Assembly: GCA_029552825.1 (NCBI GenBank)
Contig: JAKPDL010000108.1
Location: forward strand, 1 to 42,049
DNA from: Bacteroidota bacterium
GTDB taxonomy: Bacteria; Bacteroidota; Bacteroidia; Bacteroidales; VadinHA17
Direction: 5' to 3'
Length of the DNA: 42,049 nucleotides
The notes beneath the pieces were generated by a model. The model was given only the letters and a program-made list of their open reading frames with translations, had not been told where the DNA came from and ran no database searches. Position numbers and translations under genes: made by a program. Each line of letters starts with the position of its first letter. Position 1 is the stretch's first letter. Positions 1 to 42,049 of this stretch are shown here, in pieces.

Positions 1-242
1 TAATTCAATAGTAATTCGATAGTTCCCGATACGCTTCGCTATTGGGATCTTCGTAGAATTTATCCCGCAAAGCGGGACTTCGAAATACATGCATTTCGGT
101 TGTTCATGTGAAACTGACCCCCTTTGTATTTCCCCCCACGGGGGGAGAAACTATTGTAATAATCTGTTTTTCAAATATATTTGAATTCCTGGCAATACAC
201 TTTTAATGTCATCAGGCATTATTCTTAGGGTTGGGTGGTAAG

Positions 243-269
243 CCCCCTCTTTACGAAGTAGAGAGGGGG
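243..269. repeat. Intergenic G/C-rich palindrome
   Basis: CCCCCTCT (243-250) pairs with AGAGGGGG (262-269) around an 11-base loop. No T-tract follows on either side, so termination is doubtful. It resembles other short C-tract/G-tract palindromes in this window at 131-146 and 25232-25246, which suggests a dispersed intergenic element. Confidence 0.5.
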
Positions 270-648
270 TTGGGGGTGAGTACATTCTTTAAGCTTATTC
301 CCCCTGGTGCCCGTCTAACGCCAGTCAGACGATCAGGGAAACGGGAAAGGGGATCGTAAGAAAATAAACAGAGAAAAGGGATTCAGGGGGAAAACAAACA
401 GAGGTTTTTTGTGCAACCCCGAAATTAAAAGGTCATAATGAAATAAAATAGATGAGAAAATTGTCTAAAAAATAGAAAAAAAAGCAAATCTTGTTTTTTG
501 CCTGTCTGAGTTAATAATTTTCTGTTGTTGTCAACCTGTTTAAGAGCAAAAGCAGGATTTAATATAAAGATGAGTAAAAATTCTGATAATGTTGTTAATA
601 ATAGTTAAATGATAACCTTCATATAATTACGGTTCACGATTTTTTAAG

Positions 649-656
649 TAAATTTG
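649..656 (+). promoter_or_regulatory. Candidate Bacteroidota -7 element
   Basis: TAAATTTG matches the Bacteroidota sigma-ABfr -7 consensus TAnnTTTG and lies 31 bases before the ATG at 688. No clear TTTG -33 box is seen at the expected distance, so only half of the promoter is supported. Confidence 0.35.
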
Positions 657-687
657 TCTTTGTTTAAAATAGCATAATAAAAAGAGG

Positions 688-2244
688 ATGAAGAAGTCAT
701 TGATTACAACCGGTATAGTTGCAGCCTCACTTGTTTTACTGCTGATAGTAATTAATTATGTTTCAAACCTTAAGAGGCATTCTTTCTGGTTTACTGAAGC
801 AATGCAGGGCAGGTTTGAGGTTTCACTAACTGTAACAGGGGAAATTATAGCTGAGAATTCTGTTGATATACTTGCTCCGAGTGTTGTACAGGAGGAGAAT
901 CATCAACAGCAGCAGGGACAGCAGCAAATGCAGCAGCAGGGGCAGCGTCAGTTTGACCGTGGCCAGGGGGGCCAGGGAGGTGAAGGAGGAACTGGCGGGC
1001 AGAGAATGCAGGGAGGCCAGGGCGGTCAAGGCGGTGGAGGCTCACAGGGATATATAGCCGGAGTAACAGGGGGCGGGAGCAGCAGAAGCGGCTCAATATC
1101 ACCGATGCTAACACAGGGTTCAGCAAGAAGCGGAACTGAAATAAGACTTGCACCTCTCAGGATAACAGACCTGGTTCCGGAAGGGACAATCGTGAAAAAG
1201 GGGGACTATATCGGACAACTCGACAGGACTGAATATGACAATACACTCAAATCGTACAGGGAACAGCTCACAGACCTTAAATCACAGCTTGAACTGAGAA
1301 TACTCGATAGCTCCGTTGTATTGAGCGGACTGAGGGATGATATTAAAAACCAGATCTTTCTAATCAGTGAAGCAGAAATGAAATACCGTAACTCAAAATA
1401 TGAGGCTCCCGACGTAATCAGAAAAGCTGAAATAAACCTCGAAAAGGCAAAAATGCTTCTCGATCAAAAACAGCGTTCATATATACTGAGGAAAGCACAG
1501 ATCCATCAGACTATCCTTAACCTGCAGTTCCAGGTTGAACAGCTCGAAGGAACAATTGCAAGACTCGAGGAGCTGCTGAGGGAATTTACAATTAGGGCTC
1601 CCATCGATGGAATGGTGGTGTACAAACGTGATCCGCTCGGAAACAAGAGAAGAATAGGCTCGATGATAACACCCTTCGACAGGGTTGTCGCCACAATTCC
1701 AGATATGTCGGTTCTGCTTTCAAAAGTTTATGTATCGGAGATTGATGTGAGTAAGATAAGCGTGGGCCTGCCGGTGGAAATTACGCTGGATGCTTTTCCG
1801 AACAAAAGGCTGAAAGGAACAATAACAAGTATCGCAAATATCGGTGAAACATTACCAAATGCAGATACTAAGGTTTATGAAACAATTATAAAAATAGAAG
1901 GTTCAGACCCGGATTTGAGGCCCACAATGACTACTACCAACAAAATTATAATTAAGGTTATTGACAATACTGTCTATATTCCGGCTGAATGCCTTCATTC
2001 AACTCACGACAGCATACCTTTTGTATATACACGGAGTGGATTGAAGCAGATTGTGATACCCGGAGATTATAATGAAAAAATGGTTGAAATAAAACAGGGA
2101 CTTAAACCGGGAACACGCCTATATCTGATTGAACCTGAGAAGCCTGATAGATTCAGACTTGCAGGTAAAGAACTTATACCTGCAATAAGGGAAATAAACA
2201 GGGTCAGGCAGGAGTACGCATCATTTAATCACGGTTTGGAATAG
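688..2244 (+). CDS. HlyD/MacA-type efflux periplasmic adaptor protein
   Basis: This is a membrane-fusion (periplasmic adaptor) subunit that would link an inner-membrane efflux pump to an outer-membrane channel. Residues 5-24 form an N-terminal membrane anchor. Two half-lipoyl motifs (near 59-66 and 151-180) flank a helical hairpin at about 182-300, and beta-barrel segments fill 310-430. The odd part is residues 68-150, a Gln-rich then Gly-rich low-complexity stretch inserted at the base of the first lipoyl half. The ATG at 688 follows an AAAGAGG-like ribosome site. No ABC or RND pump gene adjoins it: 687 non-coding bases lie before it and a convergent operon after it, so its partner is unknown. 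Confidence 0.85.
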   Translation: MKKSLITTGIVAASLVLLLIVINYVSNLKRHSFWFTEAMQGRFEVSLTVTGEIIAENSVDILAPSVVQEENHQQQQGQQQMQQQGQRQFDRGQGGQGGEGGTGGQRMQGGQGGQGGGGSQGYIAGVTGGGSSRSGSISPMLTQGSARSGTEIRLAPLRITDLVPEGTIVKKGDYIGQLDRTEYDNTLKSYREQLTDLKSQLELRILDSSVVLSGLRDDIKNQIFLISEAEMKYRNSKYEAPDVIRKAEINLEKAKMLLDQKQRSYILRKAQIHQTILNLQFQVEQLEGTIARLEELLREFTIRAPIDGMVVYKRDPLGNKRRIGSMITPFDRVVATIPDMSVLLSKVYVSEIDVSKISVGLPVEITLDAFPNKRLKGTITSIANIGETLPNADTKVYETIIKIEGSDPDLRPTMTTTNKIIIKVIDNTVYIPAECLHSTHDSIPFVYTRSGLKQIVIPGDYNEKMVEIKQGLKPGTRLYLIEPEKPDRFRLAGKELIPAIREINRVRQEYASFNHGLE

Positions 2245-2268
2245 AATTTTATTAAAGTAATAAAAAAT

Positions 2269-2288
2269 GCCTGAGAAATTTCTCAGGC
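2269..2288. terminator. Bidirectional rho-independent terminator
   Basis: A perfect 20-base palindrome, GCCTGAGAAATTTCTCAGGC, is preceded by an A-tract and followed by TTCTTTTT. It lies between the adaptor gene (plus) and the convergent molybdenum hydroxylase operon (minus), so it can end transcription from both sides. Confidence 0.85.
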
Positions 2289-2310
2289 GTTCTTTTTGTC
2301 ATCATTTTAC

Positions 2311-4455
2311 TCAGGCTTTTTTGAGTGCTTCAAGAACTCTGGTAGGTGTAAGTGGTACTCTGTAAATCCTTGCCCCCGTTGCGTCGAACAGGGCATTTGC
2401 GATAGCTGCTCCAACGGCAATTATTGCAGGTTCTCCACCGCCCTGTGGAGGCTGGTCTTTTCTGTCAAGTATAACACATTCGAGCTTCGGGACCCATGAA
2501 AACCTGGGTATTTCATAAGTGTCGAAATTCAAGGTCTTGATATTTCCTCCTTCGAAAAGTACTTCCTCGGTAAGTGCATAGCCAAGGCCCATGGTCAGGC
2601 AACCTTCCATCTGAAGAAGTGCACCCTGAGGGTTAACACATAATCCCATATCCTGTGCACAGGCAAGCCTCAGAACGGTTATTTTACCTGTTGTCCTGTC
2701 AACTTTTATTTCAGCCATAGTAGCCTGCCATGTGCCTGCGTCAATTCCGCAGGCTATACCGATGCCTCTGCCTGATGGAAATTTAGATGGAGTATATCCG
2801 AATTTATCAGCCACGGCTTTCAGGCAATCAATCATCTTCTGATCCTTCAGATTTTTTAACCGGAATTCCAGAGGATCCATTCCGGCTTTTGCTGCCATGA
2901 TATCGATCTGACATTCTCTGGCAAATGTGTTTGTATTATTATTGGGTGCCCGCCATGGCCCTGTGGCAAAGGGATGAACAGGAGGAGCATTTCTTGCCCT
3001 GCTGTAGCTGGTGGTTTTTCGGTTTGGTACATCGTAAACAGTTTCAGCTCCTCTTGTACCTGCCATCCACACATGATAATCCCAGAAAGTTATCCGGCCT
3101 TCCCTGTCGATTCCGGAATTGACTTTTACAACTGCAGAAGAATGGAAAGTGTCGTAAAAGAACTCTTCTTCACGCGTCCATACAACCATTACTGGCTTTC
3201 CTGTGAGCTTTGCCAGCCGGGCAGCTTCAATTGCCTGCTGATATGCATTTTTTGCCCCAAAGGCACCTCCTACATACGGAACAATTACTCTCACATTGTC
3301 GCGCGGCATTTTTAACTCATTTGCCAGTGAATCCTGCAAGGGGAAAGGCTGCTGGGTTGATGCCCATACTGTTAGCTTTTCACCTTCAAATTGCGCCAGT
3401 GCAGTATGTGTTTCAATGGGAGCATGTGCAAGGTATACATCATGAAACTCAGTTTCGAAGACGTGCTCCGATTGCTTCCTGCCAAGCTCTATGTCACCTG
3501 CAGTGTTTGACACACTTGAAGAAGTCTGGGCTTTTAAAATCCATTCAAAGAGGTTTCTGTCGTTTACTGGCAACTCATTGAATTCATATTCTGCTTTTAT
3601 TTTAACTATAGCTTCATCAACTTTATCTTTGTTCTCACTTACAACAGCAATCAGTCCATCGTCGCGCACCACTTTTACACCTTCGATTTTTTCAGCTGCA
3701 GAGGTATCTGCCGATTTCAGTGTAGCCCCGTGTGACGGTGGCCTCAGTATCCTTGCAAAGAGCATCCCTGGCAGTTTAAGGTCACCTGTGAATTTTGCCT
3801 CGCCTTTAACCTTTTCTACAGAGTCAACTTTCTTGTACGACTTCCCGACATAGATGAATTTTGTATAATCTTTAACCGGAGGCTTTACTTCGAGAAACTT
3901 TTCAATTCTTTTTCCTCTGGTAAGTTCTCCGTAAGTTACTCTCTTTGCCTTGTTACCTGAGACATAGATCACCCCTTTTTCTGCAACGAGTTGTGAAGCA
4001 GGCACCTTCAGCTTTTCCGAAGCCAGCTCCATAAGCACTCCCTTTGCTTCGGCGAGGGCTGCTCTCATAGCCGGGCCAAAACTCCTTGTGGTGAGAGAGC
4101 CATAGGTGCCCTGGTCGAAAGGACATAATGCCGTATCGCCCAACACCAGTTTTACTTTCTCAAGCGGAACGTCCAGTTCATCTGCAGCCATAACCGGCAG
4201 GGATGTTATAATACCCTGGCCCATTTCAATTTTACCTGTATAACATGTTACGGTTCCGTCTTCAGCTATATGGACAAAAGCATTAAAGTCTTTGGGCAGT
4301 GACCGTGCCTGCTCTGCGGGCATTTCCATCAGTTCTAAGGCATCCCACGGAGAGAAGAAAACAATTATCCCGCCTCCGAGTATTTTGAAGAAATCGCGCC
4401 TTCTTAAACCTGTGTTTCTGTTTTTTACAGTACTTTTTGTTTCTGTCTTTTTCAT
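2311..4455 (-). CDS. Molybdopterin-binding subunit of a xanthine dehydrogenase-family hydroxylase (IorB-like)
   Basis: This is the large catalytic subunit of a molybdenum hydroxylase that hydroxylates an N-heterocycle or oxidises an aldehyde; the substrate cannot be read from sequence. It belongs to the isoquinoline 1-oxidoreductase beta-subunit type. The N-terminus has a twin-arginine signal (RRRDFFKILGGG at about 18-29, then a hydrophobic run), so the folded cofactor-loaded enzyme is probably exported. The hammerhead domain lies around 200-300 and molybdopterin-binding domains follow. The C-terminal GGGEPA motif carries the expected catalytic Glu. At 714 residues the length is normal. It is the last gene of the operon, 2 bases after the [2Fe-2S] subunit. 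No FAD subunit is present, as in the two-subunit Ior type, which passes electrons to cytochromes. Confidence 0.9.
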   Translation of the reverse strand: MKKTETKSTVKNRNTGLRRRDFFKILGGGIIVFFSPWDALELMEMPAEQARSLPKDFNAFVHIAEDGTVTCYTGKIEMGQGIITSLPVMAADELDVPLEKVKLVLGDTALCPFDQGTYGSLTTRSFGPAMRAALAEAKGVLMELASEKLKVPASQLVAEKGVIYVSGNKAKRVTYGELTRGKRIEKFLEVKPPVKDYTKFIYVGKSYKKVDSVEKVKGEAKFTGDLKLPGMLFARILRPPSHGATLKSADTSAAEKIEGVKVVRDDGLIAVVSENKDKVDEAIVKIKAEYEFNELPVNDRNLFEWILKAQTSSSVSNTAGDIELGRKQSEHVFETEFHDVYLAHAPIETHTALAQFEGEKLTVWASTQQPFPLQDSLANELKMPRDNVRVIVPYVGGAFGAKNAYQQAIEAARLAKLTGKPVMVVWTREEEFFYDTFHSSAVVKVNSGIDREGRITFWDYHVWMAGTRGAETVYDVPNRKTTSYSRARNAPPVHPFATGPWRAPNNNTNTFARECQIDIMAAKAGMDPLEFRLKNLKDQKMIDCLKAVADKFGYTPSKFPSGRGIGIACGIDAGTWQATMAEIKVDRTTGKITVLRLACAQDMGLCVNPQGALLQMEGCLTMGLGYALTEEVLFEGGNIKTLNFDTYEIPRFSWVPKLECVILDRKDQPPQGGGEPAIIAVGAAIANALFDATGARIYRVPLTPTRVLEALKKA

Positions 4456-4457
4456 TT

Positions 4458-4934
4458 TTACTTCCCTCCTCTCATTTTAACTGATGCATCTTCAATTGCC
4501 TTAATAATACGTACATGAGCACCACATCTGCAGAGGTTATCATCCATTGCCTCAATTATCTGCTGCCTGGTTGGATTGCTGTTCCTTTTTAGCAGTGCAA
4601 GAGCATTCATTATCATACCGGGTGTGCAGAACCCGCACTGAAGAGCTTCGTTGTCAACAAATGCCTGCTGAAGAGGATGCAGTTTTCCATCGACCGCAAG
4701 CCCTTCAATAGTGAGTACGTTTTTCCCTTCAACTTCGCTTACAGGAAGCTGACACGACCTGACGGCCTCGTTATCGATAAGAATGGTACAGGCTCCGCAG
4801 AAACCTATGCCGCATCCAAATTTCGTTCCAGTTAGTCCAAAATGATTCCGGAGAACCCATAGGAGATTCTGACCAGGATCAATAGTGACAGAGGTCTTTT
4901 TACCATTCAGGGTAAACTGAATTGTTTTTTCCAT
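4458..4934 (-). CDS. [2Fe-2S] subunit of a molybdenum hydroxylase (IorA-like)
   Basis: This is the small electron-transfer subunit that pairs with the molybdopterin protein encoded next. The N-terminal plant-type ferredoxin domain has cluster ligands C41, C46, C49 and C61. The C-terminal four-helix domain binds a second cluster through C100, C103, C135 and C137 (motifs CGFC and CRCG). At 158 residues it has the usual length. It has no signal peptide of its own, consistent with co-export on the Tat signal of its partner. It starts 8 bases after the MocA-like gene ends and is clearly in the same operon. Confidence 0.93.
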   Translation of the reverse strand: MEKTIQFTLNGKKTSVTIDPGQNLLWVLRNHFGLTGTKFGCGIGFCGACTILIDNEAVRSCQLPVSEVEGKNVLTIEGLAVDGKLHPLQQAFVDNEALQCGFCTPGMIMNALALLKRNSNPTRQQIIEAMDDNLCRCGAHVRIIKAIEDASVKMRGGK

Positions 4935-4942
4935 GTGTCTGA

Positions 4943-5578
4943 TTATTTTTTTGTTGCTTTAATATAATCTTCTGTTGTGTCAATATCGAAAAAAATATTT
5001 TCATCATCGGTTGGGTGCTCAAAAATATCGCTGCTGAATTTTTCGAGAAGCAATCTCAAACCTCGCTCATAATCAAGTCTTTCAATTTCACCGAAATACT
5101 TTCTGTCAATCAAAACAGGATGTCCCCTTCTGCCTTTGCATACAGGAACCACTATTCCCTTTCCTGATTTAAAATAAGCCTCAGTAATCTCATCCAGTAA
5201 TTTTCCTGTAATAAAAGGATAATCAGCAGGATAAATAATTGCAGCACTGGTATCTGCAGGAAGTGACCTGATTCCCTTTATAACCGAAGCAAGCATGCCC
5301 TTCTGCCATTCTTCATTAAATGTTATTCTGACAGGTAAATTCCCGATTTTCTCCATAATCTCATCTTTCCAGGCACCCAGTACAACAACGGTATTTTGTA
5401 TCCTTGACGACTGTAAGTTTTCAATCACTTTCTCAATTAACGTTTTTCCCTGCAATGGAAGAAGCATTTTGGGAGTTTTTGTCCTAACCGATTTCCCGGC
5501 AGCAAGCAGAATTATGCTGATAGAAGAATTATCTCCTGCTTTTCCCATTGCATCCTTTTCTTTATAACTAATCATCAC
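4943..5578 (-). CDS. MocA/MobA-like molybdenum cofactor nucleotidyltransferase
   Basis: A nucleotidyltransferase of the MobA/MocA fold, predicted to add CMP (or GMP) to molybdopterin. The N-terminal signature LLAAGKS followed by K-M-L-L-P-L fits this fold, and YPADYPFI (about 117-124) supplies the metal-binding Asp region. GHPVLID near 155 is typical of the MocA group. Xanthine dehydrogenase-family enzymes of Ior type use the cytosine dinucleotide cofactor, so MocA activity is the better guess. The longest frame begins MMISYKEKDAM; starting at the inner ATG (5548) would still leave the whole catalytic domain. It lies between xdhC-like and [2Fe-2S] genes. Confidence 0.85.
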   Translation of the reverse strand: MMISYKEKDAMGKAGDNSSISIILLAAGKSVRTKTPKMLLPLQGKTLIEKVIENLQSSRIQNTVVVLGAWKDEIMEKIGNLPVRITFNEEWQKGMLASVIKGIRSLPADTSAAIIYPADYPFITGKLLDEITEAYFKSGKGIVVPVCKGRRGHPVLIDRKYFGEIERLDYERGLRLLLEKFSSDIFEHPTDDENIFFDIDTTEDYIKATKK

Positions 5579-5658
5579 CCTTTCTCTATTCCTTACAAAG
5601 GAGGGTTCTGAAGGATGAGCATCAATTGAGTATCACTTATTTCAAATATACATAAAAA

Positions 5659-6741
5659 TTATATTTTACCCTGCGTGTTAATGTTGTTTTTTACCATAAT
5701 CAATTCTGCTGCAATGCTTACAGCTATTTCTTCTACACTCCTGGAATTGATTTTTACACCGATGGGAGCATGAATTCTTGCCCATTGTTGTTCAGTAGCC
5801 CAGCCCTTTGAAATGAAATCCTGATGCATCTTTTCAACTTTTGTTCTGCTTCCTATCATTCCGATATAAGCAGCATTACTGCCAATACATTCACGTAAAG
5901 CCTCAGCATCTCTGGCATGACCCCGGGTAACAATAACTATATAAGTGTTGCTGTCTTTTTTTATTTTACCCAGGGCGGGTCCTATTTCGTCTGTAATAAT
6001 TTTATCAGCATCGGGCAGATTGGCAGGGTTTGCAAATTCAGGTCTGTCGTCAATAACTGTAACCTCAAAGCCAAGAAATCTGCCAAGGTGGCTCAATGCT
6101 TTGCCGATATGTCCTGCACCTGCGATTATTAGAGAGGGCGTGGGAAAGATAGGCTCTATAACTGCAAAAACTTTTTCTTCTTCAGTAAAGTTACCTGAAT
6201 CAATAAGAACCAGACTGCCTGCATCTTTGTTTATAAGAAGCTTTTCTGATTCAGCTGCCAGGAGATCTCTGTATTTTTGCGGGATATTTTCACAGGAGAA
6301 ATCTTTTGCAAGAATATATTTTTCTGTTCTTACTTGTTCTCCTTTAGCAGTATATATTAGAGTTGCGACGCTAAATGGCACGTTTCTTTTAATAATCTCC
6401 TTGAGATTTGTTATGAAGTCCGGTTTTTCCAGTATAGTCGGATCAATTAGAACTCTGACAGTGCCTCCGCATATGGCAGATTCGTAATCTTCAGTGCTGT
6501 TTTCCAGATTAACACTTATAATTACTGGCCTTTTTTCGGTAATTGATTTAATAGCTGTATATTTAACTGTTTCTTCCAGAGCACCACCACCCACTGTGCC
6601 GGCTTCAAGCCCATTGGAACTGAAAAGAGCTGAAGCCCCTTCTTTCTGAGGTGCCGAACCGGATGATGATATTATGGTCGCCAGAGCCAGTCCGGGTATT
6701 TTCTCATATTTCTCGATAAGAAACCTGTAAATGTTTTTCAT
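5659..6741 (-). CDS. XdhC/CoxI family molybdoenzyme maturation factor
   Basis: XdhC-type proteins bind the molybdenum cofactor, help to sulfurate it and insert it into the hydroxylase. The N-terminal XdhC/CoxI domain covers roughly 10-75, with CGG at 91-93, the motif where cofactor-binding Cys sits in the family. The C-terminal Rossmann domain has GAGHIGKAL at 208-216 and DDRPEFAN at 231-238. At 360 residues it is full length. It is the first gene of the minus-strand operon and is followed after 80 bases by the MocA-like gene. The order maturation, cofactor, small subunit, large subunit supports one functional unit. Confidence 0.9.
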   Translation of the reverse strand: MKNIYRFLIEKYEKIPGLALATIISSSGSAPQKEGASALFSSNGLEAGTVGGGALEETVKYTAIKSITEKRPVIISVNLENSTEDYESAICGGTVRVLIDPTILEKPDFITNLKEIIKRNVPFSVATLIYTAKGEQVRTEKYILAKDFSCENIPQKYRDLLAAESEKLLINKDAGSLVLIDSGNFTEEEKVFAVIEPIFPTPSLIIAGAGHIGKALSHLGRFLGFEVTVIDDRPEFANPANLPDADKIITDEIGPALGKIKKDSNTYIVIVTRGHARDAEALRECIGSNAAYIGMIGSRTKVEKMHQDFISKGWATEQQWARIHAPIGVKINSRSVEEIAVSIAAELIMVKNNINTQGKI

Positions 6742-7018
6742 CCTTCGCCTGTTTTTTACCGGATATGGTCAAAAATAAGAAGTATATTCAAAAAAGTGAT
6801 TTTACTTATCATTACAGAGAATAAATTTACTGAAGGGATAGTTTTTTAATCATTTTTTACTATCTGGTTCTTATAATTAAAAATATCAAAAACCGACTCT
6901 TTTGTTTGTTAAAATATTAAAATCATGGATAAGAAATATTATTGTCCAAATTTGTTAAAAAATGTTTCTGCAGCACGTTTTTATGAAGGAAATAAGTAAT
7001 CTGAATCGAAAAAAGAGT

Positions 7019-7026
7019 TAACTTTG
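7019..7026 (+). promoter_or_regulatory. Candidate Bacteroidota -7 element
   Basis: TAACTTTG fits TAnnTTTG and lies 34 bases before the ATG at 7061. A -33 TTTG at 19-21 bases upstream is not seen. The surrounding 319-base gap separates this gene from the divergent xdhC-like gene and must hold promoters for both. Confidence 0.35.
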
Positions 7027-7060
7027 GTAAAACAGTTACAACAACAAACAAAATACAGCT

Positions 7061-8032
7061 ATGAAAAAAAGTGTTGTCATTTTGTTTTCTATTGCGTTTA
7101 TCGTTTTTTCGGTCAATGCACAAAAAGTTACCAGTTATACATACAAACTGGCTAACGGTATCACTGTAAAAATGGAAAAAGCATGGCCCAAGGTATGGGT
7201 TCAGCAGACGCAGGAAGCTTTCAGTGCCTCTGAGCAGCCACAGTCGGTGGTTGTAAACATGAGAATTATGGGAGAGCTTACGAAGGGCCACACTTTCAAG
7301 CTCACAAGCGGTGGTAAAGATGTGAGGTTAAAAGATGCTTCGCCAGGCACATATGACCTGAAGATTAATTCGGCACTTTCAGGAAGCCCGGGTAATATTG
7401 TTACAGATATAACCGGTGTGGTGGTTAAGCCTAAGATGAAGACAAGCGTGAATGTTACAATTTACGATTACCAGATAAATATTGAGGAGTCACCCCTTCC
7501 TGCAAAAGGACTTGCCAGCTGGGATTTCAAGGTAAACAGGTATAAAGGAAATAACGACCAGACTTACAATCAGGCTGTGCCAACATTCTATGCCAAGGGT
7601 GCAAGAGACAAAACCATAACTCCGGATGAATCGTCAGGTAAAAGCTCAGGAAAAATAAAACCCGGAGCATACGATGTGCTGGTTACGGTTGAAATACCCG
7701 GCTATAACCAGAAAATATGGCTTGAGAATTTCACCATGAAAGCGGATGTCAGCTATAAGGTCTCAATAAATATGAATGCCGGAGAAGTTATGTATGCTGG
7801 TACTTCAAGAGAAGTTACAAAGCTTCACCTCTATCCGTCAGGCACTTCCGACAAAATGCAGGGCGTAGCTAAACCTGACAGGTCGCTTGAATTCCTTGTT
7901 GTCGAACCCGCCACTGCAAAATTCCCATGCATGCCCGGAACATATGATGTTCTGATTAATTATGGTAATAAGAAATACGAATGGAGAAAGGGAATAATAG
8001 TCAGAACCGGAACGATAACAACGGTTAAATAG
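7061..8032 (+). CDS. Secreted protein with three PEGA-like repeats, function unknown
   Basis: Residues 1-20 form a signal peptide ending in VNA-Q, so the product is exported to the periplasm or surface. The mature part appears to hold three related beta-rich modules. Each contains a PGxYD core: PGTYDLKIN near 110, PGAYDVLVT near 208 and PGTYDVLIN near 300. This resembles the PEGA or carboxypeptidase-regulatory-like beta-sandwich repeats often found in envelope proteins. No catalytic motif is visible. It is flanked by a divergent operon and its own terminator, so it is probably monocistronic. Confidence 0.75.
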   Translation: MKKSVVILFSIAFIVFSVNAQKVTSYTYKLANGITVKMEKAWPKVWVQQTQEAFSASEQPQSVVVNMRIMGELTKGHTFKLTSGGKDVRLKDASPGTYDLKINSALSGSPGNIVTDITGVVVKPKMKTSVNVTIYDYQINIEESPLPAKGLASWDFKVNRYKGNNDQTYNQAVPTFYAKGARDKTITPDESSGKSSGKIKPGAYDVLVTVEIPGYNQKIWLENFTMKADVSYKVSINMNAGEVMYAGTSREVTKLHLYPSGTSDKMQGVAKPDRSLEFLVVEPATAKFPCMPGTYDVLINYGNKKYEWRKGIIVRTGTITTVK

Positions 8033-8065
8033 CAAAATTAAATTCAAATATTTCTTACAATAAGA

Positions 8066-8104
8066 AGTCCGGTAACCATCAACACTGCCGGACTCCTTTT
8101 TTTA
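8066..8104 (+). terminator. Rho-independent terminator
   Basis: AGTCCGG (8066-8072) pairs with CCGGACT (8088-8094), followed by CCTTTTTTTAT. It lies 34 bases after the secreted repeat protein and ends its transcript. Confidence 0.85.
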
Positions 8105-8115
8105 TTTCATAAATC

Positions 8116-8147
8116 ATTGCCAGATTTCACATTTGGGTGCATCTTTG
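8116..8147 (+). promoter_or_regulatory. Candidate promoter of the UPF0316 gene
   Basis: CATCTTTG (8140-8147) is one base off TAnnTTTG and is preceded at a 20-base gap by ATTG (8116-8119), one base off the -33 TTTG. The ATG is at 8168, leaving a short leader. Confidence 0.35.
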
Positions 8148-8167
8148 CTATAAAATATTTTTAAGGT

Positions 8168-8767
8168 ATGGAAACTTCATTTTTCAACAGCGATCTGTTT
8201 AATTATCTGATTTTGCCATTGCTGATTTTTCTGGCAAGAATATGTGATGTGTCAATCGGTACAATGAGAATAATATATGTATCAAAGGGTAAAAAGAACA
8301 TAGTACCTTTTCTTGGATTTTTCGAGGTCCTGATCTGGATTATTGCTGTCAGCAGGATAATGCAGAACCTTGATAATTACATCTGTTATATTGCCTATGC
8401 TTCAGGTTTTGCCACAGGTAATTTTATAGGTATGTTAATAGAAGAGAGGCTTGCAGTTGGCACGCAGCTGATAAGGGTTATCACACCGAAAGGAGGTAAC
8501 GAACTGGTAAGCCTTCTTAACGCCAACGGACTGGGAGCTACATGTGTTGAAGGTCATGGTGTCCGTGAAAATGTTCAGCTGGTCTATACCGTTGTACACA
8601 GGAATGATCTGTCAAAAGCTTTAGACGTAATAAATGTTTTCAACCCCAGAGTCTTTTATACAATTGAAGATGTCAGAGCTGTAAGCGAAGGAATCTTTCC
8701 TCCCAAGAAAACGGGCAATTCATTTCCTCTGGCGAACATACTGAAACGGTGGCGCGGAGGAAAATGA
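8168..8767 (+). CDS. UPF0316/DUF2179-family membrane protein
   Basis: A conserved membrane protein of unknown role. The N-terminal half has about three membrane helices (near 13-33, 45-62 and 68-90) and the family signature DVSIGTMRI with the conserved basic stretch after it. The C-terminal half (about 95-175) is a soluble domain of the DUF2179 type, found also in YitT-like proteins and thought to bind a small ligand. At 199 residues the length is normal. It has its own terminator upstream and no clear operon partner, with the helicase gene starting about 100 bases later. Confidence 0.85.
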   Translation: METSFFNSDLFNYLILPLLIFLARICDVSIGTMRIIYVSKGKKNIVPFLGFFEVLIWIIAVSRIMQNLDNYICYIAYASGFATGNFIGMLIEERLAVGTQLIRVITPKGGNELVSLLNANGLGATCVEGHGVRENVQLVYTVVHRNDLSKALDVINVFNPRVFYTIEDVRAVSEGIFPPKKTGNSFPLANILKRWRGGK

Positions 8768-8873
8768 TATCAATTCTGAAAAAAATAGTTTGACAATACC
8801 ACGAAGATTAATAAAATTGCAGATTTATTTAATTCATTAATAATTGAAAGAAGATTTTCCTTCAGGGAATCTG

Positions 8874-11780
8874 ATGTTTTCACTTGTCCTTACCCGGCAC
8901 AGGTTATGGGGACCGGTGCTGATACCATATATATTCCATAAAGAGACACAAAAAGATTATTATACAATAAAGGAAGTACTGTTTCCTTTTCCCTCACAGG
9001 AAACCGTAGTGAATCTTCTGCCTGAAGAAAGGGAAGTAGTTTCGATTATTAATCAATACTCCGAAAGAGAAATTTTCAAACTTTTTTCCCGGGATAAAAA
9101 CGTTAAAGAGTTTATCGCCAATGTTACCGAATACCATATAAGAGACCATATCCGCCCCTATATCGAAAAAAGAATTTTTAAGTGCCTTGAAATAGCCAGA
9201 AATGAATCTATCCCTATATTTTACCAGAAATCTGATATAAAATCGTTTCATAATGAGGACTTTGCAGAAATTATACAGGAAAATGCCCGGCCTGTTTTCC
9301 GATTTGAGAGAGGTAAGGAATACAGCACCTATAACTTGCACCTTGAAATTGAAGGGAAACCTTTTAATTTAAGAAAATATCAGACAGAAATTATCTGCAA
9401 TTCACCATGTGTAATAAGATGTGATTACAAAATAATTTTCGTTTCAGAAATTGACGGAGCAAAGCTGAAACCATTCCTGACCAAGGAAACGGTTTTGATT
9501 TCAAAAAGCTCCGAGAAGAAATACTTCTCCACTTTCGTCAGAAATGCAGTTAACCTTTACCTGGTAGAGGCAAAGGGATTTTCGATTATAGAAGCTGAAC
9601 CAGAAAAAGAAGCTGTTTTAAATATTGAGACCGGACTGAAGGGCTACCCGCAACTTGTACTGAATTTTAACTATTCAGGAAATAGTGTTTATGCCGATGA
9701 GAAGGAAACCTCTTTTACTGAGTTTAATGATATTAATGGCGAATATTTTTTCAGAAAATACTGCCGTGATTTTGACTGGGAGGATGAATGCATAAAGACA
9801 CTTGGAGGACTTGGGTTCTACTCTGATGACAGGGTTCATTTTACAATATCTTCCCTTACAGGCGATTACACTGCTGACTTTTATGCTACCATCGAAGCTG
9901 TGAACAGCTGTTACGAAGAGCTTACAGGAGCTGGTTTTCTCATCTGTTCAAAGAAACTTGATAAGAACTATAATCTTGGTCCAGTAAAGCTTCTCATTGA
10001 TTACAGGGCAGCTGAAGACTGGTTTGACATTCTGGCTCATGTTAAAATCGGAGCTTTCGAAATTCCCTTCATCAAACTTAAAAGAAATATACTTGAAGGC
10101 ATAAGGGAATATGAGCTGCCCGATGGAACAATAGCCATTCTTCCTGAAGCGTGGTTTGCCAGATACAAACATGTGTTCGAGTTCGGGAGTGTTAAAAATG
10201 GAGTTCTAAAGATCCACCGGCAACATTTCTCAATTATAAATGAGATTTTTGAAGAAAAGGGAAGAACCATCAGTCCAAGGCTTAAGAAGCTGCTTGTCCC
10301 CGAATCAATACCATCCGTCAACCCGCCAACCGGGATGAAAACTGAACTGAGAAAATACCAGCTTGAAGGGCTTAACTGGCTGGTATGGCTGCAGTCAGCA
10401 AAGCTCGGAGGCTGCCTTGCCGATGATATGGGTCTGGGGAAAACTGTTCAGACACTGGCCCTGATTCTTTTTAACAAGGAGAATAAAGTAGATGGCAGGG
10501 AAATGCATCAGCGCTCCCAGCTAACACTGTTCGATACAGAACAGAAGGGATGGACTTCCCTCATAGTTGTACCGGCATCACTCATCTATAACTGGGAAAA
10601 TGAAATTAGAAAATTCACCCCAACGTTGAAATATTTTACCTACAAAGGCAATCAGAGAAGGAAAAATATTTCATATTTCGGCGATTATGACATTATCCTG
10701 ACAAGTTATCATATTGTACGTCAGGATATTGAAGTTTTCTCGCAGTTTCATTTCCATTATGTGGTCCTTGATGAGAGCCAGGTTATTAAGAATCCTTCCT
10801 CGATGGTTTTTAGAGCAGTCTCAATGCTAAAGTCAGATTACCGCCTTGTACTGACAGGAACTCCAATAGAAAACTCACTTTCAGACCTCTGGACTCAGCT
10901 GAATTTTGTAAATCCAGGGCTGCTTGGCACTCTGTCATTTTTCAAAAGGGAATATGCAAGACCTGTTGAAAAAATGAGAGACAGAAAAAAGGAGGATCAG
11001 CTCAGGAAAATAATAAAGCCTTTCATTCTCAGGCGTACAAAGGAGATGGTGGCTCCTGAGCTTCCGCCGCTTACCGAACAGACTGTGTTCTGCGACATGA
11101 CTGAGGAACAGGCCGAAATTTACGAAAAGGAAAAATCGGCTGTCAGAAATTCTATTCTTAAAAGCATGGAAGTACCAGGGCATGAACAGAACGCGATTCA
11201 GGTACTTCAGGGGCTGATAAGACTCAGGCAGCTATCGAACCACCCGGCAATGGTTATAGACGACTATTCAGGTGGCTCAGGTAAGTTTGAAACCGTGATA
11301 AGGGATATCGAAAATATACTGGCGGAAAAACATAAGATACTGATATTTTCATCATTTGTGAAGCATCTGATGCTGTATGCCGATTATTTTGACAGTCAGA
11401 AGCTTAAATATTCGGTTTTGACAGGATCGAGTACCGACAGGGGGAGTATAATTGAAAAATTCCAGAGAGACCCAGAAAACAGAATTTTCCTCATATCACT
11501 CAAGGCCGGGGGAGTAGGGTTAAATCTGACCTCTGCCGATTACGTTATCCTGCTTGATCCATGGTGGAACCCGGCAGCAGAAATACAGGCACTGAGCAGG
11601 GCTCACCGTATAGGACAGGATAAGAGTGTATTTGTCTACAGATATATTTCAAGTTCAAGTATCGAGGAAAAGATTATAAGGCTGCAGGAAAAAAAATCAA
11701 AGCTTGCCGAAACATTCGTCCAAAGCAATAACCCGTTAAAAGACATTGACCTTAAGAGCCTGCTGGAAATAATCGAGTAA
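8874..11780 (+). CDS. SNF2-family DNA/RNA helicase-like ATPase
   Basis: A large Swi2/Snf2-type ATPase that would move along or remodel nucleic acid-protein complexes. The ATPase core begins near residue 490 with DDMGLGKT (Walker A). VVLDESQ is the Walker B box with Gln in the fourth place. LTGTPIENS (motif III) and the C-terminal helicase motifs GGVGLNL and DPWWNP-x-AE-x-QA-x-SRAHRIGQ follow. The long N-terminal half resembles the bacterial SNF2-associated region. The ATG at 8874 is chosen because AGGGA lies 7 bases before it; a TTG at 8844 would add ten residues. Its cellular role in bacteria is poorly known. Confidence 0.88.
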   Translation: MFSLVLTRHRLWGPVLIPYIFHKETQKDYYTIKEVLFPFPSQETVVNLLPEEREVVSIINQYSEREIFKLFSRDKNVKEFIANVTEYHIRDHIRPYIEKRIFKCLEIARNESIPIFYQKSDIKSFHNEDFAEIIQENARPVFRFERGKEYSTYNLHLEIEGKPFNLRKYQTEIICNSPCVIRCDYKIIFVSEIDGAKLKPFLTKETVLISKSSEKKYFSTFVRNAVNLYLVEAKGFSIIEAEPEKEAVLNIETGLKGYPQLVLNFNYSGNSVYADEKETSFTEFNDINGEYFFRKYCRDFDWEDECIKTLGGLGFYSDDRVHFTISSLTGDYTADFYATIEAVNSCYEELTGAGFLICSKKLDKNYNLGPVKLLIDYRAAEDWFDILAHVKIGAFEIPFIKLKRNILEGIREYELPDGTIAILPEAWFARYKHVFEFGSVKNGVLKIHRQHFSIINEIFEEKGRTISPRLKKLLVPESIPSVNPPTGMKTELRKYQLEGLNWLVWLQSAKLGGCLADDMGLGKTVQTLALILFNKENKVDGREMHQRSQLTLFDTEQKGWTSLIVVPASLIYNWENEIRKFTPTLKYFTYKGNQRRKNISYFGDYDIILTSYHIVRQDIEVFSQFHFHYVVLDESQVIKNPSSMVFRAVSMLKSDYRLVLTGTPIENSLSDLWTQLNFVNPGLLGTLSFFKREYARPVEKMRDRKKEDQLRKIIKPFILRRTKEMVAPELPPLTEQTVFCDMTEEQAEIYEKEKSAVRNSILKSMEVPGHEQNAIQVLQGLIRLRQLSNHPAMVIDDYSGGSGKFETVIRDIENILAEKHKILIFSSFVKHLMLYADYFDSQKLKYSVLTGSSTDRGSIIEKFQRDPENRIFLISLKAGGVGLNLTSADYVILLDPWWNPAAEIQALSRAHRIGQDKSVFVYRYISSSSIEEKIIRLQEKKSKLAETFVQSNNPLKDIDLKSLLEIIE

Positions 11781-11974
11781 TTAAATTTATTCCTGATTCT
11801 TTTTCTGTATAAGATAAGTATTACAGACATTTTTATCCTTATTGTATTAGTAAAATACAGATAATCAAACTAATAAGTTGACAATAGATTTCTGTAATTT
11901 CATTCAGGAGTGAGGATTGAATTCATGAAGCATTAAAAAAATATTAAAACAGTATTAAAAAAGTATTAAAATTT

Positions 11975-12006
11975 CTTGATGATTCGAAATTTAATGATTA
12001 AATTTG
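11975..12006 (+). promoter_or_regulatory. Candidate promoter with AT-rich upstream repeats
   Basis: TAAATTTG (11999-12006) matches TAnnTTTG and CTTG (11975-11978) sits 20 bases upstream as a near -33 box. Directly upstream (11935-11971) is a run of ATTAAAA-type repeats that could act as an A-tract UP element. The leader to the ATG at 12076 would be about 60 bases. Confidence 0.45.
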
Positions 12007-12075
12007 CAACGGTTTTCAAAAAGAAAATCCTGAAACAAAGTTTTAATAGTCAAACAAAGTAAAAAGGTCAGAAAA

Positions 12076-12672
12076 ATGAAAAGTAAAGTTTTAATGGGTT
12101 TTGCAGCCATAGTAATGGTTGCTCTTATGTCGGCATGCGGCAAGCTTCCGCAGGCCCAGATTGACGAAGCCAACGCTGCCATTGAGGCTGCTAAGGCTGC
12201 TGAGGCAGAGGTTTATGTTCCTGCCGATTTTGCCGCTCTCCAGGATTCAATGAGAGCTGTAAATGCTTATATCGAATCACAGAAGTCAAAGCTGTTCAAA
12301 AAGTACGGTCCTGCAGTTGAGGACCTGAAAGCAGTGGTTACCCTTGCAAACACAGTTAAAGAAAATGCTGCTGCAAGGAAAGACGAAGTAAAGAAAGAGG
12401 TTGAGACTCTGATGACAGACATCAAGGCTGTTATTGATGAGACCAGCAAGCTTTTTGCTAAAGCCCCGAAAGGCAAGGAAGGAAAAGCTGCTCTCGATCA
12501 GATGAAAGCCGAGATGGAAACTGTCAATGCAGCTGTTACAGAAGCACAGAGCAAATACGACAGCGGAGCCTATATGGATGCCCTCAACAAGGTAAAGGCT
12601 GCCAAGGAAACTGTCGACAGAATCAATGGCGAACTGAAAGAGGCTATCAAAAAAGCTGGCGGACGTATTTAA
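12076..12672 (+). CDS. Alpha-helical lipoprotein, DUF4398-like
   Basis: The signal peptide ends in the lipobox LMSAC (C at 21), so the protein is lipidated and probably sits in the outer or inner membrane facing the periplasm. The rest is almost entirely Ala/Lys/Glu-rich helix with heptad-like spacing, like DUF4398-type envelope lipoproteins. No catalytic motif is visible. Residues 25-130 share a helical pattern with the N-terminal stalk of the L,D-transpeptidase encoded next, which hints at a common role in tethering or sensing the cell wall. A strong terminator follows, and the upstream -7 element suggests an independent transcript. Confidence 0.8.
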   Translation: MKSKVLMGFAAIVMVALMSACGKLPQAQIDEANAAIEAAKAAEAEVYVPADFAALQDSMRAVNAYIESQKSKLFKKYGPAVEDLKAVVTLANTVKENAAARKDEVKKEVETLMTDIKAVIDETSKLFAKAPKGKEGKAALDQMKAEMETVNAAVTEAQSKYDSGAYMDALNKVKAAKETVDRINGELKEAIKKAGGRI

Positions 12673-12707
12673 TCTGAGAAATTAATTAGCTAATTTTGCA
12701 GGAAATT

Positions 12708-12734
12708 CCCCGGGAAAACAACCCGGGGTTTTTT
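12708..12734 (+). terminator. Rho-independent terminator
   Basis: CCCCGGG (12708-12714) pairs with CCCGGGG (12722-12728) around a 7-base loop and is followed by TTTTTT. It ends the helical lipoprotein transcript just 15 bases before the transpeptidase ATG. Confidence 0.88.
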
Positions 12735-12748
12735 ATAAAATTTTATAG

Positions 12749-13867
12749 ATGGGGAAAAAAATTATAAGAATCATTCTTGCTCTGCTGACTTCAGCAGTAA
12801 TAGTGGTACTTGTGATTTTTCTTGCAGTGAAAATAACGCCTGAACCTCCCTATCAAGAAATTAAAACAGCAATACATAGTATCTCAGCAGCATCGGCAAA
12901 ACAGGCCTCAGTATATTCCAGAAAACTATATTCCGAGGCCGAAAATGCACTCGATTCAGCAATGGCTGTCTGGAAAAGAGAAAATAAAAAGTTTATCTTC
13001 ATGAGAAATTATGAAAAAGTGCTGGAATATGCCAGACTTGCCGATAAAAAAGCCAGAGAAGCAGCCAGCCTCTCAGTTCAGAATAGCAACGACCTTGAAC
13101 ACCGGCTCGGATTGAAAATAAAATCACTTGAAGAAACGAAAAACAAAATAGACGAATTCTTTGGTAAATATCCTCTTGAAAGTGAAACCAGAACCCGGCT
13201 TTCAAAAGGCAAACTGATGCTTAAAGAAGCTGAAATTGCTTACGAGAAAAAGCAGCTTCTGCAAGCAAACAAAAAGCTTAATGATGCAGAATACCTTCTT
13301 AATTCAGTCTACGAAAATACCCTTAGCGATATAAAAACCTGGTTTGCCTCACTAAGCACATGGAAAAAGTGGGTTGACAATGCAATAACCGAATCGGGAA
13401 AAAGGAAATCATATCTCATTGTAATTGACAAATTTGCACATAAATTCTATCTCTATTATGCTGGTAAATTGAAATATGAATTCGATGCCGAACTGGGTAA
13501 AAACTGGACAGGCGACAAAAGAATTAAAGGTGATAAAGCTACACCAGAGGGAAGATATAAAATAATTAAAAAACTTCAGGGCAGGGCAACCCGTTGGTAT
13601 AAATCTCTGGCCATAGACTATCCTAATAGTGAAGATGTTGAAAGATTTATGAAGGAAAAGGCTTCAGGAACTATTTCATCTGCAGCAAATATAGGCGGAG
13701 GAATTGAAATCCATGGTGGAGGAGGAAAAAATACCGACTGGACTGACGGATGCATTGCCCTCACAAATAAAAATATGGATATCATCTACCCAATCGTGCA
13801 GATAGGCACCCCTGTGGTAATTGTTGGTTCATTAAGAAGCCTCGATGAAATAATGAATGAAAATTGA
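12749..13867 (+). CDS. Membrane-anchored L,D-transpeptidase with helical stalk
   Basis: A YkuD-fold enzyme that would make 3-3 peptidoglycan crosslinks or attach proteins to the wall. A single N-terminal membrane helix (about 5-28) anchors it with the rest in the periplasm. Residues 35-200 form a long helical stalk. The catalytic domain spans about 220-362, with H322 in HGGGG and the nucleophile C335 in TDGCIAL. The motif has Asp where Ser or His usually precedes GC. Its last 11 bases overlap the start of the second transpeptidase, so the two are translated from one message. The role in crosslinking rather than carboxypeptidase action is inferred. Confidence 0.87.
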   Translation: MGKKIIRIILALLTSAVIVVLVIFLAVKITPEPPYQEIKTAIHSISAASAKQASVYSRKLYSEAENALDSAMAVWKRENKKFIFMRNYEKVLEYARLADKKAREAASLSVQNSNDLEHRLGLKIKSLEETKNKIDEFFGKYPLESETRTRLSKGKLMLKEAEIAYEKKQLLQANKKLNDAEYLLNSVYENTLSDIKTWFASLSTWKKWVDNAITESGKRKSYLIVIDKFAHKFYLYYAGKLKYEFDAELGKNWTGDKRIKGDKATPEGRYKIIKKLQGRATRWYKSLAIDYPNSEDVERFMKEKASGTISSAANIGGGIEIHGGGGKNTDWTDGCIALTNKNMDIIYPIVQIGTPVVIVGSLRSLDEIMNEN

Positions 13868-14678
13868 TGTACCGGAAATGGAAGATAAAGATAAGAATAT
13901 AAACACCCCTGCAGAACGTGGATTTGCTGACTCTGAACTTGTTCAGTTGATAACAGGTTTTTTCAGGTCAGTTTACAAGACGATTGTTACTGACAGACTT
14001 ATTAAGATTCTTCTGATTATAGCAAAAGCTCTTGCTGCAGTTGTTTCTTTTATACTCTTTATTGCCTTTTTCCTGTACCTGACCCCTCTTATTCAGGATT
14101 CTGGTACACGTAACTTCAGGCCGAAAAATATTACTGCCAGCAGCTTTGAAAATAACAGGGACTACAAACGACAGATTACCGCACTTAAAAATGAAGTACA
14201 AAGGCTTTCTGCCCGCTACCGTTCCATGACACCCGGGCAATCATATCTGGTTATTAATACCACTGATAATAAGTTTTACCTCTATCAGAACAGAAAACTG
14301 ATAAGGGAGGGATATTGCAGTTCGGGGAGTTACACACGTCTTGTAACACCAGAAGGCTCAAGAGAATGGATATTTAAAACCCCTAAAGGTAAATTCTGGA
14401 TTCAGACGAAAGTGGTCAAACCCATGTGGGTAAAACCCGACTGGGCCTTTATTGAGGAAGGACTACCCGTTCCACCGCCAGATGATGAATCGAGGTACGA
14501 AAGAGGCGTTCTGGGAGATTATGCTATGAGTATAGGCAGCGGTTATCTCATACATGGCACACTATATAAAAGGTTCATCGGGATGCCAGTTACTCATGGC
14601 TGCATCAGGCTTAATGATGAGGACCTCGAAGCCATCTTCAATACCCTGAATATAGGCTCGAAAGTTTATATCTTTTAA
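13857..14678 (+). CDS. Second membrane-anchored L,D-transpeptidase
   Basis: A second YkuD-family protein encoded in overlap with the first. A short cytoplasmic head is followed by a membrane helix near 58-80. A coiled segment around 100-120 leads to the catalytic domain at about 125-273, with H233 (IHGT) and the nucleophile in THGCIRL (H247, C249), a canonical motif. At 273 residues it is complete. The overlap of 11 bases with the upstream gene points to coupled translation. A later ATG at 13878 would remove the overlap and seven residues without touching any domain. Confidence 0.87.
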   Translation: MKIDVPEMEDKDKNINTPAERGFADSELVQLITGFFRSVYKTIVTDRLIKILLIIAKALAAVVSFILFIAFFLYLTPLIQDSGTRNFRPKNITASSFENNRDYKRQITALKNEVQRLSARYRSMTPGQSYLVINTTDNKFYLYQNRKLIREGYCSSGSYTRLVTPEGSREWIFKTPKGKFWIQTKVVKPMWVKPDWAFIEEGLPVPPPDDESRYERGVLGDYAMSIGSGYLIHGTLYKRFIGMPVTHGCIRLNDEDLEAIFNTLNIGSKVYIF

Positions 14679-14688
14679 CAAGCTGAAT

Positions 14689-15492
14689 ATGAATGAGAAA
14701 TCATACAATGGAATAAATAAATCACGTAAGATTTTAATAATATCTGTTTCCTTATTTATTTCAATTTTTGCCGTTTACTATCTTGTGCTATCAGTTGTTG
14801 CTCCCGCTGGAAGCATAAAAAGAATTAACAGCGAATATGGATATAAAAAGCCTGAAAAAGGTGGACTGAGTGATTCTATATTCATCGACTCAGCTTTCAT
14901 AATGCTTAACCGGCAGAAAGCCTTTTACCAGGCAAGGATAGCCATGGCATCTACCGACTCAGTAGTTCTTTCACTGAATCTGCCTGACAGTACGGCAACA
15001 CTTGAGATAAACGGTGTAACCGTTTATACAACGAAAATACTCTCTTCGAAGATCAGTAAAACCTTCCGTAAAGCCGATGAATACGCTGTAACATCGCTGT
15101 TTTCAAAACCATTTACAATTCTTAAGGACTATTCATCCATTCCCAAAGAGCCTGTAGTACACAAGGTGGCACCTAAAGACACAACTGAATACAAGCCAGA
15201 AGCCCCGCCCGATACATCAAAAATTGAATATGCCAATTTTATTCTTGAAACCACAGAGGGAATCCGGCTCTATGTTTATCAGGATACAAGGGGTAACTTC
15301 AATGCATTTTTAAACCAGTTTCTTTTCGACCTTGCCGACAGAACAAGAACATCTTTATATACCTTGAAATGCATGATCCTGTTCAGGAAACCTGAATATA
15401 AACCGTGGATAAGAATCAGGGTTCCCCTGAAAGATGCCAGAATAATATACAGGGCACTTCCGCGTAACGGACAATTTGCAGTCTGCAGATAG
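14689..15492 (+). CDS. Membrane-anchored protein of unknown function in the transpeptidase operon
   Basis: I do not recognise the family. A membrane helix at about 15-37 follows a short basic head, so the remaining 230 residues should be periplasmic. A Pro/Lys-rich linker (about 155-180) separates two parts, the second of which is hydrophobic and basic near its end. It lies 10 bases after the second L,D-transpeptidase on the same strand, so it is very likely in that operon and may be a partner, scaffold or regulator of the two enzymes. No catalytic residues are apparent. Confidence 0.7.
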   Translation: MNEKSYNGINKSRKILIISVSLFISIFAVYYLVLSVVAPAGSIKRINSEYGYKKPEKGGLSDSIFIDSAFIMLNRQKAFYQARIAMASTDSVVLSLNLPDSTATLEINGVTVYTTKILSSKISKTFRKADEYAVTSLFSKPFTILKDYSSIPKEPVVHKVAPKDTTEYKPEAPPDTSKIEYANFILETTEGIRLYVYQDTRGNFNAFLNQFLFDLADRTRTSLYTLKCMILFRKPEYKPWIRIRVPLKDARIIYRALPRNGQFAVCR

Positions 15493-15513
15493 ATTTCTTC
15501 TTTTTTTATCATT

Positions 15514-15547
15514 TTTGTTTCAGGTGTCTAAAAATTATGTAGGTTTG
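15514..15547 (+). promoter_or_regulatory. Candidate promoter of the nucleoside transporter gene
   Basis: TTTG (15514-15517) and TAGGTTTG (15540-15547) match the Bacteroidota -33 and -7 boxes with a 22-base gap, slightly longer than the usual 19-21. The ATG is at 15575. Confidence 0.45.
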
Positions 15548-15574
15548 AGGTGAACTCTGCAGAAAAAATTTTTT

Positions 15575-16852
15575 ATGGCACGATTCACAGGAATTGCAGG
15601 TATTATAATTATTCTGTTGCTTGCCTACTTGTGGTCAAACAATCGTAAGGCAATCAATTTAAGGGTAGTCATAACAGGGCTGTTGCTTCAGATTGCCCTT
15701 GCTGTGTTCATCCTTAAAGTACCTTTAGGGCAGAAGATTTTTTACTGGATTGGATTGGCAATAAACAAACTGCTTGATTTTTCGCAGGAAGGGGCTGTTT
15801 TTATTTTTGGAGACCTGACAAAGGTTACATCTATCCTTCCTGAGGGAGTTGTGCGTAGCGGTGTTTTTCTTTTTGTTCTTCTGCCTACAATAATATTCGT
15901 ATGTGTTCTTGTTGCGATGGCTTATCATGTAGGACTTATGCAGAGGATTGTTGCGTTGTTTGCCCGTTTTGTTCACTGGGCGATGAGGGTAAGCGGCAGT
16001 GAGGCACTCTCGAATGTGGCAAGCGCATTTGTCGGGCAGGTTGAAGCCCAGATAATGATACGGCCATATCTTGCCGGTATGACAAGGTCGGAGCTGTTAG
16101 CCTCCATGACAGGCAGTATGGCATGCATAGCAGGAGGCGTAATGGCTGTTTATATATCACTCGGCGTTCCTGCTTCGTACCTTCTGGCGGCAAGCCTTAT
16201 GGCAGCACCAGGTGCACTGGTTATTTCGAAAATTGTATACCCCGAGACAGAAGAATCTGAAACTAAGGGCATAGTTAAATTGGAAGTTAAAAAAGAACAT
16301 GCCAACTTAATGGATGCTATCGCCCATGGAGCAAGCGACGGAATGAGGGTATCAATAAACGTTATCGCAATGCTTATCGGTGTTATTGCTCTTATAGCAT
16401 TAATTGATGCCCTTCTCGGATATCTCGGACAGTTTCTCGCATGGCTCGGAGTTTCACTCAACGCTATCGGTATTGACGTCAACCACCTCCGGCTTAAAGA
16501 TATCTTCGGAGCAGTATTCTCCCTTTTTGCTATCGTAATGGGCGTGCCTCCCTCAGAATCACTTACGGTAGGTTCACTGATGGGTACTAAAATGGTTATA
16601 AATGAGTTTGTTGCATATACCGACCTTTCACCCCTGATCCAGCAGGGTGCCCTTAGCGCAAAATCAATTGCCATTGCAAGTATTGCTCTATGCGGGTTTG
16701 CAAACTTCAGCTCAGTGGCAATACAGATAGGAGGTATAGGAGCCTTAGCCCCAACACGTAAAGCTGACCTCGCACAGCTTGGAATAAAGGCAATGCTTTG
16801 CGGAACAATGGCATCGTACATCTCCGCAAGCATAGCAGGCATTCTTCTGTAA
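15575..16852 (+). CDS. Concentrative nucleoside transporter (NupC/CNT family)
   Basis: A sodium- or proton-coupled nucleoside importer of the inner membrane. The N-terminal three-helix region (about 1-95) is followed by the gate and transport domains. The family motif GQVEAQIMIRPYL (about 155-167) contains the Gln and Glu that contact nucleoside. The C-terminal motif region (Leu-Cys-Gly-Phe-Ala-Asn-Phe-Ser-Ser) around 375-385 supplies Asn, Phe and Ser residues of the second hairpin. At 425 residues it matches the family. The amidohydrolase gene begins 6 bases later, so the two are co-transcribed and may serve uptake and processing of related compounds. Confidence 0.93.
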   Translation: MARFTGIAGIIIILLLAYLWSNNRKAINLRVVITGLLLQIALAVFILKVPLGQKIFYWIGLAINKLLDFSQEGAVFIFGDLTKVTSILPEGVVRSGVFLFVLLPTIIFVCVLVAMAYHVGLMQRIVALFARFVHWAMRVSGSEALSNVASAFVGQVEAQIMIRPYLAGMTRSELLASMTGSMACIAGGVMAVYISLGVPASYLLAASLMAAPGALVISKIVYPETEESETKGIVKLEVKKEHANLMDAIAHGASDGMRVSINVIAMLIGVIALIALIDALLGYLGQFLAWLGVSLNAIGIDVNHLRLKDIFGAVFSLFAIVMGVPPSESLTVGSLMGTKMVINEFVAYTDLSPLIQQGALSAKSIAIASIALCGFANFSSVAIQIGGIGALAPTRKADLAQLGIKAMLCGTMASYISASIAGILL

Positions 16853-16858
16853 AAGCCT

Positions 16859-18193
16859 ATGTCCCACAAGTTTTACGATATCCATTACCACCTTTTTGAC
16901 CTGAGCCATCCCAACCTTCTCGCATTCATTCTGCGCGACGATATGATAACGGGAGAGTCAGTAAGAAAAGTAATGCGCAAACTTCCTCTTCTTCTTAAAT
17001 TTGTTCCTCTGGGTGCCGTAAACTTCTTCTCCGGAAAAATTGCAGAGAGAATAAAGGACTTTATTCAAAACGATGCAGGAAAATTCAGAAACCTTCTCTC
17101 TATGATGGAGAATTCAATCGAATACCATTTCCTGCTTGCTGATTATTATATAAGGAAAGAAAAAATATTTTGTTCCGGGGATGAGAAATTGAAATTCAAC
17201 AAAATTGTAATCTGTCCATTGCTGATAGATTTTGGTTTCAAAAACCTCAAAAACAGCGGTTGTTTCTACGACCTTCCTCCGGCAAAACCTGTTGCCGGGC
17301 AGGTGGCAGATGTATTGAAGTCGATAAGGTTTTATTATAATTATGATATTATTCCACATCCTGTTAAAGAGGGAGAACTTAGATTAGTCAAGTCTTCAAC
17401 CAGTAAAGAAGATAAGCTGTTTGAAATATACCCGTTTCTGGGTATCAATCCGCGGAATTATGACCTGCTTGAGATCAAAGCACTCATAGATAAATATTTC
17501 TCAGGATATGAGAATGACAGTATGCCGGAAGAACGTTATAAAAAGCTCTTTGCCAGACTAGGAGAAGTTGAGGTTAATCTCGAAGATCTTATCTTCAGAA
17601 AGAAGGAAAAAGAAAATCCAGAATATTATTCATATATTTTTGCCGGGGTAAAACTTTATCCTCCACTAGGCTTAAATCCATGGCCAGAAGATGAGCCGGC
17701 AGAACTCGACAAGGTAAAGTTTCTGCTGAGCGAGTGTGCGAGGAAGAAAATACCGGTAACCGTACATTGCAGCGACGGGGGTTTTAAAACCACACCGGAA
17801 GCAGATTATTTTTCAAATCCTGAGAGGTGGATAAAAATATTGAACCAGAGCTCATTCAAAGATCTCAGAATAAATTTTGCCCACATGGGGAACAGGGCCA
17901 GCGGTTCACGGGAGTGGCTGAACACAATTATTTCTCTTGCTGAAAAGTTTGAAAACGTTTATACCGATTTTTCCTGCCTTACACCTGAAATAGAAGATTA
18001 CAAACTTGTAGCAGGCATAATTGAGAAAAACATGTCATCCCGGCTTCTTTTCGGGTCTGATTTTGTTATTAACCTGCTCTGGTCCGGGTCATATAATGAG
18101 TATCTGAAAAACTTCCTTATAACCCCGTATCTTAATACAGAGCAGAAACTCAAAGTATGTTCGGCTAATCCTGAAAAATTTTTATTCGGGTAA
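16859..18193 (+). CDS. Amidohydrolase-superfamily protein
   Basis: A predicted TIM-barrel metal-dependent hydrolase of the amidohydrolase-2 type. DIHYHLF near residue 7-13 provides the first-strand metal ligands. Later barrel motifs are VTVHCSDG (about 300), INFAHMGN (about 340) and the final-strand LLFGSDF (about 396-402), whose Asp is the usual catalytic residue. It has no signal peptide. Its length of 444 includes extra helices at 30-110 compared with minimal members. It is 6 bases downstream of the nucleoside transporter, so it may act on an imported nucleoside-related compound; the substrate is not determinable here. Confidence 0.8.
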   Translation: MSHKFYDIHYHLFDLSHPNLLAFILRDDMITGESVRKVMRKLPLLLKFVPLGAVNFFSGKIAERIKDFIQNDAGKFRNLLSMMENSIEYHFLLADYYIRKEKIFCSGDEKLKFNKIVICPLLIDFGFKNLKNSGCFYDLPPAKPVAGQVADVLKSIRFYYNYDIIPHPVKEGELRLVKSSTSKEDKLFEIYPFLGINPRNYDLLEIKALIDKYFSGYENDSMPEERYKKLFARLGEVEVNLEDLIFRKKEKENPEYYSYIFAGVKLYPPLGLNPWPEDEPAELDKVKFLLSECARKKIPVTVHCSDGGFKTTPEADYFSNPERWIKILNQSSFKDLRINFAHMGNRASGSREWLNTIISLAEKFENVYTDFSCLTPEIEDYKLVAGIIEKNMSSRLLFGSDFVINLLWSGSYNEYLKNFLITPYLNTEQKLKVCSANPEKFLFG

Positions 18194-18228
18194 ATTTATA
18201 CCCCCGATTAGATGTACCCTGAAATTTT

Positions 18229-19452
18229 CTATTCGAATCTGAACATTGTCAGGCTTTCTGCATCCTTTACATAAATGTTGTTTCCTGCAATTACAGGAAA
18301 AGCATATACTGCTGCCTCAGCAACCCTGTATCTTGCAGCCTCGTTGTAACTTGTTGGTGATGGAGTGAATACAAGGAGATTGCCCGTGCTTGGGAGCCCT
18401 ATAAACACCTGGCCACAGTCAACAAGTGTTGCAAAGTCGCTGTGAACGGCCTGGTCAAGCCATGCTGTTTCACCTGTTGATGCATTGATGCAGTATATTT
18501 TACGGGTGTCGGTAAATCCATACAGGAATCCATCTTTAAGAACCGGGGTGTTCCATTTTGCTCCTGTAGTTGTGTTGCTCCACAATTCACGTGGCTCATA
18601 GTTGTTGCCTTTTTTCTCCACCACATATGCCTTCATTCCGGTTCCCTGCCCGGTAATATACATTTTCTGCCCGTCGAGGCAGGGACTTACGCAGTTATAG
18701 AATCTTTGCTGAAGAGGTGTGGGAATGTTCCACTGAAGCTTTCCGTCAGCAAGGTCCACTGCTATAAGGCTGGTTTCAGTATTGATAATTACATGTTTTT
18801 TGCCGTCGATTCTCATGATGGAAGGTGACGCATAAGCCGGGTCACCTTTAACTGTCCATTTTTCAGCTCCTGTATTGAGGTCAAGAGCATAAATAGTTCC
18901 ATTGCCTCTAGTCCCGAGATGTACTATTACCAGACCATCTTCAACAAGTGGGGACATTCCTGTAAAATACTGTGGAACAAGTTTTTCAGGATTGTCTTTT
19001 CTCCATAATAGTTTTCCTGTTGAGGCATCGTAACATGAGAGTATACCAGCAGCTCCAAGTGTAACTATTTTTCCGCCGGAGATTGTTGGCGTACTTCTTG
19101 GTCCAGGATGTGATGCTGAAGGACCGGTAACGGCAGGTGATGGATATGAACTTTTCCATATCTCTTTTCCGGTTAATGCATCGAGGCAAATTACTGTCTC
19201 TTCGTCTCCCTGGCGGGTATGAACATAAATTTTATTTCCTGAAAGAACAGGTGTGGCATCACCAGTGCCAACAGTTACTTTCCATACCTGCTTCAATTCG
19301 GCAGGCCATCTTGCAGGTGCCTTAAAACCGGCAACCTTGCAGTCGCGGTTTGGTCCCCTGAACTGGTTCCAGTCCTGGGAATATAAATTACTAACAACAG
19401 AGGTTGAGATTACTGCGGTTAGTAAAAAATTGAAAAATAATTTGCCTGGCAT
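18229..19452 (-). CDS. Exported PQQ-type beta-propeller protein (BamB-like)
   Basis: A signal peptide (about 1-25, ending near LYSQ) precedes a beta-propeller built from WD/PQQ-like blades. Blade motifs recur, such as LDALTGKEIWKSSY, YDASTGKLLWRKD, LDLNTGAEKWTV and INASTGETAWL, each with the Gly/Trp docking pair. It has no heme or PQQ-dehydrogenase active-site motifs, so a binding or scaffold role is more likely than alcohol oxidation. BamB-type assembly factors and planctomycete-style PQQ proteins both fit. It is convergent with the amidohydrolase and divergent from the SDR, so it appears to be a single-gene unit. Confidence 0.85.
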   Translation of the reverse strand: MPGKLFFNFLLTAVISTSVVSNLYSQDWNQFRGPNRDCKVAGFKAPARWPAELKQVWKVTVGTGDATPVLSGNKIYVHTRQGDEETVICLDALTGKEIWKSSYPSPAVTGPSASHPGPRSTPTISGGKIVTLGAAGILSCYDASTGKLLWRKDNPEKLVPQYFTGMSPLVEDGLVIVHLGTRGNGTIYALDLNTGAEKWTVKGDPAYASPSIMRIDGKKHVIINTETSLIAVDLADGKLQWNIPTPLQQRFYNCVSPCLDGQKMYITGQGTGMKAYVVEKKGNNYEPRELWSNTTTGAKWNTPVLKDGFLYGFTDTRKIYCINASTGETAWLDQAVHSDFATLVDCGQVFIGLPSTGNLLVFTPSPTSYNEAARYRVAEAAVYAFPVIAGNNIYVKDAESLTMFRFE

Positions 19453-19480
19453 ATTATGGAATTTATTTTTTAATGCTTAC

Positions 19481-19488
19481 CAAATTTA
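19481..19488 (-). promoter_or_regulatory. Candidate -7 element of the beta-propeller gene
   Basis: On the minus strand this reads TAAATTTG, matching TAnnTTTG, 28 bases before the ATG of the PQQ-type gene. The -33 box is not clear. Confidence 0.38.
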
Positions 19489-19591
19489 AGAATTTATCAT
19501 AAATGTTGATTTTATTAAACTTAAAAGATGTTAATAATGCTATTTTTAGCGTACATTGACTATGTTTGTGCCTGCTATATTTATTTTCCTG

Positions 19592-20398
19592 ATGAATCAG
19601 AAAAACATTCTCATAACAGGAGGCACTTCTGGATTAGGGTTTGAACTTGCAAAACTCTTCTGCAAAGCTAACTACAATGTATGGATTACCGGGAGAAGCC
19701 TTAAGGCAGGATTACCCGAGGGAATGAGGCTTCATTTCCTGAGAACAGATTTTGCCGACCTGCGTCAGACAGAAAATGTTGTCAAGCAATTGCTCGGGGA
19801 GGGGATTAGTTTTGATGTTATAGTAAATAATGCTGGTGTTTTAGGTCCTCCGTCATACACAACCACTAAAGACGGATTTGAATACACATTTCAGATAAAT
19901 TTTCTGGCACATCTTCTTGTCAATAATCTTATTCTTTCTGAGCATGTCCCGGGAAAGCCAGTTACCCTTGCAATTGTAACTTCTCCGGTTTACAGGGTTG
20001 TAGATCCTGATTTCAGGATACCAGACGGAAGTAAATATTTTTCATATGAAATGTATTCGCTTACAAAGCATTATCTTTTGCTGGCAGGTGATTATATGAA
20101 GAAAAAATATAACAATCAGAATATCAGACTTATAAAATTTAATCCCGGTGTTTTCGGTTCCGGGATTTACCGCACAAAGCAGAATTGGTTCCAGTTTCTT
20201 TATCGTATTGCAGCGCCTTTCATGCGCAGTGCCTCAAAACCTGCAGGTCATCTATATGAACTTATTCATGAGCCAAATCTGTGGGAGAACATTGTCTACC
20301 GGAGCAAAAGAAAAGCTGGCCCGGCAAGTCCGGTTCTGACAGCTGAGGCAGAGAAGTTTCTACTTGCCTGCGAGGAGGCTATAAAGATCGTGAGGTGA
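19592..20398 (+). CDS. SDR-family NAD(P)-dependent oxidoreductase
   Basis: A classical short-chain dehydrogenase/reductase. The cofactor motif TGGTSGLG starts nine residues after the chosen ATG, NNAG is present, and the active-site YSLTK provides Tyr and Lys. The longer frame can start with TTG at 19556 or ATG at 19562, but those add a hydrophobic leader unlike the family, so 19592 is preferred. The substrate is unknown; the sequence is closest in style to retinol-dehydrogenase-like members. Its last 39 bases overlap, tail to tail, the DUF4405 gene on the other strand. Confidence 0.85.
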   Translation: MNQKNILITGGTSGLGFELAKLFCKANYNVWITGRSLKAGLPEGMRLHFLRTDFADLRQTENVVKQLLGEGISFDVIVNNAGVLGPPSYTTTKDGFEYTFQINFLAHLLVNNLILSEHVPGKPVTLAIVTSPVYRVVDPDFRIPDGSKYFSYEMYSLTKHYLLLAGDYMKKKYNNQNIRLIKFNPGVFGSGIYRTKQNWFQFLYRIAAPFMRSASKPAGHLYELIHEPNLWENIVYRSKRKAGPASPVLTAEAEKFLLACEEAIKIVR

Positions 20399-21202
20399 AA
20401 TAGACATCTGGTCGGCTATTGTTCGAATTGTGGTTTCCTCATTTGCATCAATGCCGTTTTCCTTCAATATTTTAATCAGTTCTTCCGGTTTCTTTCCCAG
20501 ACGTTGAGCAACCTGCCCAACTGTCATTTTGCCGACACCTGACGGTGCAGCAGTAATATCCGTAACCTGTTCGTTTTTATATCTTGAAGTCAGAATGTTG
20601 TAAATTCTTGATGGAGTAACTTTGTTTTCTGCTGCAATCGTTTTAAGTTTTAGTTGAGGATCGCTTACAATTATACTGCTGTCGCTGAGAGTTTTAACAA
20701 TTTCGTCAACAGAAATTCCGTTAAAGTTTGCAGCAATGTCTGAGAGAGTATTTTCTTCCATATGTGCCACTGGTGGTGCCTCATAGCTTTTCTCCCAGCT
20801 CTCTTTTACTTTATCGCCGAAAGCCATTATATCTCCAAAGGGTGGCCACGATTTCAATGTCCCGATAAAAAATAGCACAAAAACAACTGTTGAGGCAGCA
20901 AGCTCCCATTTTCTGTTAAGACCAGCCTTTACCTTACTTTTAATGTAAGTTAGAAATGCTTTCCAGTTGATAAAGAATAAGTGAATAACAAAGAGCACAA
21001 AAAAGAGATAGGAAAATATAGTGTGAAGTGCCTGCCATTCTGCTTTGGTGAAAAGCATCAGCTTCCAGTCGGCCCAATTTGCAATACGTCCGGGGGGTGC
21101 GACATATAGAATAAACCCTGACCACGACATTACTATCGTCGAAAAGACCAGGGAAAAGCTTGTAAAACTTCTTAAGTTGAAACCTTTTTTATTCTTTGCC
21201 AT
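20360..21202 (-). CDS. DUF4405 cytochrome b-like membrane protein with helical C-terminal repeats
   Basis: The first half (about 10-150) has four predicted membrane helices with His residues placed as in DUF4405, a cytochrome b561-like fold (for example ALHTIFSYLFF and VIHLFFINW). The second half (about 155-280) is soluble and holds two related helical units of the pattern T-x-x-x-(I/V)-A followed by a P-x-x-(I/L)-x-x-(I/L) turn. Such units are known to me from ferredoxin-associated membrane proteins. It lies 86 bases after the epimerase gene on the same strand and may be read through from that operon. A redox role is inferred. Confidence 0.75.
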   Translation of the reverse strand: MAKNKKGFNLRSFTSFSLVFSTIVMSWSGFILYVAPPGRIANWADWKLMLFTKAEWQALHTIFSYLFFVLFVIHLFFINWKAFLTYIKSKVKAGLNRKWELAASTVVFVLFFIGTLKSWPPFGDIMAFGDKVKESWEKSYEAPPVAHMEENTLSDIAANFNGISVDEIVKTLSDSSIIVSDPQLKLKTIAAENKVTPSRIYNILTSRYKNEQVTDITAAPSGVGKMTVGQVAQRLGKKPEELIKILKENGIDANEETTIRTIADQMSISPHDLYSLLAGK

Positions 21203-21288
21203 GAATGATTTATTTTTCTGGCAGCAAAATTATTTTTTTCTGGGCAGGTTATATGTGATTCAGGTCACCAGGGAAACAATCTAAAGTA

Positions 21289-22431
21289 TTATATTTTTAC
21301 AATCCCAATTCCAGGACGATCCGGTATTATTACCTTCCCATTAGTTATTTTGATTCCTTCGAATGGGTCGTTGCTGATAAGCAGGTTACCGTCGAGGTCA
21401 CACCATTCAGCAAGTGGACTGAGATGTGATGCGGCCGTGACGGCACATGATGTCTCAGTCATGCAACCTATCATAGTCTTCAGTCCGAGGGTACGGGCAC
21501 TCTTTAGCATAACATAGGCAGCTCTTATACCTCCGCACTTCATAAGCTTGACATTGACACCCGAATAGACATCTTTGTATTTCATAAGGTCGCCAAGGTT
21601 TTGTATTGCCTCATCGCCTATCACCGGTATAGGGCTTCTTTCATTTAGCCATGCAATATCATCGACCATCTCTTTCGGCATAGGTTGTTCGAGAAAGGCA
21701 ACCCCTTGTTCTTTCAGCCATTGAGCCATCTCAAGAGCATAACTCCGGTCTTTCCAGCCCTGATTGACATCTACACACAGAGGTTTGTTGGTCATTTCCT
21801 TTACGGTTTCAATCATTTCCCTGTCGTTGCCTCCACCGAGTTTAACTTTAAGTATCTTGTAAGGTTCTGCCTCCTTAACTTTCTGTCTCACAACATCCGG
21901 TGTGTCAATACCTATTGTAAAACTTGTATCGGGTGCCTTTTCCGGATTCAATCCCAGCAACCTGTAAAGGGGTTCACCCAGAACCTTTCCTGCTAGATCG
22001 TGAAGTGCTATGTCAACCGATGCTTTGGCTGCTGAGTTACCAGGCGCTACATTTTCAACATAATCCAGAATGTCTTCCAAAAGCAGGGGATTGTTGAATT
22101 GCTGAAGGTTGAGTGAGGAGAGAAATTTCGAAACTGATTCGACACTCTCGCCGAGATATGGGGGCATTGAGGCTTCACCGTAACCCGTAATACCATCCCA
22201 CTCAATCTCAGTGAGTATTGCCGGTGTGGTGGTTCTCGAACTGACAGCAAGATTGAAAGAGTGCTTCAACTGAAGGGTGTAGGGTTTAAAATGCAGATTC
22301 AACTCCTTTCTTGAGCCTGCTCTTTTCTTCTTTACTGATTTAGCAGTACATGCTGTCATGGAATTAACTGTGATTATTCCTGCGCCTAAAACTCCCGTAT
22401 ATTTTAAAAACTGTCTTTTATTGATTTTCAT
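21289..22431 (-). CDS. Exported L-Ala-D/L-Glu-type dipeptide epimerase (enolase superfamily)
   Basis: The protein has all key residues of dipeptide epimerases: K195-x-K197, metal ligands D221, E248 and D273, and K295 on the opposite face. These enzymes interconvert L-Ala-D-Glu and L-Ala-L-Glu released from peptidoglycan. Unlike cytosolic YkfB/YcjG, this one has an N-terminal export signal (KRQFLK, hydrophobic run, then a TAC lipobox with C28), so it is probably a Tat-exported lipoprotein. It is 11 bases after the NlpC/P60 gene, which fits a peptide-salvage pathway. The true dipeptide substrate could be wider than Ala-Glu. Confidence 0.87.
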   Translation of the reverse strand: MKINKRQFLKYTGVLGAGIITVNSMTACTAKSVKKKRAGSRKELNLHFKPYTLQLKHSFNLAVSSRTTTPAILTEIEWDGITGYGEASMPPYLGESVESVSKFLSSLNLQQFNNPLLLEDILDYVENVAPGNSAAKASVDIALHDLAGKVLGEPLYRLLGLNPEKAPDTSFTIGIDTPDVVRQKVKEAEPYKILKVKLGGGNDREMIETVKEMTNKPLCVDVNQGWKDRSYALEMAQWLKEQGVAFLEQPMPKEMVDDIAWLNERSPIPVIGDEAIQNLGDLMKYKDVYSGVNVKLMKCGGIRAAYVMLKSARTLGLKTMIGCMTETSCAVTAASHLSPLAEWCDLDGNLLISNDPFEGIKITNGKVIIPDRPGIGIVKI

Positions 22432-22442
22432 AAACGATATAT

Positions 22443-23645
22443 TTAGTTAAAATACCATGGGTGATTTTCGACCAGCATCAGACCTTCAGCCGGATATACT
22501 CCCTCTATACGACCTGCACCCAGAAAAGTTGAGTATCTGTATTTGCTGAAATTTGTTCTTGCCGAATCGAGGCTGTTAATCCGTACCATGCCTGAAGAAT
22601 GGATATATTCAGTATTTCCGATATACATGCCCACATGGGTTGCTTTCTTTATTCCGTTACGGATAGTTCCAAAATAGAGAAGATCGCCCTTGCTAAGTGA
22701 GTCAGTCGGCACAGGGACTTCATTAAAGGCCCCGTGGCGAATCTGAAGCGATACATCCCGTGCAAGGATAAGACCGTTAAGGAAATAAACTGTTTTTACA
22801 AACCCGCTGCAGTCCATTCCTTTTATAGAGGTACCTCCCCACAGGTATGGTATTCCGTTTAACAACAGAGCCGTTTTGCAGAGTCTTTCCGGCTCAGGCC
22901 GGGCAGCAGCAGCCCATTCTGCGAAATTATAACAGCTCTCTCTGCTAATTCTGCCATTCCTTCCGTCAGGCAGTTTCACCAAAAAATATTCATTGCTTTC
23001 ACCTGTCATCTCCAGTATGCAACCAGCCACAATATCAGAAATAACAGGTATTTTCTCATCGTAAGCTGATAAGATGTCGCCAGTTTTGCCAGTGAAGATA
23101 ACCCTTGGAGTTGATTTCCATTTCCGGAATTCATTTTCTGTGAGGAAATGGACTGCTTCTCCGTCAGTCCAGCCAAGGTATCTGTCGGGTGTTTGAATAA
23201 AATACCAGCTATTTTTCTTTTTAAGAACCTTTACCGGAGTTCCCATCAGTGCCTGAGAGGTAAGTTCAGCACTGTGGTCAGGAGCAGATCTGATATTACA
23301 AACACTTACTGCTACAAGTCCCCATGGTTTTTTAATTACAGAAGTGTCGGGCAGCACTATAAGGCTGTCGATGAATTTTGTTTTTCTGCTCTTCAGAAGG
23401 TTTATTATATCAGCTTTTGCCTCAGGAATGTCTGTTTCCCCCTTCAGCAAAAGTATTGTGCCTTTACGGGAAATTTCCACCTTAAAAACACCTTCGCGGC
23501 TGTCGGGTACCCATTTCTTCGAAATTGAATCTATCTGGTTAACAAGCCGGATACCAACAGGGAACCTGCAACCCTCGGCCACCACCATCAATGCTGTTAT
23601 TAAAAAGATGAGAATCCTTAATAACTTTGTATTATTCATTATCAT
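22443..23645 (-). CDS. NlpC/P60 cell-wall hydrolase with SH3 domains
   Basis: A papain-like gamma-D-glutamyl-diamino acid endopeptidase, comparable to YkfC. A signal peptide with lipobox-like AEGC (C26) indicates a lipoprotein. Bacterial SH3 segments fill about 105-245. The catalytic domain at about 255-385 has YLWGGTS, the nucleophile in MDCSGF (about residue 279) and the His in THVGMYIGN (about 337). Its product would be the L-Ala-D-Glu dipeptide used by the epimerase encoded 11 bases downstream. The upstream transglutaminase-like gene ends 27 bases before it, so all three look co-transcribed. A start at 23639 is also possible. Confidence 0.9.
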   Translation of the reverse strand: MIMNNTKLLRILIFLITALMVVAEGCRFPVGIRLVNQIDSISKKWVPDSREGVFKVEISRKGTILLLKGETDIPEAKADIINLLKSRKTKFIDSLIVLPDTSVIKKPWGLVAVSVCNIRSAPDHSAELTSQALMGTPVKVLKKKNSWYFIQTPDRYLGWTDGEAVHFLTENEFRKWKSTPRVIFTGKTGDILSAYDEKIPVISDIVAGCILEMTGESNEYFLVKLPDGRNGRISRESCYNFAEWAAAARPEPERLCKTALLLNGIPYLWGGTSIKGMDCSGFVKTVYFLNGLILARDVSLQIRHGAFNEVPVPTDSLSKGDLLYFGTIRNGIKKATHVGMYIGNTEYIHSSGMVRINSLDSARTNFSKYRYSTFLGAGRIEGVYPAEGLMLVENHPWYFN

Positions 23646-23672
23646 AGCAGGTTTAAAATAACTCCTTATTCA

Positions 23673-25142
23673 TTAAATCCTGGTTCCGGGTAGTGGTTTT
23701 ATTTTGACCTGAATGTCATAATCCCACTGGTCAAAATAGAGATTACCGCCTTCCCATTCGACTTCACCTCTCTGGAAATCAAAAGGTTCGCTTCGCAGAT
23801 ATTTTTTCTCAGGGTAAAGTTTGCCTCCTATATCGTCGTTTATAATTAGTCGGTATGAATCTATTCCGGTAATATAGAATTCTTTAATTTTCTGATTGTT
23901 CGAATACTGGAGACTATAAGAAATGTCAAGCGGAACCCACCCTGTTCCTTCGTAATACACTTCGCACCAGTCGTGAAGGTTTTCGCCCTGTGGAGGCACC
24001 ATCCAGCCGCTCTGCCATTTAACGGGTATACCTTTATACCTCAACATCGACATCAGAAGGAATGTCTGCATGCCGCAGTCACCTCTCCGGTTTTTCAGCG
24101 TATATTCCGGAATATTTGGTATGATTGAATATTCAAGAGCACCCGCCCATGGAATATTATTATTAAACCAGTAGTAGAATCTCTTCACTATTTCGTAAGG
24201 GTTCGATTCATTACCGGCCAGACTGTCTGCAAGATGCTTTACCCTATCGGTGAAGCATATATGTGGTGGCTGTTCCCGTGTATATTTTCTATAAATTTCA
24301 GAATTCTTATCGTATGGAAGTATTTTCATATTTTCCGGATCGAAATACTGGCCATACGAAAAATATGAGAATGCTATCTGAAAGACAGTTGGGATGCCTC
24401 TTCTGGCTTTTTCTTCCATATAAACCGTTTTATGAACTACCGAATCGGGTGCCAGCAGAAAATAATTCTCGTTAGAGATGCCAAGAAGATAGACTTCTGT
24501 CTGCCTCTTATTGTTCTCTTTCGGGTAAGGCATCCAGCATCGTATTGTTGAACCAGCAGGAACAGCATCGGGTTTGACAGTGATTGTATATGTTACCTCT
24601 ATCTGGATGGGCATAACCGGAACAGGGCTCTTTCCGGAAACTCTTATAATATCGGCTGTATGGTTTTTCCTGAAAACAATTCGTGGATCCCTCGCAGTTA
24701 GAGAATCTCTGTACTGCCTGTTTTGATAAAAGTTTCTAAGAAGGATAAGATTTGTAGCCGCCCTGTTGAAGTAACGCTTTTCACCGTCGATGATTTTGTA
24801 TTCCAGCCATCCGTTTTCTTCCCATATTTTTCTGTCAGATTCACTGTAGCCCTGTACCAGCTTTCCAAGAATTGTGTCAATACCGTTTTGGGTAACTGAA
24901 AAATCGAGCCGGATACGTTTTGTTATTTCATTGAGCGAATCGGCTTTCCACCTCAAATCATCATCTCTTGTCGCATTTTTGAGTGAATCGGCAATCATTG
25001 CAGCTTTTTCAAGCGCTCCTTCCTCAACCAATGCTGCGATCCTTTTTATCGTCTCATTATATTCAGATTTATTGCGACATTCTTGAAAGAATATTGTAGA
25101 AATTATCAATATCACCAACCAGGACAAGTGTATTTTTTTCAT
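23673..25142 (-). CDS. Transglutaminase-like lipoprotein
   Basis: A periplasmic transglutaminase-core protein. The signal peptide ends in FFQEC, a weak lipobox at C22. A helical region (30-95) and a beta-rich domain (about 160-270) precede the papain-like core. That core carries RGDCGMQTF with the catalytic Cys near 355, LHDWCEVYY with the His near 390, and WVPLD with the Asp near 405. In bacteria such proteins are usually proteases or peptide hydrolases, not crosslinkers. As first gene of the operon with NlpC/P60 and epimerase genes it probably acts on wall-derived peptides, although this is inference. Confidence 0.85.
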   Translation of the reverse strand: MKKIHLSWLVILIISTIFFQECRNKSEYNETIKRIAALVEEGALEKAAMIADSLKNATRDDDLRWKADSLNEITKRIRLDFSVTQNGIDTILGKLVQGYSESDRKIWEENGWLEYKIIDGEKRYFNRAATNLILLRNFYQNRQYRDSLTARDPRIVFRKNHTADIIRVSGKSPVPVMPIQIEVTYTITVKPDAVPAGSTIRCWMPYPKENNKRQTEVYLLGISNENYFLLAPDSVVHKTVYMEEKARRGIPTVFQIAFSYFSYGQYFDPENMKILPYDKNSEIYRKYTREQPPHICFTDRVKHLADSLAGNESNPYEIVKRFYYWFNNNIPWAGALEYSIIPNIPEYTLKNRRGDCGMQTFLLMSMLRYKGIPVKWQSGWMVPPQGENLHDWCEVYYEGTGWVPLDISYSLQYSNNQKIKEFYITGIDSYRLIINDDIGGKLYPEKKYLRSEPFDFQRGEVEWEGGNLYFDQWDYDIQVKIKPLPGTRI

Positions 25143-25231
25143 GTGAAAATAATTTTATATATTTTTGATTATCAAATTATAAGTTTTTACTTTTTAAAGA
25201 TTCGTTCATGCTTTACTTACTATCATCCAAA

Positions 25232-25246
25232 CTTCCCCCGGGGAAG
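25232..25246. repeat. Short intergenic palindrome
   Basis: CTTCCCC-C-GGGGAAG is a perfect 7-1-7 inverted repeat in the 221-base gap between the divergent transglutaminase and DUF2892 genes. No T-run follows. It may be a dispersed palindrome or an operator. Confidence 0.4.
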
Positions 25247-25363
25247 AAGGAGTAAATTTTAGAACTAATAAAAATACAAAAAGTCATCAATTTGAACTTA
25301 ATGCAGATTGAATTGTTTATCAGTTATAATTAATTTTATTAGAAAAATAAAAATCAAAGGATT

Positions 25364-25576
25364 ATGAAAAAGAATACAGGAAAACTTGACAGAATAATAA
25401 GGCTAATTATAGCCTTGCTGATTGGGATTTTATACTTTACAAATGTTATCAGCGGAACGTTAGGAATAGTTTTACTTGTTTTTGCGGTGATACTTCTTAT
25501 TACTTCAATAACAGGTTTTTGCGGAATTTATACCCTATTTGGTATTAACACCTGCAAAACCCGGATTGAGAAATAA
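25364..25576 (+). CDS. DUF2892 small membrane protein (YgaP-like transmembrane domain)
   Basis: A 70-residue inner-membrane protein with two helices (about 10-28 and 32-52) and the family signature R-I-x-R-x-x-x-A near the N-terminus. The tail carries CGIYTLFGINTC, with two Cys in the place seen in DUF2892 proteins. Some family members are fused to rhodanese domains, so a sulfur or redox link is possible. It ends 2 bases before the convergent membrane/NTPase fusion gene ends. Confidence 0.85.
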   Translation: MKKNTGKLDRIIRLIIALLIGILYFTNVISGTLGIVLLVFAVILLITSITGFCGIYTLFGINTCKTRIEK

Positions 25577-25578
25577 TT

Positions 25579-27375
25579 CTAAGTCCCTGCAGGTTTTTGT
25601 TTCAGGGAGAGTTCCAGAACTTTTTCCACAGCATCTTTGATGCTGTCGGTTTGAATATCAAAAATGTAAATATCTCCGGTATTCCAGCGTCGTATTAACT
25701 GGTGGAGTATTGGTTTTCTTACCACCCATATCTGTGGTGAAACATTTTTTCTGCAGAGATCTTCTATAGCCATGCTCCAGCCTCCTCCGGCCAGTTCGAG
25801 CGGGCCTATTTCATCTATAACCACGCAGGGGCAGGTGTGTGGTATATTTGTTAATATCTTTAATCCTTTTTCTAAGGTTTCACGCCGGAAATAGAATCGC
25901 CCTGATTTTAAACTGCCCGGTGTTTCTGAGGTGGAGCAGAGTTCTTTTTCTTCTCCTGTTTCAAGATCGAGAAGATTGAATCCTTTTCTTTCTCCGTTTT
26001 CATTAACCGCCAGGGCAAGAAAGCCACATGCCTGTATATTTCTTTCCCTTAGAGCATTGATTATCTTCATGGCATAGGTGGTTTTTCCGGCATGGACCTC
26101 TCCGGTAATAATCACAATCGACGGTCTCTTGCGATATTCGTTTTCAAAAACGTTAAACAGGTTGTCGGCCCGGCTCAATATTCCGTGCAGTGATTTTTTA
26201 CCCGGAAATTTTCCCTGTTCTTCTTTGGTTGTCAATGTTGAAATAAGGTAGGGGAGAGCTGAGAATGAAAGATTTAGCGATTGGTAAAGTGATGCAAATC
26301 CCCTGTTGTAAAGCATTGATTTGATGACTGGATTTTTCAGTTCGGCACTTATGGAGGCAAAACCTATAATCATCACCGTTGCCCTTGCATTCATTTTCAG
26401 TCCTACCAGAAATCCCTCGGTTGTAAAGAAGATGCCGTCGGAGAACCAGTTCCAGATAAATGAGGCAGAGAAAGTAATGATGAAGAAACTGATCCAGAAA
26501 CCGGGTTTCTTCAGCCTGCGGAGTGAATTTTTATAGGTGAGTATGCAGAATGTTGAATAAATAACCGCAACAATTCCTGCAATAATTAAAAGGTTATAAT
26601 TCAGAAGGAGGAGTATCCCGATAATGGCAAACAGATTCAGGAGCAGAAAAAGTATAGAATATTTATCCTCAGAGGTTTTCTCGAAAAGTTCAGTTCCCGG
26701 CTTAAGGGTGATTTTTTCTTCTGTTTCCTGGAGGCGTTTTAATTTAAGATATCTTTTCCCGGTCAAAAATCCCCCCGTAGCGCCTGCCATGCCTGCCAGC
26801 AGGTATAGAGCGGTAATGGCTGCAATAACGTAAACCGGATTGAGTTGTTCCATTCCGATCTGTTTCACAGCAAATCTGTAGAGGTTATCAAGTATTTTAA
26901 TCAGGTCGGGTCCGTAAAGTATTATCAGGTTAATTATTTTCTGAACCAGGGTGCTGAGGACTGCAAGTGCGCCTCCGATGATATATGCAAGAAAGTTTCT
27001 GCCAAGCAGCCGGGTTGTTATTTCAATAATCAGCGATTCGGTAAAGATACCTATCATCGGACCCAGTATTATTGCGCTGGGTGATATGGATTTCATAAGT
27101 GCGCATATCAGCCCAGCCCTCCATATAAGGCCTTTATCTTTCCATACAAGTTGAAATGAAATCAGTATCCAGACGCCTATAAATGAAAGAATAGTTCCCG
27201 ATATAGGGATTTTGAGGTTATGTAAAAAACTGCCAAGGATGATTTCGAAAGAAGCCCAGATGCTGCCAACTACAGAAGCCTTCAGCCATACCTGTTTAAG
27301 CTCGCCCGGTCTTATGTGCTCCATAATTTTATGTCCAACGTCAGTAAGAACAGGCGTAAATATAATATTAGTCAT
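25579..27375 (-). CDS. Membrane protein fused to THEP1-type nucleoside triphosphatase
   Basis: A 598-residue fusion. Residues 25-225 form about six hydrophobic helices rich in Gly and Ala, similar in style to an ECF-transporter substrate-binding (S) subunit. After a charged linker (230-255), residues 260-350 have about four more helices. Helices at 355-405 contain Asn-Ala-Arg-Ala-Thr and a Leu-Pro-Tyr-Leu turn and recall an EcfT coupling subunit. Residues 425-590 are a THEP1/DUF2478-like P-loop NTPase, with GEVHAGKT as Walker A and CVVIDEIGPLEL as Walker B. The NTPase call is firm; the S and T assignments are my inference. It follows a NifX-like gene by 44 bases, so a metal or cofactor substrate is plausible. 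Confidence 0.75.
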   Translation of the reverse strand: MTNIIFTPVLTDVGHKIMEHIRPGELKQVWLKASVVGSIWASFEIILGSFLHNLKIPISGTILSFIGVWILISFQLVWKDKGLIWRAGLICALMKSISPSAIILGPMIGIFTESLIIEITTRLLGRNFLAYIIGGALAVLSTLVQKIINLIILYGPDLIKILDNLYRFAVKQIGMEQLNPVYVIAAITALYLLAGMAGATGGFLTGKRYLKLKRLQETEEKITLKPGTELFEKTSEDKYSILFLLLNLFAIIGILLLLNYNLLIIAGIVAVIYSTFCILTYKNSLRRLKKPGFWISFFIITFSASFIWNWFSDGIFFTTEGFLVGLKMNARATVMIIGFASISAELKNPVIKSMLYNRGFASLYQSLNLSFSALPYLISTLTTKEEQGKFPGKKSLHGILSRADNLFNVFENEYRKRPSIVIITGEVHAGKTTYAMKIINALRERNIQACGFLALAVNENGERKGFNLLDLETGEEKELCSTSETPGSLKSGRFYFRRETLEKGLKILTNIPHTCPCVVIDEIGPLELAGGGWSMAIEDLCRKNVSPQIWVVRKPILHQLIRRWNTGDIYIFDIQTDSIKDAVEKVLELSLKQKPAGT

Positions 27376-27390
27376 GATATTTTATCATGA
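27372..27390 (-). promoter_or_regulatory. Hairpin over the start codon of the membrane/THEP1 gene
   Basis: TCATGATA (27372-27379) and TATCATGA (27383-27390) form an 8-base perfect inverted repeat with a 3-base loop that includes the minus-strand ATG at 27375. In the mRNA it could hide the start codon and limit translation. No function is proven. Confidence 0.4.
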
Positions 27391-27419
27391 CTTAACCGGG
27401 TAATAGTTTTAACCTGGGG

Positions 27420-27809
27420 CTAACTGTGGTGGCAGGTGCCTTGTTGACCTTCGTGTTGATGATGACGGGGGTGCCTGCATGATTCTCCGCTGTCATCAAT
27501 CTTACCTTCAATATAAAGCCTCACAAGGTCGTCAGGCTCTCCTGCACAGCCTCTAATAACTTTGATTCCTGCGGAGTTCAGGTTATTGACTGCACCTTCT
27601 CCAATACCACCGGCAAGCAGAACTTCCACGCCTTCTGCTGCCAGCAGTGAAACTATTCCCGATTTGCATCCATGGCCATTTTCGGGTGAAATTTTCTTGA
27701 TGCATTCAATTTCATTTTCATTTTTTACAGAAAAGATTTTGAAATGTCTGCAATGCCCGAAATGGCTATCGAGCTTATTGTCGGAGGTGACAGGTACTGC
27801 AATTTTCAT
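27420..27809 (-). CDS. NifX/NifB-family dinitrogenase cofactor-like protein with His/Cys-rich tail
   Basis: A small protein of the dinitrogenase iron-molybdenum cofactor biosynthesis fold, which binds Fe-S or Mo-containing clusters. The start MKIAVPVTSDN is the typical family N-terminus, so the ATG at 27809 is chosen over an upstream one at 27839 that would run into the OsmC gene. SHFGHCRHF near 15-23 is the conserved cluster-ligand region. The last 20 residues are rich in His and Cys (HPRHHQHEG, then CHHS), a probable metal-binding tail. It lies between OsmC and membrane/THEP1 genes in one operon. No nitrogenase genes are in the window. Confidence 0.87.
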   Translation of the reverse strand: MKIAVPVTSDNKLDSHFGHCRHFKIFSVKNENEIECIKKISPENGHGCKSGIVSLLAAEGVEVLLAGGIGEGAVNNLNSAGIKVIRGCAGEPDDLVRLYIEGKIDDSGESCRHPRHHQHEGQQGTCHHS

Positions 27810-27813
27810 AGTT

Positions 27814-28206
27814 TTATTTTTTTGTTGCAGTAATTTCAAATTTTGGTTGATTATATATAGTCTTTTTTACAAGACAAAGATCTGCAGCATTTATAACTGC
27901 TTCAGTATATTTTTCCGGGAAGTCGGGGGGAAGTTGTATTTCAAGTTTAAATAAAGAAGGCAGCCTTTTTTCCTGGTCAACTTCCATTGTCTGGATAATT
28001 TTTATTCCATCGGAGGGTATGCCTCTTCTGTCGCAGAAAGATTTGACGTAAATGCCTGCGCAGGTTCCTATTGAGGCCAGAAAAAGGTCAAAAGGCGCAG
28101 GTGCGCTGTTGTTTCCTCCGTTTTCAACAGGCTGATCAGTTCTTATAGTATGTCCGTGGACATTTGCGGTTACAACTTTACCGCCTTCAAAATAGATTTC
28201 TATCAT
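27814..28206 (-). CDS. OsmC/Ohr-family protein
   Basis: A member of the OsmC fold, which reduces organic hydroperoxides with a Cys pair or acts on reactive sulfur. The first Cys lies in SIGTCAGIY (about 50) and the second in DLCLVKKT (about 111), in the expected places. At 130 residues it is the short YhfA-like form. It is first in the operon with NifX-like and membrane/THEP1 genes and ends 4 bases before the chosen NifX start. An upstream TATCTTTG -7 element probably drives it. Confidence 0.87.
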   Translation of the reverse strand: MIEIYFEGGKVVTANVHGHTIRTDQPVENGGNNSAPAPFDLFLASIGTCAGIYVKSFCDRRGIPSDGIKIIQTMEVDQEKRLPSLFKLEIQLPPDFPEKYTEAVINAADLCLVKKTIYNQPKFEITATKK

Positions 28207-28285
28207 AATTTTAAGATTTAGTTGAACAGGTCAATTATTTAATAAACCTCTAAACAGTTATTTGAGAATATTGTTCATTTTGTTG

Positions 28286-28293
28286 CAAAGATA
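28286..28293 (-). promoter_or_regulatory. Candidate -7 element of the OsmC operon
   Basis: On the minus strand this reads TATCTTTG followed by C, an exact match to the Bacteroidota -7 consensus. It lies 80 bases before the OsmC ATG. The -33 box is not clear. Confidence 0.5.
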
Positions 28294-28362
28294 ACAATAG
28301 TTTAAGACTTATTTTATAAATATTAAGACGGCGAATTTATTTTGCATTGTAAAATAAAAGAA

Positions 28363-28387
28363 GAACAGGCAGTTATATGGCCTGTTC
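28363..28387 (-). terminator. Rho-independent terminator of the peroxiredoxin transcript
   Basis: GAACAGGC (28363-28370) pairs with GCCTGTTC (28380-28387). On the minus strand the stem is followed by a T-rich stretch (28345-28362 reversed), so it terminates transcripts from the thioferritin-peroxiredoxin genes. Confidence 0.85.
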
Positions 28388-28416
28388 TTCATGCAGTTGC
28401 TGACATGATACTGTTT

Positions 28417-29127
28417 TTACTTATTCAGTATTTTTTTGAATATAGATTCTTTAGGTAACTTTTTAGTACAGAAGAACCAGTCGTAGCATTTTATGTCTTC
28501 TTTTTTACCTTCCATCCGCTCTTTGGCCACGCCACATGAGCCAGCAGGTGGGACAATAACATCATCGCCAGGTTGCCAGTCGGCAGGCAGGGCCACCGAG
28601 AATGCATCAGCTGTCTGAAGGCCTATAAGTACACGGTAAAGTTCTTCGAAGTTACGGCCGAGGCTCAGTGGGTAGTAGATGATAGTACGGATGATGCCGT
28701 TAGGGTCGATAAAGAATACTGCTCTTACGGCTTTTGTGGAGCTTTCTCCTGGTTGTATCATTCCGTATTTCTTTGATATCTCCATTGTGATATCTTCTAT
28801 AAGTGGGAATGTGACCTCCACGTTTTTCATCCCTTTGTATTCGATTTTTTCTTTTATAGTTCTAAGCCAGGCGATGTGGCTGTAGAGTCCGTCGACTGAG
28901 AGTCCCACCAGTTTGCAGTTGGCCTCGTTGAATTTTTTCTCCATCGTGGCGAAGGTCATGAACTCTGAGGTGCATACCGGTGTGAAGTCGGCCGGGTGGC
29001 TGAAGAAGATCACCCAGCTTCCTTTGAAATCAGCTGGGAAGTTTATCTCGCCCTGTGTTGTTACAGCTTTGAATTCAGGGGCTTTGTCGCCGATTCTCGG
29101 CATTGATACTGCAAATTCTTCGCACAT
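28417..29127 (-). CDS. Peroxiredoxin, Prx6/1-Cys type
   Basis: A thiol peroxidase that reduces hydrogen peroxide and organic peroxides. The peroxidatic Cys is C52 in PVCTSEF, with the conserved Pro and Thr just before it. The C-terminal domain (about 165-236) is long, as in Prx6-type and archaeal enzymes, and has extra Cys residues near SCGV and KCYDWFFC that could act as resolving Cys. At 236 residues it is full length. It starts 18 bases after the thioferritin gene, so the two form one transcript that ends at the terminator downstream. Confidence 0.93.
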   Translation of the reverse strand: MCEEFAVSMPRIGDKAPEFKAVTTQGEINFPADFKGSWVIFFSHPADFTPVCTSEFMTFATMEKKFNEANCKLVGLSVDGLYSHIAWLRTIKEKIEYKGMKNVEVTFPLIEDITMEISKKYGMIQPGESSTKAVRAVFFIDPNGIIRTIIYYPLSLGRNFEELYRVLIGLQTADAFSVALPADWQPGDDVIVPPAGSCGVAKERMEGKKEDIKCYDWFFCTKKLPKESIFKKILNK

Positions 29128-29145
29128 ATTTTTAAGGATTTAATA

Positions 29146-29646
29146 TTATTTATGTTTTGCAAGCATTAATTCTAGATCTTCTTTAAGTGCAGCAAGGTCC
29201 TCCTCATGTTCGACCTCATCGGTTATTATCTGGAGGATGATGTTGTAGGTAATTGGGTCGGCATCTTTTGTTATGTCAAGCAGTTTATTGTATGTACTTA
29301 TTGCGCACTGTTCGCCTTTGATGTTCTGGTCGAGTATTACACCCACGAAAGGATCTTCAGGTGCATCGTATCCGCAGTTAGTAATTTTCAGCCATTCCTG
29401 CGGGGAGAGTACCGGGGTTCCGCCAAGTTGTACGATTCTTGTGGCCAGCAGGTTGGCGTGGGTAAGTTCTTCGGTTGCGTGCAGTTGCAGTTCACTAATA
29501 ACCGCGTCTTTCATAGGTCCTTTTACGACTTTTGCGCCTATCCAGTACTGGTAGTAGGCCAGCCATTCGTCGGAGAGTGCTTTATTAAGGAGGTTGATCA
29601 GTTTGTCAACATCCATTTTCACGATTGATCTTCCAATTTCTGCCAT
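29146..29646 (-). CDS. Ferritin-like DPSL protein (thioferritin)
   Basis: A four-helix ferritin-like protein of the Dps-like class that stores iron while using up hydrogen peroxide. Ferroxidase-type residues are visible as E27 (SDEW), E60 and H63 (EELTHA) and E144 and H147 (EVEH). The two Cys, C91 and C114, match the Cys pair that marks thioferritins known from archaea and Bacteroides fragilis. At 166 residues the size fits. It is followed by the peroxiredoxin gene and lies 98 bases downstream of the PerR-like regulator gene, a classical peroxide-defence grouping. Confidence 0.88.
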   Translation of the reverse strand: MAEIGRSIVKMDVDKLINLLNKALSDEWLAYYQYWIGAKVVKGPMKDAVISELQLHATEELTHANLLATRIVQLGGTPVLSPQEWLKITNCGYDAPEDPFVGVILDQNIKGEQCAISTYNKLLDITKDADPITYNIILQIITDEVEHEEDLAALKEDLELMLAKHK

Positions 29647-29744
29647 AGTTCATATAATTTATAGTTTGACAATAGTTTTATTAAGTTCTGGTATGATTGC
29701 GGGCATATTTAAATTGACAATTTGCCGGGTTATTGTTCTGCAGG

Positions 29745-30212
29745 TTATTTAGTAATTTTTTTCTGTGTTTTTTGTTTTGATTTTTCGGGTGTCTGGGTTT
29801 TTTCTGAGTGTCCGGTCAACATTATGGATATATCTTCTATTTTAAATCCGGGTATTTGTTTTTTATTGAAGTAGTTTTTAAGGATTCTGTCGAGTTCTTT
29901 ATCTTCGAAATCTTCGAGTTTATCGGTGTCTTTGTAATATAGGTGGTGGTGTTTTTCTTGCACGGGGTCGAATCGTATTTCTTCGTCGCCTGCTGTAATC
30001 TGTTTTATAATACCTTTTTCTTTAAAAAGTTTGAGGGTATTATAGATAGTTGCAAGAGAGATATTGGGGTATCTGAATCTCATGAATTTCATGATAATTT
30101 CGTAGGAAGGGTGTTCATCGAGGCTTATAAGAGCTTCGAGGATGAGGGTTCTTTGAGGGGTTACTTTAAGTCCATGATCCATAAGTATTTTAGGAGCAGT
30201 AATATCGGCCAT
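29745..30212 (-). CDS. PerR-like Fur-family regulator without cysteines
   Basis: The winged-helix domain (about 1-80) and dimer domain (81-135) are typical of Fur/PerR. Residues H34, D82, H88, H90 and D101 match the regulatory iron site of Bacillus PerR in identity and exact spacing (48, 6, 2, 11). Asp at the last site is the PerR-type choice linked to peroxide sensing. The structural zinc site is gone: the protein contains no Cys, and Tyr93 and Thr96 replace the first CxxC. The last 20 residues are Lys/Thr-rich. Genes downstream encode thioferritin and peroxiredoxin, its probable targets. Confidence 0.88.
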   Translation of the reverse strand: MADITAPKILMDHGLKVTPQRTLILEALISLDEHPSYEIIMKFMRFRYPNISLATIYNTLKLFKEKGIIKQITAGDEEIRFDPVQEKHHHLYYKDTDKLEDFEDKELDRILKNYFNKKQIPGFKIEDISIMLTGHSEKTQTPEKSKQKTQKKITK

Positions 30213-30240
30213 AGTATTATTATTTTTGGTTTAGTGTTAA

Positions 30241-30248
30241 CAAAGTTA
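30241..30248 (-). promoter_or_regulatory. Candidate -7 element of the PerR-like gene
   Basis: On the minus strand this reads TAACTTTG, matching TAnnTTTG, 28 bases before the ATG at 30212. The repeat array described at 30320-30493 lies further upstream. Confidence 0.42.
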
Positions 30249-30352
30249 ATAAAATTTTTTAGAATTTTTATTTTTTGAAAAAATATTTCAAATAGAATGG
30301 ATTATTAAATAGTACATTTTATCAGGTAGTAAAAATTATCAGGTAAGAAAAA

Positions 30353-30383
30353 TTACCAATTGATATATTTTATCAATTGGTAA
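30353..30383. repeat. Perfect 13-bp inverted repeat
   Basis: TTACCAATTGATA (30353-30365) and TATCAATTGGTAA (30371-30383) are exact reverse complements around TATTT. It could be an operator for a dimeric regulator or a weak hairpin; there is no T-run typical of a terminator. Confidence 0.65.
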
Positions 30384-30427
30384 GAAATTTCAAATAAAAA
30401 TTAGTATCAAATAATAAAAAATATTTG

Positions 30428-30444
30428 TTAGTAATTATTACTAA
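30428..30444. promoter_or_regulatory. Candidate PerR/Fur box
   Basis: TTAGTAAT-T-ATTACTAA is a perfect 8-1-8 inverted repeat, close to the 7-1-7 PerR box TTATAATNATTATAA of Bacillus. It lies about 215 bases upstream of the PerR-like start codon. Binding is inferred. Confidence 0.45.
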
Positions 30445-30589
30445 ATAATAAAATTTATCAAATGATAAAAAATGTCAAATAATAAAATTTCTAAATTAGA
30501 TTATTTCTTATCTTCTTTATTAAATAACGAAAAGTCCCTAATACTTTCAAAAATATAATGTATTTCCTCGTAACCCTACTGTTTCCCCC

Positions 30590-31804
30590 CTAATACCTAT
30601 CATACCTGCCATCAATAAAAACTTCTTTCACAGCTTCCAGATATCCAAACCCGTTAAGCATGTCGGGCAATAGATAACTCCCTTCAACCCATTCATTCCA
30701 TGCATTTATGGTTATTAGCTTCGGCTGCTCAGGATGAGCGTCGGCATATCGCTTCGCTTTCGACAACAGTGCCGCAAAACTCTCAGGAGTATTATGATAA
30801 TGCACAACATCCTTTATCCCCTTCCCCGGAAACCGCGGCGTGTCATCCCATCCAATAGATACACATGGAAATACCGGAATGTCCAGAATCGCATCCAGTT
30901 GCTCCCTGATCTTCAGTGAATTCGCACCGTAAACAAGGTAATCTTCATTGAAACCTCCCATATTATACATTGCAAAACTGTCAAAACCCAGTTCCTTTAT
31001 CCTTGCTGCAAACCTTTCCGCTGCCTCCTGCGTCATAACCGATCCACCACCCTGATTCCATTGAAGATGCAACCCCGGAAAACCTGCTTTCTTTACCTCA
31101 TCACGAAAATAATCAAGCGCCTTACGGGTCTCTTCCACACTGCCACCGAAACTTTCAATCAATTTGTTTACACTGAAAATAGAAAAAACAGGCTCACCAT
31201 TGATCTTGAAATAATTGGGACGCTTAAAATAATTATTTATTACCCTCTCAACAATGATTCTGAAATTCTCCCAGTCTACCTTTGCATTAAAAAGTATATT
31301 GTTGTTATCCCTGTAAAGGTGAACATTCCAGTAATTGTACCTTACATCATGGTTTGCCCACATGATGTAAAACTTCATTTTTTCATTGTTTCTGGCTTTC
31401 AGGAATCCGTCGTTGAGAGCGCTCTCAAGAAAGGGCCCACCTTCATACCAGTACCAGTCGTATACGAAAATATTCACACCATGGTCAGTTGCTGCATCAA
31501 TCCATTTTTCAACCACACGGGGATCATTGTCAGGTTCATAACCCCAGAGAGGTTGCCTCGGCTGGTAATGACCCTCAAAACGTGGGGTGCCCTTTTTGAT
31601 CACCTCCCATTCACCAATCCCCTCAGGCCAGAGCTTTGCCCTGCCAAGCGGATCGTCATGACATGATGGCCATACATATGCTGCAACATAATAGCCACTA
31701 ACGGGTTGCTGAGGTTGCATTTTTTCTTTTCTGAAACTATATAGATATCCTGAAAAAATAATCAGCAACACCATAGCATTTAGGTTTATAATGACATTTT
31801 TCAT
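30590..31804 (-). CDS. Secreted GH99-like/WbsX-type glycoside hydrolase
   Basis: An N-terminal membrane/signal segment (about 5-22) precedes a TIM-barrel of the glycosyltransferase-WbsX/GH99-like type. Typical stretches are YDWYWYEGG (about 117-125), IMWANHD (about 149-155) and INAWNEWVEGSYLLPD (about 370-385) near the end. These proteins are related to endo-mannanases and to polysaccharide-cluster proteins; the substrate is not readable here. At 404 residues it is complete. It follows the DUF1593 gene by 35 bases on the same strand, so both are probably co-expressed for glycan handling. Confidence 0.83.
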   Translation of the reverse strand: MKNVIINLNAMVLLIIFSGYLYSFRKEKMQPQQPVSGYYVAAYVWPSCHDDPLGRAKLWPEGIGEWEVIKKGTPRFEGHYQPRQPLWGYEPDNDPRVVEKWIDAATDHGVNIFVYDWYWYEGGPFLESALNDGFLKARNNEKMKFYIMWANHDVRYNYWNVHLYRDNNNILFNAKVDWENFRIIVERVINNYFKRPNYFKINGEPVFSIFSVNKLIESFGGSVEETRKALDYFRDEVKKAGFPGLHLQWNQGGGSVMTQEAAERFAARIKELGFDSFAMYNMGGFNEDYLVYGANSLKIREQLDAILDIPVFPCVSIGWDDTPRFPGKGIKDVVHYHNTPESFAALLSKAKRYADAHPEQPKLITINAWNEWVEGSYLLPDMLNGFGYLEAVKEVFIDGRYDRY

Positions 31805-31839
31805 GGTTCAGGTTTTTTATTTTTAACTGAATTTGTTTA

Positions 31840-33375
31840 TTACCTTATGGTTATGATAATTCTCTGATACCTTGTAAGCGGTGGTTCACCATTGTCTGTC
31901 GCCTCAAGAATGATATGAATGGTCTGTCCTCCGGCTGCATCTTTGGGAATCGTTACGTATGTTTTCAGTGAATCGGGATGAGAAATTTCAACTTTACCCG
32001 GATAGGTGCCTGCATTAAATTGCCACCATTTAATCGCTACTTTATTTCCGTCAGGATCTGACACTCGTCCGTGGATAGCGACTCTCTGTCCGGGGGAGGC
32101 GAGGAATTCCAGAGGTCCTTCTACTGTCACCACGGGTTCGTGATTGGCATTTTCGTATTTATCTGTAACACTCCATTTCAGGCGGTTGGCGAAATCGCGC
32201 TGCGCCTGGGGGAAAAAGTCAGGATAATCCATTTTACTGACACTTAACCCGGGGGAAGCTTCCCGGGCTTCGATTACTCTTCCACCCCAGCCGCCATAGT
32301 ATCCTTTTTCCCATGCGCGAAGGCCGTTGTCAAGCATATTCATAAATGTATGATTGTCGCCTTCTCCGAGCCATGATCCTTTTTTCTGTACTGGCATCCA
32401 TACAATATAACCCATCTTTCTTAATTGCTCGTCTGTATAACCCGACAAACCAAAATAGTCGAGCCTGTCGCCTTTTACCATCTGCTTGCCATCGCCCCAT
32501 ACCCTGTATAGTTCACCCAGAGGACCCCGGCTGGTTATGTTTTCTTTCATCCATTCAGGTGTCATATATGCCGCGTCTTCAGGTGAAGCTTTAATCTGTG
32601 CTCCGTATCCGTAATTGGGACCACCCCTGAACTGCCTGTATTCTATATCAGGCCAGTTGGGCTTGATGTATTTTGCATAGGTGTCGTCCTGGTCACCCGA
32701 AGGCAGTAACACAACCTTCCTTGAAATCTTTTTTTTCAAGGCTTCCCATTCTGTTGTGTATTCATACTGTTCCTGAATCGATTTCAGAGCACGCGCAATG
32801 GTGCTGTGACCTCCCCATGCTGCAAGAAATAACTTACCAGGCCTGTCATCAAGTATCAGCGATTTTATCAAATCTGATCCTGGTGAATCTTTTGAAATGT
32901 CACCATCGAACTCGATATTTCCATACCGGATCTTTGATTTCAGATATTCAGGCGATGGATAATCAGGATTATGTTTTATAAGATTGGGGTAAACCTTTTC
33001 ATATGCTTCCACAACATCATGGATATGCCTTGAATTTTCTGACCATCGCCATGATTCACAGGGACATTCATTCATTCCGAAACGGTCATATTCTCTTCCC
33101 GGCACATACCACCGGGTACCCTTACCATCACCTTTCCAGTGAAACTGACTGCTGGCATAAACCAGACCTTCAATTTCCACGTCGGTGCTGTAGAGCAGGA
33201 AACGAATAAGTGAGTTGCTGTCATCAAGCTCGGGATCAGTGGTTATGACAATACGGGGTTTGACTTTCCCTGAAGAGATTTGTGCATTAACCGTCAGTAT
33301 GCTGATGGAGAAAACAGCAGCTGCCAGGAGAAATACCGGCACTATTTTCCCGGAGCGGAAAAGATTTTTATCCAT
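31840..33375 (-). CDS. Secreted DUF1593 nucleoside-hydrolase-like protein
   Basis: The ATG at 33375 is preferred because a classic signal peptide (MDKNLFRSG, hydrophobic run, VNAQ) follows it; the longer TTG-initiated frame overlaps the upstream SDR region and adds an odd leader. The mature N-terminal domain begins with TTDPELDDSNS, the Asp cluster that binds calcium in nucleoside hydrolase folds. The C-terminal 100 residues resemble a beta-sandwich, typical of DUF1593 proteins that act on plant-type glycans. It precedes the GH99-like gene by 35 bases. The real substrate is unknown. Confidence 0.83.
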   Translation of the reverse strand: MDKNLFRSGKIVPVFLLAAAVFSISILTVNAQISSGKVKPRIVITTDPELDDSNSLIRFLLYSTDVEIEGLVYASSQFHWKGDGKGTRWYVPGREYDRFGMNECPCESWRWSENSRHIHDVVEAYEKVYPNLIKHNPDYPSPEYLKSKIRYGNIEFDGDISKDSPGSDLIKSLILDDRPGKLFLAAWGGHSTIARALKSIQEQYEYTTEWEALKKKISRKVVLLPSGDQDDTYAKYIKPNWPDIEYRQFRGGPNYGYGAQIKASPEDAAYMTPEWMKENITSRGPLGELYRVWGDGKQMVKGDRLDYFGLSGYTDEQLRKMGYIVWMPVQKKGSWLGEGDNHTFMNMLDNGLRAWEKGYYGGWGGRVIEAREASPGLSVSKMDYPDFFPQAQRDFANRLKWSVTDKYENANHEPVVTVEGPLEFLASPGQRVAIHGRVSDPDGNKVAIKWWQFNAGTYPGKVEISHPDSLKTYVTIPKDAAGGQTIHIILEATDNGEPPLTRYQRIIITIR

Positions 33376-33441
33376 AATGCAGATATTTATTGTTTTAAGA
33401 TATACGCTAAAAATTACCTCAGTTTGCTCAGAAAGCAAGTT

Positions 33442-34260
33442 TCATTTGAATATCCTGTCTGCTGAAATATCAGGTGGTTTCAGAGCTTTATCCAGAATAT
33501 TTCTCTTAAACCATTTGTAAAATTTACCATTCTCCTGTCCCGAATCTGTTTTTACTGCTCCCGGATGCATGGCATTTATCGTGACACCTGACACTCTGAA
33601 ATAATCGTCAAAAAGAAGCATGGTCAATAATTGGGCTAATTTGGCAGAACCATAGCTTTTCAAACCTGAATATCGCCTTTTTTCCCAGTTCAGGTCGTCA
33701 AGCCTGAGCCCCCATGCTGCAAAACGGTAGCCTTCTGAACTCACCAGGATAATTCTCGAATTTCCCTGTGCTTTTAGTTTTTCTTTTAATATGTAATTAA
33801 TAATGAATGATGAAAGATAATGTACCATAAACAAATATTCAATACCGTCGGCAGTAACTTGCTTTCTGGTAAAATATACACCGGCATTGTGAATAAGTAC
33901 ATCAATTGCTGTAGTTAATTCAAGCAGTTTACTGGATGCATTGTGTGTTTGCTCAATACTGCTTAAATCGGCAATTATGTAATTGCATTTTACATTAAAT
34001 TCTTTTTCTATTTCATCTTTTAGCTTCTCAGATTTCTCCGGGTTCCTGTTTATGCAGAGGATGTTGGCCCCTTTTGAGGCATATTTTCTGGCTGTTGCGT
34101 AACCGATACCCGAAGTAGCTCCGCTAATTACGACAAGTTTCCCCGTAAAATCCTCTTCACAAATATCAGGACTACGGCGATTGTTTCTTATCATTTCGAC
34201 AACGTTCGACCATCTGTACTCTTTAATATATCTGAGAGTTCTTTTATCAATCAGGGCCAT
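33442..34260 (-). CDS. SDR-family oxidoreductase, probably C-terminally shortened
   Basis: A retinol-dehydrogenase-like short-chain dehydrogenase. SGATSGIG (about 50-57) binds the nucleotide, HNAG is conserved, and YGSAK supplies Tyr and Lys. A 45-residue helical N-terminal extension precedes the Rossmann fold. The protein stops soon after LKPPDIS, where I recall relatives running on for about 35-50 residues (a helix and a short sheet), so the gene may be truncated by a stop or frameshift. It is the last gene of the lipocalin operon, 5 bases after the NTF2-like gene. Confidence 0.8.
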   Translation of the reverse strand: MALIDKRTLRYIKEYRWSNVVEMIRNNRRSPDICEEDFTGKLVVISGATSGIGYATARKYASKGANILCINRNPEKSEKLKDEIEKEFNVKCNYIIADLSSIEQTHNASSKLLELTTAIDVLIHNAGVYFTRKQVTADGIEYLFMVHYLSSFIINYILKEKLKAQGNSRIILVSSEGYRFAAWGLRLDDLNWEKRRYSGLKSYGSAKLAQLLTMLLFDDYFRVSGVTINAMHPGAVKTDSGQENGKFYKWFKRNILDKALKPPDISADRIFK

Positions 34261-34265
34261 AATTT

Positions 34266-34742
34266 TTATCCGAATTTCTTTATTACAAACTTTCTGTAAA
34301 TTTTACCAAACCGTGGTATATTATCAAATATATCTCCCCATAGATCGTAATAGTCTCTTTGTTCTTTAATCTTGCCTTCTTCGCTGAGCGTAAGTCTGCT
34401 GGCTCCGTAAAGTATTGAACTGGGATATTTCTTGAAGCTGAGTGTCATTTCCCATTCGATGAAAGCTGTGTTACCGCTCATTATTGCATTTACGATTTTA
34501 ATTTTCAGGTCTTTAGAACGTTTTGTCAAACGTTCAGTCATTTCTTTGAAATCTTGAAATCCATGGAGTTCCTGGATGGAGTCTCTGAAAATAATATCTT
34601 CGTCGTAGAAGGGCAGGATATGGGACCAGTCTGGCCTGCCTTCTGTATTGTAAGTTTTTGACCACAGCTCTTTTATGGTTTCAATATTTATTATTCTTTT
34701 TTCGGCCAGATCCTGTTCGACAGGATTAACTTGTTTCTCCAT
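34266..34742 (-). CDS. NTF2/SnoaL-like protein
   Basis: A cone-shaped NTF2-like fold protein of 158 residues. Typical features are the early ELWSKTYN helix, DWSHILPFYDEDIIFRDS, and the later IEWEMTLSF strand. Members include isomerases, dehydratases and ligand-binding proteins; no active-site set is certain here. It is packed between DUF2141 and SDR genes with gaps of 16 and 5 bases, so it belongs to that operon and probably to the same small-molecule or lipid pathway. Confidence 0.82.
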   Translation of the reverse strand: MEKQVNPVEQDLAEKRIINIETIKELWSKTYNTEGRPDWSHILPFYDEDIIFRDSIQELHGFQDFKEMTERLTKRSKDLKIKIVNAIMSGNTAFIEWEMTLSFKKYPSSILYGASRLTLSEEGKIKEQRDYYDLWGDIFDNIPRFGKIYRKFVIKKFG

Positions 34743-34758
34743 AGTACAGTATTTTGAA

Positions 34759-35163
34759 TTACAGGTAATAGGTTGGATGACAAATCAATAAGGTGTCGTT
34801 CTCTATTCTAAAAATTGTTTTTCCGGTTTCAGGTGGACCGAAGTAGCCTTTTGCATTATTTGAAAATCCAAATCCTTCTGTCGGAATTCCCAGACAGTTC
34901 TTATCTAATTTATTGTTGCAGTTTTCATCATGGAAATATTTAAAGATATACTTTCCCTTCTGGATATTCTTGATTGAAATAATGCATGTATTATTTTCGA
35001 TGTTTTGAATGCCTCCAGCGATTCTTGCCTGGTGCTCGTCAGTAAGTTCCCAGAAGATAGTTCCATTATTATTCCGCAACTTTTCTGTTTTTATAACAAC
35101 GGAATACTGAGCCTGTAATGGCAGGAAGATGAATATGAGAAACTGAAATAAAAGTTGAGGCAT
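34759..35163 (-). CDS. DUF2141 secreted protein
   Basis: A signal peptide (about 1-18, ending LQAQ) precedes a compact beta-sandwich domain of DUF2141. The family pattern is clear in YKIFKYFHDENCN-like form (F-K-Y-F-H-D-E-N-x-N-x-x-L-D) and in GIPTEGFGFSNNAKG near 92-106. Role unknown; members often occur with lipid or carotenoid genes. Its ATG follows the lipocalin stop after one base (TAA-G-ATG), a sign of coupled translation. Confidence 0.9.
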   Translation of the reverse strand: MPQLLFQFLIFIFLPLQAQYSVVIKTEKLRNNNGTIFWELTDEHQARIAGGIQNIENNTCIISIKNIQKGKYIFKYFHDENCNNKLDKNCLGIPTEGFGFSNNAKGYFGPPETGKTIFRIENDTLLICHPTYYL

Positions 35164-35164
35164 C

Positions 35165-35725
35165 TTAATTATTCTTTTGTGGGACTTTGATCAGTTTCTC
35201 AACATTATACCCTCTTTTCACCAGTTTGTCGAGAATCTGGCGATAAAGTGATTCGTCCATCTGTGGGGTGCGGCTCAGAATCCAGAGGTAGTTGTCGGAA
35301 CTGCTGCCCACAACAGCCCATCTGTAATCCTGGTCGAGTTCCAGAACGTAATAGTCGCCATAAAAGAACAGGAAGAAGGAGACTTTCAATCTGGAAGGAA
35401 CAGAAGGGTCGGGGATTTTTGCTTTCCCGACTGCTTCAGACGGTTTGCCGTCGAGAGTGCCCTTGTAGCCTCTGTTGATCACTTTTATCATTCCGTCATC
35501 ACGCATGGAATAGGTTGCGGTGACTCCAACCAGTCCCCTTTCGAATTTGTGGTCGTAACGGGCAATTTCATACCATGTGCCAAGGTATTTCTGGATATCC
35601 AGATGTTGAACAACGGTTTTATCAGTCATAGTTGCCTGTGTTTTACAACTTATTGAAAATGAGCCTGAAATTAATAGACTAACTAAAATACTAAGTATTT
35701 TAAATTTTTTACTGATTGTTTTCAT
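35165..35725 (-). CDS. Lipocalin-family lipoprotein (Blc-like)
   Basis: An outer-membrane-type bacterial lipocalin that binds lipids or other hydrophobic ligands. The signal peptide ends with SISC (lipobox-like, C at 27). The lipocalin signature KYLGTWYEIARYDHKFERG follows at about 46, and the last strand holds WILSRTP with the C-terminal helix after it, as in Blc. At 186 residues it is complete. It is the first gene of an operon with DUF2141, NTF2-like and SDR genes. Related sets occur among photooxidative-stress genes in proteobacteria. Confidence 0.92.
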   Translation of the reverse strand: MKTISKKFKILSILVSLLISGSFSISCKTQATMTDKTVVQHLDIQKYLGTWYEIARYDHKFERGLVGVTATYSMRDDGMIKVINRGYKGTLDGKPSEAVGKAKIPDPSVPSRLKVSFFLFFYGDYYVLELDQDYRWAVVGSSSDNYLWILSRTPQMDESLYRQILDKLVKRGYNVEKLIKVPQKNN

Positions 35726-36186
35726 AAATCCTGGATATTTACAGTGTTGAAAATAAGAAAATATAATTAATTTCTATTGCGACCGCTAAAAAGAAAATTG
35801 ATATATCAGGCATAAGAGCAGAGTAAATTCTGGAAGGCATGCCCTGGCGTACAATAGGCTGGCAGCAGGAACAATATCAAATCCTTCCCGGGTGCAGGAG
35901 TAATAGTTGAGGAACCACAAGAAGGTGTAATGAAGTTCTGCAAGGTGGGGCAAAAAGTATAACAAGATTATATTGAGTAAACAGTCCGTGTAAGCTGGGA
36001 ATTTTTTATTAATACCGCTAGAAATTGAAAGTTATTTTATTGTCAGGTGAATATTTAATATCAAGGTTCCATCCGGCATTTCTGACTCTGTCTTGCCATA
36101 TGGTCTCAAAGATTTGTTTATAATCCTCGATTTAGATTCTTGTTTTAAGGTGACCTGCAATATTTAAAAAGTAAAAATATATCGTT
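35726..36186. other. Non-coding gap
   Basis: No supported gene. The first part presumably holds the promoter of the lipocalin operon, but no clear TAnnTTTG box was found. A short stretch at about 35823-35963 is less AT-rich and reads as 40-odd codons with one internal stop, which may be a gene relic of unknown origin. Confidence 0.5.
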
Positions 36187-36432
36187 TCAAGCTGTACAGT
36201 CGCCTGATTGTCTGATAAAGACTCGGGATTTATATTTTAGCAGAACAGGTTTGAATTTGTCTCCAGGTTTGTCATGTGGTTTGATCCTCTCTGTGGCCAT
36301 TTTATTGTTTATAACCAGAAACAGAAATTCATTCCAAATTTTCATTTCTTCTTGACGGTAGGAAGTTTTCAGGAGGGTAGAAAAGCCAACAAGGAGTAGG
36401 AGTTTTTCATGGCTATCAGAGTTAGGTTTCAC
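36187..36432 (-). CDS. Doubtful small hypothetical protein
   Basis: An 81-codon frame starting with GTG. The product has a basic C-terminal half and no recognised domain or membrane segment. It lies 24 bases downstream of a small membrane protein gene on the same strand, which is the only support for it. It may not be real. Confidence 0.25.
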   Translation of the reverse strand: MKPNSDSHEKLLLLVGFSTLLKTSYRQEEMKIWNEFLFLVINNKMATERIKPHDKPGDKFKPVLLKYKSRVFIRQSGDCTA

Positions 36433-36456
36433 AGCATTTATATATCAGTCATATTG

Positions 36457-36693
36457 TTACTTTTTATCTGTTGGTCCCCGGCTTGTTAATAAAGCTATCA
36501 AGGTATATGCAAGTCCAATTAATAAAAGATGTATAAAGAATGGTCTTAAAGTATCACTAACAGAATGAGATCTGCTATCTATTTCAATAAAAATATATGT
36601 TGCATAAATGAATAAGATTAGCATTATTGCCCAACCCAAAAGACTTTTGGGAATAAAAAATATACCTTTTCTTTTAAACCAATGTGGCTTCAT
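36457..36693 (-). CDS. Small two-helix membrane protein
   Basis: A 78-residue protein with a basic N-terminus (KPHWFKRKG) and two hydrophobic helices at about 18-35 and 50-67, separated by a polar loop. The family is not recognised. The amphipathic layout and ATG start make it a plausible gene. It stands in a gene-poor stretch beside the restriction-modification operon. Confidence 0.55.
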   Translation of the reverse strand: MKPHWFKRKGIFFIPKSLLGWAIMLILFIYATYIFIEIDSRSHSVSDTLRPFFIHLLLIGLAYTLIALLTSRGPTDKK

Positions 36694-37101
36694 CTTAAAA
36701 TATCAAAGAAGGATACATAATTATTTTAAAGTTTTTTCAAAGATAGGAATTTGGGTGCAGGAATTTTATCATGCAAGAATATATCTAATATAATGCTTTA
36801 AGGTTTCGTAGACTTTAAGTACCGTTAGATAGCCTATTAGCAGGTTTGAGCAGGGGAGGTAAACTTTCAGATGGCGCTCATGATCCGGTTTTGTAAATTA
36901 TTGTCAGTATTGAATTTCCGTGACATTGGCCAGTCGGTTGTGCATGGTGTATTTTAATTTTTTTGAAGAACACGGAAATTTTTAAAGCCAATTATACTCA
37001 AATCTTTTTATAGGTGTTTGTAGATGCTTCGCATATATCTTGCTTTGGCTTTGTTTGATGTTTATAAATGTGCTTACAAATGATATTAGCATTTCGTCTG
37101 G
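36694..37101. other. Non-coding gap beside the restriction operon
   Basis: About 400 AT-rich bases with no reading frame, tRNA-like fold, attachment repeat or terminator that I can support. The hsdM gene ends at 37102, so transcription of the restriction operon probably ends in here. Confidence 0.5.
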
Positions 37102-38712
37102 TTATATTGGCGGTAGCCCCAATTCTTTTAAATACTGATTATGTGTTTCTCTTGCTTTTGCTATCTGCTGTTCTATTTCGGTTAGTTTATTACTCACATC
37201 CGTTAAATCTATCTGTTCCTCCTCTTGTGCGGTGTTCACATACCTTGAAATATTCAGGTTAAATTCGTTTTTTTCAATTTCTGCCATGGAAACTCTTCGG
37301 GAGTAGTGGTCTTCTTCTTTTCGGAATTGGTAGGTTTCTACGATCTTGCGGATATGTTCAGGTAACAGAGTATTTTGCCGTTTGCCTTTTTCGTAATACT
37401 CTGCAGCATTTATGAATAAAACATCGTCAAATTTCTTGCATTTCTTTAAGACCAAAATACAAACCGGAATACCCGTAGAGAAAAACAGGTTTGCAGGCAG
37501 TCCGATAACTGTGTCTATGTTGCCGTCCACCAGCAATTTTCTTCTGATTTTTTCCTCTGCTCCGCCTCTGAACAATACGCCGTGTGGCAAGATAATCGCC
37601 ATGGTTCCCTCTTTGCCAAGAAAATGAAAACCATGCAGCAGGAAGGCAAAATCGGCTGCCGATCTGGGAGCAAGACCGTAACTCTTGAAACGGAAATCCT
37701 GTGCCATTTCTTCCGTGGGCTCCCATCGGTAACTAAAAGGAGGATTAGCTACTACGGCATCAAATTCTAATTTTTTTGCAGGATTGATTTCTTTTAAAAT
37801 CTCCCAATCGTTGAGGAGAGTGTCCCCGTGATGAATAGCAAATTCCGTATCCTTAACGCCATGTAAAAGCATATTCATTCGGGCAAGGTTGTAAGTGGTG
37901 ATGTTTTTTTCCTGTCCGTATAGTTTGCCAATGGTTCCATTTGCTTCGATTATTTTTCTGCGAACGTTCAGGAGCAATGAACCAGAACCGCAGGCAAAGT
38001 CTAAAACCCGCTCGATTTTTTTCTTTTTGCCCTGAGCGGGGTCCTGGCTGTCGAGAATAACAATTTCGGAAAGAATATCGGAAATGCGTTGCGGGGTGTA
38101 AAATTCGCCCGCTTTTTTGCCCGAACCTGCCGCAAACTGACCAATGAGATATTCGTAGGCATCGCCTAAAATATCTTTATCGGTGGAAAACTGGTTGATG
38201 CCCTCGGCAATTTTCTGAATGATGGTGCAAAGTTTTTTGTTGCGCTCTTCATAACTTTTTCCGAGTTTGTCAGAATCCAGATTGATTTCAGAAAACAAAC
38301 CTTGAAAGGTGCTTTCGAACGATTGGTTTTCAATGTATTTAAAGCCTTTCTGTAAGGTTTTTAGCAATTCTTTACTCTGGGTTTTAGCCAGGTATGCGAT
38401 ATTGTTCCACAGGTATTGCGGTTCAATAACATAGTGTATCTTTCTCCGCATCTGCTTTTCAAATTCAGCCACATCGCCGGGGTTTTGTTCATACCAGACG
38501 AAAAGTGGGGTTTTGCCGCCGTTTCCGTTCAGAGATGGATAATCTTTGCCAAGCTCTTTCCGGGCTGCTTCTTCGTAGTTATCGCTCAGGTAGCGCAGAA
38601 ACAAAAACGAAAGCATATAATCGCGAAAATCGTCGGCGTTCATGGAACCGCGCAGGTCGTCTGCGATTTTCCAGAGGGTTTTGCCTAAATCTGAGTGATT
38701 GTTTGCTGCCAT
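37102..38712 (-). CDS. hsdM: Type I restriction-modification DNA methyltransferase subunit
   Basis: HsdM makes N6-adenine methylation at the site chosen by HsdS. The N-terminal HsdM domain (about 8-130) is followed by the methylase domain. The AdoMet-binding motif is DFACGSGS (238-245) and the catalytic motif is NPPF (323-326), the N6-adenine type. The C-terminal helices at about 480-536 would contact HsdS. At 536 residues it is full length. It is the last gene of the operon, 9 bases after the PrrC-like gene. The start MAANNHSDLGKTLW is usual for the family. Confidence 0.95.
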   Translation of the reverse strand: MAANNHSDLGKTLWKIADDLRGSMNADDFRDYMLSFLFLRYLSDNYEEAARKELGKDYPSLNGNGGKTPLFVWYEQNPGDVAEFEKQMRRKIHYVIEPQYLWNNIAYLAKTQSKELLKTLQKGFKYIENQSFESTFQGLFSEINLDSDKLGKSYEERNKKLCTIIQKIAEGINQFSTDKDILGDAYEYLIGQFAAGSGKKAGEFYTPQRISDILSEIVILDSQDPAQGKKKKIERVLDFACGSGSLLLNVRRKIIEANGTIGKLYGQEKNITTYNLARMNMLLHGVKDTEFAIHHGDTLLNDWEILKEINPAKKLEFDAVVANPPFSYRWEPTEEMAQDFRFKSYGLAPRSAADFAFLLHGFHFLGKEGTMAIILPHGVLFRGGAEEKIRRKLLVDGNIDTVIGLPANLFFSTGIPVCILVLKKCKKFDDVLFINAAEYYEKGKRQNTLLPEHIRKIVETYQFRKEEDHYSRRVSMAEIEKNEFNLNISRYVNTAQEEEQIDLTDVSNKLTEIEQQIAKARETHNQYLKELGLPPI

Positions 38713-38721
38713 ATTATTGGT

Positions 38722-39801
38722 TTAATATCTAAAGTTGTACTTTTCTTGAATCTTATTGAAAATATTTTTGAAAAACACCTCTTGCTCAGGCGACATTTCA
38801 TTGAATTGAAAGCGATAAACATTTTGGTGCGAAAGTGAATTAATCATTTCCAAAGCATCATTTGGATTATCAACGTTTATCTCTGATAGAATGATTCCAA
38901 TTCTTCCAGAACCAATAAATGAAGAGATATTTTCAAGGAGTTGCCTAAGTAACACAAAATGGAAAAGGTAGAGTTTATTTCTAATAGCCTCATCTAAAGT
39001 TTGCATTAGATGAAGATGAAACAGAAAAACATCTTTGTCGTGATGTTTTAAATCAAACTCGTTCCCATTTCTTGCAAGAATGAATGGCCTTGTGTTATCT
39101 TTGAATTTGCTACTTTTTTCACCCCTTTTAAGCCTGTCAAAAAGAATAGAATAGAGTCCAATGTGGTGTGTAGTAATGATTATCTTTTTCTTAAGGTAAT
39201 TTCTCTCAATTATGTCAACAATTGAATCAGCAGTAATAAAAATATTATGGTCGTCTAAACTTGAGACAGGGTCATCAATAAAAAAATGAGCATCCTGTTT
39301 ACCTGCCCAAGCATCTAATTCAAAAAGTGCAAGGAAAAAGCACCATATAAAAATCCTTTCTTCTCCTCTTGAAATCTTTCTGGGTTGACCATCTTCCTCC
39401 AATGAAAAAGTCACTGATTCTATTCCATATTCGGGATTCTCATGCGGATTAAGCTTATAATAGTATTGCGGATTGTATGGTGCCAGCTTTTCATTAAGCA
39501 AATCCGGATTATATAAAAGGAAGCCATGGAATTGATTTAAACTGCTGGGAATAAGTCTCAATTTGATGTCAGCATTATCATGCTCTTCATCATTATCCCA
39601 AACAAAAAGATCTTCGCTATAGGCATTATAGTAAACTCCTGTATGTTTGTCATCCTCAGTCTTTGTAATATCTTTATAATTAACCGATAATCTTGTCTTA
39701 CCCATAGAATTGAAAGCGTAAATAAGAATAATCGGTTCTTTAATGTCTTTTAATTGTTTTGCTATTTCGATTAAACTACTCATTTTATATTGCATAAACA
39801 T
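38722..39801 (-). CDS. PrrC-like ATPase with candidate anticodon-nuclease domain
   Basis: An ABC/SMC-like ATPase lying between hsdS and hsdM. Walker A is AFNSMGKT (29-36, Ala in place of the first Gly), the signature is SRGEE (144-148), Walker B is FFIDDPVSSLD (173-183), and the switch His is in TTHH (210-213). The C-terminal part has R286 and E290 (R-x3-E) and H325 in NSLSH. This order and spacing is close to the PrrC triad Arg320-Glu324-His356, whose anticodon nuclease cuts tRNA-Lys when the partner restriction enzyme is blocked by phage. At 359 residues it is a little shorter than PrrC. An ATG at 39783, one base after hsdS ends, is an alternative start. Nuclease activity is inferred. Confidence 0.75.
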   Translation of the reverse strand: MFMQYKMSSLIEIAKQLKDIKEPIILIYAFNSMGKTRLSVNYKDITKTEDDKHTGVYYNAYSEDLFVWDNDEEHDNADIKLRLIPSSLNQFHGFLLYNPDLLNEKLAPYNPQYYYKLNPHENPEYGIESVTFSLEEDGQPRKISRGEERIFIWCFFLALFELDAWAGKQDAHFFIDDPVSSLDDHNIFITADSIVDIIERNYLKKKIIITTHHIGLYSILFDRLKRGEKSSKFKDNTRPFILARNGNEFDLKHHDKDVFLFHLHLMQTLDEAIRNKLYLFHFVLLRQLLENISSFIGSGRIGIILSEINVDNPNDALEMINSLSHQNVYRFQFNEMSPEQEVFFKNIFNKIQEKYNFRY

Positions 39802-41080
39802 TAGGAAACAACCCCTGCAAAAACCCTTTTTTGTACTGCTCTAATAATTCTATTTTTTGTTGCTGGGCATTTATTAATTCATCTAATGACGAAAGACAAT
39901 CGGCGATTTTTTGCTGCTCGGGGAGGGGGGGGATTAGTAAGAGAACTTTCAGAAACGATTGTTTTGATAAATTAAATCTTGTAATACCTTGTGCGATCTT
40001 ATTTATTTGTTTTCTGTATAAATTGCTTCTGAATAAATATCGACTAAATTCAGGTAAAAGATTAGCTTTTTTATGTGGTCTTAAACAAAAACAAAAACTG
40101 TTTAAATAAGTATCTTGTGCAGGTTCATTAAGCATTACGGATGCAAATCCTACTTCATCAGGCGTTTCGGATGATGTTGTTATCAAAATATCTCCCTTAT
40201 GAATGGTATTTTGTTTTTCATTAAGTTCAATATTTACAAAACTACATTTATCAAGATTAACCATTGAGTCTTCATATACTTGTAAGTAAGTAATGAATGG
40301 ACTACCTTTTCCAAAATCATTTGCAGATTTGTTAGTTAATCCATTAATTGTTTCCCCTATTTCTCCAATTATTTTCTCTTCCCACTCCCCACTATCCTTA
40401 AACTCGGGGAAGCGTAATTTAGGGACGGTTTCGCCTTCCCGGGGGAATAGGTTTTGCAGCAGGCCCTTTTTGTGGGCTCTGAGCAGCTCGAGCCGCTGCC
40501 GCTCTCCGGCTATCACTTCATCAATGGACGACAGGCAGGAGGCGATTTTTTGCTGCTCGGGAAGGGAGGGAATTAAAAGTTTCAATTTTTTTAATGTGGT
40601 AAGTTGTAATGCTTTTCTTGTGCTTCCTTGAGTATTTGAAGTAATGAACGCCTTAACTTCTTTTCCTTCATTGAGTTTTAATAATAAAAAATAAGAGACA
40701 ACTTTATTTTCAATTACTTTAAAAACAGGATAGGCAGGACTTATCATCCCTTTTTCACAAATATTGTTAACATTGAAGTAAAAGTTGCCATCATCAGACA
40801 TACTTCTGTATGTAATGTATCCTTCTGGAATAATGTTGTATCCTATATTATTTTTACTTGCAACCTTTCTATCATTAAAATATTCCTCTTGAAAAAAGAT
40901 TCCTTTACGTGAGGATGTCAATAATGGAAATTCAAAATTCTTTTTCGTTTTTTCAATAAATTCTTCAATAAGTTCATCTAACCTTTTCCATCCCCACTCC
41001 CCGCTATTTTGGAATTCTGGGAAACGGAGGCGGGGTATTAAGGCTTTACCGGTTTCTTTGTTGGAATTATAATCGTTCAT
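39785..41080 (-). CDS. hsdS: Type I restriction-modification specificity subunit
   Basis: HsdS sets the DNA target of the type I complex. Two target-recognition domains (about 30-165 and 230-375) are each followed by a conserved helical region starting with LPEQQKIA, one central and one at the C-terminus. Each half also begins with a similar stretch, PRLRFPEF and PKLRFPEF. At 431 residues the length is normal. The start codon overlaps the stop of the upstream small gene as ATGA. The repeated halves share a 21-base identical segment, which may allow recombination between specificity domains. Confidence 0.95.
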   Translation of the reverse strand: MNDYNSNKETGKALIPRLRFPEFQNSGEWGWKRLDELIEEFIEKTKKNFEFPLLTSSRKGIFFQEEYFNDRKVASKNNIGYNIIPEGYITYRSMSDDGNFYFNVNNICEKGMISPAYPVFKVIENKVVSYFLLLKLNEGKEVKAFITSNTQGSTRKALQLTTLKKLKLLIPSLPEQQKIASCLSSIDEVIAGERQRLELLRAHKKGLLQNLFPREGETVPKLRFPEFKDSGEWEEKIIGEIGETINGLTNKSANDFGKGSPFITYLQVYEDSMVNLDKCSFVNIELNEKQNTIHKGDILITTSSETPDEVGFASVMLNEPAQDTYLNSFCFCLRPHKKANLLPEFSRYLFRSNLYRKQINKIAQGITRFNLSKQSFLKVLLLIPPLPEQQKIADCLSSLDELINAQQQKIELLEQYKKGFLQGLFPNVYAI

Positions 41081-41394
41081 GCGTTATTCGGATTTGTTAT
41101 GCCTGCTTTTATTGTTTTATTTTTCAAAATTGTAAAAACCAGCTCCGGATTTCCCCGGGTTTTGTCAAATAAAAGTGTCTTAATATCAGTACGTTGTTTG
41201 TTTTTGTTTGACAAAATCAAAAAAAACAGCTGATTATTTCCCCCTGTTTTGTCAAATAAAACAGATTGATAATCAATAAAATGCAATTTTATTGAACAAA
41301 ATTGTTTAATTAACGAAGCATTATTTCCCCTCATTATATTTATATGACATTCAATAATTTTTTGATTCAGTCTTTTAAATTTATCTACATTCAT
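41077..41394 (-). CDS. Unknown 105-residue protein with internal tandem repeat, in restriction operon
   Basis: I do not recognise this protein. Residues 40-62 and 69-91 are two copies of one unit: SVLFDKTGGNNQLFF...LSNK and TLLFDKTRGNPELVF...LKNK. At DNA level a 16-base segment GTTTTGTCAAATAAAA repeats exactly 87 bases (29 codons) apart, in frame. The gene lies 24 bases after hsdR and overlaps hsdS as ATGA, which argues that it is translated. It could be a real accessory factor or a remnant of a repeat element that became coding. Confidence 0.55.
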   Translation of the reverse strand: MNVDKFKRLNQKIIECHINIMRGNNASLIKQFCSIKLHFIDYQSVLFDKTGGNNQLFFLILSNKNKQRTDIKTLLFDKTRGNPELVFTILKNKTIKAGITNPNNA

Positions 41395-41418
41395 CTCTTT
41401 TTATATTAAAAATCCTGT

Positions 41419-42049
41419 TTATACTTCGTATGCTTTTAACCCACTAATTTCCCGCCCTTCGGCTTTCTTTTTTAAAACAGGAATTAACTCCTGCATCAGA
41501 GCCAGTTCTCGTTTAGTGCGTTCTTTCCAGCCCAGGTCAAGGGCTTCAAAAAGTTCGCTAAGTTTATCGGCATCAAAAATCATTCGGCTAATGATATGGT
41601 CGGTAAATTGCTGCAGTGCCAATGTTGATAAGCCATGTTTTTGTGCAATTTCCGATAACTTTTTGGCAATTTTTTCTTCCTTAAATTTCTGGTAATCGTC
41701 TTTTATTTGTTGCTCGTTGAGTGGTTTGCCAACTTCCAAAGTATTGATGTAATCAGTAATATCGTCCCGTTCTTCCATTAGGTTGGCGCTGCTGCTCAGT
41801 ACGCCAATAAGTTGTTCACGGGTCATCTTTTGTTTTTTGGGTTGCTGCTGGGTGTATTTGGCAATCAGTTTCATGATGTAGTCATAATCCACCAATGCAG
41901 AGGCAAAAAGCACAAATTCAAAATCGAGCTGCTGAATATTTTCGGGGGCATTGTCGCCTTCCTTTTGCTGAATTTCCTTGAGCTGTCTGGCAATTTCCAG
42001 ATACGAACTGCGGAAAGAACGCAGCTGTTCCTCCGGCATCAGTTCTTCA
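41419..42049 (-). CDS. hsdR: Type I restriction endonuclease subunit R, C-terminal part (runs off the window)
   Basis: Only the last ~210 residues are in the window; the open frame continues past 42049 with no start required here (codons before the inner Met read Glu-Glu-Leu). The segment matches the helical C-terminal domain of EcoR124-type HsdR, which contacts HsdM/HsdS: DYDYIMKLIAKYTQQ and LMEERDDITDYINTL are characteristic. The nuclease and translocase motor domains must lie upstream, outside the window. It is the first gene seen of the operon hsdR - unknown - hsdS - PrrC-like - hsdM. Confidence 0.9.
   Translation of the reverse strand, partial: EELMPEEQLRSFRSSYLEIARQLKEIQQKEGDNAPENIQQLDFEFVLFASALVDYDYIMKLIAKYTQQQPKKQKMTREQLIGVLSSSANLMEERDDITDYINTLEVGKPLNEQQIKDDYQKFKEEKIAKKLSEIAQKHGLSTLALQQFTDHIISRMIFDADKLSELFEALDLGWKERTKRELALMQELIPVLKKKAEGREISGLKAYEV

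Follow-up and report, generated by a model that had tools for sequence, protein, structure and literature searches.

Identification of the prrC-type gene

The question raised by this locus is whether a gene situated within a type I restriction operon of a Bacteroidota bacterium encodes an anticodon nuclease of the PrrC family and, if so, which tRNA it would be expected to cut. The window, i.e., the whole stretch of 42,049 nucleotides that was analyzed, contains the features listed in Table 1. The first-pass annotation, made from the letters of the sequence, had proposed a PrrC-like anticodon nuclease (ACNase) candidate within a type I operon, and this proposal was supported by the match to the PrrC model of PADLOC, by a conserved triad, and by the hsd neighbors. 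The suggested profile searches against AAA_13 and PrrC gave E-values of 2.5e-12 for Pfam AAA_13 and 2.2e-97 for the PADLOC PrrC model, the latter match covering residues 4–358 of the window protein, and both scores were far above chance; a scan of the same protein against NCBIfam gave no match. With the PADLOC PrrC model, the E. coli reference, the Klebsiella reference, and the window protein scored 490.5, 476.6, and 324.4 bits, respectively, and L063, a 763-aa ABC protein of a different PADLOC group, scored 47.8 bits. The E. coli reference (L068:5899-7089), 396 aa in length and annotated as an anticodon nuclease, is encoded on an E. coli plasmid whose annotation points to P1-phage-like genes. 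It has R, E, and H exactly at positions 320, 324, and 356, which are the residues published for EcoPrrC (R320, E324, and H356, as given in the cited parts of PMC2610378 and PMC3014915). Over aligned residues, the window protein was 38% identical to this reference and 36% identical to a PrrC of K. quasipneumoniae (L117).

It should be noted that Met7 (ATG 39781-39783), the codon of which lies one base past the stop codon of hsdS, appears to be the likelier start of the protein, because in the near relatives L002, L007, L009, and L014 the ORF begins at the equivalent of residue 7 and because the first listed prrC ATG falls within hsdS. The protein would then consist of 353 aa; the residue numbers used here remain those of the 359-aa ORF. 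The size range given for PrrC proteins in PMC2610378 is 341–416 aa, and the window protein falls inside it.

Table 1. Features of the prrC-type gene and of the neighboring restriction genes in the window (row counts refer to the alignment of 101 PrrC sequences).
Feature	Position	Strand	Basis or conservation
hsdM, DNA methyltransferase subunit	37102..38712	-	TIGR00497, E 2.7e-116, score over cut-off
prrC-type gene	38722..39801	-	359 aa as listed ORF; PADLOC PrrC and Pfam AAA_13 matches
H325, proposed third triad residue	38827..38829	-	aligns with H356; 100/101 rows
R286-x3-E290, two residues of the proposed ACNase triad	38932..38946	-	align with R320 and E324; 101/101 rows
Loop HDKDVFLF and invariant H262, residues 254-262	39016..39042	-	counterpart of the EcoPrrC Asp287 segment
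Switch TTH, linchpin H212	39166..39174	-	H212 in 101/101 rows
Walker B/D-loop FFIDDPVSSLDD, residues 173-184	39250..39285	-	D176, D177, P178, and D183 in 101/101 rows
ABC signature SRGEE, residues 144-148	39358..39372	-	S144 and E147 in 101/101 rows; G146 in 97
Candidate PrrC box YYNAYSEDLFVWDND, 15 residues (57-71)	39589..39633	-	row conservation
Walker A AFNSMGKT, residues 29-36	39694..39717	-	G34, K35, and T36 each in 100/101 rows, the remaining row being a gap
hsdS, specificity subunit	39785..41080	-	Methylase_S, E 1.1e-32, two stretches
hsdR, C-terminal part	41419..42048	-	EcoR124_C, E 1.1e-46; remainder on contig C107

The Walker A, signature, Walker B, and switch histidine motifs of an ABC-type ATPase, which had been read from the sequence at the outset, were all found and were near-invariant in the 101 rows. 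The stretch YYNAYSEDLFVWDND, which is similar to YYNAFTEDLFYWDND of the E. coli reference, probably corresponds to the published PrrC box of the N-terminal domain; its residues Y57, A60, E63, D64, F66, W68, and N70 were found in 100–101 of the 101 rows and N59 in 97. Of the 101 rows, 87 matched a loose PrrC-box pattern; in a set of 3974 ORFs, no ORF without a PrrC label did so.

Distribution and phylogeny of PrrC-family sequences

A pattern scan of one genome per species (84,980 species) yielded 58 loci. At an E-value of 0.001, the PADLOC PrrC family was detected in 5 of 98 genomes (the window's own, the same genus, and the same order), namely, in the window's own genome, in one further genome with a strong match (E 3.7e-139), and in three with weak matches. 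In the phylum sample, 23 of 395 genomes, the window's own counted, matched at 1e-30; among 14 control genomes, two matched at 0.001 (Escherichia coli and Bacteroides ihuae) and one at 1e-30 (Bacteroides ihuae). Viral contigs contributed one locus with the window protein as the query and 20 with the E. coli reference, one of which (L116) was of the Klebsiella type, and plasmids contributed 113 records for either of the two queries.

The alignment comprised 101 distinct rows, namely, the window protein and 100 relatives. Copies of the window (L001, L060, and L062), a fragment (L056), sequences identical over residues 21–300 (L057, L085, L088, L089, L090, L098, and L106), sequences that were broken or scored under 200 (L059, L063, and L066), and the later prrC genes, i.e., L117 and those in L122–L151, were excluded. 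The tree was built from 99 rows, the truncated sequences L003 and L055 being left out, and contained 27 sequences of the E. coli type, 10 of the Klebsiella type, and 62 of the window type, each set off by a branch with a bootstrap of 100; long branches meet at the center and the root is placed at the midpoint, so that the relation among the three clades is unsure. The window clade, which includes 64 of the 101 rows and has a long branch of its own, was found in records, many of them metagenome bins, labeled Bacteroidota, Pseudomonadota, Bacillota, Cyanobacteriota, Verrucomicrobiota, Nitrospirota, Spirochaetota, and Bdellovibrionota. In the tree, the window protein falls in a branch of PrrC that is large and little studied. 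In open-licence papers, no protein identified as a member of this clade was found with a measured activity. The window adds an operon that looks intact to this clade, for which no member identified as tested was found in that literature.

Proposed catalytic triad and C-terminal domain

It had been proposed that R286-x3-E290 and H325 match Arg320, Glu324, and His356 of PrrC in order, with an Arg-to-His offset of 39 versus 36, and the alignment bore this out. Conservation of the three residues in homologues was run as a check: every aligned row that reaches these positions has them, and the sole row without the equivalent of H325 (L003) ends at its contig end and was counted as a gap. The offset of 39 was the most frequent in the window clade (49 of 63 rows; 40 in 11, 43 in two, and 37 in one), while that of 36 was found in 16 of the 27 rows of the E. 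coli clade, the others having 37–40, and the Klebsiella type was divided equally between 37 and 40 (five of 10 rows each).

With the ATPase part removed, the C-terminal domain of the window protein aligned to that of the E. coli clade with an hhalign probability of 99.5 (E 8.3e-23), R being placed on R, E on E, and H on H, and pairwise comparison of the C-terminal profiles among the three clades gave probabilities of 99.4–99.7. The RNase domain of PrrC is classed as HEPN in the cited part of PMC3710099. Judged by these sequence comparisons, the window gene is a true member of the PrrC family whose anticodon-nuclease motifs are intact, and it does not represent a new kind of system.

The AlphaFold2 model of the window protein (mean pLDDT 86.1) places R286 and E290 within helix 281–296, while helix 313–325 terminates in H325; in the model of an E. 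coli-clade protein (L100, pLDDT 80.6), R297 and E301 are in helix 290–307 and H333 follows helix 320–332. The triad-bearing helices of the two predicted structures appear to correspond. In the Foldseek comparison with the PDB, Rad50 heads led (E 1.1e-05), followed by other ATPases, and no PrrC or HEPN entry was present among the best 50 matches listed for the PDB or for viral models. The informative named matches were all ATPases, the C-terminal domain having no structural match of its own in Foldseek. The ATPase part is similar in fold to the heads of Rad50, SbcC, and SMC proteins; unlike PrrC, Rad50, SbcC, and T4 gp46 have no equivalent of the ACNase region, as stated in the cited part of PMC2610378. 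A sequence search of solved structures gave no match with the window protein and two Rad50 entries only (5da9 and 5dac, E 0.003–0.0044) with the family profile; since these searches yielded nothing beyond Rad50, there was no PrrC structure for superposition.

Restriction operon and gene order

The order of transcription in the window is hsdR, a doubtful 105-aa ORF, hsdS, prrC, and hsdM, all on the minus strand. The final 141 bases of the window recur without a mismatch at the beginning of contig C107, and the part of hsdR on that contig aligns at 86% identity with residues 1–825 of L002 HsdR, its reading frame uninterrupted by stop codons. Because of this overlap and the stop-free continuation, it was concluded that hsdR is interrupted by the contig end at 42049 and not by a mutation. 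The end of HsdR matches EcoR124_C and HsdM matches TIGR00497, and the restriction enzyme therefore appears to be EcoR124-like; since EcoR124I is named as type Ic in PMC3014915, the enzyme would be type IC-like by this likeness. As far as can be judged from the sequence, the operon is intact-looking, and the neighboring Hsd subunits are without visible damage. The 105-aa ORF between hsdR and hsdS (41077-41394, minus strand) had no match in Pfam, PADLOC, or NCBIfam, and of 198 genomes only the window's own matched it; it contains a 77-nt direct repeat (copies 73% identical, spacing 87). It is probably an AT-rich insertion and not a gene.

The position of prrC between hsdS and hsdM had been noted as differing from E. 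coli prrC. This difference holds for the E. coli clade, which has the order hsdM-hsdS-prrC-hsdR, yet hsdR-(x)-hsdS-prrC-hsdM is the usual order in the other two clades, so that the position of prrC in the window is normal and the order is not new. Scored by the nearest labeled gene on either side, at least one hsd gene was found beside prrC in all 101 rows. Downstream of prrC, hsdR was found in 26 of the 27 rows of the E. coli type (in the remaining row, past inserted genes), and hsdM in nine of the 10 rows of the Klebsiella type (in the remaining row, past one inserted gene) and in 62 of the 64 rows of the window type, with one further row past an inserted gene and one at a contig edge. Upstream of prrC, hsdS was found in 23/27, 10/10, and 63/64 rows of the E. 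coli, Klebsiella, and window types, respectively; three of the five exceptions, including the single one of the window type, are contig-edge cases (L109, L114, and L055), and two have no separate hsdS labeled (L079 and L103). In L103, a 723-aa ORF labeled hsdM (3829-6000) ends directly at prrC and is possibly an HsdM-HsdS fusion. Unlabeled gaps between hsdS and prrC reached 454 bases in L091 and 2711 bases in L112, those between prrC and hsdR up to ~0.8 kb, and those between prrC and hsdM up to ~2 kb. The full order could be read whole in 16 rows of the E. coli type (MSCR) and in 53 of the window type (RSCM), the other rows being partial or containing an insert.

The constant feature is hence hsdS followed by prrC, whichever way hsdM and hsdR stand. 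This constancy hints at hsdS, or at coupling to it, as the fixed partner; as a counterpoint, a published pull-down with PrrC antiserum brought down HsdR (PMC3014915, in the part cited). A gene pair encoding a TrlF-type ATPase and an RNA-binding-domain protein was observed inside prrC operons of differing gene order, namely, in the hsdR-hsdS interval of L067, L069, and L117 and in the prrC-hsdR interval of L102.

The prrC gene is an optional part of the operon. A further 29 hsdM loci were compared, drawn, together with the window, from the 30 best matches (53 of 296 genomes matched) and having flanks of ~1.5 kb or less; prrC was found upstream of hsdM in 12 of them, and hsdS touched hsdM in one (L131). 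Where prrC was missing, 10 ORFs lying upstream of hsdM (L125, L126, L129, L132, L133, L137, L139, L142, L145, and L151) were scanned with Pfam, which gave PDDEXK_2 in five and, in one each, RhuM, a HerA-like ATPase, a UvrD-like ATPase, and a weak Zeta-toxin match; one ORF had no match. In these relatives, the site preceding hsdM holds varied genes and may serve as an accessory slot.

Putative mode of action and comparison with known systems

According to these data, the window gene very probably encodes a PrrC-family anticodon nuclease that would be held silent in a type IC-like operon, released upon phage infection, and most likely directed at tRNA-Lys(UUU). At a locus that has the family membership, the intact motifs, the conserved triad, the operon, and the undamaged-looking subunits, the silencing, the trigger, the RNase activity, and the tRNA-Lys target would follow EcoPrrC and PrrC170 by analogy. 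The product, an NTPase of the ABC type carrying a HEPN-kind RNase domain at its C-terminus, would be made from the same operon as HsdR, HsdS, and HsdM, and the type IC-like enzyme formed by these subunits would keep the nuclease silent. A phage that inhibits or perturbs the restriction enzyme would set off an NTP-driven rearrangement freeing the RNase, which would cut host tRNA in the anticodon loop, and translation and phage growth would be stopped. PrrC is characterized as a latent nuclease that Hsd proteins keep silent and that cleaves tRNA-Lys 5' of the wobble base; the predicted cut of tRNA-Lys by the window protein is probable on the same analogy. The host genome encodes tRNA-Lys(TTT) with the loop CTTTTAA and tRNA-Lys(CTT), found among 30 of 39 tRNA matches inspected.

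EcoPrrC of the EcoprrI system shares with the window protein the ABC motifs, the R-x3-E ... H triad, and the site directly after hsdS, and differs from it in gene order, in an identity of 38%, and in a longer tRNA-contact loop with D287-S288. For PrrC170 of Klebsiella quasipneumoniae, the genes are listed as HsdR, HsdS, PrrC, and HsdM, as in the window (PMC11555353); this comparison concerns the listed order and the description, by which PrrC170 could be of the Klebsiella or the window type. The PrrC170 system, cloned from upstream of HsdR, is described in the same source as blocking phages T1 and T7, arresting growth, and targeting tRNA-Lys. L117, another PrrC of K. quasipneumoniae, is of the hsdR-first type. 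The points that stand against reading the window gene as a PrrC anticodon nuclease are the identities of 38% and 36%, the long branch, a PADLOC score well under those of both references, a shorter loop, the lack of a measured activity for the clade in open-licence papers, and a C-terminal domain for which Foldseek gave no match of its own.

Putative wobble-contact loop and alternative readings

In EcoPrrC, contact with the modified wobble base is attributed to Asp287, and the peptide 284–294 of this protein crosslinks to the anticodon stem-loop (PMC3014915, cited part). A tRNA-contact segment around Asp287 is described for a subset of PrrC proteins. In the hhalign alignment, D257 of the window protein is paired with D287 across a three-residue gap, so that three residues present in the E. 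coli reference, S288 among them, have no counterpart in the window loop. Positions were counted backward from the invariant His (H295 in the E. coli reference and H262 in the window). An acid was found in all 27 rows of the E. coli clade, at −8 (19 rows) or −6 (eight rows), and at −6 in 10/10 rows of the Klebsiella type, while the window clade had K, N, S, or R at −6 in 64/64 rows (K or N in 59); position −5 was acidic (D or E) in 47 of its rows and G, S, or A in the other 17; V was found at −4 in 57 rows and L at −2 in 62, and in 16 of the 64 rows there was no acid anywhere from −9 to −1. The loop forms were mostly [KN][DE]VFLYH in the window clade and DS..SFSYH or DTPFFHH in the others. The loop of the window clade is clade-specific and conserved, so the same contact may be made differently or another target may be read, and this loop offers a clear test of tRNA choice by PrrC enzymes.

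It is possible, if unlikely, that the rebuilt wobble-reading loop gives this PrrC-family nuclease a changed target, i.e., another tRNA or tRNA-Lys with a different wobble modification. The difference between clades at −8 and −6 favors this possibility, as do the altered response to wobble modification of Asp287 substitutions and the expectation, in the review cited, that substrates vary with the segment around Asp287 (both in PMC3014915). Against it, D257 pairs with D287 in the profile alignment with a gap of three, loop length is variable within the E. coli clade too, and tRNA-Lys is also the target of PrrC170, although its identity to EcoPrrC is just 35% (PMC11555353). The broader proposal of a second functional PrrC type, the loop of which aims the clade at a tRNA or wobble modification other than that of EcoPrrC, so that phages protected against EcoPrrC-type cutting would stay unprotected, is regarded as doubtful. 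A tRNA-Lys(CTT) gene was observed on contig C107 (4063-4135, minus strand; locus L170), ~1.6 kb upstream of hsdR. No tRNA-Lys was found in the flanks of the 59 window-type loci (fragments and one duplicate included), 12 of which carry some other tRNA, or of 28 other prrC loci. On this account the gene was rejected as a hint of the target, and its position is taken to reflect chance or a common insertion site.

That the window protein is an ATPase merely regulating the restriction enzyme, its RNase activity having been lost, is considered very unlikely: the open-licence literature shows no activity data for the window clade, which would agree with such a loss, but the retention of R and E in 101/101 rows and of H in 100/101 rows across several phyla is not what loss would predict. 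An RloC-like nuclease responding to DNA damage instead of to the loss of restriction is extremely unlikely, since RloC, although it has the same ABC motifs and R-x3-E ... H motif of an ABC ATPase with an ACNase triad, is double the size (658–897 aa), has a zinc-hook insert splitting the ATPase domain, differs in its Glu-His spacing (36–52 versus 34 in the window protein and 31 in EcoPrrC), and is seldom tied to restriction–modification (just 8 of 73 RloC with type I or III systems; RloC figures from the cited part of PMC2610378), whereas the window protein, of 359 or 353 aa, has a single Cys, hence no CxxC zinc hook, and is assigned to PADLOC PrrC.

Elsewhere in the window, a gene at 31840-33438 (minus strand) encodes an Sde182-type protein with a nucleoside-hydrolase-like domain, called cellulose-binding, and is adjoined by a WbsX-type gene at 30590-31804.
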